DNA of 64,000 nt from positions 994,678 to 1,058,677 of the forward strand of contig WELB01000025.1 in assembly GCA_009602725.1 (NCBI GenBank), given 5' to 3'. A program made the position numbers and the translations under genes. Positions within the stretch are counted from its first letter, which is position 1. Each line of letters opens with the position of its first letter. This DNA is from Spirogloea muscicola. Taxonomy: Eukaryota; Streptophyta; Zygnematophyceae; Spirogloeales; Spirogloeaceae. The notes below the pieces were generated by a model. The model was not told the origin of the DNA, made no database searches, and saw only the letters and a program-made list of their open reading frames with translations. Below are positions 1 through 64,000 of the stretch, piece after piece.

Positions 1-28
1 CCCCTCCCCCCCCCCCCCCCCCCCCCCC
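1..28. repeat. Poly-C tract at window edge
   Basis: An almost pure cytosine run (one T at position 5) opens the window. It mirrors the 41-base G run at 27,986-28,026. Long homopolymers like this are unstable and often mis-sized in assemblies. Confidence 0.9.
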
Positions 29-109
29 ACCAATTCCTCCTGCCACTGCTGCTGCAACACTCCACTAGCAGCTCCAGAAGCTGCTAGATGCTAGCTGCTA
101 CGTCATCAA

Positions 110-168
110 ATGTGCGTGCTTTTGTACTTGGCCACTTTGGCCTTCGATGGTTTCAAATACACGCAATC
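110..168 (+). mobile_element. Solo class C LINE 3' tail
   Basis: The segment holds the class C tail signature: CTTTTGTACTTGGCCACTTT followed by an A/C-rich end similar to AATACACG. The same tail follows class C LINE stop codons at 9,636 and 21,210. Here no coding part precedes it, so it is a tail-only remnant. The core GGCC-A(T)TTGGCC can fold on itself. Confidence 0.6.
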
Positions 169-299
169 TTTATTTGGGAGAGCTTATTGCTCCCAAAGTC
201 TTTCTCACTTACATCTTCTAAACAGGATGTGATGAGAGAGGGAGGACTGCAGTGCGCATGAATCCTCCTCAGCTCCCCGCTCCGCGCTAGAGCGCCGCC

Positions 300-1775
300 G
301 CCGCCTTTCTCCTGTGCTGGAGCAGTCATGGCTGCAGGAGCACCTAGAGCAGCAGGACATGCAGCTGGCAGTTAACATACTTACCTGAAGCATTGCGCAG
401 CGCCCGCATACCTGGTCTGGCTGTCCCTCTGTCCACTGCAGCGGAGGCAATGTACAAGACACTGAATGCAGGCACCCTGGCGAGCGCGGCGGCCCTCGTT
501 CAGCAGACGGCCCTCCTCGACACGCGGCCGCTGTGCTACAGGCCTTCCTGTCCATCAGACACGGCGGTGTGAGCTGCCACCAGCTTGCCGCGACTGCCTG
601 GCTGCGCAAGCGGGCAGCTGGCCGCAGGTCCCCGCTCCTGTGTCCCAGCGTTCATCCTACATGGCTGTCGAGCGCTGGAGCAGAGCACACCTCACGCACA
701 TTGTCGACCTGGGGCCCAAGCTTGCCACATGATGGAGGTGGAGCAGGCCTTTCACTCGGCTACGTGAGCTCCTGCCCAAGGGACGACCTCTGTGGGCACG
801 CCTGGCAGCGGTCTGTGTCCTCCACAGGAGCGGCGGCGTGTTTGATGGTGCTCCCAATTTGCTCAGCATTTTGCAAGCTGGACGGGATTGCCCAGATGCC
901 AGTCAATCACCTCGCAGCTTTCAGCCGCTCTGCTTCACTAGCATGGTGCAGTGCCAGTGTGGAGAGCGTTGTGCTGACAAGTCGGGGTTGGCTGTGCACA
1001 TGCTCCCCAGTGCTCGTGGGTGGAGGCGGACTGGCACCCACGACCTCCTCTGGACAGCATGTCTGGCGTCTTCCTGGAGAGGATGGCTGCCACGTGGCCA
1101 ATTGTGCATAAATCATGCCCATCCAGATGCGGCTGACAGTTGTCTCTACACGCTGGGCGCATAACCTCGTCGCCATCACGCCTGGCTGGTGGCCCCCATA
1201 TCTTTGTGGACATTTTGACCACAGACTCCTGAGACTGCACATACTTGAACCCCATATTTGGAGGAGGCTGGGCATGCAGTTGGCAAGGCTGCACACTCCA
1301 AGGAGCATGTAAGTACCTGTATGGACCACCCGATTGGTGACGCCATAGTTGTGCTGGCTGCTTACGTGCATGGCACGTACGAGAGTTGGTGGCTTGATCT
1401 TGACTAGCAGCTTGCTTGGCAAGCGGTAACACAGCGTCAAGGGCAGCTGGGTGAGCAGCCCGATCCATTGCCTCGGTTTGCTCGCTCAGAAGTACCTGAG
1501 CGCGCCTTTCCAACATGCTCCAGCATTGTCAGGCTTTTGCTGCGGATCTCGTGCTGGCCTCGCCTTGGCTGCTGGCTCCTGCTTTCCTCCCAGCCCAGTT
1601 GTTGATCACTCCATCTTTCGATTATTGACTAGTGGTTATTGAGCACTTAGTTTGTAACTAGCCACTTGCTTGGCTGCGTCGTTTGCGCTTTGGTTTCTTC
1701 AGGAGATCGTCTTTTTCTGGTGGGCTAGCATTTCACAGCCATTGTTCCACTGAGGAGAGTTTCTCCTTCTGAATG
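300..1775 (+). mobile_element. Degenerate RGY LINE, C-terminal half, class D tail
   Basis: Translated pieces in shifting frames match the C-terminal half of the better LINE copies. Near 340-420 is the QEHL...DMQL...SIAQRP stretch. Near 945-1,050 is the knuckle region (VQCQCGERC...H), with GTHDLL following it as in the copy at 31.6 kb. The terminal peptide FRLLTSGY-stop ends at 1,642. The 3' untranslated part has a class D hairpin (GGGCTAGCATTTCACAGCC) at about 1,722-1,740. Many frameshifts and stops make it a dead copy, and the RT domain is missing. High divergence from the 29-37 kb copies suggests it is one of the older insertions. Confidence 0.75.
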
Positions 1776-2199
1776 AAGAGGGGAAGGGTGGAGAATTCTT
1801 CACCTCCCCTGGAACCCTTGAGATGTTAGACTTTGTACTTTGTTGCTATGTTAGTGTTGCAGCGACATTTCATTCATTGCCTTCCCATGTCTTTCTTCAC
1901 TGCGTGCCTGGGCTTGGTCAGTGATGGCCTTCTTAGACATATCTGCTCAACTCTCAGTATTTGTGATTGATGACTATTACACTGTCCATCACTATGTTTC
2001 TGGATCATTACAGTGTCCATCACTATGTTTCTGGATCATGAGCAGCTGGGGCCAAGTACAACATTGTAGCAGGGAAAAACTTGGGACAATGACGACATTA
2101 GACAATCAAGAAAGCAGACAAGGTAGCCTTGCAGTTGCCATAGCAGATGGTGCAAATCGTGGACCGCACCATCGAACTCCTCAATCGCACTCTCCTCGA
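1776..2199. other. No recognised gene
   Basis: I see no gene here. The only structure is a short tandem duplication at 1,978-2,039, listed separately. Confidence 0.5.
1978..2039. repeat. 31-bp tandem duplication, two copies
   Basis: Units 1,978-2,008 and 2,009-2,039 are identical except for one base. The unit contains GTCCATCACTATGTTTCTGG. Such high identity suggests a recent slippage or repair event in otherwise unannotated DNA. Confidence 0.9.
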
Positions 2200-4030
2200 T
2201 CTTTTGCTCTTGTCTTGCTTGCCGCACTACGGGACCAGATACTATGCCAATAAGAAACAACCACTGAGCTTGAGTACACAGCCGCTGCAGCCATTGCCAC
2301 GCTATCGCCCCTCCATGGTGCCGGCTGATAGCAAGGCTGCCCTGTCTGCTTGCGCAATCATCTGGCCAAGTTCTTGCATGCTTCAGATCTGTAGCGGACC
2401 ACCTCCACAGCTGCCCCACTTGACCCATCTGCCTCCAGTGCTGTGACCCTGTAGCCGCCACCACGCTGCGACTCTCTTGTACCTCCTTGGGGATCCTCTG
2501 GCCGCTGTACTTCGAACGGCCTAGCAGCCTCTGCGTCGCCTTCTGCTCCTCCTCGGCGCCGCCAACATGGCGATTGACACTACCCCATCGTCTCCGCTGC
2601 TGCCACCCTCATGATCTGCCATCATTGCTGCAGGCGCTTCTCAGAGCATGCCGCTGCTCAACAATTACCATTTTGCCCTCACCACTTTGACTTACCCCAC
2701 CTCAATGACACTTGCTGTCATCCCTTGTGCCCGATCATTGCCGCCCCACGCCGGCCCATACTGCCTGCACTGCTGCTCCACCAGCTGCATCGCCACCTTC
2801 ACCATCATCGGGTGCCAGCCTCCTTCACCCTTGATACACAGGCAAGGTCGTCACCACTATGCTCTAAAGAAGCTGAATTGTAGCTCCCCTTCCACCTGCT
2901 TGCAAACCAAGCATTTTGCAACCCAACTGCTTCCCAAGTGCCGGTGGCAACCAAAGACCTGCTGTCACCCCCATTGGCTCCCTTAGCCGCTGCGCCTCCA
3001 TGTCCTCCCTGTCCCTGCCCTCCCTTCATGACCAGCATAGCAGCCAGTTGCATCTTCTTGCAGTCCTGTGCATCAGTCTCTACCACTGACTCCAGATTCA
3101 TCGAGTGCTGCTAAGGGTGACTGTCAGAACATTGGCGTGCAGAGGTGCCAATTTACAGGTGCAGCAGCAGTAGCTCTAAGGATGTGCTTCCAATGAGCTG
3201 CAAACTTTGTCACGGCCGACGACCAGAGCCAAGCCCAGCTCCACTGTGCACTTCTCCTGGCGTGTTGGATGCAAGTGGCAGACAGTTGTTTTGTGATACG
3301 CTGTGCAGCAGCGCCCTGGTCGCCCTTCCTTCCGGGATAAGTAGAACATGGCAGTGTGTGCCCAATTATTGGGGAGGCAGATGTCACTGCCTTTTATGAG
3401 CATGATAGGTGCGGCTGAGAAAATGGACTGGATGGCCCCTCATGAACCCTGCATGACAGCATGAAAAGCATCTTAGCAAGGTGGGCTCTCAAGCATCATA
3501 TGCCACCTCATCCTTTGTGCCAACAGGTGCATGCAGCCGGGGCTTTCATCGGCAGTTTGATCCTGCTGGGGCCGCTTTGGCGATGACTTGCGCCTCTCAG
3601 CTATCGCTGCATTCACTGGCTGCTTCACTGTTATCGCCGTGTATCTCTTTGCAAGGAGCACTGCTGCATTGTCCGAGCCGAAATTGCTGAAAGGAAGCCA
3701 AGTATGCCAATCACCCCCAGGCAGCTAAATGCTTACTTAAGCTGTTAGACAATTTCGTGGTGCATCGCAAAAGCATTGACTTACATATTTGCTCGCATGT
3801 TGTGGCGGGTTGTAGCCCAGACCAGGAGCGTCCGTGTACTGAAGTTCCCTCCTTGTGAGCTTCTCAATCTCGGATGCAGCGTCCTGCCCAATACAGTGCT
3901 CACAGGTTACGGCCTTGCATGTACACTCTTGGCGTTGGCCTCTACATCTGCTTACTGCCTGGGACAGGGAGTGAATTTGCTCAAGTCAGCTCGTGGGAAG
4001 GGTGGCTCCTGAGCTGTGGCATCAGACCAT
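2200..4030 (+). repeat. Diverged repeat block P, copy 1 (partial)
   Basis: This stretch aligns in order with parts of 21,310-25,430 and 39,401-43,195. Shared landmarks include CACTGCTGCTCCACCAGCTGCA-like sequence near 2,775 (compare about 40,000), the 'ATGGCAGTGT...GGAGGCAGATGT' region near 3,347-3,385 (compare 42,760-42,800 and 24,747-24,783), GAAAGGAAGCCAAGTATGCC near 3,690 (compare 25,110), and the CCTGCCCAATACAGTGCTCA region near 3,882 (compare 25,305). Short open frames exist in all directions, but none is kept between the copies, so I treat it as non-coding or pseudogenic. It may be a large transposon or a segmental duplication. It is shorter than copies 2 and 3. Confidence 0.6.
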
Positions 4031-4589
4031 CCGTTATTGTTGGGGTGTTGAGGTTCTTCTTCATCCCTACTCGCTGAATATCGTTCATAAGCAGCGCCCT
4101 TCTATGCTGGACCTGATGAAAGGGGGTTAGTGGAGGTGGAGGAGAGGGCAGCGGTGGTTACTATTGGTGTGGGTCGCTTCTGTCCTTCCTCCCACCATCT
4201 GCCCTTCATGACCTCTGACATCACCCACGGCCTTTCCACTTCGAAGTCAACACCATTGAGAAGTCGCTCTTGACAATAGCGAGCTCCACCCAGGCGGCTT
4301 AGCTCGAATGGCCAGCCTGAAAAGAGAGTCTACAAAAGTGAGGAAAGAGAATGAGAACCCATGTGGAAGGGCAAGTGCCTGAAGCAAACGCGCCCTAAAA
4401 GTCGGCTACTTGATTACACAGTAGCCTTTGGGCGTTGATTGACAGACCAGCCGATCGCGAGTTGGGCCAGACGCCGCTCGCCTCTGCAAGAGTGTAAAGC
4501 CATGCTGTCACTTGTGATGGTCATGCCATCACCATTAGCACTACCATCACTTCTCGTCCTTTACCTGGTAGTCACAGGCTCTATAAAGA
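4031..4589. other. No recognised gene
   Basis: I recognise nothing here on either strand. It joins repeat block P to block X. Confidence 0.4.
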
Positions 4590-5800
4590 CTGCTACCTTG
4601 TGCCATCCAGAATAGGCATGCTGGTCTTTGTCAAACCCTTTCTGACTCTGCTTGCTCGGTCAGCTTGATGGTGACCACTACAGGTAGTGAGCAGAGCCAC
4701 TATCTTTAAGGGTCTCTTGTGCGTAACCCTTGCCCTTGGCCACAACTTCACAGCCAGGACTGGACCACCCATAATACTGAGAGGCGGCTGAATAGTGGAC
4801 AGCGGAGTGGTGGTTGCATCCGTATAGTCTACTGTTGACAGGATATGTTGGCCTCTCTCCAGTATTGAATATGGTATGAAGTAACAGCGAGTAGAGCTGG
4901 GAAATCCATCTAGTGCACCCTTATGGGCCCCTGTAAAGGGATGCCCGGTCTCAAATGCATTTGAGGCGACTGCGTCTGCTCCCATGCCTAGCTATGGCTG
5001 CTGCCTGTTTTGCGTGTGGGCTCAGCCTGAGCTGATCTGAAGTCTGTCTGCCGCTCTGAGCGGATCTGCATCTGTATTACTGTTATTGAGACAAGAAGTG
5101 GCAGTGGCGGCGGCTGACGAAGCCAGTCGAGAGAAGCAACTGGACGAGTTGCCAACAGCCTATGGGCCAACTGGGCAGCTCGCTGCCTGTCCTCGCTCCC
5201 AAGCTGTTGCGTCATGCAGATTGAATGACCTGAGATAATGGATAATGCAAGCCGCAGAAGGTAGGAACGTATGGGGTGCTGTTGAGCCAGAGTCTGATGA
5301 TTGAGATCATACAAGTCTGGCGGGCCCATACTCACGACTTTCACCATATCAAACATCAGGATAGAGCCAGTGCAAGCAGCGTGCTTGCTTGTGTCAATGA
5401 CCAGCATCAGCTTAGAGGTCCGTCACATGCCGGCTAGTACAAGACCTAGCCAAACATTGGAGCTAGTGTAGCAAGAAAGTAATGTCTTGGATGACCTTTC
5501 TACATGCATACATATATGAAAAGCGGACTAGTATGCAACACCGTCCCAAATTTGTCTGTGAAGTAACAACCGTAGCAGCCAGTGGTTGCAATGACTTAGG
5601 AATATTTGCTGTCTGTACACACTTCACATGCTCAGAGTGAGCTAGTAAAGCACAAATAGAACGACCTCAGCATCCTCCCTACCTATGTACACATCCATGG
5701 AGGAAACAATGCACAAAACCGTAGGTAGGGATTGTGCATCATTCATCCAATAACATCAATTGCAGCGAGTTGCTGCTGAAGATGTAAAGAAATGCTCTGT
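4590..5800 (+). repeat. Diverged repeat block X, copy 1
   Basis: Block X recurs at 26,501-27,430, 43,500-44,900, 55,060-56,060 and, inverted, near 20,030-20,600. Landmarks here are the 'AAGACCTAGCCAAACATTGGAGCTAGTG' region at about 5,445-5,470 (aligned with AGACCAAGCCAGAAAATGAA at 26,799) and CCGTAGCAGCCAGTGGTTGC at 5,569. Two adjacent open frames on the minus strand span 5,407-4,988 (139 codons) and 4,985-4,593 (130 codons). The upstream one contains CTGSIL, which aligns with CTGTVL and CTGGIL in translations of the 26.7 and 43.6 kb copies. That hints at an ancient minus-strand coding exon, but the frame is broken in the other copies and no family is recognised. The part 4,980-5,290 is also homologous to 62,990-63,300. 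Confidence 0.5.
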
Positions 5801-6908
5801 ACATTGCAGCATTGACCGGCTCTACAGAAGCTCATAAGCGAGAACAAGGTTGTAGAGTTGAGTTATGAAAGCATCTCACTTGGGAAGAAAAGGTCACACG
5901 TATGAAAGGTGAACGTCCCCCTCAATATAGCGAGCTGAAATTGGCATACGAGTCTATGGATCAAGATTGAGCTCTGGTGGGTCATGTTTTGGCTCTAACC
6001 ACGCAGGAGGAGCCGATTGTTGACTCCGCGACGAGCGCAGCCTTGCCTTGCACCACTGGTGCAGCCGCCATGACGGCATTGCTGCAGGAGAACGTGGCGC
6101 GAGCTCGAGTGCTCGGGGCTAACTTGGGCAACCCACAAGCACGTTGTACATCATTAATTTGCAGGAAATTAGAGCGCACTGCTCGTCCGACTACCTGCTC
6201 GTGGAGGCGGAAGCCGTCGTGCTCGGCGTTGCTGGCGGGGACGGCGGTGTGGTCGAACGGCTGGAAAGGGCCGCCACCGAGCGGCGGCGGCCGAGACGGG
6301 CGCAGAGGGCAGAGGGTGAGGCTTGGGAGTGGCAGGCAGCCCTGGGGCTAAAGTTGCACTGAGGGCCTGGAGCAGACAGGGAGATCGGTGCACAGGAGAG
6401 CTCAGGCGAATGGCAATTAGCCCTCTAACCAGCCAGCATGAAATGGCTGCCAACAACGCGAGGAGTGAAGTCCTGGCGCCGTCCGGGGCTCGCGCAATCG
6501 CCGGGCGCGGCGCCATGGCGGTTGTTGCTGCAAAACAGATGAGCGGGCGGGCTTGAGCGCGGGCAACCCAGCTTCGGGCACGACGAGGACGAGCACTCGA
6601 TTGTGCTGCCTCGCGATTGTGAGGAAATCGGAGCGCGCCGCGCGGCCGTCGACCCGGGGCAAGGAAGCGCCGGTGGCGATCCAGCGAGGCGGCGGCGCCG
6701 TGTGTGGGAGGAGCTGCAGGGAACTGGCAGAGGTCGGGAGGCGGAGCGTCCATATATGCGGGGTCCCGCCCTGCCACCACCACAACGCCCTGGCGAGCAT
6801 CTTTCTCCCGTAGATTCCACTGGAGCCACTTCCTGCTCGCCACGCGGCCACCGCAGGGCGCGTTGGGGAACGGGGGGGGCGATGGCAAGCAGAGTAAGCG
6901 CTTGGTTG
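5801..6908. repeat. GC-rich block Z, copy 1
   Basis: This is a CpG-rich stretch with overlapping open frames that reflect base composition. A motif of about 45 bases beginning GCCATGGCGGTTGTTGCTGC occurs twice in variant form, near 6,068 and 6,512. It recurs near 28,182 and 56,266, and inverted near 19,960. In every case it follows block X. I see no credible protein: long minus-strand frames run straight through LINE tail sequence at 6.9-7.2 kb. Confidence 0.45.
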
Positions 6909-6984
6909 TTCCAGCCCCTATTCTCAATGGGCGAGCACTTTCTTGCAAAGGACAGCCCCTACTCTCAATGGGCGAGCACTTTCT
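6909..6984 (+). mobile_element. Two tandem half-tails of LINE class A
   Basis: Two near-identical units of about 34 bases each start inside the hairpin (CAGCCCC) and run through CTCAATGGGCGAGCACTTTC. They lie at about 6,911-6,944 and 6,952-6,984. Neither has the 5' half of the stem. They are extremely short 5'-truncated copies or template-switch products placed head to tail. The next unit to the right is on the opposite strand. Confidence 0.8.
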
Positions 6985-6999
6985 ACAAAAACAAAAAGG

Positions 7000-7075
7000 A
7001 ATTGCTCGCCGCGAGGGAAAGACGGGGGCTAGCAAAGCCAGCCCAGAAAAGAATGGGCAATATCCTAAGGCCACA
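7000..7075 (-). mobile_element. Solo LINE tail, minus strand
   Basis: On the minus strand this reads as a leader TTGCCCATTCTTTT, the hairpin GGGCTGGCTTTGCTAGCCCC and a GGCGAGC-containing end. It abuts the next minus-strand LINE, forming a head-to-tail pair. Confidence 0.75.
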
Positions 7076-7081
7076 AAGAAG

Positions 7082-7768
7082 AAAGAGCTCGCCCATAGAG
7101 AAGAGAAGAGCTCGCCCATAGAAGAGAGGGGCTGGCAGAAGCCAGCCAAAAAAGAATGGACAATATCCAAAGAGCTCCAACACTAGCTAGGCATCTAGAC
7201 AACTAGACATGACGGAACCACACGAAGTTCAATACCCGCGGGTGAGCAACATCAGGTCAGAGTAGCTCGAGGCTGGAAAAGATGCAGCCGGGCGAGACCC
7301 GGAAGCAGCAACAAGAGCACGGCCCGCGCGCGAGTGGACGGCATGTGCGAGTGAGCGTTGGAGGGACACGGAGAGCCGCATCCGGAAAACCTGGGCCAGG
7401 GAGCCGGCCGCGTTGAAGCCGGGCAGCCCCCCTGGCGGACCCGGCCGCCGCTCCATGGCCTGCCGGGCAAGCCGCTGGAGGAGATCCAGCCAGCCGCTGC
7501 CGTAAGCCCCGTGGACGTCTATGGCAAGGGCCGCGAATTCATCACCGGGGGGGTGATCGGAATACTTCCGCTCCTTGCCCCGGGCCGCCAACGCGACCGC
7601 ATGCCCAGCGGTCGTCGCCGACTTGGAGGGGTTGGCGGAGTCGACACAGTCGGCGGTCACCACATCTGCGATGATACGCGAACCGCCGCCGGGCGGGATG
7701 GCGACTAGGTCTGCGCGTCGGGTGTGGAGTTGACCATCAGCGCCGCGCACGAGGGGCATTATCGAGGT
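7082..7768 (-). mobile_element. 5'-truncated RGY LINE with endonuclease domain, T1-like tail
   Basis: On the minus strand, 7,768 to 7,229 is open through the restriction-like endonuclease region. It reads HTRRADLVAIPPGGGSRIIA then DVVTADC, followed by ARGKERKYSDH, DEFAALAIDVHGAYG and the terminal peptide YSDLMLLTRGY-stop. The D...DxV...K-x2-K-Y pattern matches the PD-(D/E)XK core of R2-type LINEs. The RT domain and knuckle are lost. The 3' untranslated part (7,228-7,082) ends in a GGCTGG/CCAGCC hairpin and CTATGGGCGAGCTC, part of which is duplicated at 7,085-7,120. The upstream side abuts the tail of a second minus-strand copy, so the two sit head to tail. Confidence 0.85.
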
Positions 7769-7975
7769 GTGCCCAGAAAGAATGAACATTGTCCAAAGCC
7801 AAAGAAATAAGTGCCGGAAAAAGCCAGCCCGAAAAGGAATGAACAAAGTACGAGAAGCGGGGCCAGGGGGACCGCTAAGACGAACAAGCATAGAAGGAAA
7901 CAAACCACTCAGTAACCCCTGCTAATTGAGCAGCCGCAGATTAGAGAAGCTAGGCTCCTGGAAGTGGGTCCTCAT
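7769..7975 (-). mobile_element. RGY LINE 3' end, mixed class A and T1 tail
   Basis: On the minus strand this carries the final codons of the LINE (an ATG-free fragment ending near 7,908), the usual 3' untranslated sequence with TTCATTCCTTTTCGGGCTGG, and then a switch into T1-like sequence (CTTTGGACAATGTTCATTC). The hairpin is half one class and half another, which suggests a junction between two insertions or a template switch. Confidence 0.7.
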
Positions 7976-8164
7976 CACCTTGCACTTACGCCACTTCATC
8001 TTGCACAGAGAGAACGATGACTATCGCCTATAACAGACTTACAGGGATGGGCAACCGGGGCGCCCGCGCGGCGTCGTGGGGGCTGCCGCCTTCCCCGCCC
8101 TCCCTCCCTCTGCGGCTATGCTGCGTGCGTCGCCCATTGCCCCGCCCCCGCCGTTCTGCCCTCC
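7976..8164. other. No recognised gene
   Basis: Short spacer with GC-rich sequence at 8,045-8,150 and no recognised feature. Confidence 0.4.
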
Positions 8165-8482
8165 TTTTTCAGCACCTCTTTCTTTGGCTTTGAACATTGT
8201 CCATTCTTTTTGGGTTGGCTTTGCCAGCCTCTCTTCTCAATGGGCGAGCACCTTCTTCCTGCCCTCCCCCTCGAACTTTGTTCTTTCTTTCTTCTGGGCT
8301 GGCCTCTCCCAGCCCTTTCCTGTTTTGTCCATTCTTTTTTGGCTGCCTTCTGCCAGCCCCTCTCTTCTATGGGCGAGCTCTTTCTCTTTCCTGGGCTGGG
8401 AGAGGCCATTTCGAAATTGTCCATTCCTTTGGGCTGGCCTTTCCCAGCCACCAGTCAATCTGGCCGCACTTCCTCTTTCCTG
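8165..8482 (+). mobile_element. Head-to-tail array of four LINE tails
   Basis: Four hairpin tails follow one another on the plus strand: a T1 tail (8,165-8,258), a tail with hairpin GGGCTGGCCTCTCCCAGCCC (about 8,262-8,320), another T1-like tail (8,326-8,390) and a T2 tail (8,413-8,482, with CCAGTCAATCTGGCCGC). Each has the leader TTGTCCATTC or TTGTTCTTTC before the hairpin. No coding codons lie between them. A 15-base inverted repeat (8,301-8,315 and 8,393-8,407) brackets the third unit. Confidence 0.85.
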
Positions 8483-8528
8483 GACGCGTCTTTCAGGTCT
8501 TTCTCCCCACCCCTGCCCATGTCTTCAG

Positions 8529-8587
8529 AAGAAAGTGAGAATAGGGGCTGGAAAAACCAGCCCGAAAAAGAATGAACAGAGCACGAG
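8529..8587 (-). mobile_element. Solo class A tail, minus strand
   Basis: On the minus strand it reads CTCGTGCTCTGTTCATTC, then GGGCTGGTTTTTCCAGCCCC (7-bp stem, 5-base loop), then CTATTCTCACTTTCTTC. The GGGCGAG box is deleted. Confidence 0.8.
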
Positions 8588-8743
8588 ATGTCTTCGCTCC
8601 CAACGGCTCTTCCTCGCCGGGGCCCCCGGCTTGGTGAGGGGTGGCGGAATCCTCCCGCCACCCCTGCCCCTGCCCCTGGTCCTGCGCCGCCGGTTTGCAC
8701 ATGTGTACGTTCCTCTGACAGTCATTGCCTTACATTAGCAGGA

Positions 8744-8858
8744 GAAGAAAGTGCTCGCCCATTGAGAATAGGGGCTGGAAAGGCCAGCCCGAAAAAAGAA
8801 TCAACAAAGGACGAGAAGGGGGCCAGGGGAAGCGCTAAGAAACACAAGCACACAAAGA
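8744..8858 (-). mobile_element. Canonical class A LINE tail, minus strand
   Basis: A complete class A 3' untranslated tail lies on the minus strand: CTTAGCGCTTCCCCTGGCCC leader, TTGATTC box, hairpin GGGCTGG-CCTTT-CCAGCCC, then CTCAATGGGCGAGCAC. It lacks any coding part, so it is a tail-only insertion. Confidence 0.85.
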
Positions 8859-9358
8859 TTAGCAGGGCTCTCCTCTTTCCCGCTTGCCTCACTGAGTGCT
8901 TGCCAATGCAGTCTCGAGCGGCGCTCGATGCTAGGAGGACGGCAGCATTTTGTTGCGCCCCATCCCGTCTGTAGCTCGTTCCTGCCTATCTGAGTTGGGT
9001 TGACACGCCACTATCTGAGGCTGAGTCATCTTCCCTGGCGTGGAACAGACTCGAGGCTGCCTGTCCCAACTATCAAGGTCAAGGAGAGCGCTCGACTAAC
9101 GGCGATCGAATAGTAGCAGATGACGGGCAAAGGGGCAAGGCCCGCGCGTCTTTTGGCCCACTGCCAGATGCCCGCTCGATGCGCAACAGCGAGGCAAGAA
9201 GGCCTCGGAGAGAGCAGATGATAATGTTCCCGAGAATATCCTCGAACAGCTATTTTGATGTAATGCCACAAACTTTGAGAGGCCGACCCAGGAGGAATGT
9301 ACAAGGAAGAAACAAAGAGGAAGTGGGGCTGTGCAGTCCGCCAAGCGGCAAGTGCCAA
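8859..9358. other. No recognised gene
   Basis: About 500 bases without a recognised feature. Short open frames occur on both strands, but none shows a family signature. Confidence 0.4.
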
Positions 9359-9735
9359 GGAGCGGAGATACGCGATGAGTTTGCGTGAGAGTCGCTGACT
9401 CGACCTACTCCAGCACTTGCGCGGCGTGCTATAGCCAAGGGCAGCAGAGCGAGCAGCCAGCTTCCTATCTGTCGCTCTTGCGACGACGAGTTTCGGCCTG
9501 TTTGCAGCGTGCTCAGGCTAGTGCCTTGCACCAGAAAGCTGGGCGAGCTCTAGTTGGTGGCAGAAGGGCTCCGTTTCTGGCATCTGGTATTCATGCATCG
9601 AGTAGTGACCTTTATATTTTGACCCGTGGTTATTGAGCGGGTCATTCTGCTGTAGGTTATGTAGATCTTAGATGTGCTTGCCTTTGTACTTGGCCATTTG
9701 GCCTACATTTCTTTCTAATACACGGAATTACCTTT
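9359..9735 (+). mobile_element. Class C RGY LINE, 5'-truncated
   Basis: The body aligns with the C-terminal endonuclease region of the other LINEs: a DEF box near 9,375, SCLQRA...ALHQKAGRAL near 9,505-9,550, and the terminal peptide SSDLYILTRGY-stop at 9,604-9,636. The 3' tail has CTTTGTACTTGGCCATTTGG and the end AATACACGGAATT. A second LINE body begins directly after this tail. Frameshifts are present upstream of about 9,440. Confidence 0.75.
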
Positions 9736-9738
9736 TCG

Positions 9739-10065
9739 AAGCCGCCGGGTCGCTTGCTCACTTTTATCGAATGCGCCTTGCCATCGCTCTGCAGCATTAC
9801 CTGGCGGTCGCACGAGGAGCACTAGCGGGCAGGCCGCGCCTTGGCCGCTGGCTCCGACTTTCCACACTTGCGGACAGGCCGCGCCTTGGATGCCGGCTCT
9901 GGGTTGCGACAGGGCGACGATGACCCGCCCTTACTACTCTGATCTGCATTTGTACACTCAAAATTATTGAGCTTTTTATTTGCAGAAGTTTTGAAAAGTA
10001 TTTTGGTGTTTTGGTAAATACCGGCCCTGTCCGACCTTCTTCAAGACTTTTGGGCTGACCTCTCT
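9739..10065 (+). mobile_element. Class F RGY LINE remnant joined to a class C tail
   Basis: It begins immediately after the AATACACGGAATTACC end of the preceding class C element, with codons matching AAGSLAQVYRMRLAVSLQ of the LINE C-terminus. A GRAL-type stretch is partly duplicated (AGRALAAGS near 9,825 and TGRALDAGS near 9,875). The 3' tail contains CCGGCCCTGTCC and GGGCTGACCTCT. It is matched at 51,906-52,230, where a longer body is kept. Confidence 0.65.
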
Positions 10066-10192
10066 ATATGACAACCTGGCCTCCGTACACACTGCGTACA
10101 CACAGTCAGGCTGAAGTTGTTCTTGTTAGGTTCGGTTGTAGGCATACGCCAAAGGTGCTGGTAACGCTTCAACCACAGCCATCTACATTCTT

Positions 10193-10372
10193 CAGGAGAG
10201 CTATTACAAATCAGGGGGCGATGGCTGTGAAAGGCGAGCCAGAAATCAACAGAGAAGCAGCTCTTGAAGAGGGGGTGATGGCTGTGATGTGAAAGGTGTT
10301 CTGAAGTTTCCTACAGGGGGGGATGGCTCTGGAAAGCCAGCCCATGAAAATGAACAAGGAGAGGGCACTCTA
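10193..10372 (-). mobile_element. Cluster of degenerate class D tails, minus strand
   Basis: Three copies of the reversed class D hairpin region (GCGATGGCTGTGAAAGGC, GTGATGGCTGTGATGTG and GGATGGCTCTGGAAAGCCAG) lie in series. The last is followed by AAAATGAAC, the reverse of the usual leader. The corresponding part of block Y copy 2 keeps only one clear unit (about 52,460-52,490). Confidence 0.55.
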
Positions 10373-10900
10373 ACAATCTACGAGGACCGTGGATGTAGGC
10401 GCTGCAGATGTGTTGGGCGAGGCCACTGCAGAAGGACGCTAAATTCAACAACCCATGGTCGCATGGACCACTTGGTCCAGAGTTCGATGCGAGGTGAGTC
10501 ATCGCATATTCCATCGGTGGCTTATTTGTGTTAATTGGAAGAAGAGAGCTTTTCAAAAGCAAGGCGATGGTGATTGGACTCGGAAGCTGATTTGGCTTGA
10601 CAATTGGATAGTTCGGGCTGTGTGAATCAAGCCAAGGGGAAAGCCTCTTTCTCTGCTGCAAGAGTCTTTCTTCCAGGCCAAAGGACGAGGCTCATGATTT
10701 AGGTCACAACGATGACAGGACGACAGACAAAGCACCAACAGAGTATAAATGTTTTGCCTTCTTGCCTCTAATGTTGTCGAGTGGGGCGCTTGCTGCTTCG
10801 AAAGGCGGCTCCCTGGCTGCCACGCAGTCGCCTCGGTTGCAGTTGAGTCAGTGGTACACATTTTGATACATATTATCTCTGTTTTCCTTCTATTGGAGAG

Positions 10901-11272
10901 CGCAGCCACATCAACTGGTGGCTAGGAGAGGCCAGCCCAAAGGAGTGCACAAGGTCTGAAGTGACGCTATTGGGTTTGTAGTGTAGTCCTTTTCGGCACT
11001 TCTTTCGTTGGCTTTGGACGTTGTCCATTCTTTTTGGGTTGGCTTTGGCAGCCCCTCTTCTCTATGGGCGAGCTCCTCTCTATTGGGACGCTAGCTCAAC
11101 GTACCTCTGGGCCGCGGCCCCTTGGGCCGGTTCTTCGAGCCGGCTCCTCGGGTGTCTACCCCCCGGGGCCACCGCCCTCTTTGTCGCACTCCGGCTCCTT
11201 CAGACGTTGTCCATTCCTTTGGGCTGGCCTTTCCCAGCCACCAGTCAATCTGGCCGCGCTTCTCTCTGTGTA
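10901..11272. mobile_element. Three LINE tails in block Y (T2 minus, T1 plus, T2 plus)
   Basis: A T2 tail on the minus strand (10,901-10,965) is followed by a complete T1 tail on the plus strand (10,977-11,085, with GTAGTGTAGTCC and hairpin GGGTTGGCTTTGGCAGCCCC) and a T2 tail on the plus strand (11,195-11,265). The matching part of block Y copy 2 has a class D tail instead (53,040-53,140). These tails therefore arrived after, or were exchanged since, the duplication of Y. Confidence 0.75.
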
Positions 11273-11394
11273 AGCAGATCCTGTCATTGTCCATGTATAG
11301 GACAATGGGCCTTGTGCACTCTCACTACAAACAGCGACCACGCACGCCACCGTCCTTGATCAGCTTCCGGCCTGCTTCCTTGACCATCACCACC

Positions 11395-11613
11395 ATGGGT
11401 AGGAAAGCGAGGAAGGAGCGTGGCAATCCATCAAAGGAGCGCCGCTTCTACTACATCATCATTCAGCTGATCGCCGACCTCCAGCTGAGAGATGATGATA
11501 CTTCTGGACCTGAGCTCTTATACAGCTCTGAAAGAGCAAAATGCAATAATCTACACAGCGATCGGCTTTGGTTGCGTTCCAGCACTCCGGCACCATGCTG
11601 TCTCGCGCCATAA
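11395..11613 (+). other. Possible ancient exon in block Y, unknown
   Basis: An ATG at 11,395 opens 72 codons beginning MGRKARKERGNPSKERR. Upstream, GTATAGGACAATG aligns with CTATATAGAGGACAATG at 53,221-53,237, a plausible TATA region kept in both Y copies. In copy 2 (ATG at 53,328 or 53,331) the opening frame is shifted by one base, yet a later stretch (DDDTSGPELLYSSERAK here, DGDTSLPELLYCSERAE there) keeps its frame with several synonymous changes. This could be a decayed host gene with its promoter. It could equally be chance. Confidence 0.2.
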
Positions 11614-12572
11614 GTCCCGGTTGCGCCATCTCCAGCTCGAGGAAGCAGTTGACTCCCCAAGTCGTCAGCCTGGTGAGGTACCTTGCTTCTACTGTTCAGG
11701 CCATTTCCTGTGGCGTTGACAGTCCAACAACCGCTTGGAGAGGTGTCTTCAGGAATCTGTCAAGAGCCGGAGTGACAGTCCAGCTTTGTAAGTATCATCC
11801 ACGATAGGCTTAGAGAAATTCAGACCTTAGAAAAGAGATTTCTATATACTAGTCCAGAATATACCCATCCTTTGTGTTGGTTCTCAGATCTAATCTGTCA
11901 AGGTTAATGTGCAATTACAATACCTATGACCTTGTACAGAGGTCGTCTTGTAGTCGCGTGCAATGCATCTACTGCTTGCTTGTCTGCTCTTACATGTATG
12001 CTTGTCCACGCAAACCAGATTAAGCTGCGGGCTTGTCAGGAGATTAACCTTGGCCCGGTCGTTTAGCGACAACCTCTGTGCAGTCTCGTTGATGAGTTTC
12101 TGGACAGTACAGTCGGGAGCAATTGCCAATTGCCTATCTATACTGGTTCACCTAATCAGTTCGCATCCCTTTACTTGCACAGCAGGCTCTAGTGAGCAAG
12201 GTGTGTTCAGTGGGTTTTAAACTGTTGCTAGTGATTCAAGGAAGCTTCAGATTCAGAAGAGACTGCTCAGTCCTTTAACAAGTGCTCAAGTCAGTCCCTA
12301 AATAAGAAATTTGTTTGATCACTTACTGTGCTTTCCTTTCTGAGACTGATTGTCAATTTCTCAGGTTGGCCTCCCATCGGACTGCCTTTCCCGCTGACAA
12401 GCTAACCGAATGAACTGCGAAAAAGGCAGCGAAGTAGAGATTGGCCTTTTAGTGTTGACAGGCACAAGTATGTAAGTTGGTCTGTAAGAACATCGTAATT
12501 CACTAACATTGACGATCGGATGACTCAAATGACTCAGCCGGGCCCTCCGCTCCCTTTCATTACGGTCAGGCG

Positions 12573-12590
12573 AAAACCTAAACCCTAAAC
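12573..12590 (+). repeat. Interstitial telomere-like repeat
   Basis: The sequence AAAACCTAAACCCTAAAC is two and a half units of plant-type telomere repeat. The aligned position in block Y copy 2 (about 54,437-54,446) has no such repeat, so this patch was added to copy 1, probably during repair of a break. Confidence 0.8.
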
Positions 12591-13200
12591 TCACATTCTC
12601 TGTTAGGGCAGGCCGTCTGGCCGTTTAGCTCCCCCCGTCACCATGGCCAATGTCGCCCGGGACGGATTATCACCAATATCCATACCCCCACAGATAGCCA
12701 ACCTATACTCGCCATGGCAATACTATGAGAAGAAGATAATATGAGTCAAAGTCCTAGACTGTGCATACGGAACCTTCATTTGCTCCAGGAGCGGCTTTCG
12801 AAGGGCCGCGTGCACCAGGATGGCTTGATGCACCGATGCCGTCTTTGGCACGGCGAACACAGTAATTTCCCCAACCGAAGCTGAGCTGAAAGTACCGTGC
12901 TCGCGAATCCCTTAACATTAGACCCAACAGTGAGTCCGCCTTATAGATCCACCCGTGCAGCCACCTCAGCATCCTTGTCATATCTGTATGAAATAGTCAC
13001 CGACGCATTGTCGCGAAAAGGTGGCTTGCTGGAACACAGTCCCAGACACTTCAGTAGAGATCTGGACAATCGGTCCTCCGTTTTGCTGTAATGACATGTG
13101 TGACAATACCGATCAAACCTTGGTTCTCAAGAAGGGTCCAACACAACAGGAGTAACGGCAATCAAGTTTAGATCACTCTCACCTCTGTCACCGGAAGGGG

Positions 13201-13520
13201 ATCCCCTATCCTCAACAAGCGAGCCCCTTCACTTACGATCCTTGGGAGATGGGGAGCTCGCTGCAGAGGTCTATGGCCCGGGCGTTGCACCTTCGTGCCG
13301 GCAGAGCCCTCGCTGCTGCCTCTGGCTCTGGCCAGGGGACCCACTTCAACGAGCCTAGCATCTCCGACCTGCGGCTGCTTAGCAGAGGTTACTGAGTGTT
13401 TCGTAGCTGCTTTGTTTCTGTTTCTTAGCGCTTCCCCTGGCCCCCTTCTCGTACTCTGTTCATTCTTTTTCGGGCTGGTTTTTCCAGCCCCTATTCTCAA
13501 TGGGCGAGCACTTTCTTCTG
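13201..13520 (+). mobile_element. Class A RGY LINE 3' end preceded by a half-tail
   Basis: A half-tail (CCCCTATCCTCAACAAGCGA, 13,203-13,222) precedes a truncated LINE body that starts near 13,250 (SLQRSMARALHLRAGRALAA) and ends in SDLRLLSRGY-stop at 13,395. The 3' untranslated tail is canonical: CCCTGGCCCCCTTCTCGTAC, TTCATTC, hairpin GGGCTGGTTTTTCCAGCCCC, then CTCAATGGGCGAGCAC. A second class A body begins straight after it. Confidence 0.85.
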
Positions 13521-13975
13521 TGTTCCCCCGACGACTTCTTCCCAATGGCAATTGACACCCATGGGGCGCTGGGCGCTCGGTGGCTCGAGCTGCTCACCCA
13601 GCTCGCCCGCCACACCATCGCCCGTCGCTTCCATGGGGAGCCGGTGGACTTTGCTGCAGCCGGGTCGCTGGCGCAAGTGTATCGCATGCGCCTGGCCGTC
13701 TCGCTGCAGAGGTCTATGGCCCGCGCACTGCACCTTCGTGCAGGCAGAGCCCTCGCTGCTGCCTCTGGCTCTGGCCAGGGGACCCACTACCAGGAGCCCA
13801 GCATCTCTGATTTGCGGCTGCTTAGCAGCGGTTACTGAGCGATTCGTAGCTGCTTTGTTTCTGTGTGCGCTTTCTTTCAGCGCTTCCCCTGGCCCCCTTC
13901 TCGTACTTTGTTCATTCTTTTTTGGGCTGGCTTTTCCAGCCACCTATCCTCAATGAGCGAGCACTTTCTCTGTGT
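13517..13975 (+). mobile_element. Class A RGY LINE 3' end, head-to-tail with previous copy
   Basis: The body starts with DDFFPMAIDTHGALGARWLE, directly after the ACTTTCTTCTGTGTT end of the previous tail, and is open to SDLRLLSSGY-stop at 13,838 (about 107 codons). A class A tail follows with hairpin GGGCTGGCTTTTCCAGCC. It is close in sequence to the 33-37 kb copies, so it is fairly recent. The endonuclease core and RT are lost by 5' truncation. Confidence 0.9.
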
Positions 13976-14057
13976 TCACAGCCCTTGCTCCCATTGAGCG
14001 TGCCATTCAATGCGCCCCGCGCCCCCCCCCTATTCTTCTGTGTGGAGGGGGAGAGGA
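13976..14057 (+). mobile_element. Chained fragments of class D and class B tails
   Basis: After the class A tail, sequence beginning CACAGCCCTTGCTCCCATTG (the right half of a class D hairpin and its 3' flank) runs into ATTCAATGCGCCCCGCGCC, which matches the distal end of class B tails (compare 17,015 and 51,553). Two tail fragments are joined without spacer. Confidence 0.6.
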
Positions 14058-14380
14058 AGTGACATTCCCAATGGGGGCAACGGCTGCGAAAGCCAGCCCA
14101 AAAAGAACTGACAAAGGTTTGGAGAGGCCTACAGTAGTGGGCGATGGCTGTGAGTGGCCAGCCCAATAAAAGAGTGAACGAAGTTCGATGGGCTCGAGAA
14201 AGCGCCCGGGCGCTACGCCCATTTATAGATGAGGCAGAGGCTAGGGCAGACTAAACAGGGCTACATGATACGGAGAAAGAGAGAAGGCGCACGGAGAAAA
14301 AGAAGGAAGCGCGTCAAATATGAGAGCAGTGGCTGTGGGAGGCCAGCCCAAAGGAATGGACAATGTCTGAAAGGGCCGGA
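14058..14380 (-). mobile_element. Three minus-strand LINE tails in a row
   Basis: Reversed hairpins occur at about 14,080-14,105 (GGCTGCGAAAGCCAGCCC), 14,148-14,168 (GGCTGTGAGTGGCCAGCCC) and 14,331-14,352 (GGCTGTGGGAGGCCAGCCC). Each is followed by the reversed leader (AAAAAGAACTGACAAAG, AAAAGAGTGAACGAAG and AAAGGAATGGACAATG). No LINE codons are attached. Confidence 0.75.
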
Positions 14381-14528
14381 TGGCACAAGAAGCAAGACAC
14401 GAGACGCTGAGACGTCAGCAGATAGGCTCTAGGACAGGAGGGTGAGGTTTGCAAAGCGAACTGCATGGCAGGGCTCGCGCGCTCCGACATGGGCCGGCTG
14501 CGGTGAATCCCTAGCGCTACCTGATTGG

Positions 14529-14928
14529 CTAGGCGCGCCGTTGGCTACACTGGATGGCTAGGCGGAAGGGTTGTCTATGGGCACGTTCATCCGACCCAGC
14601 AGTCGACCCGACCTTGATTTGGTGGTCTTCGGCCGTCCGTTTTACGATCGCCTTTCCACCGCTTCGGTAGCGCTCCACCTTGACGGTCTTGTTGGTGGTT
14701 GAGGTAATCGTAGATGGGTTTCCCTCGTTGCGCTTTGGAACGATCTTCGGCAGGTTGGCGTCGTGCGTGGGCATTGGCCCTTGTAGTGGCTCCGCCGTTC
14801 TTGTCGTTGTCGTTGTTGTTGTTGTTGTTGTCGTTATTGTCGTTGTCGTCGTTGTTGTCGTCCGCATTTGATGAGCGGTCACCGAGAGAGAAAGAGAAAA
14901 AGAGAAAGGGAGAGAAGTGGTCCTCCAT
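14529..14928 (-). other. Trinucleotide repeat and open frames, unknown
   Basis: The tract 14,808-14,866 is an imperfect GTT/GTC repeat. On the minus strand, two overlapping frames are open through it, one giving a poly-Thr run and the other an Asn/Asp-rich run. The poly-Thr frame continues as 80 fairly ordinary codons (TANLPKIVPKRNEG and onward, ending 14,529). No family is recognised and there is no paralogue in the window to test conservation. It may be an exon of an unknown gene or chance. Confidence 0.25.
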
Positions 14929-16413
14929 CCTTAGCGTAAATTACTCACAAAAGTGAGTTAATCAGCAGAGAAGGCCACGTGTCAAGCCAAGTCAGCTGTC
15001 CTAGTCAAATCGACACAAATAAGCAGTCTAACGGAATTTAGCAAGACACCCCTTGTCGACAGCCGCAGGTCGGAGTAACTTGCAGCTGGAAAGGGAGAGC
15101 TGCTCACAGCAATCATTTTACATTGGAAGAGCTGATTAAGGCAGCCCACAGAAAGCTTAAATTCGAAGTCCAACTGAGCCGGGAAAAACGTGGAGACAGC
15201 ACTGAGGGTCCTTGCTCAGTGACCCGTAGTCAGCAGCCGCAAAGGTGTCTTTGGGCAACTCCTTTCCTGCGGACCTGTAGTGTCTAGCTGTGTGGTTTTC
15301 TTTTCGGCACCATTTGGCTCTTTGGACCTTGTCCTTTCTTTTTGGGCTGCCTTTCTCAGCCCTTACCCTCTAGGGGCGAGCAATTTCTTTCCTGTACAGG
15401 AGGCAGAAGTCAAAGGAGGCAGAAGTCAGGGCATGCTGAGAACGAACTCAAACTAAGCACTTTCAGGAGGAAAGAAGAATCAGCTCGTCCAAAGTGAGGC
15501 GATGGCTGTGAGAGGCAGCGAAAGTAGAGTGAACGAGGTCCAGAAAGGCTGGGAAGCGCTAAAGTGTGAGACTGGTCTCCGTTACTTCTGCAGTTGGACT
15601 CCCTAATCTCTAGTCAACGATTGCAGATCAAAGTAACGAGGAGGCGGAAAGGGGTTGCCCAGTAAGGGGCGAGGGCTGTAATAAGCACAAAACATAAGCA
15701 AGAATTACAGGACCGCTAAGGTTGCCTGCTCATTGACCGCTTGTCAGCAGCCGCAAGTGGGGAGAGATCAGCAGAACTACATGTAATGCTTTCCGGAAGT
15801 GGCGATTTAAAGGCCAGTCCAATATCAAAGAATATGGTCTGAAGGGGCCACAAAGCGCAAACTAAAGGGAAATAGCAGCTCCTTCGATGGGGCAAGGGCT
15901 ATGAGAGGCCAGCTTGTCAAGAGTGGACAATGTTTGAAGGGCCGGAAAGCGCCATGACACAGCTAAGCAAGTCTACTTATAGAATATCTTAGTCGAGGGC
16001 TGTGAAAGACTAGCCCGGAAAGATTGGACAAGGTTCAGAGGGCCGGAAGGCGCTAAGTCCACGGAGCCATGCAAGTGGCTCCAGCGAATGGGAGCTTGGT
16101 ACCCCCGAGTCAGCAGCCACAGGGCGCAGTAATTTGCAGCTGGAGAAGAACAATCAGGAAGGACAAAGACAGCTCTTCTAAAGTAAGGCAGTGGCTGTGA
16201 GAGGCCAACCCAAAGAAGTGAACACGGTCTGAAAGAAAAGCGCGGCCAGATCTGAAAGGGCTGGAAGGCGCATAGACCGCGGCTTTGCTTTCTGTGACTC
16301 CTGTAAAAGAATGCGCAGTAACCCCCAGTCAGCAATTGCAGATCGGCATAATCAGAGGGCTCAAGCGTCGCCCCGCCTAGAGCCTGAGCGTCCATCACAA
16401 ACAGGTGTAGCAA
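14929..16413 (-). mobile_element. Minus-strand array of about six truncated LINE 3' ends
   Basis: The terminal LINE peptide is encoded repeatedly on the minus strand: near 15,052-15,085 (YSDLRLSTRG), 15,219-15,245, 15,605-15,638, 15,733-15,765, 16,105-16,135 (YCALWLLTRGY) and 16,320-16,350 (YADLQLLTGGY). Reversed hairpins of class D type lie between them, near 15,500-15,525, 15,662-15,680, 15,888-15,915, 15,995-16,015 and 16,185-16,210. Spacing is about 130-370 bases. The copies are strongly diverged. One plus-strand tail (15,325-15,395) interrupts the series. Confidence 0.75.
15325..15395 (+). mobile_element. Plus-strand LINE tail inside minus-strand array
   Basis: Leader CTTGTCCTTTCTTTTT, hairpin GGGCTGCCTTTCTCAGCCC and the end CTCTAGGGGCGAGCAATTTC identify a class A or T1 tail in the opposite orientation to its surroundings. 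Confidence 0.75.
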
Positions 16414-16892
16414 AGAGGTTGGTACAATCTCGCCTCCCCGATAAGAGAGAATTTAAGATTAGGTCTAGGTCAGGTACGATTTTCTGCCATAGCCATGCCT
16501 TCTGCCTAGCGCCTGAGCGAGCGGCAGACACTGCTTCCCTCATTCCCAAGAGTCTCAGCGGGGCCCCTCCACTAGCACTCGGCCCGCCCCCTCCTCTCTT
16601 TGAGCTCGCACTCAGACGCCAATCCAAATTGGGCCACTGCCGCCACCTCGAGCTCGAGCCCGCGCCATGCTTGTCTGAGCTCGGCAATGGCGGTCAGGGA
16701 GATAGTGCCGGCCGGAGGGAGGGGCCAGTTGAGAGGGAGGTCAATCTAATCCACTTTTCCGTCTCGGGACGGGCGCTGACTCTTACCCCGTCTCGATTGA
16801 CAGAGCTTGCACGGAGCCCGCCATGCTCCTGTCCCTACTTGAGAAAAGGGGATGGCCTTGACAGTACTCACGCGAATAATTTCCGTTGTGCT
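16414..16892. other. No recognised gene, GC-rich
   Basis: A plus-strand frame is open through most of this stretch, but it runs on from LINE debris into the class B tail. I see no protein family. Confidence 0.4.
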
Positions 16893-17050
16893 CACCCGTG
16901 GGTACTGATGTCACCTTAGGCACCTTGGTTTCGGTTTCCGTATTATGTAGCCCTGTTTAATTTGCCCTGGACTCTGCCTGAACAATGTATTGACTTGAAT
17001 TGGCCTCCATTGCATTTCATGCGCCCCGCGCGCCTTCTCTCTCTCTCTTC
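16893..17050 (+). mobile_element. Solo class B LINE 3' end
   Basis: CTCACCCGTGGGTACTGATG retains the last codons of a class B LINE. It is followed by the class B tail: TCCGTATTATGTAGCCCTG, CTCTGCCTGAACAATGTATT, GGCCTCC and CATGCGCCCCGCGCGCC. The same arrangement occurs at 32,996-33,113 and 51,427-51,590. No GGGCTGG hairpin is present in this class. Confidence 0.8.
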
Positions 17051-18840
17051 CGCAGAGCAGAAGCAATGACCAAGCTCCACAAGCTCTGACAAACCCGCAG
17101 CCCCTACCACGTCGTGCAGCCCGGGCCATGCTGTGCAGCTGCCGTATCGTCATAGTCTCCCCGCCATGAACCAAGCAATCTTGGCCCCTTCAGACCTCCG
17201 GCTCCTTCGAGTTTGTCGAGCCCCGCAACAGCAGCAGCAGATAGTCCTCCCTTTGCGCATTGACCACCAGGTCATAGTTTGCTTAGCCCAGCCTGAGCGG
17301 CTGCCGTCTCGTGGCATGGCAAAGCCGAAGGGTTCACCCACCTTCCAGAATTTCATTTAGAAGTAAAGCCGTCCTCATTTCCAGGCGTTGTGAAACTGGT
17401 ACGCCGCTTGACTGTGCACGGAAGCCAGCCTGCTATGTATATACCATATTGTCATGCTGGCATACACTCCATCACGGATTCATGTACAAATTTGTCAGCA
17501 GCAACACGATGGACCCAACAGAAGGTAAGCTTTGGCATGCTTGTCTGTAAAGCTTTCAATGCTTACAATATGGCCGGCACGCTCCTATAGTTGCAGAGTA
17601 TTGCGTCCTCTGCAGGTCCCTATCAGGCTCTTCGGTCATGCGAGGTGGGTACTTCAGTAGTGGCCCAATGGTTGAAAGAGAAAGCTGACATGATCGCGCT
17701 CTCTGACGGAGAGGCATGGCACTTCTGATGCTTTCTGAGTGCACCTCTTGTAGGTCAATAGCAATAGCGAAGGCTGGGCATCCGCTTCGTAAGGTGCTTC
17801 TTGCTTGTATATGCTTATAGCATTGCATTGGTTGTAGGTTGTGCGTTCAGAATTTGGATATCATAAGTGAATGATGATAAGTCAATCATCGATGACATGT
17901 CTCAGAGATGCCCATGTTCACACAGAGCATGTGTCAAGGTTCATGCCTCGCTGATGCTGAAGCCCTTGCTTGATAAATGCAAGTGACACATGACGAATTG
18001 TCAAGCATGCCAAGAATTGTAGAAGGAGAAGAAGCGCCTCTGCAGGCACCTTGCCGTGATACGTTCACACAGCTTGGACCAATACTCTTTTCATGCCTGC
18101 AGAAAGAAGCAGAAGTCAGCTGACTCTTGAGAGTCTGTTGACATGGTCATATGCCAGGCCTGCAGCGTTCAGTATCTGGACCAACACTGATGAATTACTG
18201 ATGGATCACCACTTTAGAATGCTTAGACAAATATCGTCTTTCCTTGTTGTCCCCTGCATCACGTTGTCTCGCACGACGACCTTCCATCTTTCTCTGCCCG
18301 TGTAGGCAGATCTACTGCCCCACACTGCCTGCTGAGGTGCCTAGCCTCACCAAGCATCTGTAGCTGTCTTCCCACGGCATCGACATTTCGAGTCATTACA
18401 AGTATGACAACATGACGATATTGACATTGCGCACTGGTGCTGGCGGAGGTGGCTCAGGTGAGGCACGCTCCATGATAAGCAACACCGGCTTGAGACAGCT
18501 CCGTCCCTAGGCCGGCGGCTGCCGTCACACAAATACGAGAAAGGCATCTTGCGACCGCCAGGGCGTAGGCGTCTCTTGCGCGCCTCCCATGCGTCTGCTT
18601 CCGATTTAGAGCCCGCGGCACAGACCAACTGATTCTACGAGCGGTGGCCAGCGGCAGCCACCGCCGCAGCGGGCGGAAGCTTGGGCGAAGGAGACAGTTG
18701 GCGCGTCCCTGCGGTGCTATCGAAGGCGTGGTGGGCCGGGGGGTTGGGGCTGCCGGCCGGCCTGCCGGCGGTCAGCCCGTGCGCCGCGGCTGAGGGGAGG
18801 GAGGCCGGAAAGAGACTCGGGGAAAACAGACCCGGAGGAG
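17051..18840. other. Low-repeat stretch without an identified gene
   Basis: This is one of the few long stretches free of LINE tails. It holds a short CAG run (17,226-17,240), possible splice donor CAGAAG-GTAAGC at 17,519-17,530, and modest open frames (plus strand 17,133-17,360; minus strand 17,828-17,556, 90 codons). The last 150 bases are GC-rich. A spliced host gene could be hidden here, but I cannot join exons with matching phases and recognise no domain. Confidence 0.3.
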
Positions 18841-19078
18841 CGAGAGGGAAGGCGCGCGGGGCGCATGGAATGAAAGGGAGGCCAATTCAAGCCAATTCAT
18901 TTTTTAAAGAGGGAGGGCGGACCCCCCGGCGCCCTCCTGCCGGCTTCAACTGCTCCTTCTGCAGGGCCCCAACTTATAAGAATTCCGTGTATAAGAAACA
19001 AATGTAGGCCAATGGCCAAGTTCAAAGGCAAGCATATCTAAAGACCTATATAACCTACAGCAGATTGACCCTAATAAG
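18841..19078 (-). mobile_element. Class B and class C tails, minus strand
   Basis: Reversed class B tail end (GGCGCGCGGGGCGCATGGAA, GGGAGGCCAATTCAAGCC) at about 18,850-18,900, then a reversed class C tail (AATTCCGTGTATAAGAAACA, GGCCAATGGCCAAG) at about 18,980-19,075. Neither carries codons. Confidence 0.75.
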
Positions 19079-19079
19079 G

Positions 19080-19385
19080 CGGGGCGCAGCCCTTGCCGGT
19101 GGCTCGGTGCCTTTGGGTCTTGTGTCCTGCTACCGAATGCGTCTATCCATGTCCCTACAGCGGTCCCATGCGTTTCTTTGCATCGCCGGGCTGGTCGCAC
19201 CCTTGCAGCAGCCTCTGGCTTGCGCAGCGGGGTTGGTCTTCCTCCCCTCAGCTCATCTGACTTCCTACTGCTGACACGGGGGTATTGAGGGCGCCCTGTC
19301 TGCCTAGCCTTTGGCTCCGTTTTGAACACCTATATGCATCTGGCTGGCATTCTACTGCCGATTCTTTTACATCAGCAGCCGCATT
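19080..19385 (+). mobile_element. Class E RGY LINE 3' end
   Basis: The body runs from a GSVPLG-like start through YRMRLSMSLQRS to a terminal TCATCTGACTTCCTACTGCT ACACGGGGGTATTGA segment (SDFLLLTRGY-stop in the 29 kb twin). The tail has GGCTGGCATTCTACTGCCG and CAGCAGCCGC. A nearly identical sequence occurs at 29,195-29,475, nested in a full-length LINE. The high identity of the pair implies recent activity of this class. Confidence 0.8.
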
Positions 19386-19389
19386 CAGA

Positions 19390-20600
19390 TTTTTTATACG
19401 CGCGCTCTGAGAGGCTTGGAGCAAATGCATGGAGCAGGAGTGGGCGGGCGGCCCGCCCCCAGAAGCGGTCGGACTTGACATGCGGCAGGAGGGGGGGGTG
19501 GGCAGCCGCGGCCACGGGGTGAAGTGCAGGGGGGTGGGTCTGCGAGGCCCACTTTGAAAAGAGCTCCAAGACATCCGCGCGTGCGCGCCCGCTCCTCTCC
19601 CCCTTGGCCTCGGCCCTCTTGGGCTGCCCCTCTCAGCCCACTGTTTCACAGCGGAGAGCTGCTTCTATCCCCGTCCCTCGAAACGGAGAGTTGCTCCTGC
19701 TCGGTCAGTGGCGCCCACGGCCTGCAGTTGCTGCCTGGCGGCGCGCCACTCCCCGGCTCGCGGGCCCCCCGCCGCGGCGTTCCGACGAAGCGGGTCACCA
19801 TTCGCCAGCCTCTTCTTCGAGCCACGAAAGCGGGTAGACGGGCGCGCCACTGGCTCCCATGCCGGCACGTTCACTATGCAGGCCCCTGCTCGTGCGAGCG
19901 CCGCGGCTGGCTCCGCGCCCGAGCTCGCCTCGCGTTGTTTTGCAGCACTGCCGTCATGGCCAACTTACCATTGGTACACAGAAACAATAGCGTCCCGGTA
20001 TTGACGGTCATCTTAAACTGGTGATCTAGCGATGTCTAGATAGACGCTTAGTGCTCCAATAAATCTTCAAGCAGTCGACTGAACCTCTAAGTGCAATTCT
20101 GGCCATTCTAAACAATCTGAAATATTGGACAGTTGGCTTCAGGAAATGAGCGCAGTGGCTTGTGCAGAAGGCACCGACTGCTGTTTTGGATGTCACAGAC
20201 ATTCTGCCCACGGATGACGAAAGAGGCTATCATGCATCTCAACTGGACAACCTCCTGCACACATGGCAGCAACTGCAAAGCTGGCTAAATAACGGGTTGA
20301 TACCATATCTGTAGATTCCCAGCAAATACTGGCTGCTACTGATGTCATCTGTTGATTGCTATAGAATGCCAGTGGGACTGTCTTCAAAGCCATTTCTAAG
20401 ACAAGGAATGGTCTCAGTGGTAGACAAGACGCAGAGGTGCTTATTATTGTACTTCACTAGCTTCAGTTCCTGGCTTGGTCTGCCAGCCGCATGTACACAA
20501 GCTTTTAGCTGAAGTTGGTCAGGGCAGCTATAAGCCGCCTGCACTGCCAGCGTCCTGAGATTAGAGATTCTCCGTACATTGGCGGTTAAATTGACGTCAC
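19390..20600 (-). repeat. Inverted copy of blocks Z and X
   Basis: The reverse complement aligns with 55,270-56,850 over about 1.2 kb at roughly 75 percent identity. Landmarks are the CGCTTCTGGGGGCGGGCC region (compare 56,790), the LINE-like GGGCTGCCCCTCTCAGCCC (compare 56,628-56,646), GCCATGACGGCAGTGCTGCA (compare 56,266) and GTCTACCACTGAGACCATTC (compare 55,388). A minus-strand stretch encodes LSTTETIP and DSPTGIL exactly as the plus strand does at 55,345-55,450, but a stop follows here. Confidence 0.75.
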
Positions 20601-20609
20601 AGCGCATAC

Positions 20610-21305
20610 ATTTGCAGAGAGAGCTGCTACAGAGAGGCTGAGAGGAAGCTTTATGTGTGTCACAGATGCCGGCTGGCAGCGCTGCCGCCCCGAGCTTGCC
20701 CCCGTGGCGGCCACGCGCCGATGATGGATTCCACCTTTCCTGGTCAGGGGTCCTCGCGCCAGGGCGTACAACCTGGCGAAGGCCCACGAGCCTTGGTGGA
20801 TGTGGTGGTGACCGAGGCATACAAGAGTTCCGCTTCCACACATAGCTGGCCACGCAGTGGGAGATGCTGAGCACAGATAGCTCCGACACTACTCTGACTA
20901 ACCCCGCAGCGATCACCTTCTCCCGGCCGCAATCGACACTTTAGGCTGCTTGGGTCCTCGCTTCCATACCCTACTTGAGAACGCGAGTCTGGGATATGCA
21001 GGAAGTGAGGATATGCTTCCAGCCCAGATGCCGGCAGCCTATCTGTCATTTTTGCGACGTCGAGTGTCATCTTGTCTGCAGCGAGCTCAGGCTCATGCGT
21101 TGCATCAGAAAGCTGGTCGAGCCTTGGCTGGTAGTTCAAGAGCTTGTCGATTGCCATCCGGTATTCGAGCATCAGTTAGCGACCTCTATGTACTGACTCA
21201 TGGTTACTGAGCGGGTCAGCTTAGCAGCAGGTGACGTACATTTGTCAATGTGCTTGCCTTTGTACCTGGCCACACATGGCCTCCCCATCTCTTGATACAC
21301 GTGTT
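20610..21305 (+). mobile_element. Class C RGY LINE with endonuclease region
   Basis: Near 20,760-20,825 the plus strand encodes QPGEGPRALVDVVVTEAYKS, which matches the GGPRLLLDVVTTDAF endonuclease strand of the intact class A copy. After a disrupted middle, 21,030-21,210 is open through SCLQRAQAHALHQKAGRALA to SDLYVLTHGY-stop. The class C tail (CTTTGTACCTGGCC, GATACACGTG) follows. This copy shows that class C is a true LINE class. Confidence 0.75.
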
Positions 21306-21309
21306 TTCT

Positions 21310-24300
21310 TTTCAGCCAGCCTAGCTCCTGGCCCCCGGCTCGGCCACGTCAGGCGCAGCGCACGAGAACCTCCAGGTGACCCCTCAGTTTGGCATTGTCG
21401 TGAGCCCATCAATGACTCCTTGCCGACCGCAGAGTATGCCAGTCCGTCCTCCCCCCCTCCTCAGCTCCAGCAGTGCACTACTGCACCAGTCCCCGCCTCC
21501 GAGCGGGGCCCCACCTTCTCATCCACCTCCTCCGCTACTCCAGCCGCCTGTGGTGGCTGCCACAGTGCCGGGGCCGCCAGAGGCACCCTTGCACAATGCA
21601 GGGCTGCTCTCCTTAACAGCGGCCTGCCAAACGTGGCCGCCCCGGTGTCCCAGGCTCGCGGGTCTCCTGCCAAGGTTGCCAGCGCCTTCATCATAAGCGG
21701 GGTATGGCAGCACACGCTGGGCACTGCAGCTGATAGCGAACTTGCCATGAGCTGATGGCCGCGCCGCTCCTGCAGATGTCGTCCGGCCCCACCATCTCCG
21801 TTAGTGGAAGGCTGGCAGTGGGAAGCCACGGTGCACCTACTCCCCCTCATCCCATCAGCCTTCACAACCGTCGGCAACACTGCATAGGCTTAGCCTGAGC
21901 GCTGCAAGGTGCTGGCTGCCATCCTCTCACGCGTGGTTTCTGCTCTAGCAGACGAGCCGGCCTGCACATGTACCGGCTCTCTTTCAAGCCTGGTTTCTGG
22001 CCTTCTTTTCTCCTATGGTGGGGACGGCCGCAGCTGCCTCCTGCACAAGCTTGCTTATCTACAAGCGGCCAATAAGAACGACCTGGCCCACCAGCGTGCT
22101 GCATCGCTCGGGCTGCTCGGGCTGCGAACTCAGAATCTTTTTGTGTACATGGCGGCGCAGTCAACCACCCAATCTGCATAGGTCCTCATCTCTACCACCT
22201 ATTTGAACAAATTGCCACCCCTGGCTATGCTCATTACGCGGATGTCTCTCTGGTCGAGATTGGCTTGCCGGCAGAATCTCTTGCTCTCGAGCAGCCAAGT
22301 GCCCCTATGCCTGCAGCGAGCTCAGCCAGGTGCTCTCCACTGAAAAGCTGGGAGGCCTTACTTTGTGGCAGGGCGGCTTGTGACCTGGCGTTTGGCCTTG
22401 CTAGCAGCTTCTATGCGTCGACCGGCGGCGTGGGTCTGTATAGCAGCAGGCGGCCTACAACTTTCCATGTGCTTTACTGTGTATATGGCCGCTTTTCCTT
22501 TCTGTCACTTGGTGCACGCTGTCCTCCTCAGCACCACTGGGCTTCGGCTGATAAGATGGACCAATCAGCGGCTTTGTAGGAGCTTGGCACACTCTTCCTG
22601 CGGCACATCCCTCAGAAGGTGTGGTCCTCACATGTGCATAATACTTCGCAGTGAAGGTAGCAAAGAAACCAACTTCCCAAATGAGGCGGCCTTGAGCCAT
22701 TATCCCTGTCCTCATGGCACGGCCCTTGCTGGGCTACTTCCCTGCGGATGCGCAGCCTGTCTGCCAGCAGCTTCTTTACTGCCTGTTGCTCAGGCCAGGT
22801 TGTGGAGGGGAGCTCTTGGGCTCTTGGCGGACCTGGAAGCTGCGCTACAGCCTCCTCCGCCCTGATTGCAACTTGCAATTGGGGCCGCGGCAGCCCCCCA
22901 GCAGCAGCCTTGCTCAAGCGTGTCCTTCGCTTCGCCAGTGCAACCAAACCCTTGCATGCCGTGCAGGCCTTCGAGCCCTCCTCTCCTGATCTGGCAGATG
23001 ACACAGCGGGGCTGGCCCTGCAGGAGCTCCACCAGCTGATGGAGGATGACCTGGACACTGCAGTTCTCTCATGGGCAGCATTGCAGCTGTGCGCAGCTGT
23101 AGGGGCCCTTCGGGCATACATCTGGAGCATCTGAAGAAGCTGTAGCTGGCGGGCGATGAACACATCGGTGCATTTCTGCCACCACATTGCAAGTGGGCCT
23201 CAGCTCCTCCGCAGGCTCTGTGTGCTTCTTACCAGCCTCCTGACAGATTCGAAGGGGGGGGGGAAATGGTAGCCCCTCACTCTGCGCAAGGTTTAAGTTA
23301 CTGGATATGTCTTCCATATTGTCCCCCTACATCCACTTCAGGTCCCGTGTACTTGGCACTGGCCTGTACGGCAGGGGCGAGGCTATTACCTCTAGCACAC
23401 AAAGTGCATTGGAAGAACACCCCAATCTCAAGGTGCTACCTGGCAAAAAAGAGGAGATGCTGCCAACACCATCAAGTGCCGCATGGGGTAGAAGCTCGGT
23501 GCTGCCTTTCCCAACCTTGTCTGAATTCTCCTGGCAATGTAGGGCAAGATTGGTACGCATTGGTGGTGGCTTGGGGCATACTGCCTAGCGCTGTTGACCA
23601 CAGGCACACGGATGCCTGTGTTGACTTCTCTATTACTCTGGCGCACCTCTGCATCCTCTGGCTGTCTGCCGCCAGCCATCCTTGCGTCCTCCTCTTGGCA
23701 CTTGCTACTAGGGTCTTCCTTGTTGCCCCCCACCTACCTTGTCCCCATGGCCATGGCACCTTGCTCTAGGAGTTGGCACTCTGGGCCTCACATGAGATCC
23801 TCCAAGTACTTCTCGTGGTTAGGATGGGTCTTGCTAGCCTGCCTCCTGCTACTCGAGTAGTGCCAGTCCCTGCAACAGGTCACCATCCTTGTTGGACGCT
23901 GGACGCCCAATGTGTGCTCCTCCAACTTGTGCAGGCCAAGTTGGAGGAGCATCTCCAGTATTACTCATGTCTATGGGCTCGACTATCAGGCCTCCAGGTC
24001 TTGCAGAAGCGTTGCCATCCCTGAACGCTGCAGCATGCAACGCCCGACATCATCACTTGAATAGGGCCTTTCTTTTCACGACGACCTCAGGTATGCCACT
24101 TCTGACTTCGTAATAAGTTCAAGCGATGGTTGACCGAGAAATTTTGTTGTGGATTTACCTAGTCAGAGTTCCAAGCAGACCTACCCTGCTGCTGCCATTG
24201 AGGAGCTAATGGCTTGTGCAACACTCTTGGCCGTCCTCCTCACAGCCTACCCTCTGCAAAATCCTCCCCAGCAGCCTCGGGCGGCTTGCATTGACGCCGT

Positions 24301-25430
24301 GAGGACCAGACTTGCAGGCCCGTCTACCTTAGCAGCTGGGCAGCTTCTGCGGCCCACAATCTCATCTCTATTATCCAGCCATGGCTGGCGCACTATTGAG
24401 GCAAGCATGATTGAAACTGCTGGATCATATCGGCTTCCAATTGACCTGCCCACTACCACCTCTTCCGAGCTCGGACTGAGCTGCTCCACATACTTTTACA
24501 ACAAATGTGTGCACGCGGATGGCGGTGATTGCAGCAGCATCAACTTCAGGAGAGAAGTCAGGCAGGTTCCAACTAGTTGCCAATTGCTGTGGTGGTTAAT
24601 AACTGGGGTCAGAATCACTCCCTCTTTGTTTCTCTCTTGGTGCATCGGTATGTGTTTCCTGCCACTCTTGACGCACCTGCATGTAACAAAATTAGCTTAC
24701 TGATTGGCGTGTGCTGCTGCACCTGGGCCCTCCTTTCATGAAGCAAGATGGCAGTGTGTATGCACGCTCCAGTAGGCAGATGCAGTCTTCAATATGATTG
24801 ACAAGGTTCGTGCGGCAGGAAGTAGTATGATGGCCGTCATGACTTGTGTAAGAGCATGTTTGGCATCTTCTCATCGGGGGGGGGTTTGCTAAGCATCACT
24901 GAAGAAGTCAGTATTAGTGCCAATACAGGTGCGTGCAGACAACCTCCACCGAGCAGACGACTCCCACAATAGGAGGGTCTTGTTGGGGTACTACTTGGCG
25001 GTGACCTTCACCTCTTGGTTGTTCTTGATGACCACCAACTGCCAGATAAATATTTCTGCCGATGTGTCTGCACCAGATGAGTGCTGAGCGGTCTGTGCTT
25101 CAAATGTTGAAAGGAAGCTAAGTACGCCCAACACCGCCCCCCTTCGCTGCTAGATACACTCTTCAGCTATGAGTTTCATTGTTCAATTGGCAAGTTCCGG
25201 CCCTTGCGCTCGCCTTGAGCGGCAGTCAGTGTCTGTGGCCACTGTCAACATAGCGAGTATCCGAGTTTGTACACCCCTCATTCAACAGTCCTACCTTGAG
25301 ATACTTGTCCTGCTCCTTACAGCACTTGCAAGCTATGCCCTTGCATTTACATGCTCTGCGGGCTGCCACGTCTGTGATTGATGGGGTCTAGCTCGTTGGA
25401 GGTGTGGTTCTGGAGCTGTGGTTATCTGAG
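21310..25430 (+). repeat. Diverged repeat block P, copy 2 (longest)
   Basis: It aligns in order with 39,401-43,195 and in part with 2,200-4,030. Landmarks: GTCCTCATGGCACGGCCCTT near 22,710 (compare 40,714), CTTTACTGCCTGTTGCTC near 22,772 (compare 40,770), GTGCAGGCCTTCGAGCCCTC near 22,961 (compare 40,952), ACCAGCCTCCTGACAG near 23,230 (compare 41,248), GCACCTCTGCATCCTCT near 23,641 (compare 41,939) and GATGGCAGTGTGTATGCACG near 24,747. Open frames include 22,748-23,134 and 24,149-24,703 on the plus strand. In the first, AALLxxxLxFA and VQAxEPxS are kept in copy 3, but most codons are not. A class C LINE scrap lies near 22,300-22,380. No protein family is recognised. Confidence 0.6.
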
Positions 25431-26500
25431 CTACATCCAGCTCCACTCATTGTTATCAGAAGGGAGGGCCAGTATGCAGCCCTCTGCCTTTGCCATTCGT
25501 TCCCACCTCAATATGCCTGTCAGTCCACAAGCCACGAGCTGGTGGAGCTGGGGTGGGACCTGGTGGCTGAGAGAGGTGGGTGATGTCTGCAGCTTGCCCC
25601 TGCCAGTTGCCCTTCGTATCATTTGACCCACCACCATGACACCGTAAGCAGCTCCGCAAATGCATCGTGTATCAGGTGAGCTTGCGAGCTCCACGAGAAG
25701 TCACAGATGTGAAGAGCCACCCTGCAAAGAGGCGAACGAAATCGTGAGGACAAGAGAACGAGATCTCCTGATGTTTGTGGCAAGGGCCAGGCTTATGCAG
25801 AAGAGGGCCCTGTTGAAAGGAGCACAGGCATGTGCGCAGAACAGATGGTCTACGTAAAACGGGCACAGATCCTGGATAGCTGCCAGGTGGAAGTCTTAGT
25901 AGAGCCTGTCGAGCAACAAGCTAGAAGAGTGGTGGTGACGATGATGGCAAAGGTGGTAGCATGACCGTCACAAGCGTCTGGCCAAGCATTCAAATAAATG
26001 GCCAAGGTCATGCGGAAGCATCAATGTACGGAACGGACATACTGGCTTCTAACAGCTAGTAGTGACACCGGAAAGCACATAGGTGGACCGAGAAAGGACA
26101 CAGCATGCAGTGCTGGTGGTCTCCCCCAGGCAGGAGTGACTGCTGAAGCAGTGCAAGTGCAGACGAGTGCACTAGTGATACTTAGATTTGCAGGTGTTCA
26201 AGGCTTAGAGTGTACTCTGCACTCGACAAATGGTCTCAGTAGCAATGTTGAGCCCCTTCCTCATGATTCTGGCAGTACTGAATGAATCCTCCATAAGAAA
26301 GCAAAGATCAGACTACAGTGCTAAATTATGTTGGCCTCCACCTAGCTAGCTTGACTGGCACGCAAGAGGATTCAAGCAAAGACGTGCTCAAGCGAGTCAC
26401 AGTCTAGCTCCAACAATCAGCTCCAACAAACAAATGAGACGACAACCAAAGATGAGACGATTGTTGGCACCGCAAAAAGCTCATTCTTGCATACCAGTTG
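25431..26500. other. No recognised gene
   Basis: Free of LINE tails. Short frames on both strands (minus 25,694-25,431, 87 codons; plus 25,998-26,285, 95 codons) show no known family and have no aligned partner elsewhere in the window. Confidence 0.35.
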
Positions 26501-27430
26501 CCCGCGTTCTAGGTCGCACATGTGAATTCTAAGTCTGTGTGGAAATTGTAAGTACAATGTGATGCCACTTCATCGCTTGTGACAAGCAGGTAAGCTTTCG
26601 TGCACTTGCAGAACCACTCGCGGTCAATGACCTGTTAATTGTGAAGGGTGATAATGATGAAACAATCATGCGAGTCAGTAAGGTCCAGCCCCACGACTTG
26701 CAGGTCAGATCTCAGGACGGTGCCAGTGCAGGGTATAGAGGATGTGTTATTCTGACCAGCGTCAACATTGAGGTCCTTATTGTGCGGCTGGTAGAAGACC
26801 AAGCCAGAAAATGAAGCTAGTGCAGCTCAAGCTTCACTAAACACCTCAACGTCCTCACTCCATAATCACCTCCATAAGAGGAGGGATGTTGTACGACCTT
26901 CGTACATCGATATGAAACGACATCCCTAGCAGTCAGTGGTTTTCATGATTGTGATGAAGCAGCTCTGAACAATGCTCAGGTCCACGTTTGATTTTACCGG
27001 CATTGCAGATCTTTCCAGTCAAGCATAAGGTTCTCATGGCCTCAAATGTCACTGGCAAAAGGCAGGTCGTCATTGCAATATCCATGCAGTAAGGCAGTTG
27101 TTGCCTGCCAAGTCACGAACCCTTTTATAAAGGTCAGAAGCCAATGATGTGTTGATATGAAGTGAACTATGCTTCGAGTTGTGAGCTGACTGACAGCAGT
27201 GAATTTAGATATTATCACAAATCGTCCCAGACTATGGATTGCTATGATTACCTCAGGTGAAGCACTGAATTCTGCATACACAGTCCAACATCCAAAAGCT
27301 AGTAGCATTGCTGTGAAGGCCCCAAGGACACCGGCTGCAATGTGAACGGTTCCCCTCATGGAGATGGGAGGGGGACTGCTTGCAGGCATCCAAAGCTTTA
27401 ATAAATTCCCTGCTCTTGACAAGTGGTCCC
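26501..27430 (+). repeat. Diverged repeat block X, copy 2
   Basis: It aligns with 55,060-56,060 and 43,500-44,900. Landmarks: TGAGGTCCTTATTGTGCG near 26,770 (compare GGAGGTCCTTATTCACG near 55,214), AGACCAAGCCAGAAAATGAA near 26,799 (compare 55,329), CGACATCCCTAGCAGTCAG near 26,918 (compare 55,466). A minus-strand frame 27,422-27,042 (126 codons) includes a hydrophobic segment, HIAAGVLGAFTAMLLAFG, weakly like minus-strand segments of copy 3 near 44,400. No family is recognised. Confidence 0.5.
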
Positions 27431-27984
27431 AGCTGCGGCACTGTGCCCCTTCTTCATGTTCCTGGAGCTGTCAGCAATGCATTCATGGTCATGGTCACAC
27501 TCAAAATATCTGACCATGGTGGCCTCCACAGCTCCACCTGTTAATGGATGCACAGACGTGCTCAAGGTGTTGCATGCTGGCTCTCACCTCCCCAAGAGAG
27601 ATGTTCGCCTGCGCCATGAAGAGCGGATCCTGGGCGCTGTGCGGCGCTGGTAAATATACGATGTTGGTTGAGCTGCAACGCGGGCCAAGAGCTTCAGCGA
27701 GACATTGACGAGAACAAGACATGGTGCAGCATGAAGTTGCAGGACCCAGGGCACGGTGCGCGTGAGTCTACCGGCTCTCGAAGGAGGCGAAGGCCGACGT
27801 CTTCGGCGGCGGGGAGGGCGCCACTGCGAGTGACTCGCATGCCTAGAAAGAGGCGCCACAGAAGAAGAATGCGACTGCTGATTGGAAGCGCACAGGATGA
27901 CACGGTACTGGCAAGAAGAGCGGCCAAAAAGCGGGGGGCCGCAGGCGACGGTGGGCGAGGCGCAGCAAGTGAGGCAGCTCTCGG

Positions 27985-28026
<42 letters not shown>

Positions 28027-28845
28027 CGATGGATTTGAGCGCCGGCTTGGAGCATCCAAGGCACAGACGAGCTCAGGAGAGTCAACAGTGTGCCTCTGAC
28101 CGTATGTAAGATGATGATTGACCACAGCGCGGAGAGCGCAGTCGTGGCTTTGAACGGCACCGGCAGGGTCGCCGGATGCGTGGCCATGGCGGTGGCGCTG
28201 CGAGACGACGGCGGGCGAGCCTCAGTGTGGAGCAGGAGAGGCGCAGCGTGGAATTGAACGAATGTGGCCCGAATGGCGACTTGCGCGTCAGCCTACCGGC
28301 TCGAGGAGGAGGCGAGAGCAGCCGAGCTGGGCTGCGACCCGACAGCGGCAAAGGCGGCGCCGCGGCGAGGGTAAGGCTGCTCGGCGGCGGCTGCGGCGGA
28401 GTGTGGTTGTGGGAATGTGGGCACAACGCTGAGAACTGGATGCAACATAGACGACGCCTCCGTTCCTTGCCATCGCCTCCAGCCCTTCGTTTCTTTTACC
28501 GAGAGTCATTCTCAGTCACACTGCACGGGGCTTTCAGACTGCAGGAAGCCAGGACAAATTCCGTGTGTTAGAAAGGGGGAAGCCCAGGCTCCTGGTGGCT
28601 GTACCTGTTGGCCCGCCTTGCGCTTCTGGGCCGCCACCACTGGGCAGCCACCACAAGTTCACACGGCTGCCCGGGCGCGGAGAAAAAGAGGAAAGTGCTC
28701 GCAGGTTAGGGGGAGGGGGCAGGCGCGCCGCGAACCCCATAGCGGGCGCCGCCGGCAGCGACGCCGGCGGCGGCCCGGGGTTTAGGAGGGGTGGCGGCGA
28801 CGGCGGCGGCGCCCTCGACCTAGCGCGTTCAGATTTAGGCGCGTT
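27431..28845 (+). repeat. GC-rich block Z, copy 2, with internal duplication
   Basis: Two related sub-blocks (about 27,720-27,960 and 28,150-28,320) share a CGCGTgAGtCTACCGGCTC-like stretch (27,766 and 28,286). The motif GCCATGGCGGTGGCGCTGCG near 28,182 matches the Z landmark at 6,512 and 56,266. A 41-base G run sits between the sub-blocks. Open frames through this region differ on every strand and are composition-driven. Confidence 0.45.
27986..28026 (+). repeat. Poly-G run of 41 bases
   Basis: An uninterrupted guanine run lies within block Z copy 2. It can form stacked G-quadruplexes and is a likely polymerase and assembly trouble spot. Its reported length should not be trusted. Confidence 0.9.
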
Positions 28846-28847
28846 CC

Positions 28848-28886
28848 AAAACCTAAACCCTAAAACCCTAAACCTGAACCCTAAAG
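28848..28886 (+). repeat. Interstitial telomere-like repeat
   Basis: Five imperfect units of the plant-type telomere repeat (AAACCTAAACCCTAAAACCC and onward) lie between block Z and minus-strand LINE 3' ends. TTTAGG also occurs just upstream at 28,834 in the opposite sense. Confidence 0.85.
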
Positions 28887-28899
28887 GACAAAATCCAAA

Positions 28900-29056
28900 G
28901 AGCTACAGGAGAATCACTCAGTAACCTCTGCTAAGCAGCCGCAGGTCGGACAAAAAGACAAGCACACAGAGAAACAAAGCAGCTACGAATCACGCAGTAA
29001 CCCCTGCTTAGCAGCCGCAGATCAGAGAAAGAGGAAGCGCGGCCACATTGACTGGT
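28900..29056 (-). mobile_element. Two class A LINE 3' ends and a T2 tail, minus strand
   Basis: Reversed terminal codons (CACTCAGTAACCTCTGCTAA at 28,916 and CACGCAGTAACCCCTGCTTA at 28,990) occur twice in tandem, each with the 3' untranslated start. They are followed by a reversed T2 end (GCGCGGCCACATTGACTGG) at 29,038-29,056. This T2 end abuts the 5' edge of the big plus-strand LINE. Confidence 0.8.
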
Positions 29057-32000
29057 GGCGGCGGGCGGCCGCGGCCGCGGTGGCAGCCCAGGCCGGCGTG
29101 TCCCACCAGGGCCGACCCCTCCAGGTCCCCACCACTGGCAATGGGCCGCGGACCTTGACCTAGATGCGGTCCACCGGCAAGAGGCTCTCCCACTCCTGCG
29201 CTTTGCTACCGTATGCGACTGTCTATGTCCCTGCAGCGCTCCCAAGCGCTTGCTTTGCACCGCCGCGCTGGTCGCGCCCTTGCAGCAGCCTCTGGCTTGC
29301 GCAGCGGGGTTGCTCTTCCTCCCCTCAGCTCATCTGACTTCCTACTGCTGACACGGGGGTATTGAGGGCGCCCTGTCTGCCTAGCCTTTGGCTCCGTCAT
29401 GAACACCTGTATGCATCTGGCTGGCATTTCACAGCCGATTCTTTCATATCAGCAGCCGCTTTCTTCTTTTTCCTGCGCCATGTGCCGCGGTGGGCGCGCC
29501 CACACCTGCGCCGCGCCCTCCGCCCCGTTCTGCAGCGAATCGTGGTCGACCACAGGGACGCGGCCGCCTGGAAAGTCTTCATCCTCTTCCCCAGGCTGCT
29601 GCTCGGGCGAGCACCCCCCCCAGGGCCACGGCCAAGGCCGCCAGCTGCTCCTGGACCGCATCTACCTCTTTGAGTGCGGGCAATGGGAGGAGCTCCTGGC
29701 GCGGCACGACGCTGCAGTGGCTGCGGCCTCGGCAGGCCGCCGCACTTCGCAGACAGCGCCTTTGTCTGACAGGGCGGCCAGTGTCCGCCGCGCTCTCCGG
29801 TATGGCCATGCCGGGGAGCTCTCAAGAGCCGTCCAGGCGCTCGATGATTCGGTGTTGGCGCCGGCAACCTGAGGCCACGCGGGAAGCCCTCTCCTCCACC
29901 CCCCGGCGCGCTCTCCCCTGCCTTCGTGGTTGGCTTCCTACGTCCCGCAGGCGGAGGTGGCCCTTGATGCGGCAGCCTTCCGCAAGGCCTTGCAGAGCAG
30001 CCGGCGCGCAGCTGCAGGCCGCCCCTCGTGCATGTTCACGGAGCATTTGAGGGAGCTCTTCCTCGAGGGGGACGAGGCGGACTTTCGGGCGTTGCACCAG
30101 GTTTGCCAACACATGGCCCGGGGTCACAAACCTGCCAGCATCCGCGGTCTGCTCTGCGCCAGCACCCTGCTAGCCCTCAGCAAGGTCAATGGCGGCGTCC
30201 GCCCCATCGCCATCGGCGAGGTTCTGTACCGCCTGGTGGGACGGGCACTCTGGCAACAGCACGCCGACGCGGCCCAGACACACCTGGTCCCACACCAGTA
30301 TGGCGCAGGCCTGCGGAGCGGCGGCGAAGCAGTGGTCCATGCGGTGCGGGCTCCCTCGACTTGCACCCCGAGTGGTGGTGTTGGCAGTGGACGTCCGCAA
30401 CGTGTTCAACTGCGTCGACCGTGCAGCTGTCGCCGAGGAGCTCCGTGACGCCTTCCTCACCCTGCTGCCGTTCTTCGGGCTGGACTACGGCCAGCCCAGT
30501 GATCTCCTATGGCGGCTTGGAGCCGTAGGGGTGGTGGTCCTTCAGTCTTCCACAGGCTCGCGTCAGGGGGACCCGCTGGCCGGGTTCTTCTACGCGCTGG
30601 CCCACGACCGCGCCCTGGCCACGGCAGCTGCTCACCCGGGCGTCCTCATGCCCACGTATGCCGACGACACCACCCTAGTCGGGCCAGCAGACAAGGTCTT
30701 GGCTGCCTTTGCCACCCTCGAGGCGCAGCTGAAGGAGATTGGCCTGGACATCCGCGCGTCGAAGTGCAGCGCTTGGTCCCCACAAGGGTTGCCAGCCCTC
30801 CTCCACCTACCTTCCGGCTGTCAGACACCAGCGCGGGGCCTCACACTCCTCGGGGTTCCCTTGGGCTCACCATCCTTCGTGGACGAGCAGCTGCGGAGCA
30901 AGCTGCAGGAGCACCTCAAGCCGGCGGCCCGCCTCCCGGAGCTGCACGACATGCAGCTTGGGCTCGCCATGCGGACGCGCAGCATTGCGCAACGTCCCCT
31001 GTACCTGGCTCGAGCCCTTCCCCCCCTCCCCAGCGGCGCAGGCCGCCTATGCAACCTTCGATGCAGGTATCCTTGCCAGCACAGCGGCCCTGGTCCAACA
31101 CCCGGCCTTCCTGGCGACGCCGGCTGCCGTGCACCAGGCCTCCCTGCCGGTGAGCCGCGGGGGTCTGGGCTGCCGTCCGCTGGCTCGTGCCTGCCGGGCA
31201 GCACACCTGGGGAGTTGGGCGCAGGTTGCGGCTTCGGTGGCCCAGCGTTTCATCCGGCATGGGGGTCGCCTTCTGGAACAGGCGGCAGCGGACGTGGAGA
31301 CTGGCACGTTGCCCTTCCAGGCGGCTCTTTGCTCAACCCGGGATGCGCTGCTTGCAGATCACCCCGCCCTGGTGCCACGGGCCGTCCCGTTCGCGCACCT
31401 CGTGCGCGCGGCCGACCTCCGGGCCCAAGCTCGCTTCATGGCAGAGGTTGATGCGGCCTCCTCCACCACGTTGATGGGGCTCTTGCCATTGGCCGACCTC
31501 CGGGGGCGCGCGCGGTTGCTCTCGGCATCCTCACCAGGGGCGGCAGCTTGGTTGTCTGCCCTGCCGTTCCACGACGCGCTCCGAATGCCCGATGACGCCT
31601 TTCCGTACGGCGGTGCACCGCCTTCTCGGCCTCCACCCACCCTGCCTCAGTGGCGTACAACAGTGTGAGTGCGGAGAGCGCAGTTCCGACGCGGCATCGT
31701 TGGCAGCTCACATGCTCAGGTGCGCATGGGGCGGGGAGCGGACAGGAACACACGACTTGCTGCGGAATGCCTTGTTTGGCATCTTTGTCGAGGCCGGTTA
31801 TGCGGTGGCGCTCGAGAACACCAGCGTCATGCCTCTGACCGCTGGGGCGGATGGCCGCATCCACACCCGGCGCGCCGACCTTGTCGCCAGCGCGCTCGGC
31901 GGGGGGCCTCGGCTCATTGCCGACGCTGTCACGATTGACTGCTTTGTTTCCAGCAGCGCCAAACGCTCGTCGGAGGAGGCGGGCTATGCAGTCGGCCAAG

Positions 32001-32358
32001 CGGCGGGCGAAAAGGAACGGAAGTACTCGGACCACCCGGTGGGAGACGAGTTTGTTCCACTGGCAGTCGACGTGCACGGAGCCTTTGGCACTAAATGGCT
32101 TGACTTGCTTCACCACCTTGGGCGGCGTGCAGCGGCCCGCCGCCACGGGCAGCAGGGCGAGCAGCCCGGTCTCAATTTCGCTGGGTCCCTCGCTCAAGTC
32201 TTCCGAATGCGCTTGGCCATCTCGATGCAGCGGTCCCTTGCCTTTGCGGTTCACTTGCGCGCCGGCTGAGCTTTGGCGGCGGCCTCCGGCTTCCGTCAGG
32301 GCGACGTCTTTCCGCTGGCTAGCTACTCCGATTTGCATCTTCTGACTAGAGGTTACTG
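29057..32358 (+). mobile_element. Near full-length RGY LINE (RT, knuckle, restriction-like endonuclease)
   Basis: This is the most complete plus-strand copy. The N-terminal part (from AAGGRGR and HHWQW near 29,056-29,145, resumed after a nested insertion at about 29,480) matches the start of the minus-strand copy at 50.6 kb. RT motifs are clear: motif A VLAVDVRNVFNC near 30,375-30,410, motif B SRQGDPLAGFFYAL near 30,559-30,600, motif C PTYADDTTLV at 30,651-30,680, motif D GLDIRASKCSAW near 30,740, and LLGVPLGS near 30,850. Then follow the knuckle CECG-x12-HMLRC with GTHDLL (about 31,668-31,770), the endonuclease HTRRADLVAS...LIADAVT...KERKYSDH (31,860-32,030) and the terminal peptide YSDLHLLTRGY-stop at 32,356-32,358. 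At least four frame changes (near 29,870, 30,360, 31,050 and 31,620) and a stop at 32,267 make it inactive. Its own 3' tail is missing: a minus-strand class A copy starts right at the stop codon. Confidence 0.92.
29180..29480 (+). mobile_element. Class E LINE 3' end nested in the large LINE
   Basis: The sequence matches 19,120-19,385 closely: YRMRLSMSLQRS, AGRALAAASG, SDFLLLTRGY-stop at 29,364, then GGCTGGCATTTCACAGCCG and CAGCAGCCGCTTTCTTC. The host LINE reads ...CTTGACCTAGATGCG before it and TGGGCGCGCCCACACC after it. The equivalent site in the 50.6 kb minus-strand copy is uninterrupted. This is a nested insertion into the N-terminal region. Confidence 0.8.
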
Positions 32359-32836
32359 AGAGAAAGTGCTCGCCCATTGAGGATAGGGGCTGGAAAAACC
32401 AGCCCAAAAACGAATGAACAAAGTACGAGAAGGGGGCCAGGGGAAGAGCGAAGAATAACAAGCACACACAGAAATAAAGCAGCTACGAATCACTCTGTGA
32501 TCCCTGCTAAGCAGCCGCAGATCAGAGATGCTAGGCTCCTGGAAGTGGGTCCCCCGGCCAGAGCCAGCAGCGAGACGGCCAGGCGTATGCGGTACACTTG
32601 CGTCAGCGACCCGGCTGCAGGAAAGTCCACCGGCTCCCTAGTGAAGCGCCGGGCGATGGTGTGGCAGGCGAGCTGGGTGAGCAGCTCGAGCCACCGAGCG
32701 CCCAGCGCCCCATGGGTGTCAATTGCCAACGGGAAGACCTCGTCTTCCCGCGGATGATTGGCGTACTTGAGCTCTTCAGCCCGAGCAGCGCAGGCGACCG
32801 CATACCCAGCCTCGGTGGCACATTGGGCTGGGTGTG
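32359..32836 (-). mobile_element. Class A RGY LINE, 5'-truncated, tail-to-tail with previous
   Basis: On the minus strand it begins (32,836) at the codons for HPAQCATEAGYAV, passes KELKYANHPREDE and MAIDTHGALGARWLELLTQL, and ends in a damaged terminal peptide near 32,490. A class A tail with hairpin GGGCTGGTTTTTCCAGCCCC and CTCAATGGGCGAGCAC ends at 32,359. That end touches the TGA of the plus-strand LINE, so this copy was inserted exactly at the start of the older copy's 3' untranslated region, or replaced it. Confidence 0.88.
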
Positions 32837-33113
32837 AGCGATGACTTCGCGGCCCTGGCCATTGTCGTTCACGGGGCCTTCAGCAGTGGCTGGTTCTCCT
32901 CCACTCCATTGGCTCTTCATGAACGTGCAGGGCGCGCTCTAAGTCAGGCCTCCGGCTTCCGTGGCGGTTCTCCAGCTCCCCAGGTTAGCTTGTCAGACTT
33001 GTTTGTGCTCACCCGTGGATACTATTGTCAGCTTAGGCACCTAAATTTAGGTCTCCGTATTATGTAGCCTTGTTAAATTTGCACTTGACTCTGCCTGAAC
33101 ATTGGCTTGAAAT
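32837..33113 (+). mobile_element. Class B RGY LINE 3' end
   Basis: It starts DDFAALAIVVHGAFSSGWF, jumps by an internal deletion to ERAGRALSQASGF, and ends SLSDLFVLTRGY near 33,024. The stop is lost by substitution (TAT for TGA). The class B tail follows (GTATTATGTAGCCTTGTT, CTCTGCCTGAAC, GGCCTCCCT). The next LINE begins inside this tail, after GGCCTCCCT. Confidence 0.8.
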
Positions 33114-34305
33114 GGCCTCCCTGCGAGCCCGCCTTGCGGAGCATCTTCAGCCTACGGCCCGGCTTCCCGAGCTGGACGACATGCAGCTGTAGTTGGCCAT
33201 GTTGACCAAGGCCATTGGGCAGCGGCCCCAGTACTTGACGCGGGCCACTCCGCCGTCCCCAGGGGCGTTGGCGGCGTACGCGGATTTTGATGCAGGCATG
33301 GTGGCGAGCTTGGCGGCCCTGGTCCGCCACCAGGGCTTCCTCCAGTCGCCAGCCGCTTTCCACCAGGCGGCGCTACCCCTCAGCCACGGTGGTCTCGGCC
33401 TGCGCCCGCTCGCCCGTTCTTGCCGGGCTGCATACCTCGGCAGCTGGGCGCAGACTGCCGCCTCCGTGGCCCAGCGCTTCATGGTCCACGGCCGGCGTGC
33501 ATTGGAGCAGGCGGTGGTGGAGGTTGACATAGGCGCGCTGCCGTTCCAGGTGTCGCTTCGCTCCGCCCACCAGGATGCGATGCGATGCATGGCATTCTGG
33601 TGGAGGCTGGCTTCTCGGTGGCAGCGGAGCACTCCAGCGTCATGCCGCTCCAGGAAAGGGCTGACGGTCCCCACGCCCGTCGCGTAGACCTGGTGGCCAC
33701 CCCACAGACCGGCGGGCCACGTCTTCTCCTGGACGTGGTGACCACCGACGCATACGACCGCTCGCACCCAGCCCAATGTGCCACCAAGGTTGGGTATGCG
33801 GTCGCCTGCGCCGCTCGGGCTAAAGAGCTCAAGTACGCCGACCATCCGCGGGAAGACGAGTTCTTCCCGCTGGCGATTGACACGTATGGGGCGTTGGGCG
33901 CTCGGTGGCTCGAGTTGCTCACCCAGCTCGCCCGCCACGCCATCGCCCGTCGTTTCCATGGGGAGCGGGTGGACTTTCCTGCAGCCGGGTCGCTGGCGCA
34001 GGTGTACCGGATGCGCTTGGCCGTCTCGCTGCAGCGGTCAATGTCCCGCGCGCTGCACCTGCGGGCCGGCAGAGCCCTCGCTGCTGCCTTTGGCTCTGGC
34101 CAGGGGACCCAGTTCCAGGAGCCTAGCGTCTCTGATCTGAGGCTGCTTAGCAGGGGTTACTGAGTGATCCATAGTTGCTTTGTTTCTTTGTGTGCTTGTT
34201 TTTCTTTGCGCTTCCCTGGCCCCCTTCTCGTCCTTTGTTAATTCTTAATGGCTGGCTTTTTCAGCCCCTATTCTCAATGGGCGAGCACTTTCTTCTTCTT
34301 CGCCA
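33114..34305 (+). mobile_element. Class A RGY LINE with internal deletion
   Basis: It begins at the codons RARLAEHLQP within a class B tail. It runs through LPELDDMQL, AIGQRPQYLT and FDAGMVASLAALVRHQGF, loses the segment holding the Cys/His knuckle (join near 33,570), and continues in a second frame from ILVEAGFSVAAEHSSVMPLQ through the endonuclease (RRVDLVATPQTGGPRLLLDV, AKELKYADH) to SDLRLLSRGY-stop at 34,163. A full class A tail follows to about 34,305. It is very close to the 35.8-37.3 kb copy. Confidence 0.9.
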
Positions 34306-34339
34306 TAGCACGGCCTGCTCTTCAGGAACACGTGTGTAT

Positions 34340-34400
34340 TAAGAGATGGGGAGGGCATGTGTGGCCAAGTACAAAAGCAAGCACATTGACAAGTGTACAT
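34340..34400 (-). mobile_element. Solo class C tail, minus strand
   Basis: Reversed class C end (GTGTGTATTAAGAGATGGGG) followed by GTGGCCAAGTACAAAAGCAA. It lies just after a class A tail on the other strand. Confidence 0.75.
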
Positions 34401-34434
34401 CACCTGGCCCCTTCGTAGCTGCTAAGCGGATTTT

Positions 34435-34635
34435 GCCAAGCTTCAATGCTGCCGGCTCCCTTGCGCAGGTCTTTTGAATGAGGCTGGCGGTCTCGCTACA
34501 GGCGCTCTTTGGCGTGCTTTGTAGTGTAGTCCTTTCTTGGCACTTTCTTTGGCTTTGGACATTGTCCATTCTTTTTGGGTTGGCTTTGCCAGCCCCTCCT
34601 TGTTTTCTTCTCTATGGGCGAGCTTTTCTTCTTTA
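34435..34635 (+). mobile_element. LINE remnant with T1 tail
   Basis: A short body (FNAAGSLAQVF, a stop, then MRLAVSLQ) near 34,443-34,500 runs directly into the T1 tail: GTAGTGTAGTCCTTTC, CTTTGGACATTGTCCATTC, hairpin GGGTTGGCTTTGCCAGCCCC, CTATGGGCGAGC. The terminal peptide is deleted. Confidence 0.8.
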
Positions 34636-34985
34636 GCTTATGCGGTTCACGCGCGCGCTGGCCGCGCTATGGCTGCTGCTTCCGGGTCTCGGCTGAGTGC
34701 CGCTTTTCAAGAGAACTCCGTGTATTAGAAACAAATGTAGGCTTTTCCTGCTTCTAGTTACTCTGATCTGCTGTTGCTCACACGTGGATATTCAGCATCC
34801 ATCTGAATCTCAGAAGAATCTCCCTCTGCACCGTCTCGTGCTTTGTAGTGTAGTCCTTTCTCGGCACCTTTCTTTGGCTTTGGACATTGTCCATTAACTA
34901 AAAAAGACTTCTTTTTATTAACGGGCTTTTCTTGGATTGGCTTTGCCAGCCCCTCTTCTCTATGGGCTAGCTCTTCTTCTGCAGC
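34636..34985 (+). mobile_element. Class T1 RGY LINE 3' end with a tiny insertion
   Basis: AYAVHARAGRAMAAASGSRL is interrupted at 34,709 by a 32-base insertion and resumes as SYSDLLLLTRGY (stop lost). The T1 3' untranslated region follows. Its hairpin leader is disrupted between 34,899 and 34,940 by an unrelated A/T-rich, partly palindromic segment before GGCTTTGCCAGCCCC and CTATGGGCTAGC. The uninterrupted twin is at 57,940-58,205. Confidence 0.8.
34709..34740 (-). mobile_element. 32-base class C tail fragment flanked by a 7-bp duplication
   Basis: The inserted bases are the reverse of the extreme 3' end of class C tails (CTACATTTGTTTCTAATACA plus a few bases). GCTTTTC occurs on both sides (34,702-34,708 and 34,741-34,747), while the twin at 57,995-58,030 has a single CGCTTCTCCTGC. 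The repeat is best read as a target-site duplication, making this a retroposed insert of only 32 bases. Confidence 0.75.
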
Positions 34986-35110
34986 AAAACGGCGCATTCG
35001 GTACACTTGCGCAAGTGCCGGCTGCAGGGGAGTCCACCGGCTCCCCATGGCCTCCCCATCTCTTCATACACACGTACGGAAGCGAAAAGCCAGCCCGAAA
35101 AAATTGACAG
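34986..35110 (-). mobile_element. Class A LINE fragment and tail, minus strand
   Basis: The minus strand encodes HGEPVDSPAAGTCASVPNAP (35,050-34,990), a damaged version of HGEPVDFPAAGSLAQVYRMR. A separate reversed tail (AAAAGCCAGCCCGAAAAAAT) lies at 35,090-35,110. Confidence 0.65.
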
Positions 35111-35155
35111 TGGTGCGAAGGGGCCAAAAGCGTTTTTGGCCCCTTCGCACCCACA
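35111..35155. repeat. Near-perfect inverted repeat, about 20 bp arms
   Basis: The left arm ends GTGCGAAGGGGCCAAAA and the right arm begins TTTTGGCCCCTTCGCAC, with a GCGT spacer at 35,131-35,134. The arms are the GCCCCTTCG-type leaders of two LINE tails facing each other, so the palindrome marks a head-to-head junction of tail modules. Confidence 0.85.
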
Positions 35156-35370
35156 TGCTGCGGTGTTCCACAGGCCCTGAAGTGGTGGGCGTCCACAATC
35201 TCCTATGAGACGCCCTGGCGGGCTTGATGCGCGACGCCGGCTACAGCGCCATTGTGGAAGCAAGCAATGTAATGGCCATCACCACGGCTCCTCAGGGTCG
35301 CCATCACCGTCGCACCCTGGACATTGTGTATAAAGATTTACATGGCTGGAATGTCAATGCAGCAGTAACG
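35156..35370 (+). mobile_element. Diverged RGY LINE fragment, knuckle to endonuclease
   Basis: The plus strand reads HMLRCSTGPEVVGVHNLL, one stop, then DALAGLMRDAGYSAIVEASN, VMAITTAPQGRHHRRTLDIV and NVNAAVTY. It aligns with HMLRCAWGGERTGTHDLLRN and the endonuclease start of the 31.7 kb copy. It is clearly more diverged than other copies, so it is either an older class or a different lineage. Confidence 0.7.
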
Positions 35371-35822
35371 TATTGATAGATGCCTGGAGACTAGACACCT
35401 CATCCGGCTGACAAATAAATTGACTGTCAGTGCCGCAGGAAAGGCTTAACAGATGCCTGGAGACGGACAATTTCACCAGGCTGGGCAGCATGGCTTCAAC
35501 CTAGAGCTGAGAGCGGCGCAACCCGGAGTCGTGACACGCGAGACAGCATGGTGCTGGCGCTGGAACGGCGACGGGAGGTGGCAGCGCTGTAGACTGCCTT
35601 GACGGCGTTGTTAGCCGTTAGTGTTGACGGGAACGATAGTACGGCTGACGATAGCCTGGGGGTAGTGACCGTCAGCTGCGAGTGACGGGGGATCGTCAGT
35701 ATGGGGGTGGAGGCCAATGGATGGGTAGTTTGTCGGTGGTAGCCCGTTGATGGCCGTCGACAGTTCGTGGACGGGTCCTCAACGAGAAACTGGGTTCCAA
35801 ATATCCCCACCCGGGCCCGCAT
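35371..35822. other. No recognised gene
   Basis: About 450 bases with no recognised feature. The sequence is rich in GT/AC-type simple words near 35,590-35,760. It ends exactly where the class A LINE begins. Confidence 0.4.
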
Positions 35823-37315
35823 GGCCGGGCCACCCCGCCGTCCCCAGAGGCATTGGCGGCGTACGCGACTTTCGACGCGGGCATGGTGGCGAGCTTGGCG
35901 GCCCTGGTCCGCCACCAGGGCTTCCCCCAGTCGCCAGCCGCTATCCACCAGGCGGCGCTACCCATCAGCCACGGGGGTCTCGGCCTGCGCCCGCTCGTCC
36001 GCTCATGCCGGGCTGCATACCTCGGCAGCTGGGCGCAGACTGCCGCCTCCGTGGCTCAGCGCTTCATGGTCCATGGCCGGCGTGCACTGGAGCAGGCGGT
36101 GGTGGAGGTGGACAAAGGCGCGCTGCCGTTCCAGGTGGCGCTTCGCACCGCCCACCAGGAGCTGCTCGCGGCGCACCCCGACATGGCCGGCCAGGCGGTC
36201 TCCTTTGCGCACCTCGCGCACACCGCTGACCTGCGCGTCCAAGCGCGCTTCGCGGCCGTCGTCGACAAGGCCGCCTACACCACCGCCGTGCTGCAGCTTC
36301 CTGAGGCTGACCTGCGCGGGCGCGCGAGACTACATTCGGCCTCCTCCCCGGGGGCAGCGGCGTGGCTCCAGGCACTCCCCATCACTGACGCCCTGACCCT
36401 CCCAGATGAGGTGTTTCGCACTGCCGTCCACCGGCTCCTGGGGCTGCCGCCTCCATGCCTCCAGGGCGTGCGTCAATGCCAGTGTGGCGAGCGAGGGGCC
36501 AAGCCTGGCGAGCTGGCTGCTCACGTCCTGCGCTGTTCCCATGGCGGCGAGAGGACGGCGGCCCACGACCGCCTCCGGGACGCGATGCACAGCATCCTGG
36601 TGGAGGCTGGCTTCGCGGTGGCAGCGGAGCACTCCGGCGTCATGCCGCTCCAGGCCAGGGCCGACGGTCTCCACGCTCGTCGCGTCGACCTGGTGGCCAC
36701 CCCACAGGCCGGCGGGCCACGTCTGCTTCTGGATGTGGTGACTACCGACGCATTTGACCGCTCCCACCCAGCCCAGTCTGCCACCAAGGCTGGGTATGCG
36801 GTCGCCTGCGCCGCTCGGGCAAAAGAGATCAAGTACGCCGACCATCCACCGGAAGACGAGTTCTTCCCGTTGGCAATTGACATCCATGGGGCACTGGGCG
36901 CTCGGTGGCTTGAGCTACTTAACCAGCTCGCCCGCCACGCAATCGCCCGTCGCTTCCATGGTGAACCGGTAGACTTTCCTGCAGCCGGGTCGCTGGCGCA
37001 AGTGTATCGCATGCGCTTGGCCGTCTCGCTGCAGAGGTCCATGGCCCGTGCGCTGCACCTTCGTGCCGGGAGAGCCCTCGCTGCTGCCTCTGGCTCTGTC
37101 CAGGGGACCCACTTCCAGGACCCTAGCCTCTCTGATTTGCGGCTGCTTAGCAGGGGTTACTGAGTAATTTGTAGCTGCTTTCTTTCTTTGTGTGCTTTGG
37201 TTTCTTAGCGCTTCCTCTGGCTTCCTCTGGCCCCCTTCTCGTTCTTTGTTCATTCTTTTTTGGGCTGGCTTGTCCAGCCCCTATCCTCAATGGGCGAGCC
37301 CTTTCTTCTATATAG
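35823..37315 (+). mobile_element. Class A RGY LINE, open 436-codon C-terminal half
   Basis: This is the best preserved copy. Homology starts at 35,829 (ATPPSPEALAAYATFDAG), and counting from the Met at 35,853 the frame is open for 436 codons to SDLRLLSRGY-stop at 37,163. Counting from that Met, a Cys/His knuckle lies at C209-x-C211-x12-H224-x3-C228, followed by H238-D239 as in the RHD region of R2 elements. Next come R277-V-D279, D294-V-V and K324-x2-K327-Y328, the expected order of a PD-(D/E)XK endonuclease core. The RT domain is lost by 5' truncation. The tail has a perfect 7-bp stem (37,262-37,268 with 37,274-37,280) and ends CTCAATGGGCGAGCCC. No poly-A and no clear target duplication are seen. 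The intact frame implies a recent insertion. Confidence 0.93.
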
Positions 37316-37915
37316 AGGGCACCCGAGGTAGGAGAGGGGGTGAGTTCTTCACCCTACATCGGACCCCTGGACCCTTGCCACTGCAGTAACCGTTGCTCAA
37401 CTTTACCGTTGCAGCCCCATCCCAATGCCTCCCCGCTCTTCCTTGCCACGCCGGCAGCCCGGGCTTGGCGATATCCAAGGCATTCATTACACTTTTGCTC
37501 TTGCCAAAACTGCCCCCAGCGCCGCCGCCGCCGTCGCAGCATTGCTGTCGGGCGTCTTCGCTGCTGTCGAGGCACGCCTGGAATGAGTGGGCTCACAGGA
37601 CGGGCAGCCGCGCTGCCAAAAAGCCTTACACCGGGCGCTGTGAAAAAGCCAGCCCGAAAAGAATTCAAAAAGGTTCGAAGGGGCCAAAACCATTAGCAGC
37701 TACGAAGGGGCCTGAAGAGGAAAAGAATGTCTGGGGTGACTTCGCAACGGTCGCGTCAGGATCGGTGACGCAGGTAAAGCACGAAACATCGTGACCTTGT
37801 GTGAGGTGCAAAAATCGAGCACTGCCTCCATCTGCTCTGAGGCTGTCGTTTACAGTCTTGCGTCATTAGCTTGTCCATCACTACATCTTGTGACTGGGAC
37901 TGGTAACCGGTTCTT
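37316..37915. other. Mostly unassigned; one minus-strand tail
   Basis: The only recognised element is a reversed class D tail at 37,630-37,695 (GGCGCTGTGAAAAAGCCAGC, AAAAGAATTC, GGTTCGAAGGGGCC). The rest shows GC-rich short frames without family signatures. Confidence 0.5.
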
Positions 37916-38076
37916 TGCGCTGTTGCGCTGGGTTACTGGGACCTGGTTCTTGCGCTGTTGCGCTGGATTACTGTCAATTGGAATTTGCGCTGCTGCGCTG
38001 GATTACTGTCGACTGAAATATACGCTGCTGCGCTGGGCTACTGATGACTGGTTTGTGCGCTGTTACGCTGAAATAG
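37916..38076 (+). repeat. 35-bp minisatellite, about 4.6 copies
   Basis: Units start at 37,916, 37,951, 37,986 and 38,021, each exactly 35 bases, with a partial fifth at 38,056. Each begins TGCGCTG(T/C)TGCGCTGG(A/G) followed by TTACTG or CTACTG and a more variable 12-base end. No frame is kept through the array. Confidence 0.92.
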
Positions 38077-38214
38077 TGCATCAGGAACCATCCAGAAATA
38101 GTGAATTAGGACCTCATCAAGGACATACTATTGCTTGGTTTGGGCTGCACTGAGTGCCGTGTATTCTGTTCCCAACATCCTCTCCATTTTGGGGCATTTT
38201 TTCTCTTTCATGCC

Positions 38215-38990
38215 GATTATCCAACTTGCGGCTGCTGACTGGGGGTCACCGAACAGGCATTCTTAGCGGGCCCTACGCTTTGCGACGCCTCTGGACCTTG
38301 TTCATAATACTTGTGGGCTGGCTTTCCACAGCCGTGCCCCGTTTGGGAAAGCTGCTTCTCCTTCTTATTCAAGCTGCTGCAAGCTCCAATTGCGACCGCT
38401 GACTTAGGCATGCTGAGCAGACATCCTTAGTTTCTACGCTTCTTGACTCTTTTGGACCTTGTTCATGCTTTTGTGACCGGCTTTTTACGACCCTTGCACC
38501 CTTTTAAAGAGCTGGTTAATCTTTTCTGGAGTGCTCTGTCCCGCTCCGGACCTCCTGCACGTTACACTAGCATCACCCTGCATCCTCGAGCTTCCATTTT
38601 TTTGCAGGCTACCACAAATGCGTCCATCTGTTGGGGCTAGCCTGTCACAGCCTCAACCCCTTCAGAAATTCTCCTCGTTCACAGCCACCTTGTTCTTCCT
38701 GGAAAGAGCTTTCTGTTTCTCTCAGCATTGGCAGACTGATCAAGTCACGTTGTTACCGATAATCTTCATAGCCACTTGCACTGCTGCGTAGTTCGCATCT
38801 TGCCCACTTGGTACTCTGTCCACTGCATTAGGCATCCTCACTGATCACTTGTTCTCTCCTCAGCCATCAGTTCTCCTGAGCTATACGTCTTTCGACTCCT
38901 CTGGACCTTATTCACTCTTTTGTGGGCTTGCGTGTCGCAGTCATCCCCCACTTTTAGAAGAGCTGCTTCCCTTTTGGACTGGCCTTTCGG
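38215..38990 (+). mobile_element. Plus-strand array of class D LINE 3' ends
   Basis: CCAACTTGCGGCTGCTGACT (38,220) retains terminal LINE codons. It is followed by class D tails with hairpins near 38,312-38,335 (GGGCTGGCTTTCCACAGCC), 38,470-38,490 (degraded), 38,632-38,652 (GGGGCTAGCCTGTCACAGCC) and 38,920-38,945 (GGGCTTGCGTGTCGCAG). Each is preceded by GGACCTTGTTCA or a variant. The array is old and diverged. Confidence 0.7.
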
Positions 38991-39400
38991 TGCCATTGCT
39001 GCCTTTGGACGAGCTTCATCCCTCACTCATGCAACAGGCAGGGCAGGATATAGTGTCGTCAAATGACCGTCATCCGTCCGTTTAGATACACTTTCTAGTA
39101 TTTGACAATCGCAGTATCTGTCTCGACTGACTCTCAATTAGCTGGGCCCAATCCACTAAAGATTTGGGAGCACGTGGAGACGAGATAGCCACGAGAAAGT
39201 TGCCACAGAGGTAGCCATGCCCTTTTTCAAATGCTGCGCCGCTTGTACTTGCTTACAGATCAGTAAGTGATGGCCCGGAATCTTCAAGCCTTTATCCTCA
39301 ATGGGCGAGCCCTTCTTCATCTAGCATCAGCGACTTCTCAAGCGGAGTCTACGTACCCAGTGTTGCGCTGTTGCCGTGCAATGAGAGACAGGCCAGCTCA
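38991..39400. other. Unassigned; one half-tail
   Basis: Contains a plus-strand class A half-tail (TTTATCCTCAATGGGCGAGC at 39,291-39,310) and otherwise no recognised feature. Confidence 0.5.
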
Positions 39401-41381
39401 GACGAGACTTCGACCCATCAATCAACGTGTGAGCGCATTATGCCGCCGCCGCCGCTTCGGCCGCCGCCGCGCCGCCGCCATCAGAGCCGCTGGATCGCCA
39501 TTGCCGCCGCCGTCTCCACCATCAGTGCCGCCCCACCGTTGTTGCCGCCATGGCCGCCCACCCCATCGTCAGCGGTATTGCCGACGCTGCTGCCGCCACC
39601 CCTCACTGGCATTGCCACCATTGCAAGTTGCCATTGCAGCCTCTGCGGCCGCCCTTCTCCCTGCCGCCAGAGGCGCGTCCAGTCTGCCACCGCCGTTGCT
39701 GCCGCTTTCTTCCACCTGTGTGGAATGTCTCTGGCAGCTTGCTTCCAGGCGCACAGTAGCCACTGCGCCGGCCTCTGCTCACCTCTGGATACACCACCAC
39801 GGCTACTCTTGCCACCCAGCGTCGCCACTGCTGCGCCCCTCCTCATGGTGCTTGCTTACATTGTCGCAGGCAGTCCTTTGTTACACCCTGCTCCTAAGCA
39901 TACACAAAATCACCTCCACCGCTTCGACTCCCCACCTCACTGGCTCTTGCCATCATACCCTGTGCCTGCATCAGCACTGCCCCCACCCCACCCCTTGCTG
40001 CTTGCACTGCTGCTACCAGCTGCACCATCACTTCCGAGGTCGTCACTGACCTCCTTGCCCGGTACCTGGCACAGATACCACCACGCCATCAAAGCAGCTA
40101 AAATCCCCACGCCATCAAAGCAGCTGAAAACCCAGCCTGGTGTCCACCAGCTTGAGACCGCTTGCAAGTCGAGCAAACCAAGTTGCAACTGCCTGCTAGC
40201 TGCAAGTTTCAAGCCCTTTGCTACATCCCTCGGTGGCGTCTTCAGCTGCTGCGATAGGTGTGCTGCCTTTATTGCTCCTCGGTTTACTACTCTGGCAGCT
40301 GCAGGTCCTTCCATGGAGCCTCCCCACGTTGACATGGATGGCAGGGCTCCTCCAGTGCCCCGTAGCTTTGCGTCGTCCCTGTTCTTATATCAACCTGGCA
40401 CGCTATTGATCTGACAGTTTTGCCGCTGATCATGCTGCCGACTCTGACCTCTCCTTCCACGTGCGTGCCTGTGCTCGTCAGATGAGCAGCAGCTGATGCT
40501 GCCCTTCCCTCCAGTCACATGCAGCCTTTCCCAGCCGTCCCCCAGCTCCATTGCAGAAGGGCTGCCAGTCTACGATTTAGTCTCGTGCTTATCTCTAATT
40601 AAGCAGCGCATCCTAGCGGCGCGTCCCTCAATAAGCGCAGCCACATGTGCACTGTGCTTGACGCTGAATAACGGCTGTTCTTAATGAGGCGGTCTTGACC
40701 ATTTACCTCTTTGTCCTCATGGCTCTAACTTGGCTGCTCTTTGTCGGCGGCGCAGCCTTCTGCAAGCAGCTCCTTTACTGTCTGGGTTTCTTGAAGGTGG
40801 GCTGCAGAGAGGAGCCCTTTGTGGACCATGAAGTTGTGCTACAGCCCCCGCAAACCTTGGTGCAATCTGCTGAGGCATGGCAGCCTACCAGTGGCTGCCT
40901 TGCTCGTGTGTGCCCTCCACTTCGCCAATTCAGGCGAGCCCTATTATGTCGTGCAGGCCATCGAGCCCTTCTCTCATGCTCTGGCAAGTGACGCTACGTG
41001 GTTACAACCAATGCCAGCCCCTTGTCCCCTTGCTAATAGTAGCTGCGCCCACAAGGAGGTGGACATTGACAGAGTGATCTCTATCACACCGGCAAGAGCA
41101 AAGCTGTCAGGGGCCCTCTAGCATGGATTTGGAGCACCTAAGAAGCTGTAGTTGGGAAGCGATGCAGTGGCCTCACCACCTTCATGCATGTTGGCGAACA
41201 CGTCACATGTGGGCACCTGCTGCTCTGCTTACTGTAAATGCTGTCTACCAGCCTCCTAACGGCCCTGGCGGAGAGACTCTGTGGCACCTCGCTAAAAAAG
41301 TCAATTCTCTGAGCGATGTATTGCAGGCCAAGGCATAGTATTTCTAGCAGCATGGGCATGCGTGATTCTTGTCTCTCTCTG

Positions 41382-41394
<13 letters not shown>

Positions 41395-41467
<73 letters not shown>
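41395..41467 (+). repeat. GT microsatellite, about 36 units
   Basis: A pure GT tract follows a CT-rich tract (41,371-41,394) and ends at an N (41,468). With the second tract at 41,807-41,876 it brackets the mitochondrial fragment. Confidence 0.95.
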
Positions 41468-41468
41468 N

Positions 41469-41803
41469 TATCTCCAGTTACCAACATTAGCATAAAAAAA
41501 GTAAAAATTGAAAGATAACACATAAATCGAGGACTGTGTGTGTGAAATACTACAAAGCAGCCCATAATTCCTAATGCCAGGCCAAAATCTCCTACTCGAT
41601 TCACAAGCATTGCTTTAATGGCAGCTTTGTTAGCTTGAAGACGAGTAAACCAAAAATTAATGAGCAAATAAGAAGCAAGACCAACCCCTTCCCAGCCTAA
41701 AAACAGTTGAATTAAATTATCTCCAGTTACCAACATTAGCATAAAAAAAGTAAAAATTGAAAGATAACACATAAATCGAGGACTGTGAGGATCATGAGAC
41801 ATG
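41469..41803 (-). pseudogene. nad5: Mitochondrial nad5 fragment, partly duplicated (NUMT or assembly join)
   Basis: On the minus strand 41,802-41,545 encodes [20 protein letters not shown], then the [20 protein letters not shown] and [16 protein letters not shown] core of NADH dehydrogenase subunit 5, an inner-membrane proton-pumping subunit of complex I. The frame is intact and AT-rich, unlike its surroundings. The first 70 bases of this fragment (as CACAGTCCTCG to GGAGATA on the minus strand) occur again, unchanged, at 41,469-41,538. The two copies join at a CACACA overlap. Trp is encoded by TGG. It is far too short to be a working gene, and an N adjoins it. It is either a very recent nuclear insertion of mitochondrial DNA or a misassembly seeded by the CA repeats. 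Confidence 0.9.
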
Positions 41804-41804
41804 T

Positions 41805-41806
<2 letters not shown>

Positions 41807-41876
<70 letters not shown>
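41807..41876 (+). repeat. GT microsatellite, 35 units
   Basis: A second pure GT tract starts four bases after the nad5 fragment. The two tracts have almost equal length, which would fit one original tract split by an insertion that duplicated it, or a repeat-driven assembly error. Confidence 0.95.
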
Positions 41877-41879
<3 letters not shown>

Positions 41880-43199
41880 ATTTCTGCTGTTGGCCACAGG
41901 GCACGCGGCAAGTTCATGCTCTTGCACTTGCCTGTTGTGCACCTCTGCATCCTCTAGCGACTGCTGCCACAGTTGGGCGTCATCATCTCGGTCTAAGCCA
42001 AAGTAACACTCTGGGTGCCCCTACTCAACCTTGTTGTAGCTCAAAGCACCTTGCTCCTGGGCGAGCCAGGGTGGTTCTGGGCGCCCTCATTATCTGCAGG
42101 CTCAAATGCACGAGCACCTCCTTGACATCGTTTCAAAAAGGGCGTGGTTCTTCGTCCTCCAGGCTTGCAGGTGGCTTCGGCATTCTTGATTGCTGCATGG
42201 AGCTTGATGTCTCTTTTCACATAGCCTATCCTTCTGAGTATGCTAGCTTTCACGTAGCACATAATAGCACAATAGTAGGGGCTACCTCGTTCAACACCCT
42301 CGATTGTTGGCCTACCGGCCTTTGGCAGTCTCGCCCAGTGGGCTCGGGGCTCGGGGCGGCTTGGGTTATGCCCTGTGGTTCAGGCTTGCAGGCATACCTA
42401 CTCTAGAAGCTGGGCAGCTCTCACTGCCCCAGACTCATCTCTCTTCTTTTCGCCACAGTGGCGTACCCTCGAGGCCTGGTGATCTTCTTGCAACCTGGGC
42501 AACTGGCCTCTACTACCTCCTCCAAGCCCATCCAGAGCTGCTGAAGGTATCTGTCACAACATCCGCATGCAGTAACGACATGGGGGGCGCAGCAGCGCTA
42601 CTTCAAGGAGGGGTGTTGGCGACTTGCGACAAAGTGCAAAATGTGCCGCTGCTGACTAGACCAGAGCCAGCTCAATGCCATTTCTCCTGGCGCACTGTAA
42701 TGCTTCCCAATTGGCTGTGCAGCAGCGCCTGGGCACTCTGTGCTTCCTGAATCACTATAAGATGGCAGTGTAAGTGCACAATTCAGGAGGCAGATGTGAC
42801 TAAGGCCTATTGCTTGTGGTAGATGCAGCTGGAAAGTGGAGTGGGTGGACGCTCATGACTGCATGACACTACGTATAGCTTTTTCTGCGAATCCTAAGTA
42901 TCCTGTGCCACCTCATTCTTGGTTTCGATTGTAGGTGCGTGCTGACGGGCCCACACTTGATGAGCCGATCTTGGTGGTGCCGATGCTAATAATTTGGCTG
43001 CAGGACCTGGCACAGCCAAGTACAAGCCATGTTGTAACAGATGTTCTCTCTTCAGTTTTCTATCTACATGGTCTGCTCAAAGAGAACAAGGTAGGTAGAT
43101 GGTGGCTTGTGAGGTATTAAGGTATCTACCTGGATAATGTGCCATTTGACAGGACTAGTCGTTGCACTACAAGCGCTTGGAGTTACAAGCCTTGCCACT

Positions 43200-43275
43200 C
43201 CAAGAAAAAAGTTGAGTATATTAAGTGATGGAGGGCCTGAGTAGCCAAGTACAAAGGCAAGCACATCGGAAGAGG
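43200..43275 (-). mobile_element. Solo class C tail, minus strand
   Basis: Reversed class C tail: TGATGGAGGGCCTGAGTAGC then CAAGTACAAAGGCAAGCACA. It marks the border between blocks P and X here. Confidence 0.7.
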
Positions 43276-43499
43276 AGATTAGAACAATCGATCCAGTGGC
43301 AGATTCGACATGAGACAGATGTGATCTGCCCATTTGTTGCTCTGCCATACCTGTAAGTCAATTGTAGCCACCTAACCGCCTCTGTAGCAGCTTGTACTCG
43401 GTGGGATGCCACTATGACACTCGTGATTCAATAAGTAGCCTTGCTGCCCATGTAAACCTATCAGGTCCAAGACAAATTGAAATGAACATGTTCACTCGA

Positions 43500-44900
43500 G
43501 GTACTGAATGAACATAAGAGACAGATATAAGTAAATTACAAAGAATGTGCAATTGTGGGGTCAACACCCACATCGTGCGGTTAAAATTGTTGCACCTTAG
43601 GATGCCACCAGTGCAGGCAGTCGATGTATTGTGCAGACTTGTCTAGACATTGAGTAGCTACACAAGCGGCTGGCATGAGACCAGGTCCTCTTGTATATGC
43701 GAGCGACCCTTGTAAGAGATGTATGTATGTACAATGCACTTACAGAGGTGTCATAGGTGTGTTGTACATACATTCATGTTCTGACATGCTAAGCAGCAAG
43801 AGCTTGCGTCATGAATGTGCCGCTTGCTGTCTACAGCACACAACTCGGCTGGTGGGGTGAAATATACATACACTAATCAAGCAGTAGCAGCAAGTGGCTG
43901 CAACAATGTGGAGCTTGCTCTACTCTGCTCTACTCTGCTGTACATAAAAATCCCCAATGCTGGTGCATGCGGTGAAGACCTGGGTACCCCACCCACGCCA
44001 GGTCATTTGGCTCGAGCAATGGCACCTCTGGTACCTGCACAAGGTGTTGAGCTCTTGACTGTATGTCAATTTGAAATCTTACCCACCTTTGTTTTCTAAA
44101 GCTCAGGGGAAGAACCCAGAGCTAGAGCTAACCAATGGTTGAGGCTGTCTTATGGCACCGCAAATTTACACAGCATCTTCACTAAATAGGTGACCTTAGG
44201 ACTTGACATTAAGTGCTGAATTTGGCTTCAAGAGCTCGTAACATTTCTACATAGAATCAAAGTCGCACCTCGACTTCAGAGCAGACAATAAAGCAGACAA
44301 TCACATTCACAACACTTGATATGCAGGCGACAAAGGCTTGAGCGTAAGCCATGCAGGTATGCCAAGGAGTCCTAGCTGCAGCAATGTGAGCCTTCACCAT
44401 ATTTCCCAGGCAGTCAACTTGTAGCATCCCGACAAGGACACAGAATCGCACCTCCTGACAAGAGGGAGTGCGGGTGTTTCCCCCCTTGTTTAGGTAGAAG
44501 ATTGTGAGAGCCTACAGGGGATCAGAGCAGACGAACGCATCAGCGACACTTAACAAGCAGGCATTGAAGGCCATAGCAGACACCATGCATGCTTGCCAAG
44601 GGATTCTAGCTACAGCAGCTTGCCCCTTCATCATGTTTCTCAAGCAATCATCGCGCACTTGCTCTCGCTCTCGCTCTTGTTCAAGCTGGGGCTCCCTCTC
44701 TCCCTCCCTCCCTTCCCTCCTCCCTCCCTCCTTCCCTCCCTCGCACCCTCTCTCTCACTTTCTGTGCACTTATGGTCGACTGAATTGAAGCTCACACTAA
44801 ACAATCGCTCTTCGCCCTCCACATTTGCTAGCTGAAATTGCACTCCATGTGATGGATACACAGAGGTGAGGTTGAAGCGTGTCGCATATATGGGCTCTGA
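43500..44900 (+). repeat. Diverged repeat block X, copy 3, with local tandem repeat
   Basis: It aligns with the other X copies at the CTGGIL-encoding stretch (minus strand near 43,600) and at CAAGCAGTAGCAGCAAGTGG (43,878; compare 5,560-5,590). Two adjacent sub-blocks, about 44,280-44,420 and 44,520-44,660, are similar. On the minus strand they give DCLGNMVKAHIAAARTPW and DCLRNMMKGQAAVARIPW followed by related CM...AF.AC...SV stretches. That similarity could reflect duplicated exons of an unknown minus-strand gene. A pyrimidine tract (CTCC-type) covers 44,692-44,757. Confidence 0.5.
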
Positions 44901-44984
44901 CCTCGCAGAAAGCCGCTATGAAGTGCCCCACAAATCTCAAAAACCACGCCTTGACTTCTGGCATTCCTCCGAGCAGCGCTTACT

Positions 44985-45760
44985 ATGTCACCAAGAGGGG
45001 GTGGGAACTGCGGCGGGTCGGAGCCTACGCGTCAGCGCCAGGTGAGAAACGAGGCCACAAGAGGTCAGCAGGCGCCAATTGTACGGCCGCAGGCAGGAAA
45101 CAGCCAGTTCTGTGGTGGGTTTGCGCGTGCTGGCAGGAGTGTGCGAGCTGGTGCGGCGCCAGGACGGCGTAGGAAGCAGGACGCAGTAAGGCCCGCAGCG
45201 AGGCAGGCCTTGGCTCCGGTTGCTTCCAGCCGTGTCAGGGCCAGCGAACGGAGTGGGTATCGAGTGATGGCCAGGAAGCCGGAGCGAGGCCCCGGCACCG
45301 TTAGAGCGTGCGAGCGCATCACGATTCGCATTGGGATTGGCGCATTGTTGCGCGGCGGCGCAGCACCTCGCGGGAGGAGGCGGGTTGCCGTCGGCGTCGT
45401 CGCGGCCGGCGAGGGCCCCGGCGGGCGCCCCGGCTGGGGCGCCGCTGGCGGCGGCGGCGGCGGCGGCGGCGGCGGAGCGGGAGGTGGAGGGGCAGATGAT
45501 GAGAAGGGGCTGCGCTGGTGGCTGGGAGCCACGCCCGGGCGAGCGGGCAACGGAGCAGCAAGTACGATGCGCGGGAAGAGGCGCGCGGCTGGGTTGGGTG
45601 CGCAAACCGGTGGGCGAGGCTCCGTCATGCCTCGTCTGCCCCTGCCATCGCTTGGCCACAGCAGCTGAGGGCGTCGGGAGGCGCGGGAGGAAGGTCTTCC
45701 AAGGCGGGCGAGGGCCGTGATATGCCAGCCCACGAAAGATTGACCGAAGGAGGAGGCGGC
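44985..45760 (+). repeat. GC-rich block Z, copy 3
   Basis: CpG-rich sequence with a GGC run (about 45,445-45,480). Long overlapping frames exist on both strands (up to 320 codons), as expected for GC-rich DNA. They share nothing with known proteins by eye. A reversed class D tail (GAGGGCCGTGATATGCCAGC) sits at 45,710-45,745. Confidence 0.4.
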
Positions 45761-46380
45761 TGAGAAGGCAGCAATCTGTGGCCGTGGAAATGATGGGGAT
45801 AGGAATCGATGTCTTGAGAGGGAGAATGTGCGTGGGCCGCTGGCGGGGTGGCGGATGGAGACCGCTACCCTGCCCACCCTTTTGCACGGGACACATCAGG
45901 TGGAGGGCAACAGCGGGTCTTCTGTCTTGCAAATCAAGACAAGGAGTCATTAAGTTTAGGTGTTAAATGTTCTTTGTCATAACCGGCACATGCGGACCCC
46001 ACTGCGCGGCGCCCTTCTCGCAGCTTGTCCTCAGCCAGCCGACAGCCGAAGCGTGGCGTAAATGCGCTGCCGCCCCTATCTCAGGGATTCACAGCGCTGT
46101 TTCTTTGAACTCGCAGAGTTGCCGAGAAGCCAGACCCTGCCTGCTGCAAGCCTCCTACATCTGCATCAGCATCCGTGTGTGTAGCCCATCGGCCCGGTCT
46201 TTCGGCTAGCGCGGATGCCTGGAAAGTATCAGCGCTTCCCCAGTCCAACCAATTTTGCAAAACGTAGGCAAAGTCGCGCGGTCGTGAATAGCGGGACGGC
46301 ACCAGCAGGAGCCGAAGGAAGAAAGCGGCTCTTTTCAAGAAGGCGAGGATGAACAAGGTCCAGAGATGTCGGACACTCGT
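45761..46380. other. No recognised gene
   Basis: No recognised feature. The next LINE begins at its right edge. Confidence 0.4.
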
Positions 46381-47160
46381 ACTCAAAAAGAGGGAGGGGC
46401 TCCGTTAAAGAATACGTCCATCATGCCTATCCTGCAGAAGGCGGATGGACTCCATACTTGGCGGGTCGACCTGGTGGCCACCATGCCGGGCGGCGGTCCG
46501 CGCATCATCGCGACGTGGTCACCACAGATGTGGTGGACCCTTCCGGGGATTCTGCCTCAAGGGCTGGCCATGCAGCGGCGCACGCTGCTTCCGCAGCAAA
46601 GGGAGAAGCACGCAGATCACCCGGCAGGGGACGAGTTCGTCCTCCTAGCCATCGATGTGCACGGGGCTCTCTCTTTTTTGAGAAGGGCTCGCCCATTGAG
46701 GATAGGGGCTAGAAAAGGCCAGCCCGAAAGAGAATGAACAAAAGACATTTGTGGTCCCAGGCTCGACTTGTTGGCCCAGCTTGCGCGACGTGCTGTGTCC
46801 CGCAGGCGAGGCGAGCAGGCCGACTTCAAAGCTGCCGGCTCGCTAGCTCAGGTCTTTTGTATGTAGCTCTTCATCTCACTCCAGCGGTCCATGGCCACAC
46901 GCCTTGCATCTGCGTGCTGGCCGTGCTCAAGCTGCAGGCTCTGCCTTTCGCCAAGGGGATTGTTTTCCGGCAGCTAACCTGTCGGTTTTGAGGCTCCTCA
47001 CTTGTCGCTACTGAGTGGTCCATCCTCCACCCGTTCTGACATAGTACTACGGGCCCCTCCGTCATTTGGCTCCTTAGAAGCTTTGGCAATTCTTTTCGGG
47101 CTGGCTTTTCACAGCCCTTGCCCCCATTGGTAGAGCCACTTCTTCTTCTTGGTGTAGTGA
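46381..47160 (+). mobile_element. Class D RGY LINE 3' half, interrupted
   Basis: Codons for KNTSIMPILQKADGLHTWRV, DLVATMPGGGPRIIA and HADHPAGDEFVLLAIDVHGA match the endonuclease region, with a frameshift in the middle (about 46,505-46,590). After a foreign insert at about 46,661-46,744 the body resumes (LDLLAQLARRAVSRR, AAGSLAQVF, a stop, SLQRSMA). It ends in a degraded terminal peptide near 47,010. The class D tail has hairpin GGGCTGGCTTTTCACAGCCC at 47,099-47,118. Confidence 0.82.
46661..46744 (-). mobile_element. Tail-only class A insertion inside a LINE body
   Basis: About 80 bases reading, on the minus strand, TTTTGTTCATTCTCTTTC, GGGCTGGCCTTTTCTAGCCC and CTCAATGGGCGAGCCC are inserted between the codons for VHGA and those for LDLLAQ of the host LINE. 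No coding part came with it and no clear target duplication is seen. Confidence 0.8.
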
Positions 47161-47574
47161 CGGGCAAGAGGTCCAGGAAAATGATTGCTGGAACAGCGTC
47201 GATGAAAGCCAGCCAGGTGCATATAGAGGGTCTTCATGATTACATAGCGCAGCCACAACGGAGCCAGGGAGGATACGGTACCTGGCAGGATGTGACACCC
47301 GCCCGCTTCCCGGCATTCAAGGTCATTGACTGTTACATTGTCCGCTCCCGCTGACTGCTGATTATCGCTTAGTCCGATCTTGCTACACTACTCCCCCCAT
47401 TAGCTGGGCGTTCCCGCGTCTCCAACGTCCGCCGTCGCGTCAAGGGGCACATCAACAGGCTTCAAGGCGTCGAGGAGGGAGGTCCTGTGGGGAGCACGCC
47501 CCACGCCAGGCTGCGTTCCAGCCACCTCCGCTGCACTCGAGGCCTTCGCCCGCCTGGGCCGTCTGGTCAGGCCG
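47161..47574. other. No recognised gene
   Basis: No recognised feature in about 400 bases. Confidence 0.4.
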
Positions 47575-47815
47575 CTCTCCCGCTATAGCTGCAGCCTCTG
47601 GCTTTCGTCAAGGAAAGACGCTTCGTCAGGGGGATTGCTCTCCGGCTAATTAGTTCTTCTGAAATGCGGCTCCTCAATGGAGGTTACTGTGTGATTACCT
47701 TACCGGGAAGCGCTTTTGGCCCCTTCGAACCTTGTCTTTTCGGGCTGGCTGTTCACAGCCCTCGCCCTACTTTGGAGAGCCACTTTCTCCCGCTGGGACT
47801 GACCGCCGCCGAGGT
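47575..47815 (+). mobile_element. Class D RGY LINE 3' end
   Basis: Codons for AAASGFRQGK and later MRLLNGGY (47,664-47,690; stop read through) are followed by the class D tail: CGCTTTTGGCCCCTTCGAAC, GGGCTGGCTGTTCACAGCCC and GAGAGCCACTTTCTC. Confidence 0.75.
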
Positions 47816-47824
47816 CAGCGCCCC

Positions 47825-47905
47825 TCAAAGGAAGGAAAGTGCTCGCCCATTGAGAATAGGGGCTGGAAAACCAGCCCGAAAAAGAATGAACAAAGGAGCT
47901 CCTTT
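47825..47905 (-). mobile_element. Solo class A tail, minus strand
   Basis: On the minus strand: TTTGTTCATTCTTTTTC, hairpin GGGCTGG-TTTT-CCAGCCCC, then CTATTCTCAATGGGCGAGCA. It is tail-to-tail with the class D tail just to its left and head-to-tail with the class C LINE to its right. Confidence 0.85.
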
Positions 47906-47934
47906 GCTCGGCCCCCGCTCAAGGTAAGGTTTTG

Positions 47935-48240
47935 TGTATTAGAAACAAATGTAGGCCAAATGGCCAAGTCCAAAGGCAAGCACATCTAAAGATCTACATA
48001 ATCTACAGCAGATTGACCTGTTCAATAACCACCGGTCAAAGCATAAAGGTCACTAATCGATGCTGGAATACTAGATGCCAGAAACGGAGCCCTTCTGCCA
48101 CAACTAGAGCTCGCCCAGCTTTCTGGTGCAAGGCACTAGCTGAGCACGCTGCAAACAGGCCGAAACTCGTCGTCGCAAGAGCGACAGATATGCAGCTGGC
48201 AAGCCCATCTCAGCCGGAAACACATCTGCACGTCGAGTGT
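47935..48240 (-). mobile_element. Class C RGY LINE 3' end, minus strand
   Basis: On the minus strand the codons for YLSLLRRRVSACLQRAQ and a GEL.LW-type damaged middle are followed by the class C tail (CTTTGGACTTGGCCATTTGG, CTACATTTGTTTCTAATACA). It closely resembles 9,470-9,735 and 58,965-59,215. Confidence 0.82.
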
Positions 48241-48429
48241 AGCCTAAATTGGCAATGTTTTGAAGGAGTGTGGAAACGAGGACCTCGACAGCCAATTATG
48301 TCGAAAGGGGGCTGCCCGTGCGCCTCCGGGCCTCCTTCCCGCCCTCTCCGGCCCCTTCATTTCCTGTTTGTAGAGAATCACTTTTTGTCAGAGTGGACGG
48401 GGCTTCCAGAGGGCACGGAGCACGCGGCT

Positions 48430-51310
48430 TTAAGAAGAAAGCGCGGCCAGATTGACTGTGGCTGGGAAAGGCCAGCCCAAAGGAATGGACAAGGTCCGAA
48501 GGAGCCGGAGTGCGAAGGACTAGGACTAAGACATCAGCCAGGAGACGCTCAGTAACTTCTAGTAAGGAGATGCAAGTCGGAGTAGCTAGCCGGCGGAGAG
48601 ACGTCGCCTTGACAGAAGCCGGAGGCCGCCGCCAAAAGCTCGGCCTGCGCGCAAGTGAACCGCGAATGCAAGGGCCTGCCAGGTCCGGGTGCGCCGCGAG
48701 CAGCTCCTGGTGGGCTGAGCGAAGCAACACCTGGAACGGCAGCGCACCCATGTCGACCTCCACCATCGCCTGCTCCAGTGCACGCCGGCCGTGGACCATG
48801 AAGCGCTGGGCCACGGAGCGGCAGCCTGCGCCCAGCTGCCGAGGTATGCAGCCCGGCAACAATGGGCGAGCGGGCGCAGGCCGAGACCACCGTGGCTGAG
48901 GGGTAGCGCCGCCTGGTGGATAGCGGCTGGCGACTGGAGGAAGCCCTGGTGGCGGACCAGGGCTGCCAAGCTCGCCACCATGCCTGCATGAAGTACTGGG
49001 GCTGCTGCCCAATGGCCTTGGTCTAACATGGCCAACGACAGCTGCATACGCCGCCAATGCCCCTGGGGACGGGGGAGTGGCCGGCGTCAAGTACTGGGGC
49101 CGCTGCCCAATGGCCTTGTCAACATGGCCAATGACAGCTGCATATCGTCCAGCTCGGGAAGCCGGGCCGCAGGCTGAAGATGCTCCGCAAGGTGGGCTCG
49201 CAGCTGCCCCTCCACGAAGGACGGCGCGCCGATGGGGACCCCCCAGCAGGGTGAAGCCATCTGCTGGAGTCTGGCAGCCGGTGGGCAGCGTCAGGGTGGG
49301 TGGGAGGCCGCAGGGAGACCAAGCTGCGCACTTCGACGCCCCGGTGGACTGGCTGAGGGTGGCCAGCTGCAGCTCAAAGGTGACAAAGGCCGCCGCCACG
49401 TCTTCCGGAGGGCCGACTATGGTGGTGTCGTCCGCGAAGGTGGGGAGTAGGACTCCTGGGTGTGCCACCGCGGTATCCTGCAGAGCCCGGTGGTGAGCAA
49501 GCGCAAAGTAGAAGCCGGCGAGGGGGTCCCCTTGCCGCGTGCCCGCTTGGGACTGCAGGACCTCCACTTGATCACCCCCTGTCCGCTAGAGGAGGTCGCT
49601 GGGCTGACCGTACCCCAAGCGGAAAAAGGGTACCAGGGAGGGGAAGGATGCCCGGAGCTCCTCCGCAATACTGGCGCGCTCCACAGTGTTGAAGGCATTC
49701 TTCACGTCAACAGCCAGCACCAGCCACCCCGGGTGCTGGTCCAAAGTCGCACGAACCCCATGGACGACGGCCTCGCCCCCACTCCGCAGCCCCGCGCCGT
49801 ACAGGTGTGACGCCATGTGCACCTGCGCCGGCCCCACATGCTGCTGCCAAAGTACGCGATTCACCAGGCGGTACAGGACCTCCCCATGGGCAATGGGCCT
49901 GACTCCCCCTCTCGGCTTGTCGTGGGCGAGCAGCGTGCTGGTGCACAGTACGCCGCGGATGCTGGCCGGCACATTGTCTTGGGCCATATGCTGGTAGATC
50001 TGCAGCAGCGCGTTGAAGTCTGCCGCCTCACCCTCGAGGAAGATCTCCTGCAGGTGCTCAGTTAGCATGCGGGAGGGGCCGCCGGCGGCTGCGCGATGGC
50101 TGGTCTGGAGAGCCTTCTTGAGGGCGTCGGCTTCCAAGACCACATCTCCGGTGGGGTGAACGCGGCCAACCACGGTGGCAGGGGGGAGCTGGCCGGGGGG
50201 TGGAGGGAGTCCAGAGCCGCCCTGGTTGCCGCATTGGTTGGCGCCAGCATCGCATCGTCCAGGGCCTGCACAGCCCGGGAGACCTCACCCGCGTGGCCGT
50301 AGCGAAGAGCCCTGCGGACGCTGGCGGCTCGGTCGTGTGTTGCCCCTCGGCCACCACGATTGGCCGCGGACGCCGCCACGGTGCGTCGTGCCTCGCCAGG
50401 AGCTCCTCCCAGTGCCCGCTCTCAAACAACTGGACGCGTTCCAAGAGGGGCTGCTGGCCCTGCTTGCGGCTGTCGGGAGAGACCTGCCCGAGCAACAGCC
50501 GTGGGAAGAGGATGGACAACTTCCACGCCGCCTCGTCCCTGTGGTCCGCGACGATCCGCTGCGTCACCGGGTGGAGCGCACGGCGGAGGTGTGGGCACGC
50601 CCAGCGCAAAATAGAATTGCGGCCAGGTCAAGGCCTGCCAGCCACTGCCAGTGGTGAGGCGTGGGCGGGGACGGTGCGGGAGGCCTGCCTGGTCTGCCCC
50701 GACGACCACCCGCCGCCACTGCGCTCCGCGCCTGCTCCGCACGGTTGCTGTTGCACGTGCGAGTTTCCTGGTGGTTGTACCGGCCTTGAGGATGGGGGAG
50801 CGTGGTCACCTCGTGGGTCCCATCGCATCTCAGGGGTGGAGGCGATAACGCCTGACACTTCTCTCGGGCGGGAGGCGATAGAGTAGTGGCCTCCATGAAA
50901 TGCTCCGTGGTATGCTCCGCCTGAGTAGTTGCCAGGGCCGTGACGATGGGGCTGCAACCCGCGATGGCCGCTGCGGGCGGAGTGCCGGTGGGGCTGGCAT
51001 GCCCCTTGCAGTGTCGCCGATGCACGGAGACCCCATGGGGAGGTGCGAAGTCCCGCGGGCGGGTGGGGCACGGCGCGCGCGGGGGCTTCGCAGGCGAGGG
51101 TGGCGACGCGGAAGAAGGGGGGGCTGCGGCGGAGGTGGCGTGGTGGCGGCATGGAAGGCGGCGAGGGCGAGAAACCGCTGCTTCGCCTCACACAGAACCG
51201 CCGCGCACACAGCGCCGCCTTGCCACACACAGAGCCGTCGCGCACACAGCGCCGCTTCGCCTCACACAGAGCCGCCGCGCACACAGCGCCACTTCGCCGC
51301 ACTCAGAGCC
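48430..51310 (-). mobile_element. Near full-length RGY LINE, minus strand, T2 tail
   Basis: Read from right to left it has a 5' region with tandem repeats (51,310-51,188) and an N-terminal part with HHWQWLAGLDLAAILF near 50,640. Next is a conserved block RWACPHLRRALHPVTQRIVA (50,605-50,545). An RT is split over frames: VRPIAHGEVLYRLVNRVLWQ, motif A VLAVDVKNAFNTV near 49,700, motif B TRQGDPLAGFYFAL near 49,520-49,560, and motif C PTFADDTTIV near 49,430, where Phe replaces the usual Tyr. The C-terminal half is shuffled: one segment is duplicated around 48,990-49,130, and the knuckle plus endonuclease are deleted (join near 48,690). It ends YSDLHLLTRSY-stop near 48,550. The T2 tail (GGGCTGGCCTTTCCCAGCCA, CAGTCAATCTGGCCGCGC) closes at 48,430. 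Dead, but it defines class T2 and the family's 5' end. Confidence 0.9.
51188..51310 (-). repeat. Tandem repeat at the LINE 5' end, about 3.5 units
   Basis: Units of about 35-38 bases contain CACACAGAGCCGCCGCGCAC followed by ACAGCGCCGCTTCGC (plus strand). They lie at the upstream end of the minus-strand LINE, where many LINEs carry promoter monomers. The minus strand is open through them as a Cys/Arg-rich frame. Confidence 0.7.
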
Positions 51311-51369
51311 ACAAGATTGTTTGGGCCTATCCTATCTTCTGCCGGGGCCTCCCTTATCTAGCTCGGGCC

Positions 51370-51590
51370 GCATACCTCTTTCAGCGGCGCTCCAGCTCCC
51401 CAAGTTAGCTTGTCAGATTTGTTTGTGCTCACCCGTGGGTACTAATGTCATCTTAGATACCTTAGATTAGGTCTCCGTATTATGTAGCATTGTTTAGTCT
51501 GCACTCGACTCTGCCTGAACAATGTATTGGCTTGAATTGGCCTCCCTTTCAATTCATGCGCCCCGCGCGCCTTCTCTCTCTTTCAGCCTG
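51370..51590 (+). mobile_element. Class B LINE 3' end
   Basis: CAGCTCCCCAAGTTAGCTTG (terminal-codon region, same as 32,973-32,990) is followed by the class B tail with CCGTATTATGTAGCATTG, CTCTGCCTGAACAATGTATT, GGCCTCCCTTTCAATTCATG and CGCCCCGCGCGCC. A class C fragment begins directly after it. Confidence 0.82.
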
Positions 51591-51715
51591 CTCAGGCTAA
51601 TGCTTAGCACCAGAAAGCTGGGCGAGCTCTAGATAGTGACCCTAAACCCTAAACTTTAAACCCCAATCATGTATTGACCCGTGGTTACTGAGAGGGTCTT
51701 ATCTAGGGAGACTCC
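51591..51715 (+). mobile_element. Class C LINE fragment carrying a telomere-like patch
   Basis: It begins CCTGCTCAGGCTAATG, the same start point as the copy at 58,968, and runs GCGAGCTCTAG. A short deletion follows, then TAGTGACC, a telomere-like patch, and TATTGACCCGTGGTTACTGA. Intact relatives (9,590-9,636) have a continuous TAGTGACCTTTATATTTTGA here. Confidence 0.82.
51640..51664 (+). repeat. Telomere-like repeat inside a LINE
   Basis: CCCTAAACCCTAAACTTTAA followed by ACCCC lies between TAGTGAC and CAATCATGTATTGACCCG of a class C LINE. The flanks are contiguous in related copies, so the patch was inserted, most simply as filler at a repaired break. Confidence 0.88.
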
Positions 51716-51730
51716 CATCAGCCTAGCAGA

Positions 51731-54700
51731 ATGAGCAGAGTGGGTGCTTCTACCAACCCACTGATTCACCCTATTTCTATATTCAACAGGCACACCACTT
51801 GCTGGCGCTTGTCGGAGAGTTGCTGGCTCGACCTGCTCCAGCAGCTTGCACCGCGTGCTGTAACCTGCGGTCAAGAGCAGCAGAGCGAGCAGCCCGGCTC
51901 CAAAGCTGCCGAGTCGCTCGGTCAGTTGTACAGTATGCGCCTTGCCATCTCTCTGCATCGTTCTCTGGCTGGTGCTGTGCACTTGCGTGCAGGCCGCACC
52001 TTGTCGCTGGCTCCCAGTTTCCACACCGCGGGCAGGTCGCGCCTTGGCAGCTAGCTCTGGGTCTCGACAGGGCCACAATTTGCCGTCCTCTTCTTACTCC
52101 GATATGCTTTTGTAAACCAGAGATTACTGATTGTCCCATTTGCAGAAGTCACAAAAAGTATTTCGGTATTTCTGCAACAACCGGCCCTGTCCAACCTTGT
52201 TGAAGGGATTTGGGCTGACCTCTTACTAAGAATCTGCCCCTACACACAGTGTTACTGGTGTGTTGTCCTTGTGAGTTCAGCTGTAGAGGACTCAAGGATT
52301 ACGCGAACGGTGCGGGTAACGCAACACTTACAGGCATCCCTTACTTCAGAAGAGCCCTCTTTTATTCCACGAGGGGGTGAGCCCAAAAATCACTTAATAA
52401 GCAGCTTTTGAAAGGTGAAGCTTTCGAAGTGAAAGATGTTCCCCAAGTACTCCCGAAGGGGGGCAATGGCTGTGAAAAGGCCAGACCTTTAGTAATGAAG
52501 GACAGAGCACTTCGAACATTTACTGGGACCGTGGATGTCGGTGTTACAGGTTCAGTGGTGAGGCGACGCCTGATCCAACGACCCATGGAGCACTAGGAAA
52601 TCCTCAACTTATTCAAAGAAGAGTGTCATGCATATCCCGTTGATGGCTAATGTGTCGTTGGCAGAATAAACAGCTTCTCAAAGCACGGCAATAGCGGTTG
52701 GACTCAGAAAGCTGACCTGGCTTGATAAGTGGATTACTCAGGCCGTGCTTAACGAGCCGGGGATGGGGGACTTCTTCCAGATCAGAGAACGAGAGCCACG
52801 TCATCAATACGCGATCATGGAATAACGACAAGCACCAAAGCATGACATACAATTGCATTCATGGCTTTGATACTCTGAATTGTCTCACTGTAGGGTGGCG
52901 CTTGATGCTTTCAAAGACGGCTTGCCCGGGCCACCTGGGCTGCCACGTCGTAAACTCGGGTGCAGTTGATTCAGCCATACACGTGCTGGTATATACGAGG
53001 ACGCTGGCTCAGAGGACATATCTGGGCGGGCCCCTTGGCCCCTTCGAAGTTTCTGTGGCCCCAACGTACTTTGTTATTCTTTTCTCTGGGCTGGCCTCTC
53101 ACAGTCATCGCCCTCTACTGGAAGCGTCTTTCTCCTTGGGCCGAACTCTTCGAGCAGGCCCCTCGGGCTGTCCACGCCCTCGGGCCACCGCTCTCTGTGT
53201 GTGAGCAGATCCCGTCGTCGTCTATATAGAGGACAATGAGCCGGTGCGCACTCACTACCAATAGGGACCACCCATGCCAACTTCCTTGGTTACCTGCCAG
53301 CCTGCTTCTTTGGAGTCTGCCAGCACCATGATGGGCAGAAAGCGAGGAAGGAGCGCGGCAACCCGTCAGAAGAGAGCCGCTTCTGCATCGCCAAGCCCAG
53401 CTCGGTGATGGTGATACTTCTCTACCTGAACTCTTATATTGCTCTGAGCGAGCAGAAATAGTCAGTCCACAGCGGTCGCCGCCAGTCGCGTTCCAGCGTT
53501 CCGGCACCTTGCCGTCTCGCGCCACTACTCTGAGTTGCGCTGTGTCCAGCTCGAGGAAGCAGCCAACTTCCCCCGGTCGTCATCCTGGTGAGGCACTTCT
53601 CTCCGTTGCCTCCGTACTGTGACAAGCCTTTTCCTGCTACATTGACATTCTATGACCGCCTGGAGAAGTTTCCGGTCTCCAGGCATCTGTCAAGCCTTTC
53701 TCACGGGAGTGACAGTCCACTATGTGAATAACATTACAATCCGCTTAAACAATTCGTCTCACATCCAATAAGTCTGTGTGCAACCACAAGGCAATGTGCA
53801 AACATCGATTCCTACTATCCTTGCAGAATGATCTTCTTATAGTCGAGGGCAATGCATCTACTGCTTGCATATTTGCTCTTACATGTATGCTTGCATTCAC
53901 ACGAACCAAGATAAGCTGCGGGCTTGTTCAAAAAGTAAGCTTGGCCCGGCGGTCCAATGACTTCTCTTCATGGAGTCTCGTTAATGAGTTCTTGTCCACC
54001 ACATTTGACGAACTATCGCCACTTGCCTATCTGAAGTGGGTCGTTTGGCCAGTTCGCATCACTTTACTTGCACAGCAGAATCAAGTGAGCAAGGTCGTGT
54101 CAAGTAGGTTGTGGACCCTCGCTTGTGCTCCCAGGAAGCTTCAGCTTCAGCAGAGTACTCAATAATAGTCCTTGACTAGGACATTCGTTTGATCACTTAC
54201 TGTCCGTTGTCACTGTGATTTTAGTTGTCATTATTGGCCTCACATCAGACTGCCTATCCCGCAGAAAAGCAAACCGAATCTACTGCGAAAGAAAGGCAGC
54301 GCAAGAGTAGAGAATTGCCTTTTGAAGTATGTAACAAGTACACATGTGGCAAAATGCTCTGTCAATCCGTGTTTTAGTCGTACTTCACGATTAGATGACT
54401 CAGCCCCGGCCCTGCGCTCCCTGTAACCTCGATGAGGTGAATATTCACATTGTGTGTTGGGGCAGGCCGTCTGGCCTTTTGGCTCCCCACGTCCCCATGG
54501 CCAGTGTCGCCCAGGAACTGCATTTCTACCAATATCCATACCCCACATGATGGCCGACCGATTTTTGCCATGGCGAATATGAGTCAAAACTTGCGTCCTC
54601 ACTGCGCACATGGGACCTCCGATTTGCTTCAAGGGCCTCTCCTGAAGTGCCGCGTGCACCACGGTGGGTTGATGCGCCGATGCTTTTTCTGGCACAGCAA

Positions 54701-55060
54701 ATGCAGTATTCTCCCTACCGACACTGAGCTGAAGGTACCGTGCTCGCAACTCCCTTTACATCAGACCCACCCATTAGTCCACCTTATACATCTACCTGTG
54801 CAGCCACCTCAGCATCCTTGTCAGATTGTATGAGCCACCGGCGCAACATCGCACGAAAAGTGGCTTGCTGGAGCACAAGGCCAGACCCTTCAGTAGAGAT
54901 TTAGACAAGCCACTGTTCTTCGCTATGCTGTGATGACATGTGTGACAACACTGATCAAGCGTTGGATCTCAAGAAGGTCCAACACAATAGGACGAACGGC
55001 AATAGTGTCGTTGACACTCTGCACATCTGCTACTCGTCTGCTTCGTGACACATGAACTTC
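51731..55060 (+). repeat. Duplicated block Y, copy 2, with class F LINE
   Basis: The first 420 bases hold a class F LINE 3' end (WLDLLQQLAPRAVTCGQEQQ, YSMRLAISLHRSLAGAVHLR) without a clear terminal stop. The rest aligns with 10,066-13,170 as described for copy 1. A class D tail at 53,040-53,140 (GGGCTGGCCTCTCACAGTCA) is specific to this copy. A plus-strand frame at 53,776-54,165 (129 codons) is broken by indels in copy 1. CTATATAGAGGACAATGAG at 53,222 is TATA-like and aligned with copy 1. Confidence 0.8.
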
Positions 55061-56060
55061 TCTCAGCCACTTTATAGGAGCTTGAATAGCGGGCGCTGTG
55101 ACGCTAATTCAAACGTATTGGAGGCGCAGGAGAGTATTTCTGTGTTTGCATTACATTGGTCAATTCGTACTACTGTGGGGAGTTGAAACTGTTCAATCTG
55201 AGCAAGCAAGTCATGGAGGTCCTTATTCACGTCTTGCAGATACTGTCTAGCTTCAGGACGCTGGTAGTCCACGCGGCTTGAAGTTGCCCTGACCAACTTC
55301 AGCTAGAAGGTCCTTGGCATGCCGTTGGGAGGCCAAGCCAGAATGTGAAGCTAGTAAAGCAAAGGAACAAGCACCTCAGCGACTTGTCTACCACTGAGAC
55401 CATTCCTTGGTTTAGGAATGGCTTAAAAGACAGTCCCACAGGCATTCTTCATCAACCAACAGACGACATCCTTAGCAGCCAGAATCTGCTGGAAATAGCC
55501 AAATCTGCTATCTACACATTACTCAGCCAGCTCTGAAGTTCCTTCCATGAATGCAGGAGGTTGTCTAAGTAAAAGACATGGTACCCTCCTTCGTCATCCG
55601 CGGGCGGATTGTCCGCGACATCCATTACTGCAGGTGGTGCCTTCTGCACAACCCACTGAGCTCAATCCCAGAGCCAACGGTCCAAGACTTCTGAATGCTT
55701 AGGATGGCCAGAAATGCACTTGGTAGATACAGTCGACTGATTGGAGCACTAAGCGTCTACCTAGACTTGACTGATCGCAGGCTCACCTGGAAAAAGTTGC
55801 ATATGTAAGAGACGGTCCGCTTTTCGAGGGCTGGTATCGATCCTACGAAGGCAGAGAGGTGCATCCCAGTGGCCCCAACAACTTGGGCGGTCTCCCTTCC
55901 CAATGCAGTAGCTTTCGCAGCCTACAAAATAGACAGAGGCGCCCGATTGCATCAGCGACATTCGACTGCAGGCAATCAACGCTGGAGCGACCCTCTGCAG
56001 TTGACTAGCAATTGCCTGCTGAAAGAGAGTGCGCCTTGCCTTTCATCATTCTGAGGCATC
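55061..56060 (+). repeat. Diverged repeat block X, copy 4
   Basis: It aligns with the inverted copy at 20,030-20,560 best of all. The plus-strand frame 55,345-55,536 (63 codons) shares NKHLxxLSTTETIP, RNG and DSPTGIL with the inverted copy, without indels over about 150 bases. However, nonsynonymous changes outnumber synonymous ones, so it is not under clear protein constraint. The minus-strand frame 55,296-55,072 (74 codons) has YQRPEARQYLQDVNKDLHDL, partly like the same region of copy 2. Function unknown. Confidence 0.5.
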
Positions 56061-57360
56061 CATCCAAGCATATCAGGGAAAAGAGATGATCACACTCAAA
56101 GATTGACAACTTGGAAACCCATAGCCAGCTGACTGGCATTGAAGCATTTTGATGCCCAGAAGTGCTCACGTGATTCGCATTCTGGCTGAATGCAACTCAC
56201 CACGCAGGTCAAGATGACCATGAACTCCTGGACGCCGTCGTTTCTGTGCACCATTGGTGAGTTGGCCATGACGGTAGTGCTGCAAAACGACGCGGGGCGA
56301 GCTCGGGCGCGGAGCCAGCCGCGGAGCTCGCACCAGGGGCCTGCATTGTGAACGTGCAGGCATGGTAGCCAGAGGCGTGCCCGTCTACCGGCTTATGTGG
56401 CTCGGAGTAGACGCTGGCGAGTAGTGACCCGGCTTCGTTGCCGGGTCACTACGCGCCGGAGGGGATCCGCGAGCCGGGAGTGGCGCGCCGCCGGGCAGCG
56501 GCTGCAGGCGGGGGGCGCCACCAAGCGGGCGGGAGCAGCACTCGAGATTGGGAAAGGGGGAAAGGAAGCAGCTCTCCACCGCAAGAGAGAAGGCGCGCGG
56601 GGCGCATGAAAGGAAGGCAGTGGGCTGAGAGGGCCAGCCCAAAAAGGGGGAGCGGAGCGGGCGCGCACGCGCGGAGGTGTCGGAGCTTGTTGGAGTAAAG
56701 CCTCGCCGACCCATCCCCCTCCACTTCAACCCGCGGCAGCGGCGGGCCTCCCCTCTCTCCTCCTGCCGCGTGTAAAGTCAAAAGTCCCACGGCTTCTACG
56801 GGCGGGGCGCCCGCCCACTCCGGCTCCACAACGTTCGCTCCGACCCTCTTACAGCTCGCCACGTGTTCCGGAAGGGGCCTCGCGGAAGTAGCAGCCGGCG
56901 CGGCGACGGCGACGGTGAGGGGGGGGCCCTCCCTCCCCTCCCGGCGTTAAGGGAATGATTTCCCCGCATCGCTTCCCCGCCCTTCCCCCCCCTCTCTCCC
57001 GCCCGCCCGTCCGTGCGCCACCGCCGGCCGCCGACAGAGCCAGCCGGCGGCCGTCTCCGGGACCGCCATGTGGTGCACGCGCGAGGGCTACCGTCAGGAC
57101 GCGCGAGTGGCTCTTTCCGCCCAAGCTTCAGCGAGGGGGCCTCCTCGCGACGGTGGCTGCCTTCGGCACCGCTCCCAATCCTCACTGGGCGATCACTGTC
57201 TTCTTCGGCACCTCTCTTTTGGGGCGGCCGTCCCTCCCTCCCCCTTTCGCGCGGCCGCGGCTTCGCCCACCTCCCTTCCTTCACAAGCCCGTGGTACACA
57301 TCTTATGCTTGCCTGGGAACAGAAGTGACTTCTCCAAAGGAGCCGGGGGCTGCGTACGAA
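56061..57360 (+). repeat. GC-rich block Z, copy 4
   Basis: It holds the Z landmark GGCCATGACGGTAGTGCTGC at 56,265 and aligns, inverted, with 19,390-20,000. A reversed LINE hairpin (GGGCTGAGAGGGCCAGCCC) lies at 56,628-56,646 and a reversed class B end (GGCGCGCGGGGCGCATGAAA) at 56,592. The remainder to 57,360 is very GC-rich with compositional frames only. Confidence 0.45.
56421..56452. repeat. Perfect 13-bp hairpin
   Basis: GTAGTGACCCGGC (56,421-56,433) and its exact complement GCCGGGTCACTAC (56,440-56,452) flank a TTCGTT loop. The aligned position in the inverted copy (about 19,785-19,800) has only a weak version, so the palindrome formed or was completed in this copy. Confidence 0.9.
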
Positions 57361-57364
57361 AGAA

Positions 57365-57640
57365 ATGGCTCTCCTGAAGGGGGCAAGGGCTGTGAACAGC
57401 CAGCCCAACAATGAATGACAAAGTCAAAAGGGGCCGAACAGCGTGCTATTCCAGAGCTTTCCCGGTAGTATAGTCACTTTTAAGCTCTAGGGAGCAGCCG
57501 CAAGTCAGGGAGACAAGCCGCCGGAAGCAATCCCCTCGACGAAAGCCAGAGGCTGCAGCTAGAGCACGGGCAGCACCCAGATGCAAGGCGTGGGCCATGG
57601 ACAATGTGAATGGCCAGCCCAGAGAGAACGAACAAGTAGG
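57365..57640 (-). mobile_element. Class D RGY LINE 3' end, minus strand
   Basis: On the minus strand the codons for MAHALHLGAARALAAASGFR (57,605-57,545) and a shifted terminal peptide (GACTTGCGGCTGCTCCCTAG, near 57,495) lead into a class D tail (GGGCTGGCTGTTCACAGCCC, 57,386-57,405). A further reversed hairpin lies at 57,600-57,625. Confidence 0.78.
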
Positions 57641-57894
57641 TATGGCCCTCATGGCCACCCCCATCACTCCTCACTCAGTGCAAGCTTTTCACCTCACCCT
57701 CAGCCCGCGCCCTCCCTCCAGTCCCTCCCTCCCTGCGCGGCACCCGTCGGCGGAGCAGCGCCCCTCCCGCCGCCGCGCAGGCCGGCCCCCTCGCGCTCGC
57801 CTATCACGGGCAGCCCGAGATCCGCGGCCACGTGATTTTTGTCACGAGTGGCTGGGTGGTTCGCGCTTGCCAACCGCTGTGGAGCCTGTTGGCT
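57641..57894. other. GC-rich, no recognised gene
   Basis: No recognised feature. The sequence is C-rich from 57,690 to 57,800. Confidence 0.4.
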
Positions 57895-58205
57895 CCTTCA
57901 GACCTTGTCCAGTCCTATGGCCTGGCCTGGCCTTTCTTTGGCTCATGCGGTCCACGCGCGGGCTGGCCGTGCTATGGCTGCTGCTTCCGGGTCTCGGCAA
58001 AGGGCCGCTTCTCCTGCTCCGAGTTACTCTGATCCGCTGTTGCTCACACGTGGATACTGAGCAGCCATCTGCATCTCCCTCTGCACCATCTTGCACTTTG
58101 TAGTGTAGTCCTTTTTCAGCACCTCTTTCTTTGGCTTTGAACATTGTCCATTCTTTTTGGGTTGGCTTTGCCAGCCCCTCTTCTCAATGGGCGAGCACCT
58201 TCTTC
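57895..58205 (+). mobile_element. Class T1 RGY LINE 3' end, reference copy
   Basis: SLAHAVHARAGRAMAAASGS and SYSDPLLLTRGY-stop (58,060) are followed by the whole T1 tail: CATCTGCATCTCCCTCTGCA, GTAGTGTAGTCC, CTTTGAACATTGTCCATTC, hairpin GGGTTGGCTTTGCCAGCCCC and CTCAATGGGCGAGCAC. It links the T1 tail to its coding class and serves as the empty-site partner for the 34,709-34,740 insert. Confidence 0.88.
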
Positions 58206-58720
58206 TTTCCAAGCCACCAGTCAACCTGGCCGCGCCTTCTTCTTTTGGAGCCTATTCCTTCAGACCTTGTCCAATCTTTGGGCTGGCCTTTCTCAGCCAC
58301 CAGTCAATCTGGCCGCGCTTTCTTCTTTTGGAGGCTGTTTCTTCTGAAGAAACAGCTCTTACAATTCACGGCAATGGCTGTGAGAGGACAGCCCCAAGGA
58401 ACGAATCTTCCATAGATGGGCGATGGCTGTGATGGATAAATCTGAGGGCTGGCTTCTCTCAGCCCTTGCCTTCCTTGCGGCCCTTTCGGACCTTGTTCTC
58501 TGTCGGCCTATTTCTGGGCTGGTCAATCTTAGCCATCGCCCTGGCTTGTCCAGCCCCTATCCTCACTGGGCGAGCCCTTTCTTTCTTATGAAAGAGTCCT
58601 CCTCTCTCTTGGGCTGGCCTCTCGCAACTACTGCCGGTACGTTGCAGAGCCCTCTTTCATGGAATAGCTGCTTCTCTTCTCCCAGCCCTCGCACTCAGTG
58701 AAAGTGCTGCTTCTGTCGGG
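58205..58720 (+). mobile_element. Run of LINE tails, mainly T2
   Basis: A T2 half-tail (AAGCCACCAGTCAACCTGGC, 58,208) precedes a full T2 tail (58,255-58,335, hairpin GGGCTGGCCTTTCTCAGCC). After a reversed class D tail (58,360-58,400) follow plus-strand hairpins near 58,446-58,465, 58,513-58,540, 58,548-58,575 (class A half-tail with CTCACTGGGCGAGCCC), 58,607-58,625 and 58,715-58,740. Spacing is 50-100 bases. Hardly any coding sequence remains. Confidence 0.72.
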
Positions 58721-58869
58721 CTGGCCTTACCACACCCTTCGCCCCTCGGAAAGCGTGAGGCCTCAGCGGCGGGCTTCCTCGAAAAGCCGGCCGCGCTCGA
58801 CTGCCCAATGCCTGTCGGAGATCGTCGCGGGTCGGCGCGCGCGGCTCCCGGCCCCGGGCCGCGGAAGGG

Positions 58870-58915
58870 AAATATAAAGAAATGGAGGGCCTGTGTGGCC
58901 AAGTACACGGGCGTT
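58870..58915 (-). mobile_element. Solo class C tail, minus strand
   Basis: GAAATGGAGGGCCTGTGTGG followed by CCAAGTACACGGGCG is a reversed, truncated class C tail. Confidence 0.65.
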
Positions 58916-58959
58916 AGGCGATCTGCTACTGCGCTTTAGCTAAAAGAGCAGCTGTGTGG

Positions 58960-59215
58960 TCTTGATTGTAGCGATGTCCAGCCCCCTGCTCAGGCTAGTG
59001 TCTTGCACCAGAAAGCTGGGCGAGCTCTAGTTGGTGGCAGAAGGGCTCCGTTTCTGGCATCTAGTATTCATGCATCGACTAGTGACCTTTCTGTTTTGAC
59101 TCGTGGCTATTGAGCGGGTCAATCTGCTGTAGGTTATGTGAATCTTTAGATGTGCTTGCCTTTGTACTTGGCCATTTGGCCTACATTTGTTTCTAGTACA
59201 CGGAATTACCTCCAG
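58960..59215 (+). mobile_element. Class C RGY LINE 3' end
   Basis: It starts at CCCTGCTCAGGCTAGTG, runs through the codons for HQKAGRAL and TSDLSVLTRGY-stop (59,113), and ends with a full class C tail (CTTTGTACTTGGCCATTTGG, AGTACACGGAATTACC). It is nearly identical to 9,515-9,735, so this class was active fairly recently. Confidence 0.85.
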
Positions 59216-60080
59216 ACCTTGTCGTCCTTCTTTACGCTCCTTGCGCTCACTCCTTGCGCTTTCTCTAGCCCCTTGAATTTTTATTCATTCTTATGTAGGG
59301 CTGGCCTCTCCTAGCCACCGCCCTCTCCTCGAAGCGTCCTTTCTTCTCTACGCTAGCCTTTCACAGCTTCTTCTTCCTTCAGCTTTTTCTTCTTTACCCT
59401 GTCTTGCAGAAGCTGCTTCTCCTTTTGAGAAGTAGTTTTGTCCTCTTTGGCGCACAAACTCGAGGGCGACTTTGTGGGCTGGCATTTCCCGCCCTCATGC
59501 CCTTTAGGTGCGGCAACTTCCTCTTACTTAGCTCAGCTGAGTAGCGGTTACTGCGCAGGCAACATTAGTGGCCTCCACGTTTTTCCGACTCGTTTGGCCT
59601 TCCTTTCATTTCTTGCGCACTGCGTGCCTTCTCTCTTTCCTCTGAGTCTTAGTCATGAGCAAAATTGCCCACGGGGGATAAGATACAGTTGTACCGGGAT
59701 GTTCTTGCCAAGCGGGGGCTATGGCTGTGACAGGGCAGCCCAAGTGAAGACGCTTCCAGGAGAGGCGGTGGTTGTGAGAGGCCAGCCCAGAAAGAAGATC
59801 ATCGAGTTCATCCTAAAAGGTATGAACTAGGTCCGAAGGGGCCACTTAGCGCTAAACCACGCAGGTATGCAAGTGGCTGACATGAATGGCTGCATACTTA
59901 TCAGTTGACAGGGGGGTGGCCTCCTTAGGGGGTGCTCCTGCGCCTTGCGGCCCCTTCAGACCTTGTTGAATCCAATTTCCCTTACGAATTTTTCCTGGGC
60001 TGGCGGATCGCAGGCATCGCCCTTTACTAGAATTTACTGGATTGGCTCTCACAGCCTCTGCCTTATGAGCTATTCCTTTC
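59216..60080. mobile_element. Mixed cluster of class D tails
   Basis: Plus-strand tails with hairpins lie near 59,299-59,320 (GGGCTGGCCTCTCCTAGCC), 59,474-59,495 and 59,997-60,020 (GGGCTGGCGGATCGCAGG). Minus-strand tails lie near 59,716-59,742 and 59,768-59,790. The first follows a class C tail without spacer. Confidence 0.65.
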
Positions 60081-60625
60081 GGTTGCCCTGTCATACGCTG
60101 GGCCCCGTACGCCGCTGAGAACCTAGAAGTCCGCGGAATTCCCAGCTGACTGCACTCCAGGTCGTGGCGCAGCCGCCAGAGCGGAGTGGCGGCGGCGGGC
60201 CACCACCGCCACCGCCAACCACCACCACCCGCCCCCCATCGCCAGTCAGAATGACCCACCTAGAGGCTGTGAAAAACGGGCAAAACAAGGACTGCGCTGC
60301 CTTCCATGCGGGCTGCAAGGAGGGGAGTTGCTGGAGGATTCAGTTTTTGACGAGAGTGCCGCCACAGGACGGAGGCAGCTGAGAAGGCAGTGTGAAAGAG
60401 CTGACCTTCACATCGCCCTTGCGCCGGCTAGGTCCGCGCACCTTTTATTTGTGCCACGGACATGTGGAGCTCGGGTAGCCAAGGGGCAAGCAGACGCCTC
60501 GCTGTTTCCCTTTACTCACACCGTCTTCTCGACTTCTCACGAGGCCTCCACTGAGCGCCTGACCTATTGTGGCTGATGAGCCTTCTCATAGCCTGAGGGT
60601 CCTGAGTACCTAGCACACTCTTCCA
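60081..60625. other. Upstream region of the host gene
   Basis: No LINE tails and no clear TATA box. A CCACC/GCC-rich tract covers 60,185-60,240. It should contain the promoter of the gene that starts at 60,626, but I see no specific element. Confidence 0.35.
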
Positions 60626-62810
60626 ATGGGCAACCCCTTCAGCAGACCAGCGGAGACTGTAGGTAGAGCTATCAACGACTCTGCTGATCAACTCAACGGA
60701 ACAGCACAGACTGTAGGTAGAGCTATCATCGACTCTGCTGACAAGCTCAACGGAACAGCCTCATGGGCCGCTGGTATGGCTGTCTGCTCGCTTCATTCGA
60801 AGAGGTTGCCCAGTCGACAAACCAATGTGGAATGCAGTGCCTCCACCTTTGGCTCTTATGCAACTTGACGACACATCTAGTACTCACACGAGCTGCCCTT
60901 CCTGTGCAGCCCGATTCGGGGAGTCAACGGAAGCAGCAAAAGCTACAATGGCACAGATGAATGTTGCGGCCAATGCCATTTCCAGTGCAGCCACTCATAC
61001 TGAAGCAGCCGCATATTCGGCTCAGGTTGCTTGCACCAAGGCTGGTGATGCAAGCAATGCCATAGAAAAACTAGCCAACACAACAGCATCAGTGGTGGGA
61101 GAGCTTGGACCAAGGCTTAGTACGGCATTCGATGGAGCATCTTCAACTTTTGGTTCTATTCAGGATTCTGTCAACCAGATCACACCACAGGCAGCCTCGA
61201 CTTTGGAGACGGTCCAAAAGTCTGTCCAGGACTTGACGCCCACTGCACAAAGTGCACTGCACTCGTTGAGTGCCACAAGCGAGGCAGTGGGACAAAACAT
61301 TCCAGCCTTGGTGCAAAGCTGTCAGGTCATTAGTTTGGCAAGCCTGCTTTTGCTTGTTGACTCAAGTGCTGCTTGCTGCATTATTGGCACGCTTGATCTA
61401 GTATACAGGTTGTGCTCACACTAGGCACAAACCGCTGTTGGAAGCAACAGAAAGTCATGAATCTCATGGTCTGTATGGTCCTAGCCTCGGACGAACTTTT
61501 CTGTTGGATACATTTGTGTTGCTTGACAAATTGCTTTGTCAGTGTTCCTTGACTAATCGCTATGTTTCTCTTCAGGCTGCAGCTGTAGCAACTGTCGCAG
61601 GCGCTGCAGCTCTGGCTAGTACAGCTCAGAGTCTGAAAACGATTGCTGTGAACTCTACGAAATTGGTTGCTACGAAAGAGGCCAGCTTGGTCTTCCGAGC
61701 AGCTGATAGAGTTTCCAACAGAGCAGGCGGTTTCTTCAAGGCTTTGAAGGATGTCCAGCATGGTATATTCATCCCTGCTACTGACCATGCTTACTTGATG
61801 TGCTGCGACGACTTCACCAAAGAAATGGAAGAGCGTCACTTTGCAAGGTAAGGTGCAACACATCTCACGAATGGCACACTGCCACCTCACACTACGCGAT
61901 CCAATCATTCGTGCTGTGCTTTCAGTACAATGCATTACCCAGAAATCCTGGCCCGCTTCTCACTCTATGTAAAGGCTTTGCAGCGATCCAGTCTAGCTGA
62001 CAATCCAAGGTTCAGTGACTCTTCTCTGTCGTCAGGCTGGGCCATGAGTCATTGAAGACACGAATGAAAATGTGCGTCATATGCTGCAGGACACTTAATG
62101 AAGCAATACAGAAGGTCAAGGCAATGCGCCGAAGTGGTGTGCTGCTAGAAGAGAAGGAGGTTGCCTACCATCGCGATGTCATTGTTGCCACCTGTGATAA
62201 AGACATCATCGAGATGCCAGAAGGGTTGGGTCGCTTTATAATCTGTGGCAGCACTGACTTGCATGGACAGCCTTACATCCAGCTGAAGGGGATAATTTGT
62301 GACATGGACAAGTCTGGTGCACCAATGGGGAAAGTTATGAATCTAGGATGGCAACCTCAACATGCTGCACTGGAGGTGGTCTTCAACTTGCTTACCTTGA
62401 TTTACAATTGCCATACACACGTGTAGTATTTTGGATCAGGTGTACGTATTTGTCTGCTCGTCCCAAGAACGCAGAGATGAAGAAACCTGAACTCCTCAAG
62501 GAACATATCTTGACCTGACCGTCCAATATCTGTTTGTCATACTCTTCTGAAGGGAGCAATGTGGTCTGGAGCTGGAGCCGTACTTGGAGGTGCCTCGCAG
62601 GCAATTTCTATAAAGTTGTTGGGCACAGGGTTGATCAAGCTTGCACTCAGATCCTGCCTAGTTAGTGTACTTCCAGGATATGGCATAGTGATAACAGGAA
62701 CAGGTTTGTTGGGATTTGCTTTCTGGGCGTGCAAGGTGCCAAAACACAAGCAGGTGGAGAGAGGGCTGTTCCATGGCGGCAATCCTTTACCAGTATGCGA
62801 AGCGAGTTGA
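60626..62810 (+). CDS. Six-exon host gene, unknown membrane-associated protein, 487 aa
   Basis: Exons: 60,626-60,773, 60,910-61,325, 61,576-61,847, 61,926-62,009, 62,090-62,375 and 62,553-62,810. All introns are GT-AG (136, 250, 78, 80 and 177 nt) and all phases match, giving one frame of 487 codons; the joins at exons 1-2, 3-4 and 4-5 split codons. The start MGNPFSRP fits an N-myristoylation signal (Gly2, Ser6). Residues 11-27 and 29-45 are a tandem repeat (TVGRAINDSADQLNGTA and a near twin). Residues 51-188 are Ala/Ser/Thr-rich and probably helical. Residues 189-213 (AAAVATVAGAAALASTAQ) are mildly hydrophobic. The middle holds EEKEVAYHRDVIVATCDKD and GQPYIQLKGIICDMDKSG. Residues 409-462 look like one or two membrane segments, followed by KVPKHKQ. 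I recognise no family. Codon use is balanced and unlike the GC-rich LINEs. The last acceptor (CTTCTGAAG) is the weakest point of the model. A TGTAA, the usual green-algal poly-A signal, occurs at 63,047. Confidence 0.72.
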
Positions 62811-62989
62811 GTGCGAGCTAAGCCACCAAGATTAGTAATGACTATAATAACACAGTGATACAGCTGGGCTGGGAACCCACTGACTCAGCCCAGTGGTCAA
62901 CTAAAGTGCTTTTCTTTGTCAAGAGCGCACCAGTACATCGGACTCATTCATTCCGAAGCCAACAACTCTCAATGTTACTGAGGCGAGCG
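62811..62989. other. Downstream flank of host gene
   Basis: Probable 3' untranslated region; no other feature seen. Confidence 0.4.
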
Positions 62990-63300
62990 AGTCTGCGTGC
63001 ATGCCCTAGCTATTGCTGCTATCCACCATGGGCGCGAGCTGAGCCTGTAAGATTTTGATTTGTCTGCCGCCATAAGCGGTGCTGCGTCTGTACCCCTTGG
63101 AAAGGAAAATGGCAAGCTGAGTAACTTTTGTTGGGAAAGAGAAAAAGCGGCGGTGGCGGTTTTCGAAGCCAATCTGGAGATGTAACTTGAAGTGTAGCCA
63201 GCTTCGACTAAAATCAAGTTTGGGCCCACTGGGCTGCTCGCAGCCCGTCCTCTCCTAAGCTGTCACGTCATGCATAATAAACAATCTGGAGATACAAGGC
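62990..63300 (+). repeat. Sequence homologous to 4,980-5,290
   Basis: The order GCTATTGCTGCTATCC, AGCTGAGCCTG, GTCTGCCGCCATAAGCGG, the GCGGCGGTGGCGG-type core and AGCTGTCACGTCATGCAT aligns with GCTATGGCTGCTGCC, AGCCTGAGCTGA, GTCTGCCGCTCTGAGCGG, GGCAGTGGCGGCGG and AGCTGTTGCGTCATGCAG in block X copy 1. Indels rule out a shared frame. It may be a fifth, partial X copy. Confidence 0.6.
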
Positions 63301-64000
63301 CACAGAGCTGCTTTACATTAGGGGCGTATGGGGGTGTTGTAGAATTTTAGCAGGTTCAGGGCTTTGTCAGCCAACCTCTGGGGAGAACGCTCTAGCTGCG
63401 ATCATAGTAGTCAATTCATCAGAGGACTAGCTGGTCGGCATCGTCAATAAGCCACTCGCTAGCGAGATAATATCTGAATGTAACGGCACATTTGAGAACA
63501 GAAGAAGTGACAGCACGTTCCTGCATGTAACTGGCGAGCATTAATGTTCAGGAAGACGAGCCTGTACGGGACTTTGTTAAAAGTGAAGGCTTTGGTGCTA
63601 CAAATTGCGTAACATTGAAGCGGCAGTTCTAGCTAGGCATTAGCTGCTCACCGTCCTCATGGGGCTTCCACCTGAATGCAGAGCTCTGTACGACTCCTTC
63701 CAGATGGTAGCTGGGGAGCATTAGACGCTACACTATGTGCTGGCTTGCCTAATTCGCAAAATGTAACAAGAGAGTTGAAGGAACTAGGGTGATTTACCAG
63801 ACAGCACATCGACCAATCCAAGTGGACGCAATTCAGCAACAAGGCATACACATGCAGATGTCAACGTACCGCCGCAGCCAAATGCCATAGTCAAAGAAGA
63901 CGTCACATATCTGTGATGAAGGCTGCCACTCTCTACACTTCCATCTTTCTACTCCACCTGAATCCTAAGCTGAAGCCATGACTTATACATTCATACCGAG
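63301..64000. other. No recognised gene
   Basis: About 700 bases without LINE tails or recognised coding sequence. Exons of a gene continuing beyond the window cannot be excluded. Confidence 0.35.

Follow-up and report, generated by a model that had tools for sequence, protein, structure and literature searches.

A 32-base sequence that interrupts a T1 LINE copy in the genome of Spirogloea muscicola is very probably the product of a severely 5′-truncated LINE insertion that occurred by target-primed reverse transcription. The insert lies within a stretch of 64,000 nucleotides (contig WELB01000025.1, positions 994,678 to 1,058,677), which was analysed as a whole and is referred to as the window. 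It belongs to the class C LINE family and carries the fixed 3′ end of that family, a short spacer and a target-site duplication; the corresponding empty site is present in other T1 copies, and the same pattern was found in part of the other class C copies. Short stubs of this kind recur in the S. muscicola genome. The positions of all features within the window are listed in Table 1.

Table 1. Positions of the insert, its T1 host and the further class C copies within the window.
Feature	Position	Strand	Remarks
Left GCTTTTC copy (7-bp target-site duplication)	34702..34708	+	Where the inferred primer strand ends; present once in empty T1 sites
5-nt spacer AAGAG (CTCTT in LINE sense)	34709..34713	+	Absent from the class C 3′ consensus and from the empty site
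27-nt 3′-terminal class C LINE fragment	34714..34740	-	One difference from the consensus
Right GCTTTTC copy	34741..34747	+	First two bases GC (34741-34742) also match the LINE, possible microhomology
T1 LINE host copy, 5′-truncated, with ORF-end remnant ...SDLLLLTRGY	34630..34984 (approximate)	+	Interrupted by the insert
T1 twin with empty site	57934..58152 (stretch 57934-58114 aligned)	+	GCTTCTC at the site
Tail-only class C copy, about 91 nt	18981..19071	-	Best direct repeat only 5 bp
Class C tail of about 274 nt	9456..9729	+	No duplication found
Class C tail copy, about 221 nt	58987..59207	+	Best direct repeat only 5 bp
Class C copy of about 377 nt, 3′ end degenerate	47928..48304	-	Best direct repeat only 4 bp

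The layout of the insert region (34702-34747) is exact to the base and consists of GCTTTTC, 32 bases (34709-34740) and again GCTTTTC, located in the terminal coding remnant of the T1 host and antisense to that remnant. An earlier sequence-only reading had described a 32-base LINE tail fragment between two copies of a 7-bp duplication; the duplication was confirmed, whereas the tail origin does not hold for all of the 32 bases. As the 3′ end of the class C family lies at ...GGAATT, which reads GGAGTT in the insert, 27 bases belong to the LINE and the remaining five represent a spacer. The GC of the right duplication also fits the LINE, and the reverse-transcribed part therefore comprises 27-29 nt. 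The + strand corresponds to the would-be cDNA strand, on which the primer end GCTTTTC is followed by AAGAG, by 27 nt complementary to the LINE tail and by the second GCTTTTC. A search of the genome (153 Mb, 471 contigs) with the 32-mer, allowing up to three mismatches, yielded 29 places including the window copy, while the reversed 32-mer as control yielded none at the same threshold.

For alignment of the T1 copies, the host flanks without the insert and without the second duplication served as query, and they were compared with the window and with 25 further loci. Of the 47 genome matches other than the host itself, 29 fall in these 25 loci. Thirty-five T1 stretches span the insert site, and the gain of 39 bases (32 + 7) was exclusively found in the window copy; none of the 34 others in this sample, six of which are distant relatives with 73-81% identity, carries the insert. 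No indel occurred within about 10 bases of the site in 33 of them, and the remaining one (L003) displays a different gain of 12 bases. The main T1 copy at a further locus, L005, fell just under the alignment length cut and was not counted, and it is also free of the insert at this position. The usual empty T1 site reads GTGCCGCTTTTCCTGCTTC with a single GCTTTTC, demonstrating that the second copy arrived with the insertion. The twin near 58 kb, which had been proposed as an empty site from the sequence alone, was borne out with a single copy at the site. Locus L005 (G000:C25:982720-985977), which lies ~10 kb upstream of the window, also holds a T1 copy with a different insert of ~65 bases at about positions 1617-1681; by eye, this resembles a window repeat near 58245-58325 (CCTTGTCCA...GGCCGCGCTTTCTTC), and its duplication comprises at most 2 bp.

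At least 191 class C tails are present in the genome. Read in the orientation opposite to the 32-mer, the recovered copies have in common the 3′ terminus ...ACACGGAATT, give or take a base change, and their reach in the 5′ direction differs, the shortest comprising about 28 bases and the longest at least 1245. A fixed 3′ end along with variable 5′ truncation is the pattern of a LINE; a SINE as source of the insert was rejected, as the 5′ ends vary continuously. Seventy-five tails were read, 29 of which came from the 32-mer places, 40 in listing order from the at least 191, and six from the window and fetched loci (76 rows had been collected, from which L123, a member of the sister family, was removed). 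One of the 40, the intended copy L078, has the same 3′ junction as L077 and was left out for that reason; a neighbouring copy that is cut off, and hence censored, was used instead. The 3′ junctions of L077 (G000:C80 about 100770) and L078 (G000:C88 about 4628) are identical over at least 85 bases on different contigs, indicating that the locus was probably duplicated after the insertion.

Short copies are frequent among these tails: 24 of the 75 are below 100 nt and 15 have a length of 28-57 nt, with one more cut off by the fetched stretch. When copies cut off in this way were treated as censored, the truncation rate per nt was 0.70% at 28-60 nt (15 events), 0.41% at 60-100 nt and 0.24-0.25% beyond 100 nt (22 events at 100-335 nt), corresponding to a 2.9-fold ratio between 28-60 nt and 100-335 nt (one-sided P 0.002). 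Part of this skew towards short lengths could stem from duplicated loci or from selection acting against long inserts. The search pattern is blind to copies of less than 28 nt, which places the 27-nt insert near the edge of detection. Three patterns designed for still shorter copies returned 3 + 3 + 1 places, six of which turned out to be longer copies altered by base changes or minor rearrangements; the seventh (L154) has kept ~16 nt of the tail, shows no clear duplication and may be due to chance. As the search below 28 nt is low in power, no lower size limit is claimed.

Direct repeats between the two junctions were sought in the 49 of the 75 copies with a readable 5′ flank; the other 26 have less than 30 nt of 5′ flank in the fetched sequence or reach the end of the reference. 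As a control, the 5′ and 3′ flanks of different copies were paired in 200 re-pairings. Duplications of at least 7 bp were identified in 14 of the 49 copies (control mean 0.87, maximum 4) and those of at least 6 bp in 18 (control mean 2.6, maximum 8), about two to three of which would be expected by chance. Class C duplications span 6-13 bp. Within this sample, flanking duplications are thus well above the control also for other tail-only inserts, as repeats of at least 6 bp occur in 12 of the 26 copies of up to 120 nt and in six of the 23 longer ones. In the register searched, 31 of the 49 copies had no duplication of at least 6 bp, among them the other four class C copies of the window and several of the shortest (L011, L016, L106, L028 and L036). 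The insert in L016, a tail copy of 35 nt, is enclosed by an inverted repeat (GTTGAAGC...GCTTCAAC) in its flanks.

Empty sites were also identified for two more tail-only inserts. The junction of L033 (52 nt), in which TT separates GGAATT from the duplication, is empty in eight fetched loci (L132-L139), one of them identical over 80 nt; the joined flanks of this copy have 44 matches in the genome. For L037, the empty site was verified in a single locus, L125. The joined flanks of L021 yielded no decisive empty site, as the matches stop at or just past the junction on the left flank or are gapped. In the 5′ part of L037 (about 35-43 nt), the GGCCTACATTTG of the LINE looks partly repeated, as would be left by a reverse transcriptase that slipped or restarted before it stopped. 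At the 5′ junctions of the 18 copies with repeats of at least 6 bp, 2-6 nt are shared between duplication and LINE in six cases, 1-7 extra bases are present in eight, and four are joined directly. Overlaps of at least 2 nt in six of 18 copies correspond to a P of 0.0006 under an expectation of 1/16, a rough model that is biased upwards by the choice of the longest-repeat register.

The 3′ terminus of the element is often separated from the duplication by a spacer, which in LINE sense usually consists mainly of pyrimidines. Where a repeat of at least 6 bp is present (18 copies), the spacers comprise 0-6 nt and 40 nt in total (T 25, C 10, G 3, A 2), so that on the cDNA strand they consist mostly of A and G. 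Class C targets also tend towards pyrimidines in LINE sense, with 81% pyrimidine in the first three bases of the duplications in these copies. We infer that, on the simplest reading of the spacers, the target primer receives untemplated purines before the enzyme engages its RNA. Reverse transcriptases favour purines in untemplated addition. According to the excerpted text of PMC8857657, 3-4 nucleotides are added by the R2 reverse transcriptase without a template, and template jumping depends on such an addition or on a primer overhang.

With regard to the spacer only, the RNA itself might instead have a heterogeneous 3′ end, with a tail rich in pyrimidines. This tail would pair with purine-rich primers and show its whole length only at targets that do not match. 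Such a tail would agree with the 75-97% pyrimidine at positions +1 to +5 after GGAATT (75 copies, LINE sense) and with the sister family, which continues with ...GATCTCTT or ...GATCTCTCC in several rows. In addition, the two longest spacers, CTCTT in the insert and CTCTGT in L037, both start with CTCT and are located at targets that are not pyrimidine-rich; the insert's own target (GCAG/GAAAAGC in LINE sense) differs in this respect from most class C sites, which counts against the target-primed account given here. However, the spacers differ between copies in both length (0-6) and sequence (TT, CT, GT, TC, CTT, CTTA), and they are rich in T (62%), whereas the neighbouring target positions contain more C. 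We therefore consider a real RNA tail a plausible explanation, albeit one that we would not bet on.

Two other origins of the insert as a whole have to be weighed against target-primed reverse transcription. The bases might represent filler from the repair of a staggered double-strand break in T1, copied from an existing LINE copy without any reverse transcription at the site. In favour of filler, the insert is short, short extra bases are also present at some class C 5′ junctions, and 31 of the 32 bases recur at one other locus, C257 (L010), where the GGAGTT variant is present as well and the spacer agrees at four of five positions. The agreement of the spacer is weak evidence, as spacers are pyrimidine-rich in general, and random filler would not end within a few bases of the class C 3′ terminus, where many inserts of many lengths end as well. 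Together with the strong enrichment of duplications, this renders a filler origin improbable. A transcript from the L010 locus that carries bases of the L010 flank is a possible, weakly supported source.

Even less probable, to a degree that we would hardly expect it, is that the insert was once a longer LINE copy that was later shortened by an internal deletion. The T1 host is old (about 82-90% identical to the nearer other T1 copies), which leaves time for such an event, but the deletion would need to have ended exactly at the 7-bp duplication, and in five other tail-only copies (L019, L021, L023, L024 and L107) the duplications likewise reach the truncation point.

The element that gave rise to the insert was characterized through its longer relatives. 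A long but broken copy with a class C tail, L038, contains a frame resembling a reverse transcriptase and a second frame upstream of the tail; its reverse transcriptase fragment scores only E 0.12 in Pfam, and as a query it recovered close relatives in long open frames. All 150 places scored in the genome search (of 1014 candidates) match the class C reverse transcriptase. Among these, 19 copies of a sister LINE family score identically (78% to the query), and 13 of them lie in open frames of more than 1200 codons, which suggests recent activity of this family. The sister family (L066, L067, L069, L112-L131) has 411 tails with up to two mismatches to ...ACACGATCTC, and in the majority of the rows read pyrimidines come next. 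A full-length source with exactly the 3′ end of the insert was not identified, and the intact frame, L066, belongs to the sister family and has a slightly different tail.

The L066 frame comprises 1350 codons, read from stop to stop, and has a zinc-finger-like motif near the N-terminus (by eye) and a reverse transcriptase domain (Pfam RVT_1, E 1.1e-16, aa 637-835 of the 1350-aa frame) with weak PDB matches to group II intron and R2 proteins. A Pfam scan of this frame gave no apurinic-type endonuclease domain at E <= 1, and searches of the element pieces against PDB by sequence and profile gave nothing significant. In the C-terminus, a CCHC motif and the E...D...DVV positions are invariant in six aligned sequences. 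This piece has no Pfam match and no PDB match by sequence profile, and its structure model (pLDDT 66; order helix, three strands, helix, strand) has no PDB fold match at E <= 0.001; the best match, a moderate one, is the R2 protein 9nl2_A (Foldseek prob 0.99, E 0.036, TMq 0.45). A model of reverse transcriptase plus C-terminus (790 aa, eight sequences) reached a pLDDT of 37 and was set aside. We read the C-terminal part as probably a restriction-like endonuclease of the PD-(D/E)xK-like type with a CCHC motif, as in LINEs of the R2/NeSL/R4/CRE/HERO group; that Pfam listed no apurinic-type domain agrees with this group. The T1 frame, which ends ...SDLLLLTRGY compared to ...SDLYVLTRGY in L038, has upstream residues resembling the donor C-terminal alignment by eye, and T1 and the class C donor LINE are accordingly grouped, by eye, into one superfamily.

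How the insertion proceeded, where the spacer came from and the enzyme responsible are inferred, as follows. The LINE endonuclease would have nicked the T1 copy after ...GCTTTTC-3′ on the + strand, and the reverse transcriptase would probably have added about five untemplated purines (AAGAG) to the nicked primer. It would then have engaged the 3′ end of its own RNA, copied about 27 nt and stopped. With the opposite strand cut at a distance of 7 bp, the cDNA end may have been joined to it, perhaps aided by the 2-nt match of GC, and fill-in would have yielded the 7-bp duplication. That a target-primed event may stop after ~30 bases and still leave a stable insertion had been suggested by the sequence-only reading, and it is the most likely account of an insert that is unique among the aligned T1 copies, has the fixed 3′ terminus and is flanked by a duplication proved by empty sites. 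Early stopping would also account for most class C tail-only fragments, as had been proposed for the whole swarm: the short-skewed lengths and the two further tail-only inserts with empty sites fit this proposal, whereas the 31 of 49 copies without a duplication of at least 6 bp speak against it.

More tentatively, and with the balance of probability somewhat against it, this R2-like LINE lineage might have a distinct early-abort step, in which untemplated purines are added and a few tens of bases are copied before the reverse transcriptase, as often happens, lets go and the host seals the stub. If so, micro-insertions of ~30-60 bp would not be rare accidents but a lasting class of mutation. 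Stops within ~30 nt reveal the first steps of target-primed insertion, i.e., the primer end, the bases added before the template is engaged and the shortest cDNA that can be joined. As repeats of many copies supply the empty sites, this early phase is readable from one genome; it is easily missed because the stubs are hard to recognize. For annotators, unexplained insertions of 30-60 bp can be LINE stubs.

The insert is an extreme case of ordinary, already known LINE 5′ truncation; what is notable is the shortness of the product, the spacer and the identity of the element as R2-like and not site-specific. Human L1 and zebrafish L2 carry apurinic-type endonucleases. Their insertions are characterized by 5′ truncation, element-specific duplication lengths and microhomology or extra nucleotides at the 5′ junction, as described in the excerpted text of PMC4245944, and the class C 5′ junctions resemble the annealing and direct pathways set out there for 5′-truncated L1 and L2 copies. 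Unlike L1 and L2, 15 of the 75 class C copies comprise only 28-57 nt, and the extra bases are located at the 3′ junction. Among the titles and abstracts listed from the open-licence literature on very short LINE insertions there was no report of tail-only swarms, and nothing was found in the open-licence literature on a pyrimidine preference along with the restriction-like endonuclease type.

The 28S rDNA-specific R2, which has a restriction-like endonuclease, is like the donor in its N-terminal zinc-finger-like motif, reverse transcriptase and C-terminal CCHC motif and, going by the moderate fold match, probably also in a nuclease-like fold. R2 resides in one 28S rDNA site, the criterion of the R2 clade, whereas the sampled class C copies lie in many unrelated flanks with a preference for pyrimidine tracts and, in another difference from R2, make duplications of 6-13 bp. 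Closer in this respect are the non-site-specific R2-like elements of Blattella germanica (excerpted text of PMC7650587), which like class C are not confined to one site, and the elements of the HERO clade (introduction of PMC4640811), LINEs of the restriction-like-endonuclease/R2-like type without a single site. The tail-only swarm is a class C feature that was not found described for either of them in the portions of these sources drawn upon. Based on layout and the moderate fold match, the donor would thus be best placed as a non-site-specific R2-like LINE.
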